From: Thioalkalivibrio sp. ALMg11 | Lineage (GTDB): Bacteria > Pseudomonadota > Gammaproteobacteria > Ectothiorhodospirales > Ectothiorhodospiraceae | Assembly: GCF_000377905.1 (NCBI RefSeq) | Contig: NZ_KB898871.1 | Coordinates: 345,001 to 409,000, forward strand | Length of the DNA: 64,000 nt | Direction of reading: 5' to 3' | Part shown: positions 1 through 64,000 of the stretch, piece by piece | Layout: every line of letters starts with the position of its first letter | How positions within the stretch are numbered: the first letter of the stretch is position 1 | Notes under the pieces: model-generated | What the model saw: only the letters and a program-made list of their open reading frames with translations | What the model was told of the DNA's origin: nothing | The model's database searches: none | Made by a program: the position numbers and the translations under genes

Positions 1-1212
<1,212 letters not shown>

Positions 1213-1313
1213 AACGAGTGTAACGCACAGCGGGCGTCGGCGGGGGCAACAAGGCCGCGCACATTCCGGTGTTTTGCGTTAGATTATGACTTTGTGACAA
1301 CCTCCGCGGCGCT

Positions 1314-1994
1314 ATGTCCCCCAAGAACTTCGTCTTCGAACTGTTTGGCCGTTCCCCGGTGCGCCCGCTACAGGCGCACATGGAGAAGGTGCGGGCCTGT
1401 ATTGCGGAGCTCCCGCCGTTCATGGAGGCCATGGCCCGCGATGACTGGGAGACCGCGCGCGTACAGCAGAAGAAGATCTCGAAGCTGGAGCGCGAGGCGG
1501 ACCGCCTGAAGAAGGACCTTCGCCTGCACCTGCCCAAGGGCATGATGCTGGCCATGTCGCGCCGCGACGTGCTCGACACCCTGCTGATCCAGGACCGCAT
1601 CGCCAACATGGCGAAGGATATCGCCGGGCTGATGCTGGGCCGCCAGATGCAGTTCCCCGACAACATGAGCGAGTCGCTGAAGCGCTTCCTCGACCGCAGT
1701 GTGGATGCGGTCGATCAGGCCGGCCGGGCGATCAACGAGCTGGACGAACTGGTGGAGGCGGGCTTCCGCGGCCACGAGGTCGAGGTCGTCAACGGCATCC
1801 TCACTGAGCTGGACCAGATCGAGCACGAGTCCGACGAGGCTCAGCGCGAGGTCCGCGAGATCCTGTTCGCGCAGGAAGCCGAACTGCCGCCGGTCAACGT
1901 GATGTTCATGTATCGCGTGATCGACTCCATCGGCGAGCTGGCCGACCTGGCCCAGCGTGTGGGCAGCCGCCTGCAGCTGATGCTGGCCAAGTAG
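1314..1994 (+). CDS. DUF47/TIGR00153-family PhoU-like protein, paired with Pit permease
   Basis: This is a 226-residue, almost entirely helical, charged protein (MSPKNFVFELFGRSP...) of the DUF47/TIGR00153 family, which is distantly related to PhoU. Members are commonly encoded immediately before low-affinity phosphate permeases and are thought to modulate them. The family's usual features are present: the N-terminal F-x-LFGRSP segment, a central helix bundle, and a C-terminal segment around MYRVIDSIGELAD. The pit gene starts 31 bases downstream, so the two very likely form an operon. The biochemical function is unproven; phosphate-transport regulation is inferred from context. The thiC promoter region lies divergently upstream. 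Confidence 0.92.
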   Translation: MSPKNFVFELFGRSPVRPLQAHMEKVRACIAELPPFMEAMARDDWETARVQQKKISKLEREADRLKKDLRLHLPKGMMLAMSRRDVLDTLLIQDRIANMAKDIAGLMLGRQMQFPDNMSESLKRFLDRSVDAVDQAGRAINELDELVEAGFRGHEVEVVNGILTELDQIEHESDEAQREVREILFAQEAELPPVNVMFMYRVIDSIGELADLAQRVGSRLQLMLAK

Positions 1995-2025
1995 CCACCG
2001 GCACCCAAGGCACCGCGAGGACCGC

Positions 2026-3279
2026 ATGGAATACAGCACCCTGTTGCTCGGCCTTGCAGTGATCTTTGGCCTGTTTATGGCCTGGGGCATCGGCGCCAAT
2101 GACGTCGCCAATGCCATGGGCACCTCGGTGGGCTCGCGCGCACTGACGATTCGCCAGGCGGTCTTCGTGGCCGCGATCTTCGTGTTCTCCGGCGCCTGGC
2201 TGGCGGGCGGCGAGGTCACCCAGACCATCCGTAGCGGGATGGTCGACTCCAGCCTGATGGCCGACAACCCCGAATTGCTTGTCTACGGGATGCTGGCGGC
2301 CCTGGCGGCCGCCGGGACATGGCTGATGGTCGCCTCCTATTTCGGCTGGCCGGTCTCCACGACCCACTCCATCATCGGCGCGATCGTCGGCTTTGCCGTG
2401 GTGGGGCTGGGTTTCGAGGTGGTGCGCTGGGAGCGCGTCGGCACCATCGCCATGTCCTGGGTGATCTCGCCGATGGTGGGCGGCATGATCGCCTTTGCCC
2501 TGTTCCGCAGTGTGCAGATCCTGATCCTCGATACCGTCGATCCGCTGAAGAACGCCAAGCGCTGGGCGCCGCTGTACATCTTTCTGACGGCCTTCGTCAC
2601 GGCGCTGGTGACGATGTTCAAGGGCCTGACCCACGTCGGCCTGGACCTGACGCCCGTCCAGGCCTATGGCTTCGCCATCCTGATCAGCGCGATCGTGGTC
2701 GTGCTGGGGATGATGGCGATTCGTCGCCTGCGCTTTGACCAGGTCGAGGGGGAAGACGGTTCCCACTTTGCCAACGTCGAGAAGGTGTTTGGCATCCAGA
2801 TGGTGGTGACCGGGTGCGCGATGGCCTTTGCCCTGGGCTCCAACGACGTCGCCAATGCCGTCGGCCCGCTGGCCGCCGTCGTGGACGTGATCCAGACCGG
2901 CGAGGTCAGCACGGAGACTGTGGTGCCGGTGTGGGTGCTGCTGCTGGGCGGGGTCGGGATCGTATTCGGCCTGTTCACCTATGGCCACAAGGTGATCGCG
3001 ACCGTGGGCACCGGGATTACCCAGCTCACCCCCAGCCGCGGCTATGCTGCCACCGCCGCAGCGGCCGCCACCGTGGTGCTGGCTTCCGGCACCGGACTGC
3101 CGATCTCCACCACCCATACCCTGGTGGGCGCGATCCTCGGCGTTGGCCTGGCGCGCGGGATCGCCGCGATCAACCTGGGCCTGGTGCGGATGATCTTCCT
3201 GTCCTGGATCGTGACGCTGCCGGCCGGGGCGATCCTCGCGGTGGTCTACTTCTACATCCTGCGCAGCATCTTCGGGTAG
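2026..3279 (+). CDS. pit: Low-affinity inorganic phosphate transporter, Pit family
   Basis: This is a 417-residue, highly hydrophobic inner-membrane protein of the PiT family, which moves metal-phosphate or phosphate with H+ or Na+. The duplicated family signature is clear: GANDVANAMG near residue 23 and GSNDVANAVG near residue 271, one per inverted half. Two further STTHS/STTHT motifs lie in the helices that follow each signature. About ten transmembrane segments are visible, with a central cytoplasmic stretch (RRLRFDQVEGEDG). The ATG at 2026 follows a GAGGA ribosome-binding site. It sits directly after the DUF47 gene. Whether the coupling ion is H+ or Na+ cannot be read from the sequence. 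Confidence 0.95.
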   Translation: MEYSTLLLGLAVIFGLFMAWGIGANDVANAMGTSVGSRALTIRQAVFVAAIFVFSGAWLAGGEVTQTIRSGMVDSSLMADNPELLVYGMLAALAAAGTWLMVASYFGWPVSTTHSIIGAIVGFAVVGLGFEVVRWERVGTIAMSWVISPMVGGMIAFALFRSVQILILDTVDPLKNAKRWAPLYIFLTAFVTALVTMFKGLTHVGLDLTPVQAYGFAILISAIVVVLGMMAIRRLRFDQVEGEDGSHFANVEKVFGIQMVVTGCAMAFALGSNDVANAVGPLAAVVDVIQTGEVSTETVVPVWVLLLGGVGIVFGLFTYGHKVIATVGTGITQLTPSRGYAATAAAAATVVLASGTGLPISTTHTLVGAILGVGLARGIAAINLGLVRMIFLSWIVTLPAGAILAVVYFYILRSIFG

Positions 3280-3281
3280 GC

Positions 3282-3305
3282 GGACGCCCGGTCTCGGGGC
3301 GTTCC
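3282..3305. terminator. Possible bidirectional hairpin between pit and selO
   Basis: GGACGCCC and GGGCGTTCC can pair, with one bulged base and a short loop, in the 54-base gap between the convergent stops of pit and selO. There is no T tract, so this is only a candidate terminator. Confidence 0.3.
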
Positions 3306-3333
3306 AACCCGGGATTCGGCCTGCACACCCCTC

Positions 3334-4842
3334 TCAGGACGAACAGCTTAGCTGGATCCCGCTCGCCCACTCCGGCGGCAGGTCCGCATAGGCCTCGAAT
3401 TCCGGCTGTTCGTCGAACGGCCGCGCCAGAATCTGCTGCAGACGCAATACCTCGGACGGATCCCCCGCCTCGGCCTGCTCGATCGCGGCCTGGGCCAGGT
3501 GGTTGCGCAGGATGTACTTGGGATTGACCGCATTCATCGCCGCCCGGCGCTCGCCCGAGGACAGCCCCTCCAGTGCCAACCGCGCCTGATAGCGTGACCA
3601 CCAGGCCTGCCAGGCAGCCCCATCCTCCAGCTCCGATTCGAGTTGCGCGCGGGTCTCCGCCTGCTCCAGGTCCGGCAGCTGGCGGAAGAAGCGCGTGTAG
3701 TCCACGCCCTCGGCCGCCATGCGTGCGAGCAGCTCCTGGATCAGGGCCTCGTCGTCATCCTGTGGCGTCTGCAGCCCGAGCTTCGCGCGCATGCGCGCCA
3801 GCCAGGCGCTCCGGTACTGCGGCTGGAAGTCCTGCAGCAGGGCCTTGGCGCGCTCGATCGCCGCATCCCGGGTCGGGTCGGCGAAATGGATCACCAGGGT
3901 CTCGGCCAGGCGGATCAGGTTCCACTGGGCGATCTGCGGCTGCTGGTCGAAGGCATAGCGCCCGCCCTGATCGGTGTGGTTGCAGATGTAGCCGGGATCG
4001 AAGGCATCCATGAACGCGAACGGCCCGTAGTCGATGGTCAGGCCGGCCAGGCTCATGTTGTCGGTATTCATTACGCCGTGACAGAAGCCGATGGCCTGCC
4101 AGTCGGCAACCATCGACGCGGTGCGGGCGATCACCGCCTCCAGCATCGCGGCCACGGGATCGTCGGCCCCCGCCAGCTCCGGATAGTCATGCGCCAGGGC
4201 GTAGTCGATCAGCTCCTGCAGGCGGGCGCTGTAGCCGTTGTAGTGGAAGTACTCGAAATGCCCGAAGCGCAGGAAGCTCGGCGCGGCACGCAACACAATG
4301 GCCGCCGGCTCGATGCGCTCGCGGTACACCGGCAGGCTGGAACCGAACAGCGCCACCGCGCGGGTGGTCGGCACGCCCAGCGCAGCCATCGCCTCGGAGA
4401 CCAGATACTCGCGCACCGAGGAACGCATGACCGCCCGCCCGTCCGCCCCGCGCGAGAAGCGCGTCGGGCCGGCACCCTTGACCTGCAACTCCCAGGTCTC
4501 GCCCTGCGGCGTGCGCACCTCGCCCAGGAGCTTGGCGCGCCCGTCACCCAGCTGCGGCACGAAGACGCCGAACTGGTGCCCCGCGTACACCGAGGCGCGC
4601 GGCTCGGCCCCCGGCAGCTCGCTACCCCGGGTGCAGGCACCCAGCCACGGGTCGCGGTCCAGGGCCACGGCCTCCAGGCCCAGGCGCTCGCACATCGCGG
4701 GGCTGCTCGCCAGGCAGGCCGCATCCGGAAACGGGGCGGGCGCCGGGCTTTCGTGAAAGGCCTCCGGCAGACGGGCAAAGTGGTTGATCCACTCCAGTTC
4801 GTTCTCGGATACGGCGGCGTTGACGGGGTCTGGGACCGACAT
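3334..4842 (-). CDS. selO: Protein adenylyltransferase SelO (YdiU/UPF0061)
   Basis: SelO is a pseudokinase that transfers AMP from ATP to hydroxyl side chains of target proteins and has been linked to redox stress. The 502-residue product shows GDGRAKLLGEV, the FSRGADGRAVMRSSVREYL segment and the catalytic/metal region HGVMNTDNMSLAGLTIDYG. It ends in SCSS. The cysteine there corresponds to the selenocysteine of vertebrate SelO, as is usual for bacterial members. I chose the ATG at 4842 (MSVPDPVNAAV); an upstream in-frame ATG at 4881 would add 13 residues of poor character. It is divergent from the small membrane-protein gene at 4988. Confidence 0.93.
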   Translation of the reverse strand: MSVPDPVNAAVSENELEWINHFARLPEAFHESPAPAPFPDAACLASSPAMCERLGLEAVALDRDPWLGACTRGSELPGAEPRASVYAGHQFGVFVPQLGDGRAKLLGEVRTPQGETWELQVKGAGPTRFSRGADGRAVMRSSVREYLVSEAMAALGVPTTRAVALFGSSLPVYRERIEPAAIVLRAAPSFLRFGHFEYFHYNGYSARLQELIDYALAHDYPELAGADDPVAAMLEAVIARTASMVADWQAIGFCHGVMNTDNMSLAGLTIDYGPFAFMDAFDPGYICNHTDQGGRYAFDQQPQIAQWNLIRLAETLVIHFADPTRDAAIERAKALLQDFQPQYRSAWLARMRAKLGLQTPQDDDEALIQELLARMAAEGVDYTRFFRQLPDLEQAETRAQLESELEDGAAWQAWWSRYQARLALEGLSSGERRAAMNAVNPKYILRNHLAQAAIEQAEAGDPSEVLRLQQILARPFDEQPEFEAYADLPPEWASGIQLSCSS

Positions 4843-4987
4843 GGGACATTCTCGGCAGGTTGCGGTGTCAGGGGTTATCATGCGCGTCGCATCGGCCCGG
4901 GTTCAGGAACCCACGGCGGTCGCGCGTTCATTTTCCGGCCGGATGCCCCGCGGCAGCCGGCACCCCAGCATTCCGGAGGCAAGCCCC

Positions 4988-5491
4988 GTGTCCGAACAAG
5001 ACAACCCCAAGCCGCAGAACCTGAAGACCAGCGAACGCCTTGTCTGGATCGGCTTCATGCTGTTTTTCGTGGTCGCGCTGGCGATCTACATCGCGCGCGG
5101 TGATGGCCTCGAGCAGGACCTGGCTGAGGCCAACCGCGATCTTTTGCAGGCGCAGATGCAGCTGCAGCAGTACACCCGCCACGAGATCCCGCGTCCGGTG
5201 GAACTGGGCCTGACCAATGCCCACCTCCAGGACCTGCAGCGTCGCGGCATGGTGCGCCCGAACGAGCGCCTCGCCGATGACCTGATGCAGCAGACCGGCC
5301 TGATTCCGCACGAGGCGCCGCAAGGCGACGCATACGAGTTCCGTCGCGACGGCATCCACGTGCTGAACCACCAGTGGGTCCTGGCGAACTTCGAGGGTGA
5401 TTCCGCGAACGGCCAGCTACTGCTGGCCTACGAGGTCATCCACGGCAACGTCCACTGGGAAGTGCTGGAGTCCACGCTGGACCGGATCTGA
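4988..5491 (+). CDS. Uncharacterised single-pass inner-membrane protein
   Basis: I do not recognise this family. The product is 167 residues. It has a short polar N-terminus, one transmembrane segment at about residues 15-35 (LVWIGFMLFFVVALAIY), then an amphipathic, probably coiled region (GLEQDLAEANRDLLQAQMQLQQY) and a compact soluble C-terminal domain of about 100 residues. That topology suggests a membrane-anchored protein whose C-terminal domain faces the periplasm. I chose the GTG at 4988 because a GGAGG ribosome-binding site lies 9 bases upstream; longer frames reaching back to 4784 overlap the start of selO and look non-coding. It has its own transcription unit, convergent with argH. 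Confidence 0.8.
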   Translation: MSEQDNPKPQNLKTSERLVWIGFMLFFVVALAIYIARGDGLEQDLAEANRDLLQAQMQLQQYTRHEIPRPVELGLTNAHLQDLQRRGMVRPNERLADDLMQQTGLIPHEAPQGDAYEFRRDGIHVLNHQWVLANFEGDSANGQLLLAYEVIHGNVHWEVLESTLDRI

Positions 5492-5514
5492 AGCCGGGCC
5501 CGGCGGCACACAGG

Positions 5515-5550
5515 CGCGCCCCGCCCCCGCACAACGGGAACCGGGGCGCG
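5515..5550. terminator. GC-rich hairpin between convergent genes
   Basis: A perfect 9-base inverted repeat (CGCGCCCCG / CGGGGCGCG) separated by 18 bases lies between the stop of the membrane-protein gene (5491) and the stop of argH (5559). Its position suits a bidirectional terminator, but there is no U-tract on either side. Confidence 0.35.
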
Positions 5551-5558
5551 GGGCGGAT

Positions 5559-7007
5559 TCAGCGGTCGTCGCGGGCCAGCGCGGCCAGGTGCTCGCGGGC
5601 GGCGGCCGCCTGGCGGCGCACCTGCTGCGGGGCGGTGCCTCCGGTGAGGTTGCGCGCGGCGGCCGAGCCCTCGGGCGTCAGCACCGCGAAGACGTCTTCG
5701 CCGACCGCCGGGCTGATCGCCTGCAGGTCCGCCAGCGGCAGCTCCGCCAGATCGACCCCGCGGTCCTGCGCAATGCGCACTGCCCGCCCTACGACCTCGT
5801 GGGCATCGCGAAAGGCCACACCGCGCCCGACCAGGTAATCGGCCAGATCCGTGGCCGTGGCGAAGCCCTTGCGCGTGGCCGCCAGGGTGTTCTCCCGCCG
5901 CACCTCCAGGTTCGGCACCATGTCGCCGAAGGCGCGCAGCGAGCCCAGCAGGGTATCGACAGTGTCGAACAGCGGTTCCTTGTCTTCCTGATTGTCCTTG
6001 TTGTACGCCAGCGGCTGGCTCTTCATCAGGGTCAGCAGCGACATCAGATGGCCGTAGACCCGGCCGGTCTTGCCGCGCACCAGTTCGGGTACGTCCGGGT
6101 TCTTCTTCTGCGGCATGATCGAGGAGCCGGTGCAGTAGCGATCCGGCAGCTCGATGAAGGCGAACTGGGCGCTGGTCCACAGCACCAGCTCCTCGGCCTG
6201 ACGCGACAGGTGCATCATCAGGGTCGCCGCGGCCGCGGTGAATTCGATGGCAAAGTCGCGATCCGAGACCGCGTCCAGGGAGTTGCGGGTGACACTGTCG
6301 AAGCCCAGCAGCTCGGCGGTATATTCGCGGTCCAGCGGATACGGCGTACCGGCCAGGGCGGCGGCACCCAACGGCAGGATGTTCACCCGGCGCCGCGTGT
6401 CACGCAGGCGCTCGGCATCGCGCTCCAGCATCTCGTACCAGGCCAGCATGTGATGGCCGAAGGTGACCGGCTGCGCGGTCTGCAGGTGGGTAAAGCCGGG
6501 CATCACAGTATCCGCCTCGCGCTCGGCCAGGGCGACCAGGCCATCCTGATAGCCGCGGATCAGGCGCAGGACGTCGTCGATGGCTGCGCGCAGCCACAGG
6601 CGAATGTCGGTCGCGATCTGGTCGTTGCGCGAGCGCCCGGTGTGCAGCTTCTTGCCGACATCGCCGATGCGCTCGATCAGGCGCGCCTCGATGTTCATGT
6701 GCACGTCCTCGCGCCCGACCTGCCAGTCGAACTCGCCAGCGGCGATCTCGTCGCGGATCGCGTCGAGCCCCGCGAGGATCTGCTCCGCCTCGTCCGCGGT
6801 CAGCACCCCGACCTTCGCCAGCATGCGCGCATGCGCCTGCGAGCCCTGAATGTCCTCGCGGTACAGACGGCGGTCGAAATCCACCGACGCGGTGAAGCGC
6901 TCGACGAAGGCATCGGTCGGCTCGGAAAAGCGACCGCCCCAAAGCTTGGCCTCGCCGGAGGCGGCAGGCGTGGCGGCTGGCTTGTCGTGCGGGGAATCCT
7001 GCGTCAT
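5559..7007 (-). CDS. argH: Argininosuccinate lyase
   Basis: ArgH cleaves argininosuccinate to arginine and fumarate, the last step of arginine synthesis in the cytoplasm. The 482-residue protein contains the fumarase/aspartase superfamily signature [12 protein letters not shown], the N-terminal LWGGRF motif and the [12 protein letters not shown] and [13 protein letters not shown] active-site segments. The ATG at 7007 (MTQDSPHDK) gives the usual ArgH beginning after a short Ala/Pro-rich lead; upstream extensions are Arg/Pro-rich and unlikely. As in Pseudomonas, it is divergent from an algZ-algR-hemC-hemD block, a conserved neighbourhood in gammaproteobacteria. Confidence 0.97.
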
Positions 7008-7120
7008 GGTGCATCCTGAAGCGGGTGGGACAGACACGGAAGTATACGGGCACAGCCGGGGGGTGAACATGGCGCGGTCCCGCGCCCGGCGACGCCCGGA
7101 ACCAGGGGAGAGTGTTACGC

Positions 7121-8140
7121 ATGGCCGAAGGGCCGACCACCGGGGAACTCTCGCCGCTGCCGGATTTCTGCAGCGCGGAGACACTGCTGCGCGTGCTGAT
7201 GGTGGCCGTGCTGCTGGCGCTGGCCGTGGCCCTGTTGCGTGGTGGCGGCCAGGACTGGCTGTCGGCCCTGGCCCTGCACGCCCTGTTCATCTTCTGGGTG
7301 GCGCTGACCAGCCTGCTGATCCTGTGCGGGCTCAAGGGGCCCCTGCGCCGACTGCCACTAACCGCCCAGATCGTACTGCCGCCCCTGGTACCCATCGCCA
7401 ACACCGCCATCGTCTATCGCCTGGCGGAAGAACTGGTGCTGGCCGACCCGGCGCTGCGCTGGCCGGTGATCGGCGTCGCCATCATCCTCAGCCTGATGGC
7501 CATGCACTACCTCTACCTCCAGGCAGCCTGGCAACGCGAGGCCCGGGCCGTGGCGGCGGCCCGGGAACAGGCGATGCGCGCGCGTTTGCGCCCGCACTTT
7601 CTCTACAACAGCATGAACACCATTGCCGGGCTGTGCCGCAGTGATCCTGCGCGTGCAGAACAGATCACCCTGGATCTGGCGGACCTGTTCCGTGCGACCT
7701 TCGCCACCGGGGATCGCCACTCGCTGCGCGAGGAGCTGGACCTGGTCCGCGCGTTCCTCGGGATCGAACAGACTCGTTTCGGCGAACGCCTGGTGCTCGA
7801 CTGGGACTGCCCCGACCACCCGGGCCTGGACCTCGATGTGCCCACGCTGATCCTGCAACCGCTGGCGGAGAACGCGATCCAGCACGGGATCGCGCCCGCA
7901 CGCGGCGCAGGACGCATATGGGTGCGCTGCCGCATGGATTCCGGACGGGTCACGGTGACCATCGGCAACACCGTAGATCAACACGCACGCGGCGAGGGGA
8001 CCGGCACGGCCACCGATGCGGTACGCCTGCGGCTGCAGCACGCCTTCGGCGGGCAGGTACACTTCGAGGCCGAGGGCGAGGGCGAGCGGTTCGAGGTCCG
8101 GATCCGTTTGCCGCTCGCCAACCGGGGGGGAACCACATGA
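7121..8140 (+). CDS. algZ: LytS/AlgZ-type sensor histidine kinase
   Basis: This is a 339-residue membrane sensor kinase of the HisKA_7TM/LytS-like class (His_kinase family). Four hydrophobic segments fill residues 20-150. The phospho-acceptor box [12 protein letters not shown] follows, with His159, and then the ATP-binding N box [12 protein letters not shown], with Asn251. There is no HAMP or PAS domain. It is the likely partner of the LytTR regulator that overlaps its stop by 4 bases (ATGA). Position between argH and hemC matches AlgZ/FimS of Pseudomonas. I took the ATG at 7121, 10 bases after GGGGAG, rather than the GTG at 7112, which lies too close to it. The signal sensed is unknown. Confidence 0.88.
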
Positions 8141-8859
8141 ACAACGGGCGACTGGAGTTATTGATTGCCGACGACGAGCCGATCGCCCGTCAACGCCTGA
8201 CCACGCTCGCGCAGGAGTTGGGGCATCGGGTGTTGGCGCAAGCTGCCCATGCCGGCGAGGTCGAGATGCAGTTGCAGGACCACGCGCCGGATGCCCTGCT
8301 GCTGGATATCGACATGCCCGGGGAAACCGGGCTGGAACTCGCGCGGCGTCTGCATGCGGAAGATCCCGCGCTGACGGTGATCCTGGTCACCGCCCACGAC
8401 CGCTTTCCGCTGGAGGCGTTCGAGGCCGGGGTGCGCGACTACGTGCTGAAGCCGGTGCGTCGCGAGCGGCTGGAACAGGCGCTGCAACGTGCGGTGCAGC
8501 AAAAACAGGGCCGGCCCGAGACCTTCCCGAACGAGGTCCACATCACCGTCGGCCGGCGCGAGGAACGCGTACCGCTGGAACGGGTGGACATCTTCATCGC
8601 GGAGGGCGGCTACGTGATGGCGCGCTCGGCACGCCTGGCCGGCTTCGTCGACGCCCGCCTGCGCGAACTGGAAGGCCTGTACGGCCCGGCCCTGCTGCGG
8701 GTGCACCGCGGCTGCCTGGCGGTGAAGGCCTCGATCAAGGGGGTCGAAAGCCTCGGCCAGACCGACCACCGCCTGCTGTTCCACGACGACCTGGACCCGA
8801 TCCCCATCAGCCGCCGCCAGTTGCCGCGAGTGCGCGATTACCTGCGCAACGGGACCTGA
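8137..8859 (+). CDS. algR: LytTR response regulator, AlgR-like
   Basis: This is a 240-residue two-domain regulator. The receiver domain (residues about 5-125) has the acidic pair Asp12/Asp13, the phosphorylation site Asp57 in LLLDIDMPGETG, the Thr/Ala switch in LVTAHD and Lys in YVLKPV. The C-terminal LytTR DNA-binding domain (about 140-236) includes RVDIFIAEGGYV and LLRVHRGCLAVK. It is translationally coupled to algZ through an ATGA overlap. In Pseudomonas the orthologue controls alginate, twitching and virulence genes; no alginate gene is visible here, so the regulon is unknown. hemC follows after about 100 bases. Confidence 0.92.
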   Translation: MNNGRLELLIADDEPIARQRLTTLAQELGHRVLAQAAHAGEVEMQLQDHAPDALLLDIDMPGETGLELARRLHAEDPALTVILVTAHDRFPLEAFEAGVRDYVLKPVRRERLEQALQRAVQQKQGRPETFPNEVHITVGRREERVPLERVDIFIAEGGYVMARSARLAGFVDARLRELEGLYGPALLRVHRGCLAVKASIKGVESLGQTDHRLLFHDDLDPIPISRRQLPRVRDYLRNGT

Positions 8860-8962
8860 GAGGGCCGCACACCCCTGCGGGATTCGGGGCGCGAAGCATT
8901 CACCGTTATACTAGGCCGTTTGAACGCCCGGCCGCTCGCGCCGTGGCTCGCCCGGACAATCC

Positions 8963-9907
8963 ATGAAGCCTGTACGCATCGCCACCCGAAAGAGCCCGCT
9001 TGCCATGTGGCAGGCAGAACATGTCGCCGCCCGTTTGCGCGCGCGCGAGCCGGAGCGCCCGGTCGAACTGGTGGGCATGACCACCCAGGGCGACCGCGTG
9101 CTGGACTCCCCGCTGGCGCGGATCGGCGGCAAGGGCCTGTTCGTGAAGGAGCTGGAGATCGCGCTGCTGGAGGACCGCGCCGACATCGCGGTGCACTCGG
9201 TGAAGGACGTGCCGATGGAGCTGCCCGAGCAGCTGGAACTGCCAGTGATCCTGGATCGCGAGGACCCGCTGGATGCGTTCGTCTCCAACCGGTACGCGCA
9301 TGTCGACGAGCTCCCGCAGGGGGCCCGGGTCGGCTCCTCCAGCCTGCGCCGGCAGTGCCAGCTGCGCGCGCGGCGCCCGGATCTGGAGGTCCGCGACCTG
9401 CGCGGCAACGTGAACACCCGCCTGGGCAAGCTGGATGCCGGCGAATACGACGCCATCCTGCTCGCCTCGGCCGGGCTCAAGCGCCTCGGGTTTCACGAGC
9501 GAATTCGCAGCTGCCTGGAGCCGGACGTCAGCCTGCCGGCGGTCGGCCAGGGCGCCATCGCCATCGAGTGCCGCGCCGGCGATACCTCCATTGGCGCGCT
9601 GATCGCGCCGCTGAACGATGCGGATACCGCCGACCGCGTGCGCGCCGAGCGGGCCTTCAACCGCCGCCTGGAAGGCGGCTGTCAGGTCCCACTGGCGGCG
9701 CATGCGACGCTGGTCGGGGATCAACTGCACCTGGACGGCCTGGTCGGCGCGGTGGACGGCAGTCGCCTGTTGCGCCGCCAGGTCGAGGGGCCGCGCAGCG
9801 ACGCCCAGGCCCTGGGGATCCGCCTGGCGGACATGCTGCTGGAGCTCGGTGCGGGCGAACTGCTCGCGGCCGCGCATCGCGAACACGGCCAGGACACGAA
9901 GGGGTAG
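8963..9907 (+). CDS. hemC: Porphobilinogen deaminase (hydroxymethylbilane synthase)
   Basis: HemC polymerises four porphobilinogen molecules into hydroxymethylbilane for haem and sirohaem synthesis. The 314-residue protein begins with the family's [14 protein letters not shown]. It has the substrate-binding segments [11 protein letters not shown] and HSVKDVP, the arginine-rich [11 protein letters not shown] and [11 protein letters not shown], and the cofactor-attachment cysteine Cys240 in [15 protein letters not shown] hexamer at 8907 could serve as a -10 element, but no good -35 is seen. hemD starts 5 bases after the stop. Confidence 0.97.
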
Positions 9908-9911
9908 ACGC

Positions 9912-10742
9912 ATGACCGCATCCGCAAACGACAACACTGTGGTCGAAGAGGCCCGTGGCCCGCTGGCCGGCCTGGGCATCCTGGTCACCCGGCCGGCCGC
10001 CCAGGCGGAGCCGTTCTGCACGGCCCTGACGGCCGAGGGTGCAAGCGTGATCCGCTTTCCGGTGCTGGAAATCCTGGCCCCCAGTGATCCCACCAACCTG
10101 CGCGAGGTACTGGACCGGCTGGAGGACTTCGACATCGCGGTGTTCATCAGCCCGAACGCCGTCCAGCGCGTGCTCAATCTGGCCCTGGCGGAACGCACAT
10201 GGCCCGCGAGCACCAAGATCGCGGCGATCGGCAACCGCACGGCGCAGGAGCTGAAGGGCTTCGGGCGGCCGGCCGACATCCTGCCGCCGCGCCGCTTCGA
10301 CAGCGAGGCCCTGCTGGCGCAGGAGGCGATGCAGGACGTGGCCGGCAAGCGCGTGGTGATCTTCCGCGGTGATGGCGGCCGCGAGCTGCTGGGCGACACC
10401 CTGAAGGACCGCGGGGCCGAGGTCACCTTTGCTGAGGCCTACCGCCGCGGACGCCCCGAGGGCGATACCGGCGAGCTGATGTACGCCTTCTCGCGCGGGC
10501 AGATCGGCGTGATCACCATCACCAGTGGCGAAGGGCTGCGCAACCTGTACGAGATGGTCGGCAAGCTGGGACGCATGTGGCTGCGCAAGACCCCGCTGGT
10601 GGTCGGCAGCGAGCGCATCGCGGAGATCGCGCAGGAGCTGGGCTTCAAGGCCGCAGTGGAGACCGCCGAGGACCCCACCGACGCCGCCATGCTGGCCGCG
10701 GTCCACCGCCTCGCGGATCAGCTACGCGCGCACGGAAGCTAG
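9912..10742 (+). CDS. hemD: Uroporphyrinogen-III synthase
   Basis: HemD cyclises hydroxymethylbilane to uroporphyrinogen III with inversion of ring D. The family is weakly conserved. The 276-residue length, the N-terminal ILVTRPAAQAEPF, the FISPNAVQRVL and IAAIGNRTAQEL segments, the FRGDGGRELLGDTL motif and the position directly after hemC together make the call firm. In Pseudomonas and enterics, hemX and hemY usually follow; they are absent here and the next 280 bases are a repeat-bearing gap. The roughly 15 residues before GPLAGLGILVTRP are an extra polar lead. Confidence 0.93.
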   Translation: MTASANDNTVVEEARGPLAGLGILVTRPAAQAEPFCTALTAEGASVIRFPVLEILAPSDPTNLREVLDRLEDFDIAVFISPNAVQRVLNLALAERTWPASTKIAAIGNRTAQELKGFGRPADILPPRRFDSEALLAQEAMQDVAGKRVVIFRGDGGRELLGDTLKDRGAEVTFAEAYRRGRPEGDTGELMYAFSRGQIGVITITSGEGLRNLYEMVGKLGRMWLRKTPLVVGSERIAEIAQELGFKAAVETAEDPTDAAMLAAVHRLADQLRAHGS

Positions 10743-10775
10743 TTTCACCAGAACGGCTCGCAGATAGGCGGCTGC

Positions 10776-10973
10776 ACCAAGAGGTCACGGAGAAGGTGTT
10801 ACGAGGCGGACAGGCCTCGGGTAGAACCGTAGGATGCGGATGAGCGCAGCGAATCGCATCGATTCTGCGGGTCGGTCGACCCCTGACGCGTTTCAACTGG
10901 CTTAACGTCTGCTGCGACCCTGACACCGTTCAAATGGTTTCCCTTCTCCGTGTTCCCTGTGCCCTCTGTGGTT
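10776..10973. repeat. MITE-like inverted-repeat element downstream of hemD
   Basis: The 282-base gap after hemD has no gene. Its left part reads ACCAAGAGGTCACGGAGAAG (10776-10795). Its right part (10943-10973) is the reverse complement of ACCACAGAGG...ACACGGAGAAG, with about 10 extra bases. The two therefore form imperfect terminal inverted repeats about 200 bases apart. Inside, GATGCG (10833) and CGCATC (10855) flank GATGAGCGCAGCGAAT, a small palindromic unit. The terminal sequence recurs at 44404-44588, which argues for a dispersed family. Confidence 0.6.
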
Positions 10974-11024
10974 CAACCGATTTTGACCTAGCCCTTCTTC
11001 GTTCTTGCGCGTCTTCCTGTGAGA

Positions 11025-12053
11025 TCACTCGGCCGGGGTGGCAGGCTCGAAGCTGTCGTAGCACAGCTGCTCCGGCGGCAGCCCGGCCGCCTGGAACGCC
11101 TCGCGCGCGGCGTGGATCATCGCCGGTGGCCCGGCCATGTAGACATCAAAGCCGGACAGGTCCGGGTACTCCGCCAGCACCGCGTCATGAGGCCAGCCGC
11201 TGACGGCGGCAAAGCCGGCGGCGGTCTCGGCCGGGGTATCCGACAGCACCGGCGTGAAACGGAAATGTCCGGCGTGCTCGGCGGTCATATGCTGCAGCCA
11301 GTCCGGGGCATAGATGCCATCGGCGCCGCGGGCGCCCCAGAACAGGTGGTGTGGGCGGCCCAGTCCCTCGGCGGCCAGGTGATCCAGCATCCCCTTTAAC
11401 GGACCGAAGCCGGTGCCCCCGCCGACGAACAGGCGCGGACGCGGGGATTCCTCGTCGACGAAGAAGCTACCCAGCGGCCCCTCGATACGCAGCAGCGCCT
11501 TGGGCTTGAGCTCCTCGAACACCATGGTGGAAAAGCGCCCGCCCTGCATGTGCCGGACATGCAGGGACAGCTGCGCGTCATCGTGCGGGGCGTTGGCCAG
11601 GGAATAGCTGCGGCGCTCGCCCCCCTTGAGCAGGATGTCCAGGTACTGCCCGGCGAGGAATTGCAGGCGCTCGGCGGCCGGGAGCTGCAAACGCAGCTCC
11701 ATCACGTCGTCGGCCAGACGGTTCAGGGCCGCCACGCGACACGGCAGGGTCTTGACCACGATGTCCCTGGCCGCGCCGATCTCTTTCACCTCGATCTCGA
11801 GGTCGTCCACCGGGACCGCCTGGCAGAACAACGCCATGCCGTCGGCCAGTTCCGCCTCGCTGATGCCCGGTGGCTTGTTCGGCCCGTGATCGACCTCGCC
11901 CTGCAGCACCCGCCCCTTGCAGGAGCCACAGGCGCCATTGCGGCAGCCATAGGGAAAGGCGAAGCCCTGGCGCAGGCCGGCCTCGAGGACGGTCTCGTCG
12001 TCTTCGACCTCGAATACATGGCCACTGGGCTGAATGGTGACATCGAACGCCAT
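11025..12053 (-). CDS. Ferredoxin-domain NAD(P)H:flavin/ferredoxin reductase (AscD-like)
   Basis: This 342-residue electron-transfer flavoprotein has three domains. The first is an N-terminal plant-type [2Fe-2S] domain (about 1-95), with the cysteines of YGCRNGACGSCKG and a fourth in LFCQAV. The second is an FAD-binding barrel with RSYSLANAP. The third is a C-terminal NAD(P)H domain with LFVGGGTGFGPLKGML and a terminal CYDSFEP. This is the architecture of CDP-6-deoxy-glucoseen reductase and oxygenase reductases. No CDP-sugar genes are nearby, so a general flavin or iron-sulfur reductase role is likelier. Proximity to ubiD recalls the ubiD-fre pairing in enterics, but here two other genes intervene. 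The natural acceptor is unknown. Confidence 0.88.
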   Translation of the reverse strand: MAFDVTIQPSGHVFEVEDDETVLEAGLRQGFAFPYGCRNGACGSCKGRVLQGEVDHGPNKPPGISEAELADGMALFCQAVPVDDLEIEVKEIGAARDIVVKTLPCRVAALNRLADDVMELRLQLPAAERLQFLAGQYLDILLKGGERRSYSLANAPHDDAQLSLHVRHMQGGRFSTMVFEELKPKALLRIEGPLGSFFVDEESPRPRLFVGGGTGFGPLKGMLDHLAAEGLGRPHHLFWGARGADGIYAPDWLQHMTAEHAGHFRFTPVLSDTPAETAAGFAAVSGWPHDAVLAEYPDLSGFDVYMAGPPAMIHAAREAFQAAGLPPEQLCYDSFEPATPAE

Positions 12054-12208
12054 CGGGAACCCTCGGTCGCGGAAAGGCCGTCATTCTCGCCGCTGCTGCC
12101 CCGAACGCAAGCAACCGCAGTCCGGCCGGGTCGTACCCGCAGGGGTTCCCTCGCACGGACGGGTTCGGCAGAATCGGGCCCGAACCACAAAAAAGACAAG
12201 GGAATGCC

Positions 12209-12793
12209 ATGCGTCATCTACTGATTGCCGCCGGGGCCGGGCTGCTGCTTGCGAGCGGCTGCGCCTCCAACGAGACCCGTTCCACCGATTCCGGGGATGC
12301 TGCGGCCACGCAGACGGACGCCCCGGCCGCCACCGTCGAGGTCGCGGCGGATGCGGCGGTGATCCGGGTTGCGCACGCGGTGCCCTACAGCGCCGATGCC
12401 ACCATCGCCAACAACATCCGCCAGGAGTGCAACCTGGAGGAACAGTTCTCCGAGTTCATCGAGCACTACGGGGCCGATCAGGGCATCCGCTTCCAGCGCA
12501 GCCAGGATCTCGATCCGGCGGCGGGTGGCCAGGTGCTGATGGTCGAGCTGACCAACGCAGTCAGCGGTGGCAACGCCTGGATCGGCCACCGCAAGGTCAC
12601 CGAGGCGGCGGGCACGCTGTACGCGGACGGCGAGGAGCAGGCCAGCTTCACCTCGCGGCGCTTCTCCGGCGGCGGGGCGTTCGGCGGCTTCAAGGGCTCG
12701 TGTTCGGTGCTGGGACGTACCGTGCAGGTGATGGGTCGCGACATCGCGGCCTGGTCGACGGCGCCGGAGGATGGCGCCCACCTGGGCGACTAG
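12209..12793 (+). CDS. Uncharacterised lipoprotein
   Basis: This 194-residue product has a lipoprotein signal peptide with lipobox LASGC and Cys19 as the likely acylation site, followed by a Thr/Ala/Asp-rich linker to about residue 50. The mature domain contains two further cysteines, in RQECNLEEQF and KGSCSVLG, which could form a disulfide. It also has glycine-rich segments (GNAWIGHRKV, GGGAFGGFKG). I recall similar C-terminal domains in proteobacterial hypothetical proteins but know no function. The ATG is preceded by AAGGGA. The stop overlaps the stop of the convergent hydrolase gene by 4 bases. Confidence 0.82.
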   Translation: MRHLLIAAGAGLLLASGCASNETRSTDSGDAAATQTDAPAATVEVAADAAVIRVAHAVPYSADATIANNIRQECNLEEQFSEFIEHYGADQGIRFQRSQDLDPAAGGQVLMVELTNAVSGGNAWIGHRKVTEAAGTLYADGEEQASFTSRRFSGGGAFGGFKGSCSVLGRTVQVMGRDIAAWSTAPEDGAHLGD

Positions 12794-13770
12794 CCCGCGC
12801 AGGGATTCGCGTTCGAAGCATCGGGCAGCCCGCCCGGGTCGGCCACCCGATGCATCCAATCGACCAGACGGGTGGCCGTGGTCTGCCAGTCGGGCGCGTG
12901 CAGGAGCAGATGCGGCCAGTCGGGATCGGTCCAGACCTCGGCCTGCCCCTGCGGATGCGCGCGGGCGGCGGCGCAGACCGATTCCCGCAGGATCGTGCCG
13001 TCCTGCTCGCCCCACAGATACACCACCGGCACCGCGACGCGGTCGATGTGGTCGGTGGCGTACTGTGCCAACCAGACGACGCCGGCATAGGTATCCATGC
13101 GGACGCGGCGGATGATCTGTGGGTCCCTGGAGAAACGCTCGACTGCCTCCGGTGCGAGGCTGTCGGAATAGCTGGGATTGATGGTGAAGGTGAGCCCTGC
13201 GGCCAGAACCTCGCCGGTGCGTACGGCGGCATCCCAGAAACCGCGCGCGGGGATCCCGCCACGCAGGCCCGGGGCAACGGCCATGACCCCGGCGACCTTC
13301 AGCTCGGGGTGAGTGGCGAGGCTCGCTAACGCGGCGGACCCGCCCATGCTCTCCCCCAGCAGGAAGACCGGCCGCTCGGGGTGCTCCGCTCGCGCTGCTC
13401 GAACCATGGTGGCTACATCGCTGATCAATGGCTCGGCACCCGGCCAGCGGCCGTGCGGCTGGCTCGTGCCATGGCCACGCTGATCCAGCGCCTGGACACT
13501 GTAGCCGCGATCGGCCAGCCAGGGGCCCAGGGCTTCATAGGCACCGGCGTGATCGCGGAAGCTGTGCAGGGCGATCACCACCGCGATGGGTTCTTCGGCC
13601 GACCAGCGGCGGACGCGCTCGGGGGCAATCGGTACGTCCGTGTGGGCTTCCTTCACTGGGGTCCCCGCCGCGCGCACGATTTCAGGCTCCGGGGTCGCCG
13701 CGCAGGCGGTCAGGGTCAGTACCAGCACGGCCAGGAGACCGGCTACACCCGGGGTTCGGCGGCGCGTCAC
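12790..13770 (-). CDS. Alpha/beta-hydrolase lipoprotein (monoacylglycerol-lipase-like)
   Basis: This 326-residue serine hydrolase has a lipoprotein-type signal (LAVLVLTLTACAA, Cys23), so it is probably anchored in the cell envelope. Hydrolase features are the oxyanion region VVIALHSFRDHAG, ALDQRGHGTS, the nucleophile elbow GESMGG with Ser141, an acid in the VVYLWGEQDG strand and a terminal His in WPHLLLHAPDW. The order and spacing match lysophospholipase/monoacylglycerol lipase relatives; the substrate is not evident. It starts at a GTG only 3 bases after the ubiD stop, suggesting co-transcription with ubiD. Confidence 0.87.
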   Translation of the reverse strand: MTRRRTPGVAGLLAVLVLTLTACAATPEPEIVRAAGTPVKEAHTDVPIAPERVRRWSAEEPIAVVIALHSFRDHAGAYEALGPWLADRGYSVQALDQRGHGTSQPHGRWPGAEPLISDVATMVRAARAEHPERPVFLLGESMGGSAALASLATHPELKVAGVMAVAPGLRGGIPARGFWDAAVRTGEVLAAGLTFTINPSYSDSLAPEAVERFSRDPQIIRRVRMDTYAGVVWLAQYATDHIDRVAVPVVYLWGEQDGTILRESVCAAARAHPQGQAEVWTDPDWPHLLLHAPDWQTTATRLVDWMHRVADPGGLPDASNANPCAG

Positions 13771-13773
13771 GGC

Positions 13774-15237
13774 TCATAGCCCCAGTTCATCCCAGATCTC
13801 GTCCACGCGGCGCTTGACCGCCTCGTCCATGGCAATCGGCCGGCCCCACTCGCGGGTGGTCTCGCCCGGCCACTTGGACGTCGCATCCATGCCCATCTTC
13901 GATCCCAGGCCCGAGACCGGCGAGGCAAAGTCGAGGTAGTCGATGGGCGTGTTCTCCACCAGGGTGGTGTCGCGGGCCGGGTCCATGCGCGTGGTGATGG
14001 CCCAGATCACGTCTTTCCAATCGCGGGTGTTCACGTCGTCGTCGACCACGATCACGAACTTGGTGTACATGAACTGACGCAGGAAGGACCACACACCCAT
14101 CATCACGCGCTTGGCGTGGCCCGGGTACTGCTTGCGCATGGAGACGACAGCCAGGCGGTAGGAACAACCCTCGGGCGGCAGGTAGAAGTCCACGATCTCC
14201 GGGAACTGCTTCTGCAGGATGGGAATGAACACCTCGTTCAGGGCCACCCCGAGCACGGCGGGCTCGTCCGGCGGGCGCCCGGTGTAGGTGGAATGGTAGA
14301 TCGGCTGATCGCGATGGGTGATGCGGTCGATGGTGAAGACCGGGAATTCGTCCACCTCGTTGTAGTAACCAGTGTGATCCCCGAACGGGCCTTCGGGGGC
14401 GGTATCCCCCGGGTGGATATGCCCCTCGAGGACGAACTCGGCCGAGGCCGGGACCTCCAGGTCGGAACCGATGCAACGGGTGACCTCGGTGCGACTGCCA
14501 CGCAACAAGCCGGCGAAGGCGTACTCCGACAGGGTGTCCGGCACCGGGGTCACAGCGCCGAGGATGGTGGCTGGATCGGCACCCAGGGCCACAGCGATGG
14601 GGAAGGGCTCGCCGGGGTGCGCCTGGCACCACTCGCGAAAATCGAGCGCACCGCCACGATGCGACAGCCAGCGCATGATCACGCGATTGCGCCCAATGAC
14701 CTGCTGGCGATAGATCCCGAGGTTCTGGCGCGACTTCTCCGGGCCACGGGTGACCACCAGGCCCCAGGTAATCAGCGGGCCGGCGTCTTCCGGCCAGCAG
14801 GTCTGGACCGGGAGTTGGTCGAGATCAACCGCATCGCCCTCCAGCACATGGCGCTGACAGGGCGCCCCACGGACCTTCTTCGGCGCCATGTCCAGCACCT
14901 TGCGAAAGATCGGTAGCTGTTCCCAGGCCGCCTTGAAGCCCTTGGGCGGATCCGGCTGCTTCAGGAAGGCGAGCAGGCGCCCGACCTCGCGCAGGGCCTC
15001 CACAGAATCCTCGCCCATGCCCATGGCCACCCGCTCCGGGGTGCCGAACAGGTTGGCGAGCACCGGGATGTCGGAGCCGGTGGGGTTTTCGAACAGCAGG
15101 GCCGGGCCGCCGGCGCGCAGGACGCGGTCGGCGATCTCGGTCATCTCCAGGTTCGGGTCCACCTCGCGGGTGATGCGGCGCAGCTCGCCGCGCTGTTCGA
15201 GGCCATCAATGAAATCGCGCAGATCCTTGTACTTCAC
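13774..15237 (-). CDS. ubiD: UbiD: 4-hydroxy-3-polyprenylbenzoate decarboxylase
   Basis: UbiD removes the carboxyl group from polyprenyl-hydroxybenzoate in ubiquinone synthesis, using prenylated FMN made by UbiX (not in this window). The length of 487 residues is normal. Family features are the N-terminal [20 protein letters not shown], the prFMN/metal region [17 protein letters not shown] and HRGGAL, and [12 protein letters not shown] with its acidic residue. The GTG start at 15237 follows GGGAGA. It lies between xthA (upstream) and the hydrolase lipoprotein gene (downstream), all on the minus strand. Confidence 0.96.
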
Positions 15238-15282
15238 GGGGTCTCCCTCGGGAATGGCCGGTTGGTGCGACCCGGGCCAGGG

Positions 15283-16050
15283 TTAGGCGGAGAATTCCGC
15301 CCAGACCGGGGCATGGTCGGACGGACGCTCCCAGCCACGCGGTTCGCGGTCGATGCCCGCGGCCTGCAGGCGAGCCTGCAATGGAGCGCTGGCCAGGACC
15401 AGGTCGATGCGCAGGCCACGATTGCGACGGAAGGACGCAGCTCGATAATCGAACCAGGAGTACTCCTCCGCGGGCTGCTCGAAGGCACGGAAGGTATCCG
15501 TGAGGCCGAGATCGGTGAACGCGGTCAGGGCCTCGCGTTCCGGCGTGGAGCAAAGGATGCGCTCGTGCCAGGCCTCGGGATCGTGCACGTCGCGATCATC
15601 CGGGGCGATGTTGAAGTCGCCGAGGACCACGAGATTCGGGTGCTTCGCGATCTCGTCGGCCAGCCAGGCATGTAGCCGTGCCAACCAATCCAGCTTGTAG
15701 GCGTATTTCTCGGTACCGACGTTCTCGCCGTTCACTACATACAGGTTAACCACGCGAACCGCACCGATGGTGGCGGCCAGGATGCGCCGCTGCGCATCCT
15801 CGAGCCCGGGCGGATCGGTGACCACGTCGGTGGCCTCGGTGCGCGAGATGATGGCGACGCCGTTGTAGGTCTTCTGCCCGGAGAACACGACCTGGTAGCC
15901 CGCATCGCGGATGGCCGTGGCCGGAAAGTTCTCGTCGGTCAGCTTGGTCTCCTGCAGGGCCAGGACGTCGGTCCGCGAGCTCCCCAGCCAGTCGAGGACC
16001 TGCGGCAGACGGACCTTGAGCGAATTGACGTTCCAGCTGGCAATCTTCAC
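15283..16050 (-). CDS. xthA: Exodeoxyribonuclease III
   Basis: This is an AP endonuclease and 3'-5' exonuclease of base-excision repair, 255 residues, typical for the Xth family. The motifs run in order: KIASWNVNSLKVRL, ALQETKL (metal-binding Glu), YNGVAIISR, LYVVNGENVGTEKYAYK, LGDFNIAPDDRD, IDLVLAS and the catalytic SDHAPVW. The GTG start at 16050 overlaps the prlC stop in a GTGA arrangement, so translation is probably coupled to prlC. Codon use matches the neighbours. Confidence 0.97.
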   Translation of the reverse strand: MKIASWNVNSLKVRLPQVLDWLGSSRTDVLALQETKLTDENFPATAIRDAGYQVVFSGQKTYNGVAIISRTEATDVVTDPPGLEDAQRRILAATIGAVRVVNLYVVNGENVGTEKYAYKLDWLARLHAWLADEIAKHPNLVVLGDFNIAPDDRDVHDPEAWHERILCSTPEREALTAFTDLGLTDTFRAFEQPAEEYSWFDYRAASFRRNRGLRIDLVLASAPLQARLQAAGIDREPRGWERPSDHAPVWAEFSA

Positions 16051-18098
16051 GCGGCTTTTTCCTCCAGGCCGCTATGACGCAACAGCGCATCGATCTGCGG
16101 ATCGCGCCCGCGGAAGGCTCGGAAGGACTCCGCGGCCGGGCGCGAGGCCCCGGCCTCGAGGATCTCGCGCAGGTAGGCCGCCCCCACCTCGGGCGAGAAC
16201 AGACCTTCCTCTTCGAAGCGCCCGAATGCGTCAGCCGACAGGACCTCGGCCCACTTGTAGCTGTAGTACCCCGCGGCATAACCGCCGGCAAAGATGTGGC
16301 CGAAGCCGTGGGCAAAGCGATTGAACTCCGGCGGATGAACCACCGCGATCTCCTGGCGCACGGTCTCCAGGAGGCGCTGGATGTTCGCGGCCTCCGCAGG
16401 GGCGGGCCCGGCATGCAGGCGCATGTCGAAGAGAGAGAACTCGACCTGGCGCAAGAGCTGCAACGCCGCGTGGAAGTGGCGCGTCCCCTGCAGGCGCTGG
16501 AAGAGGTCCTCGGGCATCGCCTCGCCAGTCTCGTGATGGCGCGCGAACAGATCCAGCGCCTCGCGTTCCCAGCACCAGTTCTCCATGAACTGGCTGGGGA
16601 GTTCGACCGCATCCCATTCAACGCCGTTGATGCCGGCGATGTCGGGTTCGTCCACCCGGGTCAGCATGTGATGCAGGCCGTGCCCGAACTCGTGGAACAG
16701 GGTGATCACTTCGTCATGGGTGAACAGGGCCGGCCTGCCGTCGACCGGCGGGGTCGAGTTGCAGGTCATGTAGGCGACCGGCAGCTGGGCGCGGTCCTCG
16801 GAGATGAAGCGGTTGCGGCAGACATCCATCCAGGCCCCGCCGCGCTTGTTCTTACGGGCGTATAGATCGAAGTAGAAGCCGGCACGTTCGATTCCATTCG
16901 CGTCATATATGCGATAGAACTGGACGTCGTCGTGCCAGGTCTCGATGCTGTCGTCGGGCTCGAAGCGGACCTGGAACAGGCGCTGGACCAGACCAAACAA
17001 GCCGCTGACCGCCCGGTCGGCGGGGAAGTAGGGCTTCAGCATCTCCTGGCTGAGGCCCAGGCGCCGTTCGCGCATTTTCTCGGCCGCGAAGGCCATGTCC
17101 CAGGCCTCCAGGGTTTCCAGGTCAAGTTCATCACGCGCAAATGCGCGCAACTCGTCCAGGTCGCGCTCGGCCTGGGGGCGCGCGCGGTGAGCCAGATCCT
17201 GCAGGAAGCCTTCGACCTGCTCGGCGCTATCGGCCATTTTGGTCGCGAGCGAGCGCTCGGCATAGTGGCCAAAGCCTGTCAGATGCGCCTTTTCCTCCCG
17301 CAATTGGAGGATCTCGACCATGATCTCGCTGTTGTCGTGATTGCCGGCGCCGGGCCCGAGGTCAGACGCCCGCGTCGTGAATGCCTCGTAGACGCGGTGA
17401 CGCAGGTCGCGATCCCTGGCGTGGGTCATGACCGCCAGGTAGCTGGGAATGTCGAGGGTCACGACAAAGCCCGTCTGGTCGTGATCACGCGCGTTCTGCG
17501 CCAGCATCGCCTGGTCGGACTCGGAGATGCCGGCGAGCGCGGCGGGATCATCGGTCTGCCAGGTCCAGGCCTGGGTGGCGTCCAGCACGTTCTCTTCGAA
17601 ACGTGCAGTCAGCTCCGACAGGCGGGCGTTGATGGCTCGCAGGCGTTCGCGCTCGGCTTCGGGCAGATCGACGCCGCTCAGATGGAAATCGCGCAGCATG
17701 TCATCCAGCACCTTTCGCCGCTGGAGCGACACCTGCGCGTACTCTTCGCTGTCGGCCAGGCACCGCACCGCCCGGTACAGGCCCTGATGCTGCGAGACCC
17801 AGCTTCCGTAGTCCGACAACAGAGGGAGGCTGGCGTTGTATGCCGCACGAATCTCGGGACCGTTCATGACCGCATTGAGGTGACCGACCGGAGACCATAC
17901 GGCATCCAGGCGCGTGTCCAGCGCCTGCAGCGGCAGGACCAGCGTGGCCCAGGTCGGCTGATCCCCGACGGCCTCGACCAGGCGATCGATCTCCGCGCGA
18001 TTCTCCACCAGGACGGTTTCCACTGCGGGCAGGACATGTTCGGGTTCGATCGAGCGAAAGGCGGGCAGCCGGTCGGTCTGCAGCAAGGGGTTGGACAC
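16047..18098 (-). CDS. prlC: Oligopeptidase A (M3 family metallopeptidase)
   Basis: This is a cytoplasmic zinc metallopeptidase that degrades oligopeptides, including cleaved signal peptides. The 683-residue product carries the M3 zinc site LFHEFGHGLHHML, with the third ligand in NGVEWDAVELPSQFMENW, and the usual long helical N-terminal half. The C-terminus includes the YSYKWAEVLSADAF region found in PrlC/OpdA. It starts at a GTG (18098) and overlaps xthA by 4 bases at its 3' end. No signal peptide is present, in line with a cytosolic enzyme. Confidence 0.96.
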   Translation of the reverse strand: MSNPLLQTDRLPAFRSIEPEHVLPAVETVLVENRAEIDRLVEAVGDQPTWATLVLPLQALDTRLDAVWSPVGHLNAVMNGPEIRAAYNASLPLLSDYGSWVSQHQGLYRAVRCLADSEEYAQVSLQRRKVLDDMLRDFHLSGVDLPEAERERLRAINARLSELTARFEENVLDATQAWTWQTDDPAALAGISESDQAMLAQNARDHDQTGFVVTLDIPSYLAVMTHARDRDLRHRVYEAFTTRASDLGPGAGNHDNSEIMVEILQLREEKAHLTGFGHYAERSLATKMADSAEQVEGFLQDLAHRARPQAERDLDELRAFARDELDLETLEAWDMAFAAEKMRERRLGLSQEMLKPYFPADRAVSGLFGLVQRLFQVRFEPDDSIETWHDDVQFYRIYDANGIERAGFYFDLYARKNKRGGAWMDVCRNRFISEDRAQLPVAYMTCNSTPPVDGRPALFTHDEVITLFHEFGHGLHHMLTRVDEPDIAGINGVEWDAVELPSQFMENWCWEREALDLFARHHETGEAMPEDLFQRLQGTRHFHAALQLLRQVEFSLFDMRLHAGPAPAEAANIQRLLETVRQEIAVVHPPEFNRFAHGFGHIFAGGYAAGYYSYKWAEVLSADAFGRFEEEGLFSPEVGAAYLREILEAGASRPAAESFRAFRGRDPQIDALLRHSGLEEKAA

Positions 18099-18191
18099 GG
18101 TATCTCCAGGGGTCGGGCCAGCAGTGGATTATGCCATTCGGACAGGGAGCCCGGCAGGGCGTTCCCCGCAACTCGGGCGTCGGGGCGAAGC

Positions 18192-18710
18192 TTACGGCCG
18201 CGGCGGACGCACGGGGTGAAAGACGGTATGGCCGGCGAGGCGCGCGAGCAGTCCGTAGGCCCACTGGCGGCGCAACGCAGCATAGGTATCCACCGCGGCA
18301 TTGTAGCGTCCCAGGGCGTCAGTAATTGCCTGGTCCAGTGCCGCTACCCGAGAGGCGAGTCGATCGGGCGAACTCGATACAATATTATCATTATCAATGA
18401 GTTGTATGCGTATCCCGTCCCATTCGGCGCGGATGGTGCGTTCGCCCTGGGCCAGACCTGGAAGATCGCCGCTGCGTCGCGCTCGCTCCTGTTCCTGTAC
18501 CACCTGTCGGAGTGCCCGCAGGTCCAGGGGCGGATCGTCCCGGGTCGCGGTACAAGCCCGGTCCAACAGGCCATTGCGTTGGGTGAGCAGCGTATCGAGT
18601 CGATCCCAGGCCGCAACGACCCGGCGTTCATGGACCGCAAGATGGGTGTACAGGCGAAACGTGACCAGCGCCAGAATCACCAGGAGCAGGAGTACGCCCA
18701 GGACCTGCAT
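18192..18710 (-). CDS. Divergent LemA-like membrane protein
   Basis: This 172-residue protein has an N-terminal transmembrane segment (VLGVLLLLVILALVTF) and an otherwise helical body. Two places echo the LemA family: AWDRLDTLLTQRNGLLDRA after the membrane helix, like the conserved AW-x-VD-x-L-x-RR region, and YNAAVDTYAALRRQWAYGLLARLAG near the end, like the conserved YN-x-x-V-x-x-Y-N block. The canonical C-terminal FE motif is not clear, so it may be a degenerate or distinct branch. It lies 36 bases after gyrB in the same orientation. Function is unknown. Confidence 0.7.
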   Translation of the reverse strand: MQVLGVLLLLVILALVTFRLYTHLAVHERRVVAAWDRLDTLLTQRNGLLDRACTATRDDPPLDLRALRQVVQEQERARRSGDLPGLAQGERTIRAEWDGIRIQLIDNDNIVSSSPDRLASRVAALDQAITDALGRYNAAVDTYAALRRQWAYGLLARLAGHTVFHPVRPPRP

Positions 18711-18746
18711 GGTGCCGGCGGGATCCGTACCTTGGGAGCGAGAACG

Positions 18747-21185
<2,439 letters not shown>

Positions 21186-21291
21186 TCATCCGGCCAGTTG
21201 CAGACACGCCAGTATAGCGCAAAGGCGGGGGGCACCGGTGAGGTCACGTACGGGGATCCAGGAGGGCGACGAGGGCAAAGGCCCGGGCGCC

Positions 21292-22374
21292 TCAAGCTGG
21301 GGATTCGGGCGTTACGCGACCATGTTTCACGTGGAACAATTGCCCTGCGGCATCACCGTCGAGTCCGGGGATATCATCTCCCACGGCGGTCACCAGGATC
21401 TGCCAGCCCGACGCACACAACCCGGCCATCAACCCCTCCACTGCCTCGCGATCCAGCTCAGAGACCACATCATCCAGCAGCATAACCGGCGCCCGCCCGG
21501 TCTCCGCCTCGAGCATCCTTGCCTGCCCGCCCACGAGGGCCGTGACCAGTCGCTTCTGCTCACCCCGGGAGGCCTCGGCGGCGAGACGACCCGCAAGCCG
21601 TAAATCGATGTCGGCTCGCTGCGGGCCCGCCTGCGCGAAGCCCCGTTCCTCGTCGCCCTCCCGGCTACGCTCCAGCGCCTCGCCCAGGCTTCGCTCCCGA
21701 TCCCAGCCCATCCGCGGATTCAAGTTCAAATCGGCTAGCCGGTCCCCGAATCCAAACTGGCAGGCGGCCTCCGCAGTTGCCGCCTGCCAGGACCCCACGT
21801 AACGACGCCGCGCGTCACTGATCGCCTCGCCAAACTCCAGCCAGGGGCGCTCGAACTCACGCGCACCCGCACGGTCCCCAGCGCGCAAGGCGGCATTACG
21901 TTGATCATGGGCTCGCTTCCAGCGCTGCCACTGGGCCCGGTAACCCGGGATCGCATGGAAGCAACCCCAGTCCAACAGTCGCCTGCGCTCTTCCGGTCCG
22001 CCCGTCAGTAATTCGAAAGACCCGGCGTGCAGCGTTCGCGCCGGCAACCACTCGGCGACCGCCGCATGGCCCTCCATCCAGCGGCCATCGAGGCGCGACC
22101 GGCGTGCCCCATCCCAGGTAATCCCTAACCGATGCGAACCTCCGGCCGGGTCCTTCACCACCGCCCCAATCCATAACCCCTCGCCCCCGGTCCGCCCCAC
22201 ACGACGTAATTGCTGGGTACGGAACGAGCGCCCAGCCGCGAGGATATGCACTGCTTCTAGGATCGAGGTCTTGCCAGCGCCATTCGGCCCGACGAGCCGG
22301 TTGATTCCCGGCCCCAGCGTCAAGGCCTGTTCCTCAAGGTTGCGGACCCCCTGCCACCACAGCGACTCCAGCAC
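21292..22374 (-). CDS. recF: DNA replication and repair protein RecF
   Basis: This SMC-like ATPase helps load RecA at gaps. The 360-residue protein has Walker A GPNGAGKTS (residues 29-36), the ABC signature region around EASRGEQKRLV and the Walker B segment MLLDDVVSELD. It starts at a GTG, 13 bases after the dnaN stop. Its last 20 or so residues, including QLFHVKHGRV, extend beyond the D-loop region; the DNA encoding FHVKH is a parS site (21323-21338), so this tail may be kept for its DNA sequence rather than its protein role. Confidence 0.97.
   Translation of the reverse strand: MLESLWWQGVRNLEEQALTLGPGINRLVGPNGAGKTSILEAVHILAAGRSFRTQQLRRVGRTGGEGLWIGAVVKDPAGGSHRLGITWDGARRSRLDGRWMEGHAAVAEWLPARTLHAGSFELLTGGPEERRRLLDWGCFHAIPGYRAQWQRWKRAHDQRNAALRAGDRAGAREFERPWLEFGEAISDARRRYVGSWQAATAEAACQFGFGDRLADLNLNPRMGWDRERSLGEALERSREGDEERGFAQAGPQRADIDLRLAGRLAAEASRGEQKRLVTALVGGQARMLEAETGRAPVMLLDDVVSELDREAVEGLMAGLCASGWQILVTAVGDDIPGLDGDAAGQLFHVKHGRVTPESPA
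21323..21338. promoter_or_regulatory. parS centromere site
   Basis: TGTTTCACGTGGAACA differs from the canonical palindromic ParB site TGTTTCACGTGAAACA at one base. It lies in the 3' end of recF, about 2.2 kb from the candidate oriC and 10-11 kb from parAB. ParB is expected to nucleate here and spread, guiding origin segregation. No second comparably good site was seen in the window. Confidence 0.9.
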
Positions 22375-22387
22375 GCAGACCCCGGGA

Positions 22388-23491
22388 CTACAGGCGCATC
22401 GGCATCACCACGTAGCGCGCACCGCCCGGTGGTTCCGCCTGAATCAGGATCGACGAGTTCCCGTCGCGGAGCCCGATCCGAACCTGCTCGGTCTCAAGGA
22501 CATTCAGCACGTCCGCCAGGTACCCGAGGTTGAACCCGATCTCCATCGGCCCCCCGTCGTATTCCGCCTCAACCGACTCCTGGGCCTCTTCGCGATCGGC
22601 GTTGTGCGTCATCACCTGGCAACCGTTGCCCCCCAGGGCCATGCGTACGCCGCGATACTTGTCACTCGCAACAATCGCCACCCGGCCCAGCGCCTGCTTC
22701 AGGACTTCCCGGTCGACCCGCAGCGTGGAGGGCAGATCCGAGGGAATGACCCGTTCGTAATCCGGGAAGCGGCCCTCGATCACCTTGCTGCGCAGCACCG
22801 CCTTGCCCAGTTCGAAAACCACCTGGTCTTCCCCGAATCCGATCCGGACCGTCGATTCGTCGTCGGCCAGATTGCGCCGCAGCTCCGCCACGGCCTTGCG
22901 CGGGACGATGCGTTCGACTCGGCCCTCGACCGGCTGCTCGAGTTCTACCTCGGCGAGCGCCAAACGATGCCCGTCCGTCGCGACCGCCCGCAGGCTGGTC
23001 CCACTAGCTACAAGCAGCAAGCCCTGAAGGTAATAGCGCACATCCTGTTGCGCCATCGAAAACATCGTGGATTCCAGCAGACGCCGCAGCCGGTTCTGCG
23101 GTACATCCAGAACGACCTCCGACCCTCGCGCTTCCCAGTCCGGGAAATCCGCGCCGGGCAGGGTCGCCAGGCTGAAGCGTGACCCGGCGAATCCCACAGT
23201 CATGCGCTCGCCTTCCACCCGAGCCCGAATCTCGCTGTCCCCCGGAGCGGCCTTCACGACATCCAGCAACTTGCGCACCGATACGGTGACATCGCATTCG
23301 CCAGGGATGGTGCCTTCCGCACCCGCCTGCCAGGCGAGTTCGAGATCGGTGGTGTCCATCCGGATCGCGCCGTTGTCGTCCGGTCGCAGACGCACATTCC
23401 CGAGGATCGGCATCGTCAATCGTTTTTCGGCCGCGCCCACAATCCGTTGCAGCGCTTCGGTCATCGTCTCGCGATTGAAAGACAGTTCCAT
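22388..23491 (-). CDS. dnaN: DNA polymerase III beta sliding clamp
   Basis: DnaN forms the ring-shaped dimeric clamp that tethers DNA polymerase III. The length of 367 residues is standard. The start MELSFNRETMTEALQRIVGA, the RLTMPILGNV segment and the C-terminal YVVMPMRL are characteristic; the final residues form part of the clamp-binding cleft. The ATG at 23491 lies beside the AT-rich part of the candidate origin, and dnaN reads away from it. recF follows after 13 bases. Confidence 0.98.
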   Translation of the reverse strand: MELSFNRETMTEALQRIVGAAEKRLTMPILGNVRLRPDDNGAIRMDTTDLELAWQAGAEGTIPGECDVTVSVRKLLDVVKAAPGDSEIRARVEGERMTVGFAGSRFSLATLPGADFPDWEARGSEVVLDVPQNRLRRLLESTMFSMAQQDVRYYLQGLLLVASGTSLRAVATDGHRLALAEVELEQPVEGRVERIVPRKAVAELRRNLADDESTVRIGFGEDQVVFELGKAVLRSKVIEGRFPDYERVIPSDLPSTLRVDREVLKQALGRVAIVASDKYRGVRMALGGNGCQVMTHNADREEAQESVEAEYDGGPMEIGFNLGYLADVLNVLETEQVRIGLRDGNSSILIQAEPPGGARYVVMPMRL

Positions 23492-23508
23492 GGCGATGTC
23501 CTGTATCT

Positions 23509-23540
23509 AGTGTTTAGATATTTAAATAGTAGTAATAAGG
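23509..23540. other. AT-rich putative duplex-unwinding element
   Basis: The tract around TTTAGATATTTAAATAGTAG stands out sharply from the roughly 65% GC surroundings and lies at the dnaN side of the DnaA-box cluster. This fits a DNA unwinding element; alternatively, part of it may be the dnaN promoter. Confidence 0.6.
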
Positions 23541-23698
23541 GGCACGTCGCCCTGTGCAGGAAACCCTAATTTCGATTCACAATCAGTTACTTGACGACGA
23601 TTTTTAGCTCTCCCGAACCTCTGTGAAGCCTGTTCCCAACCTGTGGACAGTTTCGCGGTCCGCGTTTTCCACCTTTCCATACCGTTGTTGCACCCAGC

Positions 23699-23707
23699 TT
23701 ATCCACA
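23699..23707 (+). promoter_or_regulatory. DnaA box (exact consensus)
   Basis: TTATCCACA is the exact high-affinity DnaA box. It lies 27 bases from the dnaA stop and is part of the candidate oriC. Confidence 0.85.
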
Positions 23708-23733
23708 GCTTTGCCGCCGGTCGGATAGCCACT

Positions 23734-25107
23734 TCAGCTACTGAGGGTCCGCAGCAGATTCGAGTAATCCTCGTCCAGGCTGGCGTCCGCCTCGCGCAGT
23801 TCGGCGACCTTTCGGCAGGCATGGATGACCGTCGTGTGATCGCGCCCGCCGAAGGCCTGTCCGATCTCGGGCAGGCTGTGCTGGGTCAGTTCCTTTGCCA
23901 GTGCCATCGCGATCTGGCGCGGACGGGCAATCGATCGGCTGCGCCGGCTCGACAGCAGATCGGCCACCTTCACGCGATAGTAGTCCGCGACCGTCTTTTG
24001 GATATTCTCCAGTGTAATCAACTTGTTCTGTACCGCGAGAAGGTCGCGCAGCGCGTCCTTGGCAAACTCGACCGTGATCGGTTTCCCGGTAAAGTGCGCG
24101 TTGGCGATCACCCGTCGCAACGAGCCTTCCAGTTCGCGGATGTTGGAACGGATCCGCTTGCCCATGAAGAACGCGACCTCGGAGGGCAGCTCGATCCCCG
24201 CCTGTTCGGCCTTGCGCTGGAGGATGGCGACCCGGGTCTCCAGTTCCGGCGGATCGATCGCGATCGTCAGCCCCCAGCCGAAGCGTGACTTCAGCCGTTC
24301 CTCCAGCCCCTCGACCTCTTTCGGGTAGCGATCCGAGGTCAGGATGATCTGCTGCTGGCCCTCCAGCAGCGCGTTGAAGGTGTGGAAGAACTCCTCCTGG
24401 GAGCGTTCCTTGCCGGCAAAGAACTGGATGTCGTCGATCAGTAGCGCGTCGGCGGAGCGATAGTGCTGCTTGAACTCGTCGATCGCGTTGTGCTGCAGCG
24501 CCTTGATCATGTCCGCCACGAAGCGCTCGGAGTGCAGATAGATGATCCGCCCCTCGGGGTGCCGGGCCAGGATGCTGTGCCCGATGGCATGCATCAAATG
24601 GGTCTTGCCAAGCCCGACCCCGCCATAGATGAACAACGGGTTGTAGGCTACCCCGGGGTTTTCCGCGACCTGGAGGCTGGCTGCGCGCGCGAGCTGGTTC
24701 GACTTGCCCTCGACGAAGCTGTCGAAGGTGAAGGCTGGGTTCAGGTTGCTTACGGGCCCCTGGGGGCGTGGCGCAGTGCTTGCGCTCTTGTCTGAAGCAC
24801 CGCGCTCATGGCGTGTCTCGCGACCACTGGGGGTCGGCGGTATCGGCAGTTGCGCACCGCCAATCCCGAGTCGCACGCGGCGCCCCTCCTGGCTATCCGC
24901 CGGCTGCAGTTCGCCCACGGTCTGCTCGATCGAGTCCAGCAGGTGATCGCGAACGTGTTCGAACACAAACTGGTTCGGCGCGAGCAGCCGTAGCCCGCCC
25001 TCCGACTCTTCGGCATGAAGCGGCCGCAGCCAGGTATTGAGTTGCTGTTCGCTGACCTTCCCCTGCAGGCGATCCAGACAGGCTGTCCACAGGGCATTGG
25101 CTGACAC
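23734..25107 (-). CDS. dnaA: Chromosomal replication initiator DnaA
   Basis: DnaA is the AAA+ initiator that binds DnaA boxes and opens the origin. The 457-residue protein has domain I ([22 protein letters not shown]), a variable linker (about 90-140), the ATPase domain with Walker [10 protein letters not shown] and Walker [13 protein letters not shown], and the C-terminal DNA-binding domain with the signature [16 protein letters not shown]. The start is GTG at 25107. It is separated from dnaN by the candidate origin and is divergent from rpmH. Confidence 0.98.
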
Positions 25108-25197
25108 GCGTTCGTCTCCGGGGCGACGGGGTATTGGAAGCCACCGAGTCTACGCCGATGGAGGCACCCGGTGCCAGCGACTTCCCGACCCCCGAGA

Positions 25198-25226
25198 TTG
25201 ACTTTGCGCCCGGATGGCGCTAGTTT
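25198..25226 (+). promoter_or_regulatory. Candidate sigma70 promoter for rpmH-rnpA-yidD-yidC
   Basis: TTGACT (25198-25203) and TAGTTT (25221-25226) are spaced by 17 bases, about 36 bases upstream of the rpmH start. The -35 is strong and the -10 weak. The position suits the ribosomal protein operon. Confidence 0.55.
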
Positions 25227-25261
25227 TCACCGCCCTTTAACCAAGCGTCACGGGAACTCTC

Positions 25262-25396
25262 ATGAAGCGCACTTTTCAACCCAGCCGGCTCGTTCGCGCC
25301 CGCACGCACGGCTTCCGGGCCCGCATGGCCACCCGTGGTGGTCGCAAGGTTCTGAACGCCCGCCGCGCCAAGGGCCGCAAGCGCCTCTGCCCGTAA
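25262..25396 (+). CDS. rpmH: 50S ribosomal protein L34
   Basis: This 44-residue, very basic protein ([20 protein letters not shown]... ending GRKRLCP) is a standard L34, including the KRTFQPS start and the [18 protein letters not shown] region. It is a component of the large ribosomal subunit. The ATG at 25262 follows a GGGAA ribosome-binding site. rnpA starts 22 bases downstream, the universal rpmH-rnpA order beside the origin. Confidence 0.98.
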
Positions 25397-25418
25397 TCCG
25401 GGCGGTGCGCCGGCTCCC

Positions 25419-25772
25419 GTGACCGCGGCGCCAGCTATCGAGACCTTTCCGCGCCGCGTCCGTCTGCTGACCGGTGCGGACTATCAGCGCGTCTTCAAGG
25501 ATGCCCGGCGCCAGCGCGGTCGCGATCTGACCCTGCTCTATCGGCATTCGGAATCCGGCGAGGCGCGCCTGGGCCTAGCGATTGCCAAGCGGCATGTCCG
25601 CCAGGCATCGGACCGCAACCGGATCAAGCGCATCGTCCGCGAGGCCTTCCGCCGGCGCCGGGCCGGACTGCCACCGGTCGACATGATCGTGCTGGCCCGA
25701 GGCGGCGCGGCGACCACCGATCGCCGCGCCCTGCGCGCCGAGATCGACAGCCTGCTGGAACGTCTGCAATGA
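25419..25772 (+). CDS. rnpA: Ribonuclease P protein component
   Basis: This basic 117-residue protein assists the RNase P RNA in maturing tRNA 5' ends. The family signature is clear: [12 protein letters not shown] near the start, [28 protein letters not shown] in the middle (the RNR motif), and the terminal helix. The start is a GTG at 25419 with no strong ribosome-binding site, so coupling to rpmH translation is likely. Its stop overlaps the yidD ATG (ATGA). Confidence 0.96.
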
Positions 25773-26026
25773 CTCTGCCACGCAAGATCGCCCTGTTGCC
25801 CGTGCGGGCCTACCAGTACGGCATTTCGCCGTTCATGGCGCCCCACTGTCGTCATTACCCGACCTGCTCGGCCTATACCGTCGAGGCGGTCGAGACTCAC
25901 GGGGTCCTGCGGGGCTTTTGGCTCGGTGTGCGGCGCATCCTGCGCTGCCATCCCTGGTCGCCCGGTGGCTATGATCCGGTCCCGCACCCGCGTTCCGATT
26001 CTCCCAGCACTCGACCCTCAAAGTAG
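25769..26026 (+). CDS. yidD: Membrane protein insertion efficiency factor YidD
   Basis: This 85-residue YidD protein is thought to help membrane-protein insertion and is usually encoded between rnpA and yidC, as here. It shows the family's cysteine-bearing [19 protein letters not shown] and the C-terminal [18 protein letters not shown]. It overlaps rnpA by 4 bases, and yidC follows after 8 bases. Confidence 0.96.
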
Positions 26027-26034
26027 TCGCGCTC

Positions 26035-27735
26035 ATGGATAACCTTCGCCCCCTTTTGTGGCTGACCCTGGCCTTCGTCCTGTTCCTGATGTGGCAGGCC
26101 TGGAACCAGGATTACGGCAGCACATCCCAGCCGGACCTCGCCGCCGAGCGCGCCGCGGAAGACCCCGATGCCCGTCCGGAGGACGTGCCGGATGCGCCGC
26201 AATTCGAGTCGGAACCGGACGCGCGGGCGGCAGATGCCCCGCAGGTGAGCACCCTGCAGGAGCCGGACCGTCAGCAGATCACCGTGCGTACCGATACCCA
26301 CGAGATCCTGATCGATAGCCGCGGGGGCACCCTGCTGCGCGCCGACCTGCTGCAGTATCCGCGGGACCTGCAGGACGATCCGCTGGTGCCGGTCCGCCTG
26401 TTCGACCATCGCGTGCGCGGCTATGTCGCCCAGAGTGGCCTGACCCACGACCGGGTGAATGACCAGTCAATGGAGGGGCGTGCACCGTCGCACCACGCCA
26501 ATTTCCAGGTTGACCAGGACCGCTTCGAGCTCGCCGAAGGCCAGGAACAGCTCGAGGTCCCGCTGCGCTGGACCTCCGACGATGGCGAGATCGAGGTCAC
26601 CAAGACCTACACCTTTACTCGTGACTCGCATCTGATCGAGCTGGACTACGAGGTCTCCAACCGGTCCGATTCCACCTGGAGCGGTCGCCAGTACCGACAG
26701 CTCCGCCACGGTCCGACGCCGGATCGGGAGTCCTGGTGGTTGTACACCTTCACCGGAGCGGCCTATTTCGACGGCAGTTACCAACGCGAAAGCCTCGAGT
26801 CTTTCCGCGACGACCCCATCCAGGCACGCATCCAGGGGGGCTGGATCGCGATGATTCAGCACTACTTCGTTTCCACCTGGGTCCCGGGTGAGGACGAGGT
26901 CAATGCGTTGTATGCCCGTGCCGTACCCAGCGATCTGGGTGACGAGTATCTGATTGGTCTGCACTCCGAATCGCGCCAGATCCCAGCGGGGAGCAGCGGC
27001 GAGTTCTCCACCCGGTTGTGGGTCGGACCCAAGCTCCAGGCAGAGCTCTCCGAGATCGCTCAGGGGCTGGAGCTTACGGCCGACTACGGCATTTTCACCT
27101 TCCTGTCCAAGCCGTTGTTCTGGCTGCTGGACAAGATCTACAGCGTGGTCGGGAACTGGGGCTGGGCCATCGTGCTGCTGACCATCCTGATCAAGCTGGC
27201 CTTCTTCAAGCTCTCCGCCACCAGCTACCGCTCCATGGCGCGCATGCGCAAGGTCGCGCCCAAGCTGCAGGCACTGAAGGAACGCTACAAGGACGACAAG
27301 CAGCGCATGAACCAGGCGCTGATGGACCTGTACAAGAAGGAGAAGATCAACCCGCTGGGTGGCTGTCTCCCGATCCTGGTGCAGATCCCGGTGTTCATCG
27401 CCCTGTACTGGGTACTGCTCGAGAGTGTGGAACTGCGCCAGGCGCCCTGGTGGCTGTGGATCCAGGACCTGTCCTCGCGCGATCCGTATTTCATCCTGCC
27501 GATCCTGATGGGCGTGTCCATGTTCGTGCAGTACAAGCTGAACCCGCCGCCGATGGACCCGGTGCAGCAGAAGATCTTCATGGCACTGCCGTTCGTGTTC
27601 ACCGTGTTCTTCGCCTTCTTCCCGGCGGGTCTGGTGCTGTACTGGTTCACCAACAACCTGTTCTCCATCGCCCAGCAGTGGTACATCACGCGCAAGATCG
27701 AAGGCGGCGAGGATCCGGACAAGCAGAAGAGCTGA
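26035..27735 (+). CDS. yidC: Membrane protein insertase YidC (Oxa1 family)
   Basis: YidC inserts membrane proteins alone or with Sec; known clients include ATP synthase subunits a and c, encoded about 7 kb downstream. The 566-residue protein has an N-terminal transmembrane anchor (LLWLTLAFVLFLMWQAW), a linker rich in Asp/Glu/Ala, a periplasmic beta-domain of about 300 residues and a C-terminal five-helix insertase core. The core includes WGWAIVLLTILIKLAFF with the hydrophilic-groove arginine region following it, and PVFIALYWVL. mnmE starts 7 bases downstream. Confidence 0.97.
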   Translation: MDNLRPLLWLTLAFVLFLMWQAWNQDYGSTSQPDLAAERAAEDPDARPEDVPDAPQFESEPDARAADAPQVSTLQEPDRQQITVRTDTHEILIDSRGGTLLRADLLQYPRDLQDDPLVPVRLFDHRVRGYVAQSGLTHDRVNDQSMEGRAPSHHANFQVDQDRFELAEGQEQLEVPLRWTSDDGEIEVTKTYTFTRDSHLIELDYEVSNRSDSTWSGRQYRQLRHGPTPDRESWWLYTFTGAAYFDGSYQRESLESFRDDPIQARIQGGWIAMIQHYFVSTWVPGEDEVNALYARAVPSDLGDEYLIGLHSESRQIPAGSSGEFSTRLWVGPKLQAELSEIAQGLELTADYGIFTFLSKPLFWLLDKIYSVVGNWGWAIVLLTILIKLAFFKLSATSYRSMARMRKVAPKLQALKERYKDDKQRMNQALMDLYKKEKINPLGGCLPILVQIPVFIALYWVLLESVELRQAPWWLWIQDLSSRDPYFILPILMGVSMFVQYKLNPPPMDPVQQKIFMALPFVFTVFFAFFPAGLVLYWFTNNLFSIAQQWYITRKIEGGEDPDKQKS

Positions 27736-27742
27736 CGCCGCC

Positions 27743-29059
27743 GTGACCGTGACGGACACCATCGTCGCGGTCGCCACCCCGCCGGGGGTCGGCGGTATCG
27801 GCGTGGTCCGCCTGTCGGGTCCGCAGGCCCGGCCCATCGCGCGGCGCCTGACCGGACGCGAGGTCTTGCGCCCGCGCCACGCCCACTACGGTGGTTTCCT
27901 CGATCCAGTCAGTGGCGAGGCCCTGGACGACGGCCTGATCCTGTTCTTTCCGGGACCGCACTCCTACACCGGCGAAGACGTGATCGAGTTGCAGGGCCAC
28001 GGAAGCCCCGTCCTGCTGGAGGCGATCGTCGCCGCCGCGGTGGACCTCGGCGCGCGTCGTGCCCGACCGGGGGAGTTCACCGAGCAGGCCTTCCTCAACG
28101 GCCGCCTCGACCTGGCGCAGGCGGAGGCGGTGGCCGATCTGATCCACGCCCAGACCGAGCAGGCCGCCAGGCTTGCGCGCTCCAGCCTGGACGGAGCCCT
28201 GGCGACCGAACTCGAACCGGTCTCGCGCGCCATCCGCGACATGCGTGTGATCATGGAGGCGGAGATCGACTTCGGCGAGACCGACCTCGAGTCGGAGGCC
28301 GCCGCCGATATCGCACGCCGCGCCGATATCCTCCACACGACCATCCGCGAACTCCTCGAACGCCTGCGGCCGGCGCGTTACTTTGCCCAGGGGTTGCGCC
28401 TGGCCCTGGTCGGCGCCCCGAATGTCGGCAAGTCCAGCGTGATGAACCGTCTGGCCGAGAGCGAGGTCGCGATCGTCACCGACCGCCCCGGGACCACTCG
28501 CGACGTCCTGCGTTCGCCGATTGCGATCCACGGGATTCCGGTCGAACTGATCGACACCGCTGGCCTGCACGCGAGTGAGGATCCGGTGGAGAAAATCGGC
28601 ATGGAGCGGGCGCGGGAGGCGGCCACCGGGGCCGACTTGATCCTTGAGCTGCGCGATCTCACTCGTCCGGAGGCCGCCCCGGACCTTGCGGCCCCGGCGG
28701 AAATCCCGCGACTGACTGTCTGGAACAAGATCGACTGCATTGCCGACCCGACCCGAGCGGAGCACGGGCTCATGATCTCTGCACGGACCGGGGCCGGGAT
28801 CGACGCGCTCAAGCAGGCGATCGTCGAGCGCCTGGGCGTGAGCGAGGGTGGCCAGCAACGCTTCAGCGTGCGCGCGCGCCATCTGGACGGCCTGCGTACG
28901 ACGGCCACGCATCTCGCCGCGATCGACGCCGCCGCGCCCCCGGACCTGATCGCCGAGGAGTTGCGTCTGGCCGAACGCGCCCTGGACGCGCTCCTTGGCC
29001 GCCAGGACCACGAGGCCCTGCTGGGCGAGATCTTCGCCGGTTTCTGCATCGGCAAGTAG
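27743..29059 (+). CDS. mnmE: tRNA uridine-5-carboxymethylaminomethyl modification GTPase MnmE
   Basis: MnmE works with MnmG to install cmnm5 groups on the wobble uridine of tRNAs. The 438-residue protein has the N-terminal folate-binding domain (IVAVATPPGVGGIGVVRLSG), a helical domain, an inserted G domain with P-loop GAPNVGKSS at about residues 224-232, switch TDRPGTTRD, DTAG and NKID, and the catalytic C-terminal CIGK. GTG is the start. It is separated from mnmG by about 390 bases carrying a repeat element. Confidence 0.97.
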   Translation: MTVTDTIVAVATPPGVGGIGVVRLSGPQARPIARRLTGREVLRPRHAHYGGFLDPVSGEALDDGLILFFPGPHSYTGEDVIELQGHGSPVLLEAIVAAAVDLGARRARPGEFTEQAFLNGRLDLAQAEAVADLIHAQTEQAARLARSSLDGALATELEPVSRAIRDMRVIMEAEIDFGETDLESEAAADIARRADILHTTIRELLERLRPARYFAQGLRLALVGAPNVGKSSVMNRLAESEVAIVTDRPGTTRDVLRSPIAIHGIPVELIDTAGLHASEDPVEKIGMERAREAATGADLILELRDLTRPEAAPDLAAPAEIPRLTVWNKIDCIADPTRAEHGLMISARTGAGIDALKQAIVERLGVSEGGQQRFSVRARHLDGLRTTATHLAAIDAAAPPDLIAEELRLAERALDALLGRQDHEALLGEIFAGFCIGK

Positions 29060-29446
29060 ACGCGCAGCCCTCTGCGCGATCAGGGTTTCGCAAGGGCTCC
29101 GTTGACCGCGTGGCCCGACTCACCGTCATTGCGAGCGAAGCGACGCAATCTCCGGAAGCTGGCATAACGTCGCGCCTTGAAATGCGGTGGTCGCCGCGGC
29201 CCCTTCGGGGTCTCGCAATGACGGGGCAAACGATGTGCCCCTCTCATTTCTTACTGTGGCAGAAACGCACCGCAGCGCGATCGCGGACCTGCGAGCGGTT
29301 GCTGGCGGGCACCCGGAAAACCGTCTGCCGCCAGGGCCGCTTCGCGCCCGTGTAACTCCCTGCTAGAATTCCGTTTTTCGCGCCCTGTACGCAGGTGGGC
29401 GTGGATCGCACTCACAGGCCGGACCATCGGCCGGGATAGCAGGACC
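29060..29446. other. Intergenic region mnmE-mnmG with one repeat and a possible promoter
   Basis: No gene is seen in these 387 bases. The left third holds the inverted-repeat element annotated separately. The right part shows a TAGAAT hexamer near 29365 that could be a -10 element for mnmG, though no clear -35 is visible. Confidence 0.6.
29123..29224. repeat. Palindromic repeat element with CCGTCATTGCGAG termini
   Basis: A perfect 13-base terminal inverted repeat, CCGTCATTGCGAG (29123-29135) and CTCGCAATGACGG (29212-29224), encloses about 76 bases. These include GAAGCGACGCAATCTC at the left end. I recall CGTCATTGCGAG-type elements as non-autonomous dispersed repeats in many bacteria. There is no coding capacity. 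Confidence 0.8.
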
Positions 29447-31310
<1,864 letters not shown>

Positions 31311-31321
<11 letters not shown>

Positions 31322-31940
31322 CGACTGGCGTGCGGTCCTCGCCGCGGAGGCCGGGGACTGGGCGCTGGACCCACCGGCCATCGAGGCCCTGGCGATTTAT
31401 CTGGAACAGCTCGGGCGCTGGAACCGCGTGCACAACCTGACTGCGGTGCGTGACCCCGCGCAGTGGATTCGCCGGCATATCCTCGACAGCCTGACGTTGC
31501 GCCCGTATCTTCACGGGGACCGGGTGCTGGATGTCGGGACCGGTGCCGGGCTGCCCGGTTACGTGCTCGCGGCCACCGAGCGCGAACGCGGATTCTGCCT
31601 GCTCGACAGCGCGGCCAAGCGCATCCGTTTCCTGCGTAACGTGATCGGACTCGCCCGGCTGTCCGGGGTCGAGGCCGTGCATGTGCGGATCGAGGACTTT
31701 CAGCCCTCCGCGCCCTACACCACCGTGCTGGCGCGGGCGTTCAAGGCCCCGGCCGACATGGTCGCGCGGGTTGCGCCGCAGGTCGCGGACGGCGGGCGGG
31801 TGCTGGCCATGCTGGGTCAGCGCTCGGTAGCGGACGAGCCGCTTCCCGCGCCGTGGTCGTACCGGCGCGTGGACCCGGTTACCATTCCCGGCGAGACCGC
31901 CGAGCGGCACATCGCCATTATCGAGAGAGCCGACCCGTGA
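31311..31940 (+). CDS. rsmG: 16S rRNA (guanine-N7)-methyltransferase RsmG (GidB)
   Basis: RsmG methylates G527 of 16S rRNA using S-adenosylmethionine. The 209-residue protein has the SAM motif [12 protein letters not shown], preceded by [25 protein letters not shown], both typical. The GTG start overlaps mnmG. The parA GTG overlaps its stop codon, so mnmG-rsmG-parA-parB read as one coupled unit. Confidence 0.97.
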
Positions 31941-32692
31941 CCGATACGCTGGCTATCACCAATCAGAAGGGCGGAGTGGGCAAGACCACCACCTGCGTGA
32001 ACCTTGCCGCCTCGCTCGCCCGGCTGGGCAAGCGCGTGCTGGTGGTGGACATGGACCCGCAGGGCAACGCGACCACCGGTTCGGGCGTCGACAAGCACGC
32101 CGATGACCCAACATCCTGCGAGGTCCTGCTGGGCCAGGCCACGGTGGCCGAGGCCGCCCACCGGGTGGAGGCCGGCTATGACCTCGTCCCGGCCAACGGC
32201 GACCTGACTGTGGCCGAGGTGCGGCTGATGGAGGCCGAGCGCCGTGAGTACCGGCTGCAGGAGGCGCTGGCACCGGCCAGGGCAAATTACGATCACATCC
32301 TGGTCGACTGTCCGCCGTCGCTGAACCTCCTGACCGTCAACGGCCTGGTCGCCGCCGATGGTGTGGTCATCCCGATGCAGTGCGAGTACTACGCACTCGA
32401 GGGGCTGACCGCCCTGATGCGCACCATCGAGAGCATCCAGCGCGGGCCCAACCCGAAGCTGCGCATCTCGGGCTTGCTGCGCACCATGTTCGATCCGCGC
32501 AACCGCCTGTCCGGCGATGTCTCCGCCCAGCTCACCGGCCACTTCGGCGACCGTGTGTTCCGCACCGTGATCCCGCGCAACATCCGCCTGGCCGAGGCCC
32601 CCAGTTTTGGCCAGCCGGCCTTGTTGTATGATGCCTCCTCGCGCGGGGCGGTAGCGTACCTCGCCCTGGCCGGCGAGATGCTGCGGCGCTGA
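31937..32692 (+). CDS. parA: Chromosome-partitioning ATPase ParA (Soj)
   Basis: ParA is a deviant-Walker-A ATPase that forms the nucleoid gradient along which ParB-parS complexes move. The 251-residue protein has NQKGGVGKTTTCVNLA (residues 9-24), DMDPQGNATTG and DCPPSLNLLTVNGL. It lacks the N-terminal helix-turn-helix extension of plasmid ParAs, as expected for a chromosomal Soj. The GTG at 31937 gives the canonical beginning; its GTGA overlaps the rsmG stop. Confidence 0.96.
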   Translation: MTDTLAITNQKGGVGKTTTCVNLAASLARLGKRVLVVDMDPQGNATTGSGVDKHADDPTSCEVLLGQATVAEAAHRVEAGYDLVPANGDLTVAEVRLMEAERREYRLQEALAPARANYDHILVDCPPSLNLLTVNGLVAADGVVIPMQCEYYALEGLTALMRTIESIQRGPNPKLRISGLLRTMFDPRNRLSGDVSAQLTGHFGDRVFRTVIPRNIRLAEAPSFGQPALLYDASSRGAVAYLALAGEMLRR

Positions 32693-32738
32693 TCGCCAGC
32701 CCGCCCCCCTTACCGACTGCCTGCAGGAACGATCGACC

Positions 32739-33581
32739 ATGGCGAAACGAGGATTGGGCCGAGGCCTGGATGCCCTGCTCTCCGGCGCCCAGGCCGGTGG
32801 TGACGAAAGCGACAGCCTGGAGCAGCTCCCGGTCGAGCAGATCCGGCGCGGGAAGTACCAGCCCCGGGTGCATATGGCGGAGGCGGCACTGGCCGAACTG
32901 GCGGACTCGATCCGTGCCCAGGGCATCGTGCAGCCAGTGGTCGTGCGGCGCCTGGACGACGGCTATGAACTGATCGCCGGCGAGCGCCGCTGGCGTGCCG
33001 CCCAGATCGCGGGCCTGGAGACCGTCCCGGCGGTGGTCCGCGATATCCCCGATCAGGCCGCTGCGGCGATGGCGCTGATCGAGAACATCCAGCGCGAGGA
33101 TCTGAACCCGCTGGAAGAGGCGCAGGCCATCCGCCGCCTGATCGGCGAATTCGAGATGACCCACCAGGCCGCGGCCGAGGCCGTCGGCCGCTCGCGCACT
33201 GCGGTCACCAACCTGCTGCGCCTGCTGGAACTCCACGACACGGTGAAGGACCACGTCAACGAGGGGCGCCTGGAGATGGGCCACGCCCGCTGCCTGCTGG
33301 CGCTACCGCTGGACGACCAGCCCGGCGTGGCCGCGACCGTGGTCAAGCGCGGGCTCTCGGTGCGTGCGACCGAGCAGCTGGTCAAGAAGGTCCTCGCCGC
33401 GACCCCGGAGCCCAAGAAGGACGCCGGACCCTCGCCGGAGGTGCGGCAGCTGGAGAGTCGTCTCTCCGACCAGCTGGGTGCCGCGGTGCAGGTTCGCTAC
33501 AACCGTCAGGGCAAAGGCCGCCTGGTCATCGAATACAACAGCCTCGACGAGCTCGACGGGATTCTCGCCCACATCCAGTAA
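32739..33581 (+). CDS. parB: Chromosome-partitioning protein ParB (Spo0J)
   Basis: ParB is a CTP-dependent clamp that loads at parS. The 280-residue protein has the N-terminal KRGLGRGLDALLSG (which contacts ParA), the CTP-binding GERRWRAAQIAGL, ENIQREDLNPLEEAQA, the helix-turn-helix around EAVGRSRTAVTNLLRLL and a C-terminal dimerisation domain. It completes a chromosomal segregation system with parA immediately upstream and a parS site in recF. Confidence 0.97.
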   Translation: MAKRGLGRGLDALLSGAQAGGDESDSLEQLPVEQIRRGKYQPRVHMAEAALAELADSIRAQGIVQPVVVRRLDDGYELIAGERRWRAAQIAGLETVPAVVRDIPDQAAAAMALIENIQREDLNPLEEAQAIRRLIGEFEMTHQAAAEAVGRSRTAVTNLLRLLELHDTVKDHVNEGRLEMGHARCLLALPLDDQPGVAATVVKRGLSVRATEQLVKKVLAATPEPKKDAGPSPEVRQLESRLSDQLGAAVQVRYNRQGKGRLVIEYNSLDELDGILAHIQ

Positions 33582-33618
33582 CCGCCTGAGCGGCACACCG
33601 GATTGCCCTGAACACCGT

Positions 33619-33647
33619 TTGACGCAGTACAAGCCCGCTCTTATACT
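33619..33647 (+). promoter_or_regulatory. Strong sigma70-type promoter of the atp operon
   Basis: TTGACG (33619-33624) and TATACT (33642-33647) are separated by exactly 17 bases. Both hexamers match the consensus at five of six positions. The pair lies about 44 bases before the atpI start, where the main atp promoter is expected. Confidence 0.8.
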
Positions 33648-33690
33648 ACGCCCACTTTTTGGGAGAGGGGTGGGTGTGCCCATCCGCTGA

Positions 33691-34951
<1,261 letters not shown>

Positions 34952-34974
34952 TTTCGACTTTCCTATTCAACTGA

Positions 34975-35241
<267 letters not shown>

Positions 35242-35295
35242 TAAGGCTGAGCGAGTCCCGAGGTTCCCTCCACTCGTCCAACCTGAGGTAGCAGG

Positions 35296-35766
35296 ATGAA
35301 TATCAATCTGACCATCATTGGCCAGCTGCTCGCGTTCAGCGTCTTCGTGTGGTTCACGATGCGCTACGTCTGGCCGCCCATATCCGCCGCCCTGGAAGAA
35401 CGTCGCAAGAAAATTGCCGACGGTCTGGCTGCAGCGGAACGGGGCGAGAAAGAGCAGGAGCTCGCCCAGGAGCGTGCGACCGAGGTCCTCAAGGAGGCCA
35501 AGCAGCAGGCCAACGAGATCGTGGCCTCTGCGCAGAAGCGCGCCAACGACGTGGTTGAGGAAAGCAAGTCCACGGCCCACGAAGAAGGCGAACGCATCAA
35601 GCAGGCAGCCCACGCCGAGATCGAGCAGGAGATCAACCGCGCGAAGGAAGATCTGCGCAAGCAGGTTTCCGAGCTGGCGGTTGCCGGTGCCGAGCAGATC
35701 CTGGCCAAGGAAATCGACGCCAAGGCGCACGGCGATCTGCTCAAGAAGCTCTCGGCCAAGCTGTAA
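35296..35766 (+). CDS. atpF: F0F1 ATP synthase subunit b
   Basis: This 156-residue peripheral-stalk subunit has an N-terminal membrane helix ([19 protein letters not shown]) and a long charged coiled coil to the end, the normal single-b form that dimerises. It starts with ATG after GAGGTAGCAGG. atpH follows after 9 bases. Confidence 0.97.
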
Positions 35767-35775
35767 GGAGACATT

Positions 35776-36312
35776 ATGTCAGACCTGATTTCGGTCGCCC
35801 GACCCTACGCTCGCGCAGCTTTCGAGCGGGCCCGCGAGGCCAACGATCTCGCCGGCTGGGCCGAGCAGCTCGAATTGCTGGCGGCAATCGCCCGCGATTC
35901 GCAGATGCACAGTCTCCTCTCCAACCCGCGGGTCCCGCGGCCGGACCGGGCACAGCTCGTGCTCGACGTGGCCGGTGACAAGGTCGGGCCCGAGGCGGGG
36001 AACCTGGTTCGCCTGCTGGCCGAAAACGGCCGCCTGCCGGCCCTCCACGCCGTGAGCGAAGCCTTTGCCGAATTGAAGGCCGCGGCCGAGCACCGCGTCC
36101 ATGCCGACGTGACCGCCTTTCGTAAGCTCACCCAGGCGCAGGAGACAGAGATCCACGACGCCCTGGCCAAGGGCCTGGGCTGCGAAGTCGATCTCGAGCA
36201 TTCGGTCGACAGCGCCCTTCTTGGAGGGGCCATCATCCGCGCCGGCGACCTGGTAATCGACGGCTCCGTGCGAGGCCAGCTGAACCGCCTGGCTGCCAAT
36301 TTGAGTCGCTAA
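35776..36312 (+). CDS. atpH: F0F1 ATP synthase subunit delta
   Basis: This 178-residue protein connects the b-dimer stalk to the top of the alpha3beta3 head. The N-terminal [18 protein letters not shown] and the C-terminal [24 protein letters not shown] are the two conserved ends of the family. It lies between atpF and atpA as usual, with an AAGGAG ribosome-binding site. Confidence 0.97.
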
Positions 36313-36325
36313 GAGGATATTTAAC

Positions 36326-37867
<1,542 letters not shown>

Positions 37868-37879
37868 CGGGAGCACGCA

Positions 37880-40175
<2,296 letters not shown>

Positions 40176-40188
40176 GGAGTAAGGCGTT

Positions 40189-40608
40189 ATGCCCATGACT
40201 ATGCATGTGGATGTGGTCAGTGCGGAGGAGTCGATCTACTCCGGTTTGGCCCTGATGATCGCCGCACCCGCCGAAGGGGGCGAGGTCGGCGTGTATGCCG
40301 GGCATACGCAGATGCTCGCCCGGCTGAATCCGGGCGAACTGCGCATCCTGGAAAAGGAAGGCGCGGAGCCGCAGCCGGTGTTCGTGTCCGGCGGCATCCT
40401 CGAGGTTCAGCCGTACCACGTGACCGTTCTGGCGGACACCGCGGTGCGTGCCAAGGACCTGGACGAGGCCGAGGCCCTCGAGGCGAAGAAGCGTGCGGAG
40501 GAGGCCCTGGCCAACTCCAAGGCGGATTTCGACTACGCCAAGGCCCAGGCCGAGCTGGTGGAAGCCGCCGCTCGCTTGCAGATGATCCAGAAGTTGCGTC
40601 GGAAATAA
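40189..40608 (+). CDS. atpC: F0F1 ATP synthase subunit epsilon
   Basis: This 139-residue protein joins gamma and the c-ring and can inhibit ATP hydrolysis. It has the N-terminal beta-sandwich ([27 protein letters not shown]) and a C-terminal pair of helices rich in Ala, Glu and Lys. It is the last gene of the operon, followed by a terminator. Confidence 0.97.
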
Positions 40609-40638
40609 TCCGGCAAGCTGCAACGGATGACTTACGCT

Positions 40639-40670
40639 AAGGGCCAACCATCTCGGTTGGCCCTTTATCA
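40639..40670 (+). terminator. Intrinsic terminator of the atp operon
   Basis: An 11-base perfect stem, AAGGGCCAACC / GGTTGGCCCTT, with a 5-base loop is followed by a short T-rich run. It lies between atpC and glmU. Some read-through into glmU is possible, as glmU starts only 9 bases later. Confidence 0.85.
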
Positions 40671-40678
40671 TTGTACCC

Positions 40679-42070
40679 ATGCCTGAAACCAAGCCTCTTC
40701 ATATCGCGATACTCGCAGCCGGCAAGGGCACGCGCATGCGTTCGCGTCGACCGAAGGTCCTGCAAGCCCTCGCCGGCCGTTCCCTGCTGGCCCATGTCCT
40801 GGAAAGAGTCTCGGCGCTGGACGCAGCCGCCTGCCACGTGGTCGTGGGCCACGAGCAGGAACGGGTGCGGGCGGCGTTCGCCGATTCCGCGCAAGCCCTG
40901 AACTGGGTCGACCAGGGGGAGCCCCGCGGAACTGGCCACGCAGTGTTCCGCGCCCTAGAAGAAATCCCGGACGCCGCACAGGTCCTGGTGACCTATGGCG
41001 ACGTGCCCCGCATTCCGATTGCTGACCTTGTGGCCTGTGCCGGCGGCGACGGCGTCACGGTGCTGGCCGCCCGGGTCGTAGATCCGGCTGGCTACGGGCG
41101 ACTGATTCTTGATTCGTCGGGTCAACTCGAGCGGATCGTCGAGGACAAGGAGGCCAGTGCGGGTGAGCGTGCCGTCGACCTGATCAATACGGGTGTCCTG
41201 GCCGCCCCCGCGGGTGACCTGCGGCGATGGCTGGCGGCCTGTGAACCGCCGGCTAACGGGCCACGCGAGTGGTACCTTACCGACGTGGTGGCGGAAGCGC
41301 GCGCCGATGGATATGCCGTCGGCGTGGTCGAAAGCGGGGATTCGGCGGCAGTACTCGGGGTGAACGACCGCGAGCAGCTGGCGTTGCAGGAACGTTTATT
41401 CCAAGCGGCGCTGGGCTCGGCGTTGATGCGCGAGGGTCTCGGGCTTGCCGACCCCGCGCGGCTGGATGTGCGCGGTGTCCTCAATTTCGGGCGCGACTGC
41501 CAGATCGATGTGAACGTCGTGATCGAGGGCTCGGTGACCCTAGCGGACGATGTTTATATCGGGCCCGGTTGCGTGCTGCGGGACTGCGACATCGGGTCCG
41601 GCACGCAGATCGCGGCCCATTGCGTCCTCGAGGGGGTGCGGGTTCATGCAGAGGCACGGATCGGGCCGTTCGCCCGCCTGCGGCCGGGCACCGAACTGGG
41701 GACCGGGGCGCGCGTCGGCAACTTCGTCGAGATCAAGAATGCCACCTTGGGTCCCGGGGCCAAGGCCAACCACCTGACATACGTCGGCGACGCCCATGTG
41801 GGCGCCGGTGCCAATCTGGGCGCGGGCACCATAACGTGCAACTATGATGGCGCCAACAAGCATCGCACCGAAATCGGCGAACGCGCCTTTATCGGCTCCA
41901 ATACGGCATTGGTTGCGCCGATCCGCATCGGGGACGACGCGACCGTTGGCGCAGGGTCGACCCTGTCCGACGACGTCGAGGCGGGGGCTCTTGCGCTGAC
42001 TCGCGCCCGACTCCGCGCGATCCGCGACTGGCCGCGCCCGAAGAAGAGCGGTAACCACAAGGAGAAGTAA
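40679..42070 (+). CDS. glmU: Bifunctional GlmU (GlcN-1-P acetyltransferase / GlcNAc-1-P uridyltransferase)
   Basis: GlmU makes UDP-GlcNAc for peptidoglycan and lipopolysaccharide. The N-terminal uridyltransferase domain has LAAGKGTRMRS (residues 12-22) with RPKVLQ. The C-terminal left-handed beta-helix acetyltransferase domain (from about residue 250) shows hexapeptide repeats and the catalytic stretch NFVEIKNATLGPGAKANHLTYVGD. Length 463 is normal. It is followed by glmS after 3 bases. Confidence 0.97.
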   Translation: MPETKPLHIAILAAGKGTRMRSRRPKVLQALAGRSLLAHVLERVSALDAAACHVVVGHEQERVRAAFADSAQALNWVDQGEPRGTGHAVFRALEEIPDAAQVLVTYGDVPRIPIADLVACAGGDGVTVLAARVVDPAGYGRLILDSSGQLERIVEDKEASAGERAVDLINTGVLAAPAGDLRRWLAACEPPANGPREWYLTDVVAEARADGYAVGVVESGDSAAVLGVNDREQLALQERLFQAALGSALMREGLGLADPARLDVRGVLNFGRDCQIDVNVVIEGSVTLADDVYIGPGCVLRDCDIGSGTQIAAHCVLEGVRVHAEARIGPFARLRPGTELGTGARVGNFVEIKNATLGPGAKANHLTYVGDAHVGAGANLGAGTITCNYDGANKHRTEIGERAFIGSNTALVAPIRIGDDATVGAGSTLSDDVEAGALALTRARLRAIRDWPRPKKSGNHKEK

Positions 42071-42073
42071 TCG

Positions 42074-43924
42074 ATGTGCGGTCTGGTTGCAGGCATTGGC
42101 GAACGAAACCTGGTCCCGGTCCTGGTCGAGGGTCTGCATCGACTGGAATACCGCGGCTATGATTCCGCTGGGGTGGCCGTGGTCAACGCCCATGCCCTGT
42201 CGGACGTGCGCGCCATCGGCAAGGTCGCAGCCCTGCAGCAACGGATCCACACCGCGGGGCTGGAGGGGCCGGTGGGCATCGCCCACACGCGCTGGGCCAC
42301 GCACGGCGCCCCCACCGAAGAGAATGCCCATCCCCACCGTTCGCGCGACGGCCGCGTGGCCATCGTGCACAACGGCATCATCGAGAACCACGCAGACCTG
42401 CGTTCCCGGCTCGACGCCGCCGGTTGGCCCTGCGTATCGGCGACCGACAGCGAGGTCATCGCCCATCGTCTCGAGCAGGCCCTTGCGGCAGGGTCGTCGC
42501 CGCTGGAGGCGACGCGCAGCGCCTGCGCCGAGCTTCATGGGGCCTACGCGATTGCGGCGGTCTTTGCCGATTTCCCCGACGAACTGATCGTTGCCCGTTC
42601 CGGGAGCCCGGTCCTCCTGGGCCTGGGTATTGGCGAGACCTTCGCCGCCTCCGACGTGCAGGCCCTGCTTCCGGTCACCCAGCGGTTCGTCGACCTCGAA
42701 GACGGCGACATCGCCCGGCTTACGCGCGACGGAGTGGAGATCCAGAACGCCCGCGGAGAACCGGTCGAGCGCGGCATCCGCGAGAGTCGTTGCCAGGTCA
42801 GCATCGCCGACCGTGGCGAGTACCGCCACTTCATGCTCAAGGAGATCTACGAGCAACCCCACGCCCTGGAGCAAACGCTGTCCGGCCGCCTGGGCGACAC
42901 TGGCATCCTCGAGAACATCCTCGGGCCCGGTAGCGACGAACGTTTGGCCGATGTCGCCGCCGTTCAGATCGTTGCCTGCGGAACGAGTTATCATGCCGGC
43001 ATGGTCGCGGCCCACTGGATCGAGGAACACCTGGGCCTTCCGGCCCGGGTCGAAGTCGCCAGTGAATATCGCTACCGGCGCCACGTCCTCGCCCCGGGCA
43101 CCCTGCTGGTTGTGATCTCGCAGTCCGGCGAGACTGCCGATACCCTGGCGGTCCTGCGTCAGTCCCAGGAGGAGCCGTTCCTGGCGCGCCTGGCCATCTG
43201 CAATGTCCCCGAAAGCACCATGGCACGGGCGGCTGACCTGGTCCTCATGACGCATGCCGGCCCCGAGATCGGCGTTGCCTCCACCAAGGCGTTTACCACC
43301 CAATTGGCGGCTCTGGCCATCCTGGTCCTGTTGCTGGGTCAGGTCGCTACCGCCGCCCGTATGCCCGCCGCCGAGCGGGCCGATGCGGTCGCGGCCCTGC
43401 GCAGTCTGCCCGAACAGGTGGCTCGTATCCTCGCGCTCGACACGCCGATCGCCCGAATTGCCGAGGATCTCCTGGAGCGCCAGCATGCGTTGTTCCTCGG
43501 GCGTGGGGCGTATTTCCCGATTGCCCTGGAAGGCGCGCTGAAGCTGAAGGAAATCTCCTATATCCACGCCGAGGCCTACCCCTCCGGTGAGCTGAAACAC
43601 GGTCCGTTGGCGCTCGTGGATACCGAGATGCCGGTGGTGGCGGTCGCCCCGGACGATGCCCAGCTGGAGAAACTGTCCAGCAACCTCCAGGAAGTACGGG
43701 CCCGGGGCGGGCAGCTGATCGTCATTGGCGAGTCCAACGCGGCGCGCGCGCTAGCACCCGAAGACACCTGGGTCGGTCTCCCGCAGAACGAGGCCCTCAG
43801 CCCCTGGCTGGCGCCAATTCTGTTCACGGTCCCGCTACAGTTGCTGGCTTATCACACGGCCGTGCTGAAGGGCACCGACGTGGATCAGCCGCGCAACCTC
43901 GCCAAATCGGTGACCGTGGAGTAG
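42074..43924 (+). CDS. glmS: Glutamine-fructose-6-phosphate aminotransferase
   Basis: GlmS converts fructose-6-phosphate and glutamine to glucosamine-6-phosphate, the step that feeds GlmU. The 616-residue protein begins MCGLVAGIGE, with the N-terminal nucleophile Cys exposed after Met removal. It has LEYRGYDSAGVAV and the glutaminase residues HTRWATHG, then two SIS domains (from about residue 295) with CGTSYHAGMVA and ISQSGETADT, ending in KSVTVE. glmU and glmS adjacent to the atp operon is the classic gammaproteobacterial order. Confidence 0.98.
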   Translation: MCGLVAGIGERNLVPVLVEGLHRLEYRGYDSAGVAVVNAHALSDVRAIGKVAALQQRIHTAGLEGPVGIAHTRWATHGAPTEENAHPHRSRDGRVAIVHNGIIENHADLRSRLDAAGWPCVSATDSEVIAHRLEQALAAGSSPLEATRSACAELHGAYAIAAVFADFPDELIVARSGSPVLLGLGIGETFAASDVQALLPVTQRFVDLEDGDIARLTRDGVEIQNARGEPVERGIRESRCQVSIADRGEYRHFMLKEIYEQPHALEQTLSGRLGDTGILENILGPGSDERLADVAAVQIVACGTSYHAGMVAAHWIEEHLGLPARVEVASEYRYRRHVLAPGTLLVVISQSGETADTLAVLRQSQEEPFLARLAICNVPESTMARAADLVLMTHAGPEIGVASTKAFTTQLAALAILVLLLGQVATAARMPAAERADAVAALRSLPEQVARILALDTPIARIAEDLLERQHALFLGRGAYFPIALEGALKLKEISYIHAEAYPSGELKHGPLALVDTEMPVVAVAPDDAQLEKLSSNLQEVRARGGQLIVIGESNAARALAPEDTWVGLPQNEALSPWLAPILFTVPLQLLAYHTAVLKGTDVDQPRNLAKSVTVE

Positions 43925-43962
43925 TGCGCGGGGCCCAAACCGTTCATTCCATCAGGACACGC

Positions 43963-43991
43963 TTGTATTCGCGCCCGGGGTTCGCTAGATT
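43963..43991 (+). promoter_or_regulatory. Candidate promoter for the small gene at 44028
   Basis: TTGTAT (43963-43968) and TAGATT (43986-43991) are spaced by exactly 17 bases and lie 36 bases upstream of the start codon. Each hexamer matches four of six consensus positions. Confidence 0.5.
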
Positions 43992-44027
43992 CTTGCGCGC
44001 TCGAATAACCTGTCACAGGAGTACCTT

Positions 44028-44324
44028 ATGGATCAGCAAGAGCTCAACAATCGCTGCGTCACCCTGTTCCAGTCCCCGCGAATCCAGACCAAGCTGTGGA
44101 ACCCCCGCATGTTCTGGGAAGTCGGCCGCAAGCTGAATACCAACCCGGACGAACTGACCGAGCCGAAGGTCGACCTGTGCGAGCTGGAGGTCATGCTCTC
44201 CGCTGCTGCCTACGAGCCGTCGAAGTGCGCCGACAACCTGAACCAGCGCGAGGCCGGCCGCGCCGACTTCATCCGTCGCGCGGTCCAGTCCGGCCAGCGC
44301 CCGTTCCTGCGCCGCGCGGCCTGA
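44028..44324 (+). CDS. Small uncharacterised protein, 98 residues
   Basis: I do not recognise this protein. It is 98 residues, charged and apparently soluble, without signal peptide or membrane segment. It has three cysteines, at about positions 9, 51 and 67 (NNRCVTLF, VDLCELE, PSKCADN). It has a CAGGAG ribosome-binding site, a candidate promoter 36 bases upstream and a strong terminator just downstream, so it is a complete one-gene transcription unit. Codon choice resembles highly expressed neighbours such as atpA. It is not DsrC or TusE: the C-terminal CxxxxxxxxxxC arm is missing. Confidence 0.85.
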   Translation: MDQQELNNRCVTLFQSPRIQTKLWNPRMFWEVGRKLNTNPDELTEPKVDLCELEVMLSAAAYEPSKCADNLNQREAGRADFIRRAVQSGQRPFLRRAA

Positions 44325-44350
44325 TCCACTCCCGGATCATCGCCCGCCAG

Positions 44351-44380
44351 GACCCGGCCTCGTGCCGGGTCTTTTCGTTT
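44351..44380 (+). terminator. Intrinsic terminator after the small gene
   Basis: A perfect 8-base stem, GACCCGGC / GCCGGGTC, with a 5-base loop is followed by TTTTCGTTT. It lies 27 bases after the stop of the 98-residue gene. Confidence 0.88.
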
Positions 44381-44403
44381 GGGCCTCGCCAAACCTGCTT
44401 TTG

Positions 44404-44588
44404 CACCACAAAGGAGGACACGAAGGGCGCGGAGAAAGCAGGCCACGATCCACGAGGATCCGCATCATGTGGGTAAGGGCTGCTTCGAGCCGCCAGACAG
44501 GCGCTCGGCCCCAGCCTGGCTACCGTCCCCGTCCTTCTATGCTTCCCGTGCAGCACGACAGCATGTCTCCGTGTCCTCCTCTGTGGTG
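44404..44588. repeat. MITE-like element with CACCACA(A/G)AGGAGGACAC termini
   Basis: The gap from 44325 to 44651 has no gene beyond the terminator. A sequence beginning CACCACAAAGGAGGACACGA (44404) and ending TCCGTGTCCTCCTCTGTGGTG (up to 44588) forms terminal inverted repeats of about 22 bases with only two mismatches, enclosing roughly 140 bases without coding potential. The termini match those of the element at 10776-10973, so the two appear to belong to one dispersed non-autonomous family. A possible secondary palindrome is GATCCACGAGGATC (44447). Confidence 0.7.
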
Positions 44589-44651
44589 TATTCGACATTC
44601 TTCGTGCAAACCGCCCTTGACCTTCATTGTGGGCATGCATGTGGTCGAACC

Positions 44652-45098
44652 CTATTGGCCGCGGGCCTCCAGCCAGAAGGTGACCGGACCGTCGTTAGTC
44701 AGACTGACCTGCATGTCTGCCCCGAAACGTCCACTGGCCACAGGCTCATGGCGTTGGCCTGCCCGCCGTACCAGCCACTCGAACAGCGCTGCACCGTGCT
44801 CGGGGCTTGCCGATCCGGAAAAGCTCGGCCGCATACCCTTGCGGGTATCGGCTGCCAGGGTGAACTGGGGCACCAGCAGCAGCCCGCCTCCGGTCTCGCC
44901 CAGGCTCCGGTTCATTCGGCCCGCCGAGTCCGGGAATACCCGGTATCCTAATAGCCGGTCGAGCATCCGTTCCGCGCTCGCCTCGGTGTCGGTCGGCTCC
45001 ACGGCCACCAGGGCCACCAGGCCGTTCCCGATCACCCCGACGTCGTCCCCGTCGATGGCGACCCGGGCCGCGCTTGCGCGCTGGATCAGTGCGATCAC
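44652..45098 (-). CDS. dtd: D-aminoacyl-tRNA deacylase
   Basis: Dtd removes D-amino acids mischarged onto tRNA. The 148-residue protein shows the active-site strands LVPQFTLAADTRKGMRPSF and NDGPVTFWLEA, and the N-terminal ALIQRASAARV. The GTG at 45098 gives the normal family length. Its start overlaps the stop of pip (GTGA), so the two are translationally coupled. Longer frames upstream belong to the pip region read in another frame. Confidence 0.95.
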   Translation of the reverse strand: MIALIQRASAARVAIDGDDVGVIGNGLVALVAVEPTDTEASAERMLDRLLGYRVFPDSAGRMNRSLGETGGGLLLVPQFTLAADTRKGMRPSFSGSASPEHGAALFEWLVRRAGQRHEPVASGRFGADMQVSLTNDGPVTFWLEARGQ

Positions 45099-46081
45099 GC
45101 CTGCCGCCTGCCGGTTCCGGGCTCGACGCGCCCGGACAATTCCCCTGCCAGTCGGTCCGTGGCGGCGACCAGCCGGCGCACGATGCCCGGCTCTGCCGCC
45201 GAGTGTCCGGCATCCGGCACGATCTCCAGCTGTGCCTGGGGCCAGGCCTGGTGCAGGGCCACCGCCTGATTGACCGGACACACCACGTCGTAGCGCCCGT
45301 GCACGATGGTGCCGGGAACCCCCTGCAGCCGGCCGGCATCGCGCAATAGCTGATCGGGTTCCAGGAAGGTGTCGTGAATGAAATAGTGGCACTCCAGCCG
45401 GGCGAGGCTCACGGCCACATCCGGCGCCTCGAAGTGTGCGATCACGTCGTCGTTCGGGATCAGGCAGGAGGTGCGCCCCTCCCAGCCCGACCAGGCGCGG
45501 GCCGCCGCCTCGCGCACCGCGCGGTCGTCGGCGGTCAGCCGTCGATAGTAGGCGCCCACCATGTCGTCCCGCTCGCCCTCGGGGATCTGCGCCTCGTACT
45601 CGGCCCAGGCCTCCGGAAACAGCCGGTCGGCCCCCGATTGGTAGAACCATTGGATATCCTGCGGGCGGCACAGGAAGATCCCGCGCAGCACCAGGCCCAG
45701 GATCCGCTCCGGGTGTTTCTGGGCATAGGCCAGCCCGAGGGTCGAGCCCCAGGACCCGCCAAATACCACCCAGCGCTCGATCCCCAGGTGCTCGCGCAGG
45801 CGCTCAATGTCCGCGACCGCGTGCCAGGTCGTGTTCGCCTCGAGGCTTGCGTGCGGGGTCGAGCGTCCACAGCCGCGCTGGTCGAACAACACGATGCGGT
45901 AGCGTTCCGGATCGTAGAAGCGGCGGTGCCAGCTTTCGCAACCCGAGCCCGGTCCGCCATGCAGAAACACGACGGGTATCCCCTCCGGATTGCCGCATTC
46001 CTCGAAGTACAGCTCGTGGCCGTCGCCAACCTGCAGGCGACCCATACCGTGGGGCTCGATCTCGGGATACAGCGCGTCCAT
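45095..46081 (-). CDS. pip: Proline iminopeptidase (S33 family)
   Basis: Pip is an alpha/beta-hydrolase that releases N-terminal proline from peptides. The 328-residue protein starts DALYPEIEPHGMGRLQVGDGH and has the oxyanion motif HGGPGSGC, DQRGCGRS and the nucleophile elbow GGSWGS with Ser110. The catalytic Asp and His lie in GRYDVVCP and DAGHSA. It is cytoplasmic and co-transcribed with dtd. Confidence 0.95.
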   Translation of the reverse strand: MDALYPEIEPHGMGRLQVGDGHELYFEECGNPEGIPVVFLHGGPGSGCESWHRRFYDPERYRIVLFDQRGCGRSTPHASLEANTTWHAVADIERLREHLGIERWVVFGGSWGSTLGLAYAQKHPERILGLVLRGIFLCRPQDIQWFYQSGADRLFPEAWAEYEAQIPEGERDDMVGAYYRRLTADDRAVREAAARAWSGWEGRTSCLIPNDDVIAHFEAPDVAVSLARLECHYFIHDTFLEPDQLLRDAGRLQGVPGTIVHGRYDVVCPVNQAVALHQAWPQAQLEIVPDAGHSAAEPGIVRRLVAATDRLAGELSGRVEPGTGRRQA

Positions 46082-46169
46082 GGAAGCCCTCCGGGCAAAA
46101 CCCCGAGTGTCGCCAAAACGCAGCGTGGGCGAAACCCTTCGGGCTCTGCCCGCAACCGCCGATCAGGCC

Positions 46170-46481
46170 CTACTCCGGGTCCTCGATTACCCGCCCGCGA
46201 TAGATGCGCCGCTTGTGCGCAGTCCGGTTTATTCCTTGTGCCCCTTCTCCCGGTTCCGCCTTCGCGGGTGATGGTGTTTGCAGATACCCCGTTCCCTCCA
46301 GCTGGCTGCGCAGGGTCAGCGCCGCCGCCTGGACCATGCTCGACTGCGAGCGTGCGGCGTAATCGAGCATGGCCTCCATGAAGTCCGGGTCGCTAACCGA
46401 CAGCCGTGCTACCGCGGGGAATTCGGCGCGCAGGTTCCGCCGAAGTTCGGCGGCCAGGCTGAGGCTCTTGCGGTCGTGCAT
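46170..46481 (-). CDS. Small hypothetical protein, 103 residues
   Basis: I do not recognise this protein. With the ATG at 46481 (MHDRKSLSLAAEL), preceded by GGGGGA, it is 103 residues. The N-terminal two-thirds is predicted helical (RRNLRAEFPAVARLSV, MEAMLDYAARSQSSMV), and the C-terminal third is a basic, proline-bearing tail (TAHKRRIYRGRVIEDPE). There is no signal peptide. It could be a nucleic-acid-associated or regulatory protein, but that is only composition-based. It lies upstream of pip in the same direction and is divergent from the TtcA-like gene. Confidence 0.62.
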   Translation of the reverse strand: MHDRKSLSLAAELRRNLRAEFPAVARLSVSDPDFMEAMLDYAARSQSSMVQAAALTLRSQLEGTGYLQTPSPAKAEPGEGAQGINRTAHKRRIYRGRVIEDPE

Positions 46482-46711
46482 CGGGTCCCCCGGGTGGGCG
46501 TAGGCTTCTCCGTCTCCATGCAAGCGGGGTGCCACGGCGAGACCCCAACCATCCGTCGCCCCGGCGCACTCATGGTGGCAGCCCCTGCCCCGTGCGTGCG
46601 CGGAGGGTGTTCATCCCTGGTGCACGGGAGGCGCGGTGTGCACCGAAATCCTGCGCCACCATTGCGGGTTGGGCTTGCGTGCAGCCGACCGCCGGCCTAT
46701 GTTGCGGGCCC

Positions 46712-47500
46712 ATGGAGACACCCGCCGTTCCTGCCTCGATTCGCCGCCTCGCCGGCCGTGCCATCGCCGACTTCGACATGGTCCGCGAGGGCGACCGCAT
46801 CCTGGTGGGCCTGTCCGGCGGCAAGGACTCGCTGACCCTGCTGTGGCTGCTGCACAACCTCGCGCGGCGGGCCCCGGTGCGCTTCGAGGTGGGGGCGGTT
46901 ACCATCAATCCCGAGATCGAGGGCTTCGAGCCGCAGCGGCTGATGGACTACCTGGGCAGCTATGGGATCCCCTATCACTTCGTGTCCGAGCCGATCGCCG
47001 AGCTGGCCGACGCGCACATGGACAACGACTCGTTCTGCTCCTTCTGCTCGCGAATGAAGCGCGGCTTGATGTATCGCACGGCGCGCGAACACGGCTACAA
47101 CGTGCTCGCGCTGGGCCAGCACCTCGACGACCTGGCCGAGAGCTTCATGATGAGCGCCTTCCATGGCGGCCAGCTGCGTACCATGAAGGCCCACTACGCG
47201 ATCGACGCCGGGGACCTGCGGGTGATCCGCCCGCTGGTCTACGTGCGCGAGCGCCAGACCCGCGACTTTGCCGCGGCGGCGGGGCTGCCGGTGATCCTCG
47301 ACAACTGCCCGGCCTGTTTTGCCATGCCGACCCAGCGCGAGCACATGAAGCAGCTGCTGGCGCAGGAGGAGGCGAGCCACCCGCGGCTGTTCCGCAACCT
47401 GCGCACTACCCTCAAGCCGTTAATGACCGAGGGCGGCATTCCCCCGCGAGGCCTGGCGCCTGCCGCCACCCATCAACCCGAAGCCTCTGGACATGGTTAG
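46712..47500 (+). CDS. TtcA-like PP-loop tRNA thiolation enzyme
   Basis: This 262-residue ATP pyrophosphatase is of the TtcA/TtuA group, which thiolates tRNA with an iron-sulfur cluster. The PP-loop SGGKDS is at residues 35-40. A CxxC pair (Cys109, Cys112) sits in SFCSFCSRMKRG and a second (Cys199, Cys202) in NCPACF; GQHLDDLAES is also characteristic. E. coli TtcA (about 310 residues) is longer, and its third cysteine lies in a different context. This may therefore be a distinct subfamily, and I leave the symbol blank. I chose the ATG at 46712; no strong ribosome-binding site precedes it. The acyltransferase gene overlaps its 3' end. Confidence 0.85.
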   Translation: METPAVPASIRRLAGRAIADFDMVREGDRILVGLSGGKDSLTLLWLLHNLARRAPVRFEVGAVTINPEIEGFEPQRLMDYLGSYGIPYHFVSEPIAELADAHMDNDSFCSFCSRMKRGLMYRTAREHGYNVLALGQHLDDLAESFMMSAFHGGQLRTMKAHYAIDAGDLRVIRPLVYVRERQTRDFAAAAGLPVILDNCPACFAMPTQREHMKQLLAQEEASHPRLFRNLRTTLKPLMTEGGIPPRGLAPAATHQPEASGHG

Positions 47501-48404
47501 GCGTCGGCATCTGCGTGACCGCCTGATTGGCGGCGGCCTGCGTCTGCTCGCGCGGCTTCCGCTGCGTGTGAACCACGCCCTGGGCGGCGTGTTGGGTGCG
47601 CTGGTCTGGTACCTGCCTACCCGGGCGGCACGCATCACGCGCATCAACCTGGCGCTGTGTTTCCCGGAGAAGGACCCCACCTGGCGGCGGCGCGTGGGAC
47701 GGCGCTCCCTGATGGCGATGGGTCGGGCCCTGACCGAATCCCCCCGGTTGTGGCACTCACGCCCGGAGGCCCTGGCACGCCTGGCGGCCCAACCGCCGGG
47801 CTACGCGCGTCTGTGTGAACGCAGCGAGGGCCGGGCCCTGTTCCTGTGCACCCCGCATCTCGGTTCCTGGGAGTTCGCCGGGCTGCACGCCGCGCGTCAT
47901 GGGCCAATGGCGTCGCTCTACAGCCCGTTCAAGACCCCGGAGGTGGACCGCTGGGTACGCGAGGCGCGTGCCTCCACCGGGGCGAAACTCGCCCCGGCCG
48001 ATCGTAGCGGCCTGCGCACCCTGCAGCAGGCCCGCGACCGGGGCGAGATCATTGGCATCCTGCCGGACCAGAGCCCCAAGGGCGCCTCCGGCGAGCACGC
48101 CTCGTTCTTCGGGCGCCCGGCCCTGACCATGACCCTGCTGCCACGCCTGCTGCGCGGCCGCGATGATCACGTGGTGTTGCTGTTCGCCGAGCGCCTGCCG
48201 AAGGGCCGGGGCTTTCGGTATCACGAGGTCGTGGCCGGCCCCGAGGTCGCGGACCGTGATTTCGCCCGCGCTGCCGCTGCGATCAACGCCCATGTGGAGA
48301 CCCTGGTACGCCGCTGCCCCGAGCAGTACAACTGGGCCTACAAGCGCTTCCATCCGTCCCCCGAAGGCTGGCCGGACCCCTATCGCCGGGGAACCCCCAA
48401 GTAG
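47493..48404 (+). CDS. Lipid A biosynthesis acyltransferase, LpxL/HtrB family
   Basis: This 303-residue membrane-associated acyltransferase adds a secondary acyl chain to lipid A precursors. It has the catalytic HX4E motif HLGSWEF (His122, Glu127). Family segments are GILPDQSPKGASGEHASFFGRPA and the C-terminal QYNWAYKRFHPSPEG. Its start overlaps the TtcA-like stop by 8 bases. LpxL, LpxM and LpxP cannot be told apart from sequence alone. Confidence 0.9.
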   Translation: MVRRRHLRDRLIGGGLRLLARLPLRVNHALGGVLGALVWYLPTRAARITRINLALCFPEKDPTWRRRVGRRSLMAMGRALTESPRLWHSRPEALARLAAQPPGYARLCERSEGRALFLCTPHLGSWEFAGLHAARHGPMASLYSPFKTPEVDRWVREARASTGAKLAPADRSGLRTLQQARDRGEIIGILPDQSPKGASGEHASFFGRPALTMTLLPRLLRGRDDHVVLLFAERLPKGRGFRYHEVVAGPEVADRDFARAAAAINAHVETLVRRCPEQYNWAYKRFHPSPEGWPDPYRRGTPK

Positions 48405-48447
48405 CGTTCGCCTTCGCGGCGCTCTCGGGGGGCTCAGCCCGGTCGCG

Positions 48448-49782
48448 TCAGAGGATGTAGCGGGACAGGTCTTCGTCTTCCACCAGGTCGCCGAGGCGTT
48501 CGTCGACGAACGCGCGGTCCACGATCACGGCGCCTTCAACGTCCGGGGCGCGGTAAGCGACATCCTGTAGCAGGTGTTCCAGCACGGTATGCAGGCGGCG
48601 GGCGCCGATGTTCTCGGTGCGCGCGTTCACATCAAAGGCGATCTCGGCGAGGCGGCGCACGCCGTCTTCCTCGAAGCGCAGCTCCACGCCCTCGGTCTTC
48701 ATCAGCGCGGTGTACTGCTCGGTCAGCGAGGCGGTGGGCTCGGTCAGGATGCGGACAAAGGCGTCCACCGACAGCGGGCTCAGTTCGACGCGAATCGGCA
48801 GCCGGCCCTGCAGTTCCGGCACCAGGTCGGACGGCTTGGACAGGTGGAAGGCGCCGGAGGCGATGAACAGGATGTGGTCGGTGCGCACCATGCCCAGCTT
48901 GGTGGAGACGGTGGTGCCCTCGATCAGCGGCAGCAGGTCGCGCTGCACGCCCTCGCGGGAGACCTCGCCACCGCCGGTCTTCTCGCTGCCCTTGGCGACC
49001 TTGTCGATCTCGTCGAGGAACACGATGCCGCTTTGTTCCACGCGCTCGATCGCCTTCAGCTTCAGCTCTTCTTCATTGACCAGGCGCGCGGCCTCTTCGT
49101 CGATCAGCAGCTTGCGTGCCTCGACGATCTTCAGCCGCCGCGAGCGGGTCTTCTGCCCGCCGATATTCTGAAACATCGACTGCAGCTGGCTGGCCATCTC
49201 TTCCATGCCCGGGGGCGTCATGATTTCCACGCCCTGCGGGTTCTGCGAGACCTCGATGTCGATCTCGCGGTCGTCCATGTCCCCCTCGCGCAGGCGCTTG
49301 CGCAGCTTCTGGCGGGTCTCGCTGTTGGCGTGGTCCGGCTCGGACTCGGTGAAGCCGGCGTTGCGCGGGCTTGGCAGCAGGGCGTCGAGGATGCGCTCCT
49401 CGGCGGCGTCCTCGGCCTTCAGGCGATTTTCCTTGATCGCCTCGTCGCGCAGCTGCTTCACCGCGGCCTCGGCCAGATCGCGGATGATCGACTCGACATC
49501 GCGTCCGACATAGCCCACTTCGGTGAACTTGGTCGCCTCGATCTTGATGAACGGGGCGTGGGCCAGCTTCGCCAGCCGGCGCGCGATCTCGGTCTTGCCG
49601 ACGCCGGTCGGGCCGATCATCAGGATGTTCTTGGGCGTGACTTCCGGCTGCAGCTCCGGCGGCAGCTGGCGGCGGCGCCAGCGGTTGCGCAGGGCAACGG
49701 CGACGGCGCGCTTGGCGTCGTCCTGGCCGATGATGTAGCGGTCCAGTTCCTGGACGATCTCGCGGGGGGTCATGTCGGTCAT
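48448..49782 (-). CDS. hslU: ATP-dependent protease ATPase subunit HslU (ClpY)
   Basis: HslU is the AAA+ unfoldase that feeds substrates to HslV. The 444-residue protein has Walker [10 protein letters not shown] (residues 57-65), the pore motif GYVGRDVES, an intermediate I domain (about 110-245), Walker [12 protein letters not shown] and the C-terminal EDLSRYIL that activates HslV. It follows hslV after 41 bases. The pair belongs to the heat-shock proteins in many gammaproteobacteria; no heat-shock promoter was identified here. Confidence 0.98.
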
Positions 49783-49823
49783 GGCAAAAGGGCCTTGGTC
49801 AAATCGCTTGGCGCCGGGTCGCG

Positions 49824-50366
49824 TTATTCCGCGTCCAGGCTCTCCAGGGTGATGTTGTGATTGGTGTACACGCAGATGTCGGCGGCGATGTTGAGTGACT
49901 TCTCGACAATCTCGCGGGCCGGAAGGTCCGTGTTTTGCAGCAGGGCCTGGGCGGAGGCCTGGGCGTAGGGGCCACCGGAGCCGATCGCGATCAGGGCGTT
50001 TTCCGGCTCGATCACGTCGCCGTTGCCGGAAATCACGAACGAGTTCTCGCGATCGGAGACCGCCAGCAATGCCTCCAGTTTGCGCAGGGCGCGATCGGTG
50101 CGCCAGTCCTTGGCCAGCTCGACGGCGGCGCGGGTGAGGTTGCCGGAGTGCTTGTCCAGCATGCCCTCGAAGCGCTCGAACAGGGTGAAGGCATCGGCGG
50201 TGCCGCCGGCGAACCCGGCCAGGATGCGATCATGGTAGACGCGGCGCACCTTGCGCGCGTTGCCCTTCATCACGGTGTTGCCAAGGGATACCTGGCCGTC
50301 GCCCCCGAGGGTGACGGCGCCGTCCTTGCGGACGCATACGATGGTGGTGCCGCGAAACTGTTCCAC
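49824..50366 (-). CDS. hslV: ATP-dependent protease subunit HslV (ClpQ)
   Basis: This proteasome-like N-terminal threonine peptidase is 180 residues. The conserved [21 protein letters not shown] begins at Thr7, so a short 6-residue propeptide (MEQFRG) has to be removed to expose the nucleophile, as in many proteobacterial HslVs. [14 protein letters not shown] is the conserved subunit-contact region. It is transcribed ahead of hslU. Confidence 0.97.
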
Positions 50367-50461
50367 GGATCTCTCCTGTTACGGCTGAGTGTCATGGGGC
50401 ACGGTGTTGGGCTGCGGCGGCCCGGGATCGTTCACCCGGTGGGGGTAGGATCGCGGCCGGA

Positions 50462-51385
50462 TTAGTCTTTCCGGCGGGCCCGCGGATGGGCGGCATCATA
50501 CACCTGTGCCAGGTGCTGATAGTCGAGATGGGTATAGATCTGGGTGGTTTCAAGGTTTGCGTGGCCGAGAAGTTCCTGGATTGCCCGCAGATCGCCGCTG
50601 GACTCCAGCAGGTGACTGGCGAAGGCATGACGCAGACGGTGCGGGTGCAGGCGCACGTCCAGACCGGCGCGGCGGCCGGCCTCGGCGACCCGGCGTTGCA
50701 CCGCGCGGTTGCCGAGGCGCTGGCCTCGTCGGCTGACGAACACGGCGCGCTCGTCCGCTGCGGCCCAGTCGCCCCGGCATTTCAGCCAGGTGTGCAGCGC
50801 ATCGCGGGCCACCCGCCCCACCGGGATGCTGCGCTCGCGCCGACCCTTGCCGAGCACGCGTACCAGCCCGGAATCCAGGTCGAGATCGGTGAGATCCAGT
50901 CCGGTCAGTTCCGACAGGCGCAGCCCGGAGGAATACAGCAGCTCCAGCATCGCCTGGTCACGGGCGGCCAGGATTGGCTCCAGGCCCTCGGCCGGGGTCA
51001 GCGCCCGCTGGGTCTGGTCGACATCGAGATCGCGCGGCAGGGGGCGTCCGGCGCGCGGGCCGCGCATGCCGGCGGCCGGGTTGGCCGGCATGCGGCGCTG
51101 TTCGACCTGGTAGGCGAAGAAGCCGCGCACGGCGGACAGGAAGCGCTGTATGGAGCGCGGGTGGCGGCCCTGGCGGGCCAGCTGTCCGGCGATGCGACGC
51201 ATGTCGGCCGCCTTGAGTGCGTCCCAGGGGCCGTTATGCAGCCCGCGCAGGCGGGCCAGGTCGCGCCGATAGGCCTGTACGGTATGCGGCGAATGGCCGC
51301 GAATATCGCTCAAATGGGCCAGAAAGGCCGCGATATCCGCATCCTGCTCGGGTGCGTCAGGCAGCGGCGTGGGCCCGCTCGACAT
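50462..51385 (-). CDS. xerC: Tyrosine recombinase XerC
   Basis: XerC acts with XerD at dif to resolve chromosome dimers. The 307-residue protein has a SAM-like N-terminal core-binding domain and the catalytic domain with Arg in SSGLRLSELTGL, HRLRHAFASHLL, LGHANLETTQIY and the nucleophile Tyr in IYTHLDYQHL. The context lysA-dapF-DUF484-xerC is the standard gammaproteobacterial chromosomal arrangement, so this is not a mobile integrase. Its start overlaps the DUF484 gene by 29 bases. Confidence 0.96.
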   Translation of the reverse strand: MSSGPTPLPDAPEQDADIAAFLAHLSDIRGHSPHTVQAYRRDLARLRGLHNGPWDALKAADMRRIAGQLARQGRHPRSIQRFLSAVRGFFAYQVEQRRMPANPAAGMRGPRAGRPLPRDLDVDQTQRALTPAEGLEPILAARDQAMLELLYSSGLRLSELTGLDLTDLDLDSGLVRVLGKGRRERSIPVGRVARDALHTWLKCRGDWAAADERAVFVSRRGQRLGNRAVQRRVAEAGRRAGLDVRLHPHRLRHAFASHLLESSGDLRAIQELLGHANLETTQIYTHLDYQHLAQVYDAAHPRARRKD

Positions 51386-52100
51386 GGCAGCGGATCGATT
51401 CGGCCAGCAGGTCGCCGATGTGGGTGACGAAGTAGGTACCCATGTCAGGCTCGAAGCGGTCCGCGGATTCGCTGGCCAGGCCGAGTACGCCGATATGGTC
51501 GGATTCGTTGCCCAGCGGCATCAGGATGGCCGAGCCGATCTCTTCGGCGTCGTCGAACAGCACGTCCAGCATCTCGGCCGGGACGCGACCGCACTGGGCC
51601 TTGCCGCGACTGAACAGCGGCTCGAACGTGGCCAGCTCGCTGCTATCGAGTGCATGCAGGTCGTCGACCTCGCGGTGAGCCAGCCGGATGCTGACGCGTT
51701 CTGAACCCAGTTCGTTGCGCAGGGCGTCCTGGGTCAGCGCCAGTACCGCGTCCAGGTTGTCCGCGCGCATCAGGGTCTTGGCCAGTTCGTGCAGGTGCTG
51801 GCCCATGCGCTCGTTGTCGCGGGCACGCTCGACCAGCTCGCCCATGTGTTGTTCCATCGCGCGGTGCTTCTCGCGCAGCAGGGCGACCTGGCGCTCGAGC
51901 AGGGACACCGCGCCACCGGTCGGGTGCGGCAGGCGCAGGATGTCCAGCACCGGCAGGTGGTCCTGGAAGAAGTCGGGATGCTCGCGCAGGTAGGCCTCGA
52001 CGTCGGCCGCGCTGATCGCTTCCCTGTTGTCTTCCGGAGCCCGGGTCTTGGGGGTCTTGGTCTTTGCCGCAGACGCGTTGGAGGATTGCTGCCCAGTCAT
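51357..52100 (-). CDS. DUF484 family protein (GAF-like)
   Basis: This 247-residue DUF484 protein is conserved between dapF and xerC in many proteobacteria. It has a short disordered N-terminus (Ser/Thr/Lys-rich), the family motif [15 protein letters not shown], a helical segment ([20 protein letters not shown]) and a GAF-like C-terminal domain ([20 protein letters not shown]). The ligand is unknown. The ATG at 52100 overlaps the dapF stop by 4 bases. Confidence 0.93.
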
Positions 52101-52933
52101 AGATCGATCCAGCCGTTGAATACCGTGGTGGCCGGCCCGGTCAGCCAAACCGGTGCCTCGGCCTGTCCGGCCCAGCTTAGCACAAGGGTCCCGCCCGGCA
52201 GGCTCACTTCGAGGTTGTCGTCGACCAGTCCGCGGCGGCGCAAGACGGCCATCGCGGCGGCCGCGCCGCTGCCACAGGCGAGCGTCTCGCCGACGCCGCG
52301 TTCGAACACCCGCAGGTCGAGATGCCCGCGGTCGCGCAGCGCGGCGAAGCCGACATTGACGCGGCGCGGGAAGCTTGCGTGGCGTTCGATGATCGGGCCG
52401 ATCTCGTGGACCGGCGCGCCGGCCACGTCGTCGACCAGGATCACCGCGTGCGGATTGCCCATGGACACCGCGCCCAGGGTGATCGAGTGGCCCTGCACGT
52501 CGAGGGTGTAGGCATCGGCCTCGCTTTCGGCGATTAGCGGGATGCGTTCCGGTGCGAACACCGGCTGCCCCATGTTCACGCGCACCTGCTCGTCGTCCTC
52601 GACATGCAGCACGATGCGCCCGCCGAGGGTCTCGACCGGGATCTCGCGGGCCTCGGTCAGGCCCTGCTCGCGCACGAAGCGGGCGAAGCAGCGCGCGCCG
52701 TTGCCGCACTGCTCCACCTCGGAGCCGTCGGCATTGAAGATGCGATAGCGAAAGAGCGCCTGCGCCGGATCGCCCGGTGGCTCCACCAGCAGGATCTGGT
52801 CGCAGCCGATGCCGAAGTGGCGATCTGCCAGGTGGCGCAGCGTCGGCTCGTCGAGCCGGACCGCCTGGCGGATACCGTCGATTACGACGAAGTCGTTGCC
52901 CAGGCCGTGCATCTTGGTGAATTCCAGGCGCAT
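52097..52933 (-). CDS. dapF: Diaminopimelate epimerase
   Basis: DapF converts LL- to meso-diaminopimelate, which LysA (encoded two genes upstream) decarboxylates to lysine and which also enters peptidoglycan. The 278-residue protein has both catalytic cysteines, in [12 protein letters not shown] and [13 protein letters not shown]. It begins [18 protein letters not shown]. It overlaps the neighbouring genes at both ends. Confidence 0.98.
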
Positions 52934-53607
52934 CAGACGGTCTCCGGCAGGCGGCCGACAATGGTCATGTGGCGATCCGAGGTGACGGTCACCGTGAAGC
53001 CCTCGAGTCCGGCCGCTGCCAGTTGTTCACGCACCTCGTCAGGCGTAAAGGCGGCATGCAGGGAGTGCTCGAAGTCGTGGCGCAGCACCGGCGGCGCGTC
53101 GGCCGCGTACTCCGCGACCAGGGCCTGGACTGTCTCGGTCGCATCCGGCCGTCGCAGGTCCATGATGAACACCGCCGCGCCGGGCGCGCCGTCACGCACA
53201 ATGGTTTGCCACAGAGCGGCCGGGTCATGCAGGTGATGCAGCAGGGAGTTGCTGATGATCGTGGCATATGGCGCGCGCGGTCCGCACGCCCCCGGCAGGC
53301 AGCCCTCGGCCAGATGCACGCGGTCCGCGGCCGGGTGCCCGGCCCTCAGCGCGTCGCCGGCCGCCAGCATTGCCGGGGCGCCGTCGAGGCCGTCGACCTC
53401 GCAGTCGGGGTAGCGCGTGGCGAAGCGCAGCGAGACATCGCCCGGGCCGCAGCCCAGATCCAGCACCGGCCCGGTCACAGGGCCCCGGAAGGCCTCGGCG
53501 AAGGCGTCGACGAAGGCCTCGTGCGGGGCGGCGAAATCGGCCTCGGCATAGGCACGGGCCTGCTGCGGCTCCAGCATCAGTTCAGGCTCCGGGCGCCGCG
53601 GGATCAC
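52933..53607 (-). CDS. Class I SAM-dependent methyltransferase
   Basis: This 224-residue methyltransferase has the SAM motif [16 protein letters not shown] and a conserved fold through [13 protein letters not shown]. It sits between lysA and dapF; its GTG start overlaps the lysA stop, and its stop abuts dapF. The substrate is unknown. Similar proteins act on small molecules such as ubiquinone precursors or homocysteine-like compounds, but no evidence favours one. Confidence 0.87.
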
Positions 53608-54893
53608 GGCTCGACGCTCCCTGGCGGGTCCTCGTCCTCTGCGTCCCGGGGCAGCATGCTCTCGCGCATCATCAGGTGATCGACCTGCTCGCGGCGGTTG
53701 ATGATCTGGAAGTGGTCGCCGTCGACCATTACCTCCGGCGGGCGCGGGCGCGAGTTGTAGTTGCCGGCCATCACATAGCCGTAGGCGCCGGCCGAACGTA
53801 CCGCGAGCAGGTCGCCGGCGGCCAGGGCCAGTTCGCGTTCGCGGCCGAGAAAGTCGCCGGTCTCGCAGACCGGGCCGACGATGTCGTAGGTGCGGGTCTG
53901 GGTGTCGCTGCGCGGTACCACCGGGACGATCTCCTGCCAGGCGCCGTAAAGGGCCGGGCGCAGCAGGTCATTCATCGCGCCGTCGACGATCGCGAAGTCA
54001 TGCGCCTCGGTGTGCTTCAGGTATTCCACCCGGGTCAGGAACACGCCGGCATTCGCGGCGATCGCGCGCCCCGGTTCCAGCAGGACCTTCAGCGGGCGAT
54101 CGGCCAGGACCTCGCGCAGGGCGCTGGCCCAGGCATCCGGCTCCGGCGGGGTCTCGTCGCGGTAGCGCACGCCCAGCCCGCCGCCGACATCGATATGTTC
54201 CAGCTCGATGCCGTCTGCGGCCAGCTGGTCGACCAGGGCCAGCACGCGCTTGAGCGCGTCGGTGAACGGGTCGATGCGGGTCAGCTGCGAGCCAATGTGG
54301 AAGTCGACGCCGGTCGCCTCCAGGTGCTGGCTGTCGCGCACCCGGGCATACAGCGCCGGCGCCTCCTCGATCGCGACGCCGAACTTGTTCTCGCGCAGCC
54401 CGGTGGCGATATAGGGATGGGTCTCGGCGTCGACGTCCGGGTTCACCCGGATCGACACCGGGGCCTGCACGCCCATCTCCATCGCGACGGCCTCCAGCCG
54501 GTCCAGCTCCGGGGCGGACTCGACATTGAAACAGTGGATGCCGACCTCCAGCGCCCGGCGCATCTCGGCGGCGGTCTTGCCGACGCCGGAGAACACCACC
54601 TTCGCCGGATCGCCACCGGCGCGCAGCACGCGCTCCAGTTCGCCGCCGGAGACGATGTCGAAACCGGCGCCCATGCGCGCCAGCACGTTCAGTACGCCCA
54701 GCGCGGAGTTCGCCTTCACCGCAAAGCAGACCTGGTGCGGGGTGCCGATCAGGGCCTCGCTGAACGCGCGAAAGTGGCGCTCCAGCGTGGCGCGGGAATA
54801 CACGTAGGCGGGTGTGCCGACCAGCTCGGCAAGGCGGTCCAGTGCCACGCCTTCGCAGAACAGGGTTCCGCGGTGGTAATCGAAGTAGTCCAT
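53604..54893 (-). CDS. lysA: Diaminopimelate decarboxylase
   Basis: LysA makes lysine from meso-diaminopimelate using pyridoxal phosphate. The 429-residue protein has the PLP-lysine region CFAVKANSALGVLN (Lys60), HIGSQLTR, the glycine-rich DVGGGLGV, EPGRAIAANAG and the catalytic cysteine in GPVCETGDFL. It starts directly after the stop of the small lipoprotein gene upstream (54894). Confidence 0.98.
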   Translation of the reverse strand: MDYFDYHRGTLFCEGVALDRLAELVGTPAYVYSRATLERHFRAFSEALIGTPHQVCFAVKANSALGVLNVLARMGAGFDIVSGGELERVLRAGGDPAKVVFSGVGKTAAEMRRALEVGIHCFNVESAPELDRLEAVAMEMGVQAPVSIRVNPDVDAETHPYIATGLRENKFGVAIEEAPALYARVRDSQHLEATGVDFHIGSQLTRIDPFTDALKRVLALVDQLAADGIELEHIDVGGGLGVRYRDETPPEPDAWASALREVLADRPLKVLLEPGRAIAANAGVFLTRVEYLKHTEAHDFAIVDGAMNDLLRPALYGAWQEIVPVVPRSDTQTRTYDIVGPVCETGDFLGRERELALAAGDLLAVRSAGAYGYVMAGNYNSRPRPPEVMVDGDHFQIINRREQVDHLMMRESMLPRDAEDEDPPGSVEP

Positions 54894-55028
54894 TCAGCGA
54901 CGCTCCTCGGTTTCGTCGTCATCGGGCAGGTAGAGATCGCCCTTCTGACCGCAGGCGGAGAGCATCTGCATCGTGCCGAGCACGACGATCACGGCAATCA
55001 GGAGCCACTGGGCCTTGCAGGAGAACAT
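54894..55028 (-). CDS. lptM: Small lipoprotein, LptM (YifL) family
   Basis: This 44-residue protein begins MFSCKAQWLLIAVIVVLGTM. It has a lipobox ending LSAC at Cys25, then the family's GQKGDLYLP tag and an acidic end (DDDETEERR). LptM/YifL assists assembly of the LPS translocon LptD. It lies immediately before lysA, the same place as in E. coli and Pseudomonas, which supports the call. Confidence 0.88.
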   Translation of the reverse strand: MFSCKAQWLLIAVIVVLGTMQMLSACGQKGDLYLPDDDETEERR

Positions 55029-55364
55029 GGTTCGGGTCCGGGGTTCGTTGCATCAAGGGACGCTAGTGTGCCATTGATACGCCCCTGGCTTCAGGTGCTA
55101 GCGGTAGATGCTGCGGTATCTGCCCGACGAAATTCACCCGATCGTGAACGGCGATGATTCGTTCATCAATGATTCAGCCAGATTTGGGACGATGCATCTG
55201 CGAGACCAGCAAAAGACCATTGAAGCTGGTCAGGGGGCGGAGCCCGATCCGCAGGGAATAGAGACCTGCAGCTCGCCGTCCAAAGCAACAGGCGTCACCG
55301 CGGTTCGCCGCCAAGACGTCCCGGATAATCCGGATCTGACCCACAAGATGAGAGGAGATCATCC
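55029..55364. promoter_or_regulatory. Divergent intergenic region upstream of soxY and lptM
   Basis: No gene is convincing in these 336 bases. Two features could be regulatory: an inverted repeat TTCAC-N7-GTGAA at 55133-55148 (arms 5 bases, two-fold symmetric), and a direct repeat ATGATTC at 55154 and 55169, 15 bases apart. A good ribosome-binding site, AGAGGAGA, precedes the soxY ATG. No clear -35/-10 pair was found. Confidence 0.35.
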
Positions 55365-55835
55365 ATGATTAGCACCAAGCGCCGTGTCTTCCTGAAGGGC
55401 ACTCTCGCCGCCGGTACTGTCGGTGTCGCCGTCGGGGCCGGTCTGCTCGCCCCGAGCAAGCTGCTTGCCGCCTGGCCGTCCGAAGCCTTCGGTGCCGAAG
55501 GCCTGGCCAACGCCATGGAAGCCGTCACCGGCTCCAGCGACATCGCCGATGGCGACGTCACCCTGAGCGCCCCGGAAATCGCCGAAAATGGCGCCGTGGT
55601 CCCGGTGTCGGTCGAGTCCAGCCTGGACAACGTGACCGAAATGGCCGTGTTCGTCGAGCTGAACAACCTGCCGCTGGTCGCACATTACGTGCTGGGTGAC
55701 GGCGCGCATGCGAACGTCTCCGGCCGTATCCGCATGGGCGAGTCCTCCAACGTGATCGCCGCTGTGAAGTCCGGCGACACCTGGTACAAGACGGTTCAAG
55801 AAGTGAAGGTCACGGTTGGTGGCTGCGGCGGCTAA
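55365..55835 (+). CDS. soxY: Thiosulfate-oxidation carrier protein SoxY
   Basis: SoxY carries sulfur intermediates as a cysteine adduct during thiosulfate/sulfide oxidation in the periplasm. The 156-residue precursor has a Tat signal (Arg6-Arg7, in KRRVFLKG, with a hydrophobic stretch and AA end) and the mature SoxY fold. It ends in the diagnostic GGCGG, with Cys154 as the sulfur-binding residue. SoxZ follows after 46 bases. Other sox genes (soxXA, soxB, soxCD) are not in this window. Confidence 0.97.
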   Translation: MISTKRRVFLKGTLAAGTVGVAVGAGLLAPSKLLAAWPSEAFGAEGLANAMEAVTGSSDIADGDVTLSAPEIAENGAVVPVSVESSLDNVTEMAVFVELNNLPLVAHYVLGDGAHANVSGRIRMGESSNVIAAVKSGDTWYKTVQEVKVTVGGCGG

Positions 55836-55881
55836 CGCCGACCCCGAACCGCTGATCCGAACACTACTGGAGGTTTAAGAT

Positions 55882-56166
55882 ATGTCTATTCGAGTTCGCG
55901 CCCAAGAAAGCAACGGCGTTATCAACATCCGTGCGCTGATGAGCCACGACATGCTCGTCCCCGACGACGACGGTGGCCCGCACTTCATCGAAACGGTTGA
56001 AGTGGCGCGCAATGGCAACACTGCCATCACCGCCAACTGGAACTACACCGTCTCCCGCAACCCGTTCCTGCAGGTTGAGATCGACGGCTCCGCCGGTGAC
56101 ACCGTGTCCATCTCCTGGACGGACAACAAGGGTGAATCCGATTCGACCGAGGTCGAAGTGCGGTAA
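55882..56166 (+). CDS. soxZ: Thiosulfate-oxidation carrier protein SoxZ
   Basis: SoxZ forms the heterodimer with SoxY and makes it competent as a carrier. The 94-residue protein has no signal peptide and is presumably exported together with SoxY through Tat as a complex. It begins MSIRVRAQESNGVINIRAL and has WNYTVSRNPFLQVEI, the conserved core. It is followed by an intrinsic terminator, so soxYZ is a self-contained unit. Confidence 0.96.
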   Translation: MSIRVRAQESNGVINIRALMSHDMLVPDDDGGPHFIETVEVARNGNTAITANWNYTVSRNPFLQVEIDGSAGDTVSISWTDNKGESDSTEVEVR

Positions 56167-56194
56167 TAAAGAGGGTTCCCACTCTCTTTGAAGA

Positions 56195-56220
56195 AGCCGG
56201 GGCTGGTCCCCGGCTTTTTT
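56195..56220 (+). terminator. Intrinsic terminator of soxYZ
   Basis: A perfect 8-base stem AGCCGGGG / CCCCGGCT with a 5-base loop is followed by a run of five T. It lies about 30 bases after the soxZ stop. Confidence 0.93.
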
Positions 56221-56303
56221 GTGCCCGGTCATCGGGGTTTCTGCAGTGAGTGTCTCCCTGGCGTGGACTACACTCCAGACAGGTCCATGCCGAGCGAACC
56301 GCC

Positions 56304-56681
56304 ATGTCCCCTGATGCCCCCGCGCCCCGTGACGCTGATCCGGCGCTGCGCCCGGCCCTGCTCCTCGAACCCCACCAGCCCCTGTGGCAACGCCTGCCCC
56401 GGCGCGACGCCGAAGGCCGCCGACTGGCGGACTTCATGATGCTGATCCCCGGGCTGCGCCAGCGCCCGCGCTACGAACTCCATGCCCGGGCGCGCGCCAT
56501 CGAGCGGGTGCTAAACGGCTATGGGGACGATATCGCGTTCGTCGAGCTGAACCTGAAGCTGAACACCCTGTGGGTCTCGCTGACCGCGCGGCCAGGGCTT
56601 TGCACTGAAGTGCCGGGGGCGATCCAGGCGGTGGTGCCCGAGGCGTTACTGGTGGGGCCGAAGCTGACCTCCGGCGTGTAG
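56304..56681 (+). CDS. Uncharacterised conserved small protein, 125 residues
   Basis: I do not recognise a function. The ATG at 56304 (MSPDAPAPRDADP) gives 125 residues; an earlier in-frame start at 56250 overlaps the terminator region less plausibly. After a Pro/Ala-rich lead of about 30 residues there is a compact domain with DFMMLIPGLRQRPRY, AIERVLNGYGDDIAFVELNLKL and LWVSLTARPGLCTEV. The C-terminus is VPEALLVGP. No signal peptide or membrane helix is seen. It stands between soxYZ and hisB. Confidence 0.72.
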   Translation: MSPDAPAPRDADPALRPALLLEPHQPLWQRLPRRDAEGRRLADFMMLIPGLRQRPRYELHARARAIERVLNGYGDDIAFVELNLKLNTLWVSLTARPGLCTEVPGAIQAVVPEALLVGPKLTSGV

Positions 56682-56810
56682 TGGAGGGGGTGAAGCCGCA
56701 GTCCGCCTGGGAGGCGCTACTCCGCTGTTAATAGGCCCGTGTTTCCCTGTGTCATACCGGGCGACGGCAAGCCTTGCTACACTGGCCTTTTACCGTGCCC
56801 GAACCGGAAT

Positions 56811-57404
56811 ATGACTGAACGTACTGCATCTGTCCGCCGCGACACCCTGGAGACCCGGATCGCCGTCGAGCTGAACCTCGACGGCACCGGTCAGAGCCAT
56901 CTCGAGACCGGCATCCCGTTCCTCGACCACATGCTGGACCAGGTGGCCCGTCACGGACTGGTGGATCTCGACGTACGCGCCGAGGGTGATCTGCATATCG
57001 ATGCGCACCACACGGTGGAGGACGTCGGGATCACCCTGGGGCAGGCGCTGGCCAAGGCCCTGGGGGACAAGAAGGGCATCCGCCGCTATGGCCATGCCTA
57101 TGTCCCGCTGGACGAGGCCCTGTCGCGCGTGGTCATCGATTTTTCCGGTCGCCCGGGGCTGGAGATGCACGCCGATTTCCGCCGTTCGCACATCGGCGAA
57201 TTCGACGTCGACTTGTTTCACGAATTCTTTCAGGGCCTGGTCAACCACGGCTGGATGACCCTGCACATCGACTGCCTGCGCGGCGACAACGCGCACCATG
57301 TCGCCGAGACCATCTTCAAGGCCTTCGGGCGCGCCCTGCGCGTGGCGGCGGAGTTTGATCCGCGCTCTGCGGGGATCACGCCGTCCACCAAGGGCAGTCT
57401 GTAA
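56811..57404 (+). CDS. hisB: Imidazoleglycerol-phosphate dehydratase
   Basis: HisB removes water from imidazoleglycerol phosphate in histidine synthesis. The 197-residue monofunctional enzyme has the metal-binding HXXXH segments [30 protein letters not shown] and [10 protein letters not shown]. It lacks the phosphatase domain of enteric HisB. The ATG at 56811 is preceded by a GGAA ribosome-binding site; a GTG 24 codons upstream would give an unlikely Cys/Pro-rich extension. It is the first gene of the his block. Confidence 0.97.
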
Positions 57405-57428
57405 CGGACCAACGGACGAGACCCGGCC

Positions 57429-58085
57429 ATGGAAACTGTTGCCGTCATCGATTACGGCATGGGGAATCTGCACTCGGTGGTGCGTGCGCTGGAGCACGAG
57501 GCCGCGGGCGACCAGCGTGTACTGCTGACCGACGACCCCGAGACCCTGCGCGAGGCCGACCGGTTGGTATTTCCCGGCCAGGGCGCGGCGGGTGACGCCA
57601 TGCAGGCGCTGTCCGGCCGCGGGCTCGACCGGCTGCTGCCGGAGCTCGCGGCCGACCGGCCCTTTCTTGGCCTGTGCCTGGGCCAGCAGATTTTGATGGA
57701 CGCCAGCGAGGAGAGCGGCGGGGTCGACCTGCTGGGCATCCTGCCGGGCCGGGTCGCACGCTTTCCCGAGATGCAGGGCGCGGACGGTCGGCGCCTGAAG
57801 ATCCCGCACATGGGCTGGAACCGTGTGCTGCCGGCGCAGGAGCATCCGCTGTGGCATGGCCTGCCGGAGACCCCGTGGTTCTACTTTGTCCACAGTTATC
57901 GGGTGCAGCCCGAGCGCGAGGCCGATGTGGCCGGGCGCACCGATTATGGCGAGACCTTTGCCTCGGCACTGGCGCGGGGCTCGTTGTTCACCATGCAGTG
58001 CCATCCGGAGAAGAGCGCCGCCTGCGGGCTGCGCCTGCTGCATAACTTTCTGCGCTGGGACGGTGACGGTCCCGGGGCGTCGTGA
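57429..58085 (+). CDS. hisH: Imidazole glycerol phosphate synthase subunit HisH (glutaminase)
   Basis: HisH releases ammonia from glutamine for HisF. The 218-residue protein has the class-I amidotransferase nucleophile Cys83 in [12 protein letters not shown] and the His/Glu pair in QCHPEKSA. It begins [16 protein letters not shown]. It is followed by hisA after 10 bases. Confidence 0.97.
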
Positions 58086-58095
58086 GGAGCCGAAG

Positions 58096-58824
58096 ATGCT
58101 GGTCATTCCCGCAATCGATCTGAAGGAAGGCAAGTGCGTTCGCCTGCGTCAGGGGAACATGGACGATTCCACCGTGTTCGGCGAGGACCCGGTGGAGATG
58201 GCGAAGCGCTGGGTGGACGCCGGGGCCGAACGCCTGCATATCGTCGATCTCGACGGTGCCTTTGCCGGTCAGCCGCGCAATGCCAAGGCGGTTCACGCGA
58301 TCGCCAAGGCCTTCCCCGACCTGCCGATCCAGATCGGCGGCGGCGTGCGCGACGAGGACACGGTGCAGGCCTATCTGGATGCCGGGGTCGAATACGTGAT
58401 CATCGGCACCCGCGCGGTCAGCGCGCCGCACTTCGTGAATGACCTGTGTCTGGAATTCCCCGGCCGTATCATCGTCGGGCTGGATGCCAAGGACGGCAAG
58501 CTGGCGGTGGATGGCTGGTCCAAGCTGTCGCATCACGACGTGGTCGACCTGGCCCAGCACTTCGAGGCCGACGGCGTGGTGGCCTTCGTCTACACCGACA
58601 TCGCCCGCGACGGGATGATGAAGGGCCCCAACGTGGAGGCCACGGCGCGCCTGGCGAGCAACGTGCGCGTGCCGGTGATCGCCTCCGGCGGCATCAGCTC
58701 GCTGGACGACTTGCGCAACCTCGCCGCGCGCGAGGACGAGGGCATTACCGGCGCCATCGTCGGGCGGGCCTTGTACGAGGGCGCCTTTACCCTGGAGGAG
58801 GCCCGCAAGGCCCTCGCGAACTGA
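58096..58824 (+). CDS. hisA: ProFAR isomerase
   Basis: HisA isomerises ProFAR in histidine synthesis and is a beta-alpha barrel of 242 residues. Characteristic stretches are [20 protein letters not shown] (Asp8 in the first strand), [33 protein letters not shown] and [15 protein letters not shown]. It ends one base before hisF. Confidence 0.98.
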
Positions 58825-58825
58825 G

Positions 58826-59620
58826 ATGCTCGCCAAGCGCATCATCCCCTGTCTGGATGTCGATGCCGGCCGCGTGGTCAAGGGCGTCAACTTCGTCGGT
58901 ATCCGCGATGCCGGGGACCCGGTGGAGATCGCCCGGCGCTACAACACCCAGGGGGCGGACGAGATCACCTTCCTCGACATCACCGCCTCCAGTGACGATC
59001 GCGAGACCATCGTGCACGTGGTCGAGGCGGTCGCGCGCGAGGTCTTCATCCCGCTGACCGTGGGTGGTGGCGTGCGCGCGGTCGAAGACATCCGCCGCCT
59101 GCTGAACGCCGGGGCCGACAAGGTCTCCATCAACACCGCCGCGGTGCATCGGCCCGAGCTGGTGCGCGAGGCCGCCGACTGGGTCGGCAGCCAGTGCATT
59201 GTGGTCGCGATCGACGCCAAGCAGGTCAGCAGCGGGAATGAACCGCCGCGCTGGGAAGTCTTTACCCACGGTGGGCGCCGCGAGACCGGGCTGGACGTGG
59301 TTGAATGGGCCCAGCGCATGGAGTCTCTGGGTGCCGGCGAGATCCTGCTGACCAGCATGGACCGCGACGGCACCCGCATCGGCTTCGACCTGCCCCTGAC
59401 CCGCGCGGTCAGCGACGCGGTCGGCGTGCCGGTCATCGCCTCCGGCGGGGTCGGCGAACTGCAGCATCTGGTGGAGGGGGTGACCGAGGGTCATGCCGAT
59501 GCGGTGCTGGCCGCCAGTATCTTCCATTTCGGTCAGCACACGGTGGGCGAGGCCAAGGACGCGATGGCGGCGGCCGGTGTCCCTGTGCGGCCGAACGACG
59601 CCGGGGTGGCTGCGCAATGA
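58826..59620 (+). CDS. hisF: Imidazole glycerol phosphate synthase subunit HisF (cyclase)
   Basis: HisF joins ammonia from HisH to PRFAR to give imidazoleglycerol phosphate and AICAR. The 264-residue barrel has catalytic Asp11 in [16 protein letters not shown] and the second aspartate in [15 protein letters not shown]. It overlaps hisE by 4 bases (ATGA). Confidence 0.98.
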
Positions 59621-59985
59621 CCGATTCGACGCCCGCTCGCCCCGGTGGTGCCGAGGTGCTTTCCGCGCTGGCCGAGGTGATCGAGCAGCGCCGCCAGGCC
59701 GACCCGGAGCAGTCCTATGTAGCGAAGCTCCACGCCCGCGGCCTGGACGAGATGCTCAAGAAGCTGGGCGAGGAATCGGCGGAGACGCTGATTGCCGCCA
59801 AGAACGACGACACGGACGCCTTGGTGTCGGAAATGGCCGACCTGTGGTTTCATGCCCTGGTGGTGCTCGTGGCCCGTGGGCGGCACCCGGACGATGTCCT
59901 CGACGAACTGGCGCGGCGCTTCGGCCTGTCGGGCGTCGCCGAGAAGGCCTCACGAGAAACGAGTGGACGCCGCTCGGATCATTAG
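59617..59985 (+). CDS. hisE: Phosphoribosyl-ATP pyrophosphatase
   Basis: HisE hydrolyses phosphoribosyl-ATP in the second step of histidine synthesis. The 122-residue all-helical MazG-like protein has [12 protein letters not shown] and a [10 protein letters not shown] segment. It is a stand-alone HisE, and the usual neighbouring hisI (phosphoribosyl-AMP cyclohydrolase) is not between hisF and hisE. tatA starts 72 bases downstream. Confidence 0.95.
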
Positions 59986-60057
59986 CGGCGTATTGTTGAT
60001 TATGGGCCTGGCGCCGTTCAGGCTGGCCCCAAAGTTGTTTGACTGGAGACAGAGTTC

Positions 60058-60348
60058 ATGGGTATTGGTGGTATCAGCATTTGGCAGCTCCTCATCGTCC
60101 TGCTCATCGTCGTGCTGCTGTTCGGCACGAAGAAGCTGCGCAACATGGGTGGGGATATCGGCTCGGCCATGAAAAATTTCCGCCAGGCGGTCAAGGATCC
60201 CGACGCCGAGAAGAAGGAAGGCGAGGAAGACGACGAGCAGCGCGAGGTCGAGAACCAGACGGACAGCGAAGGCCGGGTGGTCGACGCCGAGGTGAAGAAG
60301 AGCAGCGAAAAGGATTCCGACGCCTCGCAATCGGACAAGAAGTCCTGA
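60058..60348 (+). CDS. tatA: Twin-arginine translocase subunit TatA
   Basis: TatA forms the size-variable pore of the Tat system. The 96-residue protein has an N-terminal transmembrane helix ([18 protein letters not shown]), the conserved hinge-FG and amphipathic helix [20 protein letters not shown], and a very acidic and Lys-rich C-terminal tail. The short MGIGGISI start is typical. Confidence 0.96.
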
Positions 60349-60392
60349 GCCTCGCGCCCTGCGCGGCGGCCAGGCCCGAGCGGCGGTAGCCC

Positions 60393-61094
60393 ATGTTCGA
60401 CATTGGTTTCTGGGAAATCATCATCATCGTGCTGGTGGCGCTTCTGGTCGTGGGGCCGGAGCGTCTGCCCGGGCTTGCGCGCGAGATCGGGCGCTGGGTG
60501 GGCAAGACGCGGCGCTTCGTCCATAGCGTGCGCTCCGATTTCGAGCAGGAGCTGCAGACTGACGAACTGCGCAACATGTTGAAGAGCCAGGATCGCGAGA
60601 TCCGTCAGCTCAAGGACATGATGGACGAGACCGAGACCAGTCTGCGCGAGGACATCGAGGATACCGAGCGGGACCTGCGCGAAGATATCGAGGGCAAGCC
60701 GAAGACCCGCAAGGATCTCTCCGACAAGGAGCAAAAGGCCCTGGCGGAGAACAAGGCCAAGCCCGCCGTACGCGACAAGCCGTCCATGCGGAGCCCGGAT
60801 GCCGAGGTTCGCGACTCGGGCGAGGATGCGCCGGAGGCGGCCGACGACGCGGATGCGTCCGAGGTTCGGCGTGTGCCCACCCAGGGCGATCTGGATGGCA
60901 ACTTGATGACCGACGACCCGGCGCTGGCCGCCGAGCAAAAGGCGCGCGCCGCCGAAGGCCCGCGTCCGGAGCGGAAGAAACCGGCGGTGCGCGAACGGCG
61001 CACCCCGGACCCCGCCGAGTCGCGAGGGGGCGAGGCCTCTGATCCCGAAGCGGATACCACCCACGACGACCCGACCCCTGACAAGCACTCATGA
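60393..61094 (+). CDS. tatB: Twin-arginine translocase subunit TatB
   Basis: TatB helps TatC recognise twin-arginine signals. The 233-residue protein begins [20 protein letters not shown] with the conserved [15 protein letters not shown] amphipathic region, then a coiled, charged segment (about 45-100) and an acidic/basic low-complexity tail rich in Asp, Glu, Ala and Arg. It is longer than typical TatB (about 170). Its end overlaps tatC by 4 bases. Confidence 0.95.
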
Positions 61095-62281
61095 GCAAGA
61101 CCAAACCGGGGGTCGAGCCGAGTCCGGAAGCGACCGAGACCCTGCTCACGCACCTGATCGAGCTGCGCGACCGCATCCTCAGGATGTTCATCGCCATCCT
61201 GGTGATGTTCCTGATCCTGTTCCCGTTCGCCAACCCGATCTACACTTGGCTGGCCGGCCCGCTGATGCAGCACCTGCCGGAAGGCACCAGCATGATCGCG
61301 ATCGACGTGGCCGCGCCGTTCCTGATCCCGTTCAAGCTGACCCTGCTGCTGGCGGTGGTGCTCAGCATCCCCTACCTGCTGTATCAGATCTGGTCCTTCG
61401 TGGCGCCGGGGCTCTATTCCCATGAAAAGAGCATGGCGCTGCCGCTGGTGGCTTCGTCGACCGCGCTGTTCTATCTGGGCATGGCGTTCGCCTACTTCGT
61501 GGTCTTCCCGCTGATCTTCGCGTTCTTCACGGCCACGGCGCCCGAGGGCGTGGCCGTGATGACCGATATCTCGCGTTATCTATCGTTCGTGATCATGCTG
61601 TTTATCGCCTTCGGCATCGCCTTCGAGGTGCCGGTGGCAACGATTCTGCTGGTCTCCATGGGCGCCACGACCCCGGCCAAGCTCTCGCAGAAGCGCCCCT
61701 ACGTGATCGTCGGGGTGTTCCTGGTCGGCATGGTGCTGACCCCGCCAGACATCATCTCGCAGACGCTGCTGGCCCTGCCGATGTGGCTGTTGTTCGAGAT
61801 CGGCCTGATCCTGTCGCGCATCATGGAGCGCAAGAAGGCCCAACGCCGCGCGACTGCGGGTGGTGACGATGCGGCCGACGCCGATGACGGTCCGGACGAC
61901 GATGGACCGGGTGGCGGCGGTGGTACGCCGCGCGGTGGCCCTGGCGGTTCGGGCAAGACGTCCGGCACCACGCGGGCCACTTCGTCCACGGCGGCCGCCT
62001 CCACCAGTGGGGGCGCCAGCGCCGCCGCGCGCACCGGATACACGCCGCTGACCGACGACGAGATGGACGCCGAGCTCGACCGCATCGAGGACGAGCAGGC
62101 CGATCTGCGCCGCCAGCGCGAGGCGCGTCAGTCCGGGAGCGTGCCCGCCACCGACGCCCCCGCCGATCCGGCGGCCGAGGGCCAGGGTGGCGAGGACCAA
62201 GCTGACGGCGGCCAGCCCGAAGAAGGTTTGCGCGACGCGGACGCATCGCAGGAGGATGGCAATACGGGGCGCGATCGCTGA
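61091..62281 (+). CDS. tatC: Twin-arginine translocase subunit TatC with long C-terminal tail
   Basis: TatC is the signal-peptide receptor of the Tat system. The six-helix core occupies residues 1-250, with [15 protein letters not shown] at the N-terminus, [11 protein letters not shown], the conserved Phe and Pro residues of [13 protein letters not shown] and [17 protein letters not shown]. Typical TatC ends near residue 255. Here about 145 residues follow: a Gly/Asp-rich segment, a Ser/Thr/Ala-rich segment, a short acidic helical stretch ([15 protein letters not shown]) and a final acidic tail. The frame is open and continuous to 62281, with no sign of a frameshift. Confidence 0.96.
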
Positions 62282-62383
62282 GTCACTCGCAGACGGCCGT
62301 ATTTGTGCAGGCCTGCGCCCCGCCAAGCATCGGAAGTTGCTAAAATACCCGGGTAACCCATTGACCCAGGTAATGATCCCGCG

Positions 62384-63934
62384 ATGGCACACCCGCGTCC
62401 CACCCCCCGCCGCCCTGTCCTGCTGATCATCATGGACGGGGTGGGCGTGAACCCGTCCAAGCTGAACAATGCCTACGCCGAGGCCGACACCCCGCGTCTC
62501 GACGAGTACCTCTCCACGCATACCCACACGACGCTGGACGCCTGTGGTCGTGCCGTCGGGCTGCCGGATGGGCAGATGGGCAACTCCGAGGTCGGGCATC
62601 TGACCCTGGGTGCGGGCACCGTGATCAATCAGGACCTGGTGCGCATCGACGACTCCATCACCGATGGCAGTTTCTACGAGAACGACGCCCTGGTCAGCGC
62701 CGCGCGCGCCGCGGCCGCGAAGGACCAGCCGCTGCACCTGATCGGCCTGGTGTCCGATGGGGGTGTGCACTCGCATATCCGCCACCTGCGCGCCCTGGTG
62801 GAGATCTGCCAGCGCGAGGGTGCGCGCCCGATGGTGCACATGATCACCGACGGCCGCGATACCGCGCCGCGCTCCGCGCTCCACTACCTGGATCCGCTGG
62901 AGGAAGAGCTGGCGAACGCCGGCGGCGCCATCGCCACCGTGTGCGGGCGCTACTATGCGATGGACCGCGACAAGCGCTGGAAGCGCACGGAAAAGGCCTT
63001 CCGCGCGATGGCCTACGCCGAGGGCGAGGCCGCCGGCTCCGCCCGCGAGGCGATCGAGGCGGCCTATGCCGCGGGCGAGGATGACGAATTTATCAACCCG
63101 CGCATCATCAACGGCGGCGAGCCGCTGGGACAGGATGCGGTCTGCGTGCTGTTTAACTTCCGTAACGACCGCCCGCGTCAGCTGACCGCGGCCCTGGGCA
63201 TGGACGACTTCGACGGCTTCGACCGCGGGGACTTCCACTCGGTCTCCGAGACCTGCCTGACCGAGTACGACCCGCGCTTCCTGTCACCGATCGCGTTCCC
63301 GCCGGAGCGCCCGTCGACGACCCTGGGCAGCACCATCGCCTCCGCCGGCATCCCGCAGTTCCACTGCGCGGAGACCGAGAAGTACGCCCACGTGACCTTC
63401 TTCTTCAACGGTGGCAAGGAAGAGCCCTACGCCGGCGAGCAGCGCGTGATGGTCCCCTCGCCGTCGGTGGACACCTACGACGAGCAGCCGGAGATGAGCG
63501 CAGTCGAGGTCGCCGACCAGACCATCCAGGCGATGGAAAGCGGCCGCTACGGCTTCATTCTGGTCAACTTCGCCAATGGCGACATGGTCGGCCATACGGC
63601 CAAGCGCGAGGCCCTGATCGAGGCCGTCCAGGTCCTGGACCGCGAGGTCGGGCGCGTGCTGGACGCGTCGAAGAAGCTCGACTATTCGGCCATCGTCACC
63701 GCCGACCACGGCAACTGCGATGAGTACGTGGACCCGGTGACCGGCGCCCCCCACACCCAGCACACCATCTATCCCGTGATGTGCATGATCACCGACTCGC
63801 AGCGCTGGCGTCTGCGCACCGGCGGCGGCCTGGCCGACGTGGCCCCAACCGTGCTGGAGCTGATGGGCGTGCCCAAGCCCTCCGCAATGGGTGGGCAAAG
63901 CCTGCTGTTCGAGGAAGTACCCGCCTCGGCCTGA
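62384..63934 (+). CDS. gpmI: 2,3-bisphosphoglycerate-independent phosphoglycerate mutase
   Basis: GpmI interconverts 3- and 2-phosphoglycerate using two Mn2+ ions. The 516-residue protein of the alkaline-phosphatase superfamily has IIMDGVGVN with metal Asp18, the phosphoserine Ser68 in GQMGNSEVGHL, ITDGRDTAP, the second metal site FANGDMVGHT and TADHGNCDEY. A TAAAAT sequence near 62340 may be its -10. A separate transcription unit from tat seems likely. Confidence 0.98.
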   Translation: MAHPRPTPRRPVLLIIMDGVGVNPSKLNNAYAEADTPRLDEYLSTHTHTTLDACGRAVGLPDGQMGNSEVGHLTLGAGTVINQDLVRIDDSITDGSFYENDALVSAARAAAAKDQPLHLIGLVSDGGVHSHIRHLRALVEICQREGARPMVHMITDGRDTAPRSALHYLDPLEEELANAGGAIATVCGRYYAMDRDKRWKRTEKAFRAMAYAEGEAAGSAREAIEAAYAAGEDDEFINPRIINGGEPLGQDAVCVLFNFRNDRPRQLTAALGMDDFDGFDRGDFHSVSETCLTEYDPRFLSPIAFPPERPSTTLGSTIASAGIPQFHCAETEKYAHVTFFFNGGKEEPYAGEQRVMVPSPSVDTYDEQPEMSAVEVADQTIQAMESGRYGFILVNFANGDMVGHTAKREALIEAVQVLDREVGRVLDASKKLDYSAIVTADHGNCDEYVDPVTGAPHTQHTIYPVMCMITDSQRWRLRTGGGLADVAPTVLELMGVPKPSAMGGQSLLFEEVPASA

Positions 63935-63947
63935 GCGCGAGATCGCC

Positions 63948-64000
63948 ATGCATACGCACTACAGTGACATACCGGCCTACGACACCAAGGACGGCTCCGA
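63948..64000 (+). CDS. Start of a probable cupin-domain protein (cut by window end)
   Basis: Only 17 codons are visible (MHTHYSDIPAYDTKDGS). The Y-x-D/E-I-x-x-Y-x-T-K/R-DGS beginning resembles small cupin-domain proteins that start this way, but the call rests on a short stretch. It lies 13 bases after gpmI. Confidence 0.45.
   Translation, partial: MHTHYSDIPAYDTKDGS

Follow-up and report, generated by a model that had tools for sequence, protein, structure and literature searches.

TatC of Thioalkalivibrio sp. ALMg11 carries a long acidic tail which, judged by its sequence, is not uniform disordered filler: a fast-drifting linker is followed by one short constrained motif and a drifting end. 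The motif is found in TatC tails of other gammaproteobacterial genomes, and its presence correlates with that of a conserved TatA tail motif. We read the tail as a tether with a docking helix, most likely for the TatA tail, that would help to hold or recruit TatA at TatBC; we give this reading a probability of about 45%.

The window, i.e. the whole stretch of DNA that was analysed, comprises 64,000 nt of contig NZ_KB898871.1 (345,001-409,000, forward strand). The gene order in it is tatA, tatB, then tatC, as also known from Escherichia coli (Table 1). The only Pfam domain in the TatC protein was TatC itself (PF00902; residues 21-230, E 4.6e-69, 232.8 bits against a cut-off of 25.1), a LysM domain was not present, and the NCBIfam model TIGR00945 matched residues 18-235 with 229.7 bits (cut-off 132.7). 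A match to PRK10921 extended to residue 255, but under its cut-off. Structure comparison confirmed the TatC fold (4hts; Z 21.0, rmsd 2.5, 225 aligned residues). The adjoining genes belong to the TatA/TatB family (TIGR01411, 74 bits, cut-off 53.9; TIGR01410, 81.8 bits, cut-off 56.5) and the tails of TatA (96 aa) and TatB (233 aa) are likewise charged and largely acidic, as had been predicted.

Table 1 Features of the tat genes in the window (positions in the window) and loci with a FimV-like end of the TatC tail
Feature	Position or loci	Strand	Evidence
tatA, 96 aa	60058..60348	+	ORF; Pfam PF02416
TatA tail motif GRVVDAEVK, residues 72-80	60271..60297	+	PSSM 21.3 vs threshold 11.1
tatB, 233 aa, long charged tail	60393..61094	+	ORF; Pfam PF02416, TIGR01410
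tatC, whole frame with stop, 396 aa	61091..62281	+	ORF; Pfam PF00902
TatC six-helix core including last helix, residues 1-246	61091..61828	+	domain matches, AlphaFold2, dN/dS 0.04
Variable Gly/Asp- then Ser/Thr/Ala-rich linker, residues 247-316	61829..62038	+	dN/dS 0.33, pLDDT 39-53
Conserved putative docking motif, residues 317-336	62039..62098	+	dN/dS 0.03; class-wide profile matches
Predicted helix over motif, residues 322-347	62054..62131	+	AlphaFold2 pLDDT 95, 96, 83 (321-350)
Drifting acidic end after the motif, residues 337-396	62099..62278	+	dN/dS 0.52; low pLDDT
FimV-like tail end of tatC, first half	L277, L279, L280, L281, L282, L286, L290, L295, L298		in-house model
FimV-like tail end of tatC, second half	L299, L300, L305, L314, L315, L318, L336, L338, L347		in-house model

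The TatC core ends at about residue 246 and is followed by an acidic tail of 150 aa (residues 247-396); counted from residue 244, the tail has 153 residues and a net charge of -16. It is Gly/Asp-rich, then Ser/Thr/Ala-rich and then acidic, and by the established topology of TatC it lies in the cytoplasm. In its existence, composition and location the tail is thus as the original prediction had described it. The sole candidate for a Pfam domain in the tail, MEA1 (E 0.13), was taken as a chance match. That the frame was lengthened by a sequencing error or a lost stop, a doubt raised along with the prediction, has a probability close to nil, since all 23 of the loci L001-L023 gave long-tailed TatC frames, extending 339-384 residues beyond the start of HLxELR (only frames >300 aa were taken, and L020 lies at a contig end). 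A frameshift or lost stop is ruled out as the origin of the tail by these relatives, and dN/dS values below 1 together with in-frame indels argue that it is translated. L024 and L025 were truncated by contig ends, and three of 29 other genomes of the genus were without a TatC match (two of them <81% complete). A second, more divergent TatC with a tail of 23 residues was seen in L040 (G018:C321); its genome, listed under the same genus, has the long-tailed TatC as well, and as the assembly is 66% complete, contamination is possible. The description of the tail as unusual held for its length, but the tail is at the end of a continuum: in 157 complete TatA/TatC pairs outside L001-L030, a set enriched for motif carriers, the median tail length was 44 residues and 26 tails reached at least 100.

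Selection on the gene was estimated by the Nei-Gojobori method with the gene divided into core, linker, motif and end. Among the closest relatives (L001-L008), dN/dS was 0.04 in the core, 0.33 in the linker, 0.03 in the motif (counted over 22 codons beginning at its start) and 0.52 in the end; the corresponding values were 0.04, 0.16, 0.01 and 0.24 for L009-L013 and 0.06, 0.36, 0.05 and 0.53 for L001-L014. Identity within L001-L008 was 95% over the 22 codons of the motif and 65% in the linker, which also has indels. These dN/dS values indicate that the tail is translated and selected, and that selection on one short stretch of it is as strict as on the membrane core; the possibility of a tail free of purifying selection fails for the helix. 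AlphaFold2, run on the single chain with 40 aligned TatCs, gave block means of pLDDT of 39-53 for residues 261-310, of 95, 96 and 83 for the blocks in 321-350, and values mostly <50 from residue 355 on. The predicted helix (322-347, pLDDT ~95) is flanked by low-confidence stretches. It is acidic and amphipathic with M325, L329 and I332 as hydrophobic positions, and Thr321 followed by Glu324 resembles a helix N-cap box. A plainly disordered tail, as first proposed, does not account for a helix under core-level constraint. Such an anatomy, in which a single constrained amphipathic helix sits on a long and variable tether, is the reason for reading the motif as a putative docking motif. The end of the tail (residues 337-391) matched a 383-aa frame in L050 (G010:C10:205452-205622; 46%, E 8e-4), probably as low-complexity acidic sequence.

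Pfam TatC matched 319 of 369 gammaproteobacterial genomes. In the same number of evenly drawn genomes of the class, a motif profile of 25 positions matched 96 at E <= 0.1, chance matches being expected among the weak ones. The best 30 were all in TatC tails; among these genomes, G000, G035, G045, G051 and G055 had supplied segments of the model and G022 is of the same genus, and below the best 30 frames were inspected only for loci fetched later. Matches with E 0.004 to 0.08 were also seen in frames that are unlike TatC by length (739, 1237, 743, 536 aa and others). In a sample of the phylum which includes genomes of the class, the motif was found in 5 of 299 genomes at E <= 0.01; those inside the class were the window's own genome and the TatC tails L271 and L272, and the two outside it (E 0.007 and 0.009) are weak and were taken as chance. 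In the set of 180 TatA/TatC pairs described below, which is enriched for carriers, 101 TatC tails had a score beyond the 99% level for shuffled tails. In this set the motif began 9 to 95 residues (median 43) after residue 244, and 2 to 76 residues followed it. In the 68 carriers scoring >25, position 13 was E in 98%, position 10 M in 92%, position 15 D in 91%, position 14 L in 86% and position 6 S or T in 89%. Among the named records examined, those of Raoultella, Oceanisphaera, Marinobacter nitratireducens, Pseudomonas insulae and Alcanivorax limicola had short tails without the motif, and some TatC tails of Methylococcaceae look like decayed versions of it. The acidic helix, which had been singled out for comparison across relatives, is therefore conserved far beyond the family.

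This spread bears on the view that the tail is a drift in composition typical of a haloalkaliphile, without specific function. The linker and the end do change fast and the tail is strongly acidic, but the constraint on the motif equals that on the membrane core and the motif is kept in lineages distant from the genus; it also scores in Candidatus Achromatium palustre and in other records whose titles name no halophiles (habitat being judged by title only). Because of this constraint and this spread, halophile drift is ruled out as the cause of the helix, and the general halophile adaptation once offered for it finds no support. Composition drift is refuted for the motif and possible for the linker and the end; as an account of the tail as a whole we regard it as very improbable.

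The TatA tail is built likewise, with a variable linker and then a conserved motif near the C-terminus, but the motif is a different one, GRVI[DE][GA]EV. It was carried by the TatA tails of many loci at a median of 7 residues from the C-terminus, often followed by KEKDKV/A at the extreme C-terminal end. According to the accessible part of a 2026 review, the C-terminal domains of TatA/B are not conserved and dispensable (PMC13186574). The TatA motif was first noticed in part of the same data and tested afterwards. TatC frames were found in 209 loci, 200 of them also with TatA, and 180 pairs were kept, the others being duplicates or having a short core, an X in a frame or an incomplete frame. 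The pairs came from L001-L030 (23), L031-L049 (19), the motif search (20, chosen for having the motif), the TatC search (23) and regions (95) that were hand-picked, nearly all among the best-scoring matches listed for Pfam TatC; because its sources were chosen in this way, the set is no measure of motif frequency. The TatA frames of L075, L088, L090, L093 and L098 are apparently cut at the start.

Of the 157 pairs outside L001-L030, 64 carried both motifs and 54 neither, while the TatC motif stood alone in 14 and the TatA motif in 25; without the motif-search loci as well (n = 137), the corresponding counts were 46, 54, 12 and 25. Pagel's comparison of correlated with independent gain and loss, made on a 180-tip tree of TatC cores, gave a likelihood ratio (LR) of 35.6, which was reached in none of 120 simulations under independence (maximum 8.3); LRs of 24 to 38 were obtained with eight further pairs of score thresholds. 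For loss of the TatC motif, the fitted rate was 4.0 where the TatA motif is absent and 0.175 where it is present. In control comparisons, none of the LRs came up to the 5% level (4 df): for the TatC motif they were 6.4 with TatA length, 5.3 with TatB length and 8.6 with the TatA C-terminus, and for the TatA motif 3.2 with TatB length and 4.5 with TatA length. The LR was 29.5 on a tree of TatA+B+C, 18.5 with TatA+B only, 28.3 on a TatC tree without L001-L030, and 11.9 with only TatC tails of at least 35 residues (n = 126). In 26 independent pairs differing in the TatC motif, the TatA motif differed in the same sense in 12, in the opposite sense in 2 and was tied in 12 (sign test, p 0.013). Named loci among the matches listed numbered 80, with a complete TatC frame in 77 and a complete pair in 72; in the later-fetched named pairs outside the first set (n = 60), both motifs were present in 18, the TatC motif only in 7, the TatA motif only in 4 and neither in 31, counts that are uncorrected for phylogeny. 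The coupling has exceptions in both directions: 14 of the 78 motif-bearing TatCs outside L001-L030 had no scored TatA motif, including the well-conserved L035, and the TatA motif was still present in 25 of 79 TatCs lacking the TatC motif. One of the 14, L090, has a cut TatA frame that shows VIEGKA, and correcting it raised the LR to 37.0. In sum, the presence of the TatC motif correlates with that of the TatA motif after correction for phylogeny. The earlier idea that the tail contacts TatA or TatB thereby gains indirect support on the side of TatA.

A motif was also seen in the tail of TatB. YLV[KR], a pattern picked by eye after the data had been seen, occurred in 17 of the 180 loci, all of which carry the TatC motif; tested against the TatC motif it gave an LR of 20.9, and against the TatA motif one of 12.5. 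A fuller form, YLV[KR][AS], is found e.g. in L036, L078 and L080. By eye, YLV[KR] was not found in the TatB tail of the window. Since this TatB motif also correlates, TatA is not alone in its link to the TatC motif, and a partner shared by the tails could underlie that link.

In relatives of the Chromatiales type, the TatC tail terminates in a domain like the C-terminal domain of FimV/HubP. Such tails were found in records named Thiocapsa, Thiocystis, Thiohalocapsa, Sedimenticola, Achromatium and others. Three tails were scanned with TIGR03504 (cut-off 30.65): L305 scored above it with 38.9 bits, L318 and L281 below it with 25.4 and 24.5 bits. An in-house FimV model matched 18 of the 77 named tails and 2 of 180 others, including the eight used to build it. 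A single-sequence structure model of the L299 tail had a mean pLDDT of 67.5, with ~90 over the domain, and its best six structure matches were all TPR3 of Pseudomonas aeruginosa FimV, the best being 4mbq (40% identity, rmsd 0.9 over 48 columns, Foldseek E 0.012); at E <= 0.001 Foldseek gave no match for this model. FimV/HubP are described, in the accessible part of one report, as membrane proteins in which a long acidic region lies in the cytoplasm and a FimV domain forms the C-terminus (PMC12918733). The C-terminal domain (TIGR03504; 4mbq, 4mal) is thus what several Chromatiales-type TatC tails share with these proteins, whereas TatC of the window is without it: a scan of the complete protein against NCBIfam (E <= 0.001) did not give the domain, and the in-house model had no match in its tail at E <= 1e-4.

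TatC of E. coli (9dzz, 9e01) has the same core fold (Z 18.0/18.1, 231/232 residues, rmsd 3.8/4.3, identity 59-60%), but with a total of 266 residues the 9dzz chain has a short tail, unlike TatC of the window. Chain 9r91, near-identical to 9dzz, is presumably also E. coli TatC, and in the portion of it that was examined there was no tail motif. In E. coli structures of 2026, TatC was modelled for residues 6-236, according to the accessible part of the report (PMC13323110). Among solved chains, the best match of the motif profile was the acidic helix SDAELDAELDALAQED in the tail of the ESCRT-III protein Vps60 (2luh; E 0.0019). We take this to be a MIT-interacting motif and, presumably, a docking helix on a flexible acidic tail. 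Vps60 is, however, an unrelated eukaryotic protein, and since the match covers 16 residues of biased composition it is at most an analogy of the mode of action. The TatC motif may also resemble the CheY-binding N-terminal peptide of FliM. In the literature searched, including the accessible parts of PMC3827258, PMC3712464 and PMC10197872, neither a conserved TatC-tail motif nor FimV on TatC was described; subscription journals are thinly covered by it and an earlier description is possible.

We propose that the disordered linker lets the short acidic amphipathic helix sample the cytoplasmic face of the Tat complex. We infer that the helix is a putative protein-binding motif whose likeliest partner would be the TatA tail, via the co-evolving motif near its C-terminus, and that the two tails together may assist in retaining TatA at the TatBC receptor or in recruiting it there. 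The main rival is a common cytosolic partner of all three tails. The TatC helix would then bind a separate protein (a chaperone, a maturation factor or a cell-pole hub) that is shared with the tail motifs of TatA and TatB, and the tails would co-evolve because they have this partner in common. The correlation of the TatB motif with the TatC motif fits this explanation, as does the FimV/HubP domain on Chromatiales-type tails, which is a ready-made docking module; but the correlation is strongest with TatA (LR 35.6 vs 20.9), and among the frames at 58-64 kb no obvious partner gene was seen by eye (his genes, tatABC, phosphoglycerate mutase). We consider a shared partner somewhat unlikely.

Alternatively, the helix could dock in cis on TatC/TatB and regulate the receptor, for example by covering its cytoplasmic face until a substrate arrives. 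The pLDDT of the helix is high in a single-chain model and the linker of most carriers is long enough for folding back, but from work on E. coli the signal-peptide site on TatC is known to be acidic, which disfavours an acidic helix there, and docking in cis would not by itself predict the correlation with TatA. We consider it an improbable explanation. Returning to the TatA tail as partner, a more far-reaching version is doubtful: a Tat variant widespread in Gammaproteobacteria could have a tail-to-tail clasp, in which the TatC helix grips the TatA motif and recruits TatA, and Chromatiales-type tails could have gained a polar-hub domain of the FimV/HubP type that might place Tat export at a cell site. 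If this were true, the clasp would have been overlooked because the main model organism, E. coli, has a TatC whose tail is short.

The gathering of TatA at TatBC and any role of the Tat tails are open questions that have been studied mostly in E. coli. A motif under core-level constraint which is correlated with a motif in TatA offers a concrete peptide and three residues to mutate, and the presence of a FimV domain on part of the TatC tails points to a connection, open to testing, of Tat export with the organisation of the cell pole.
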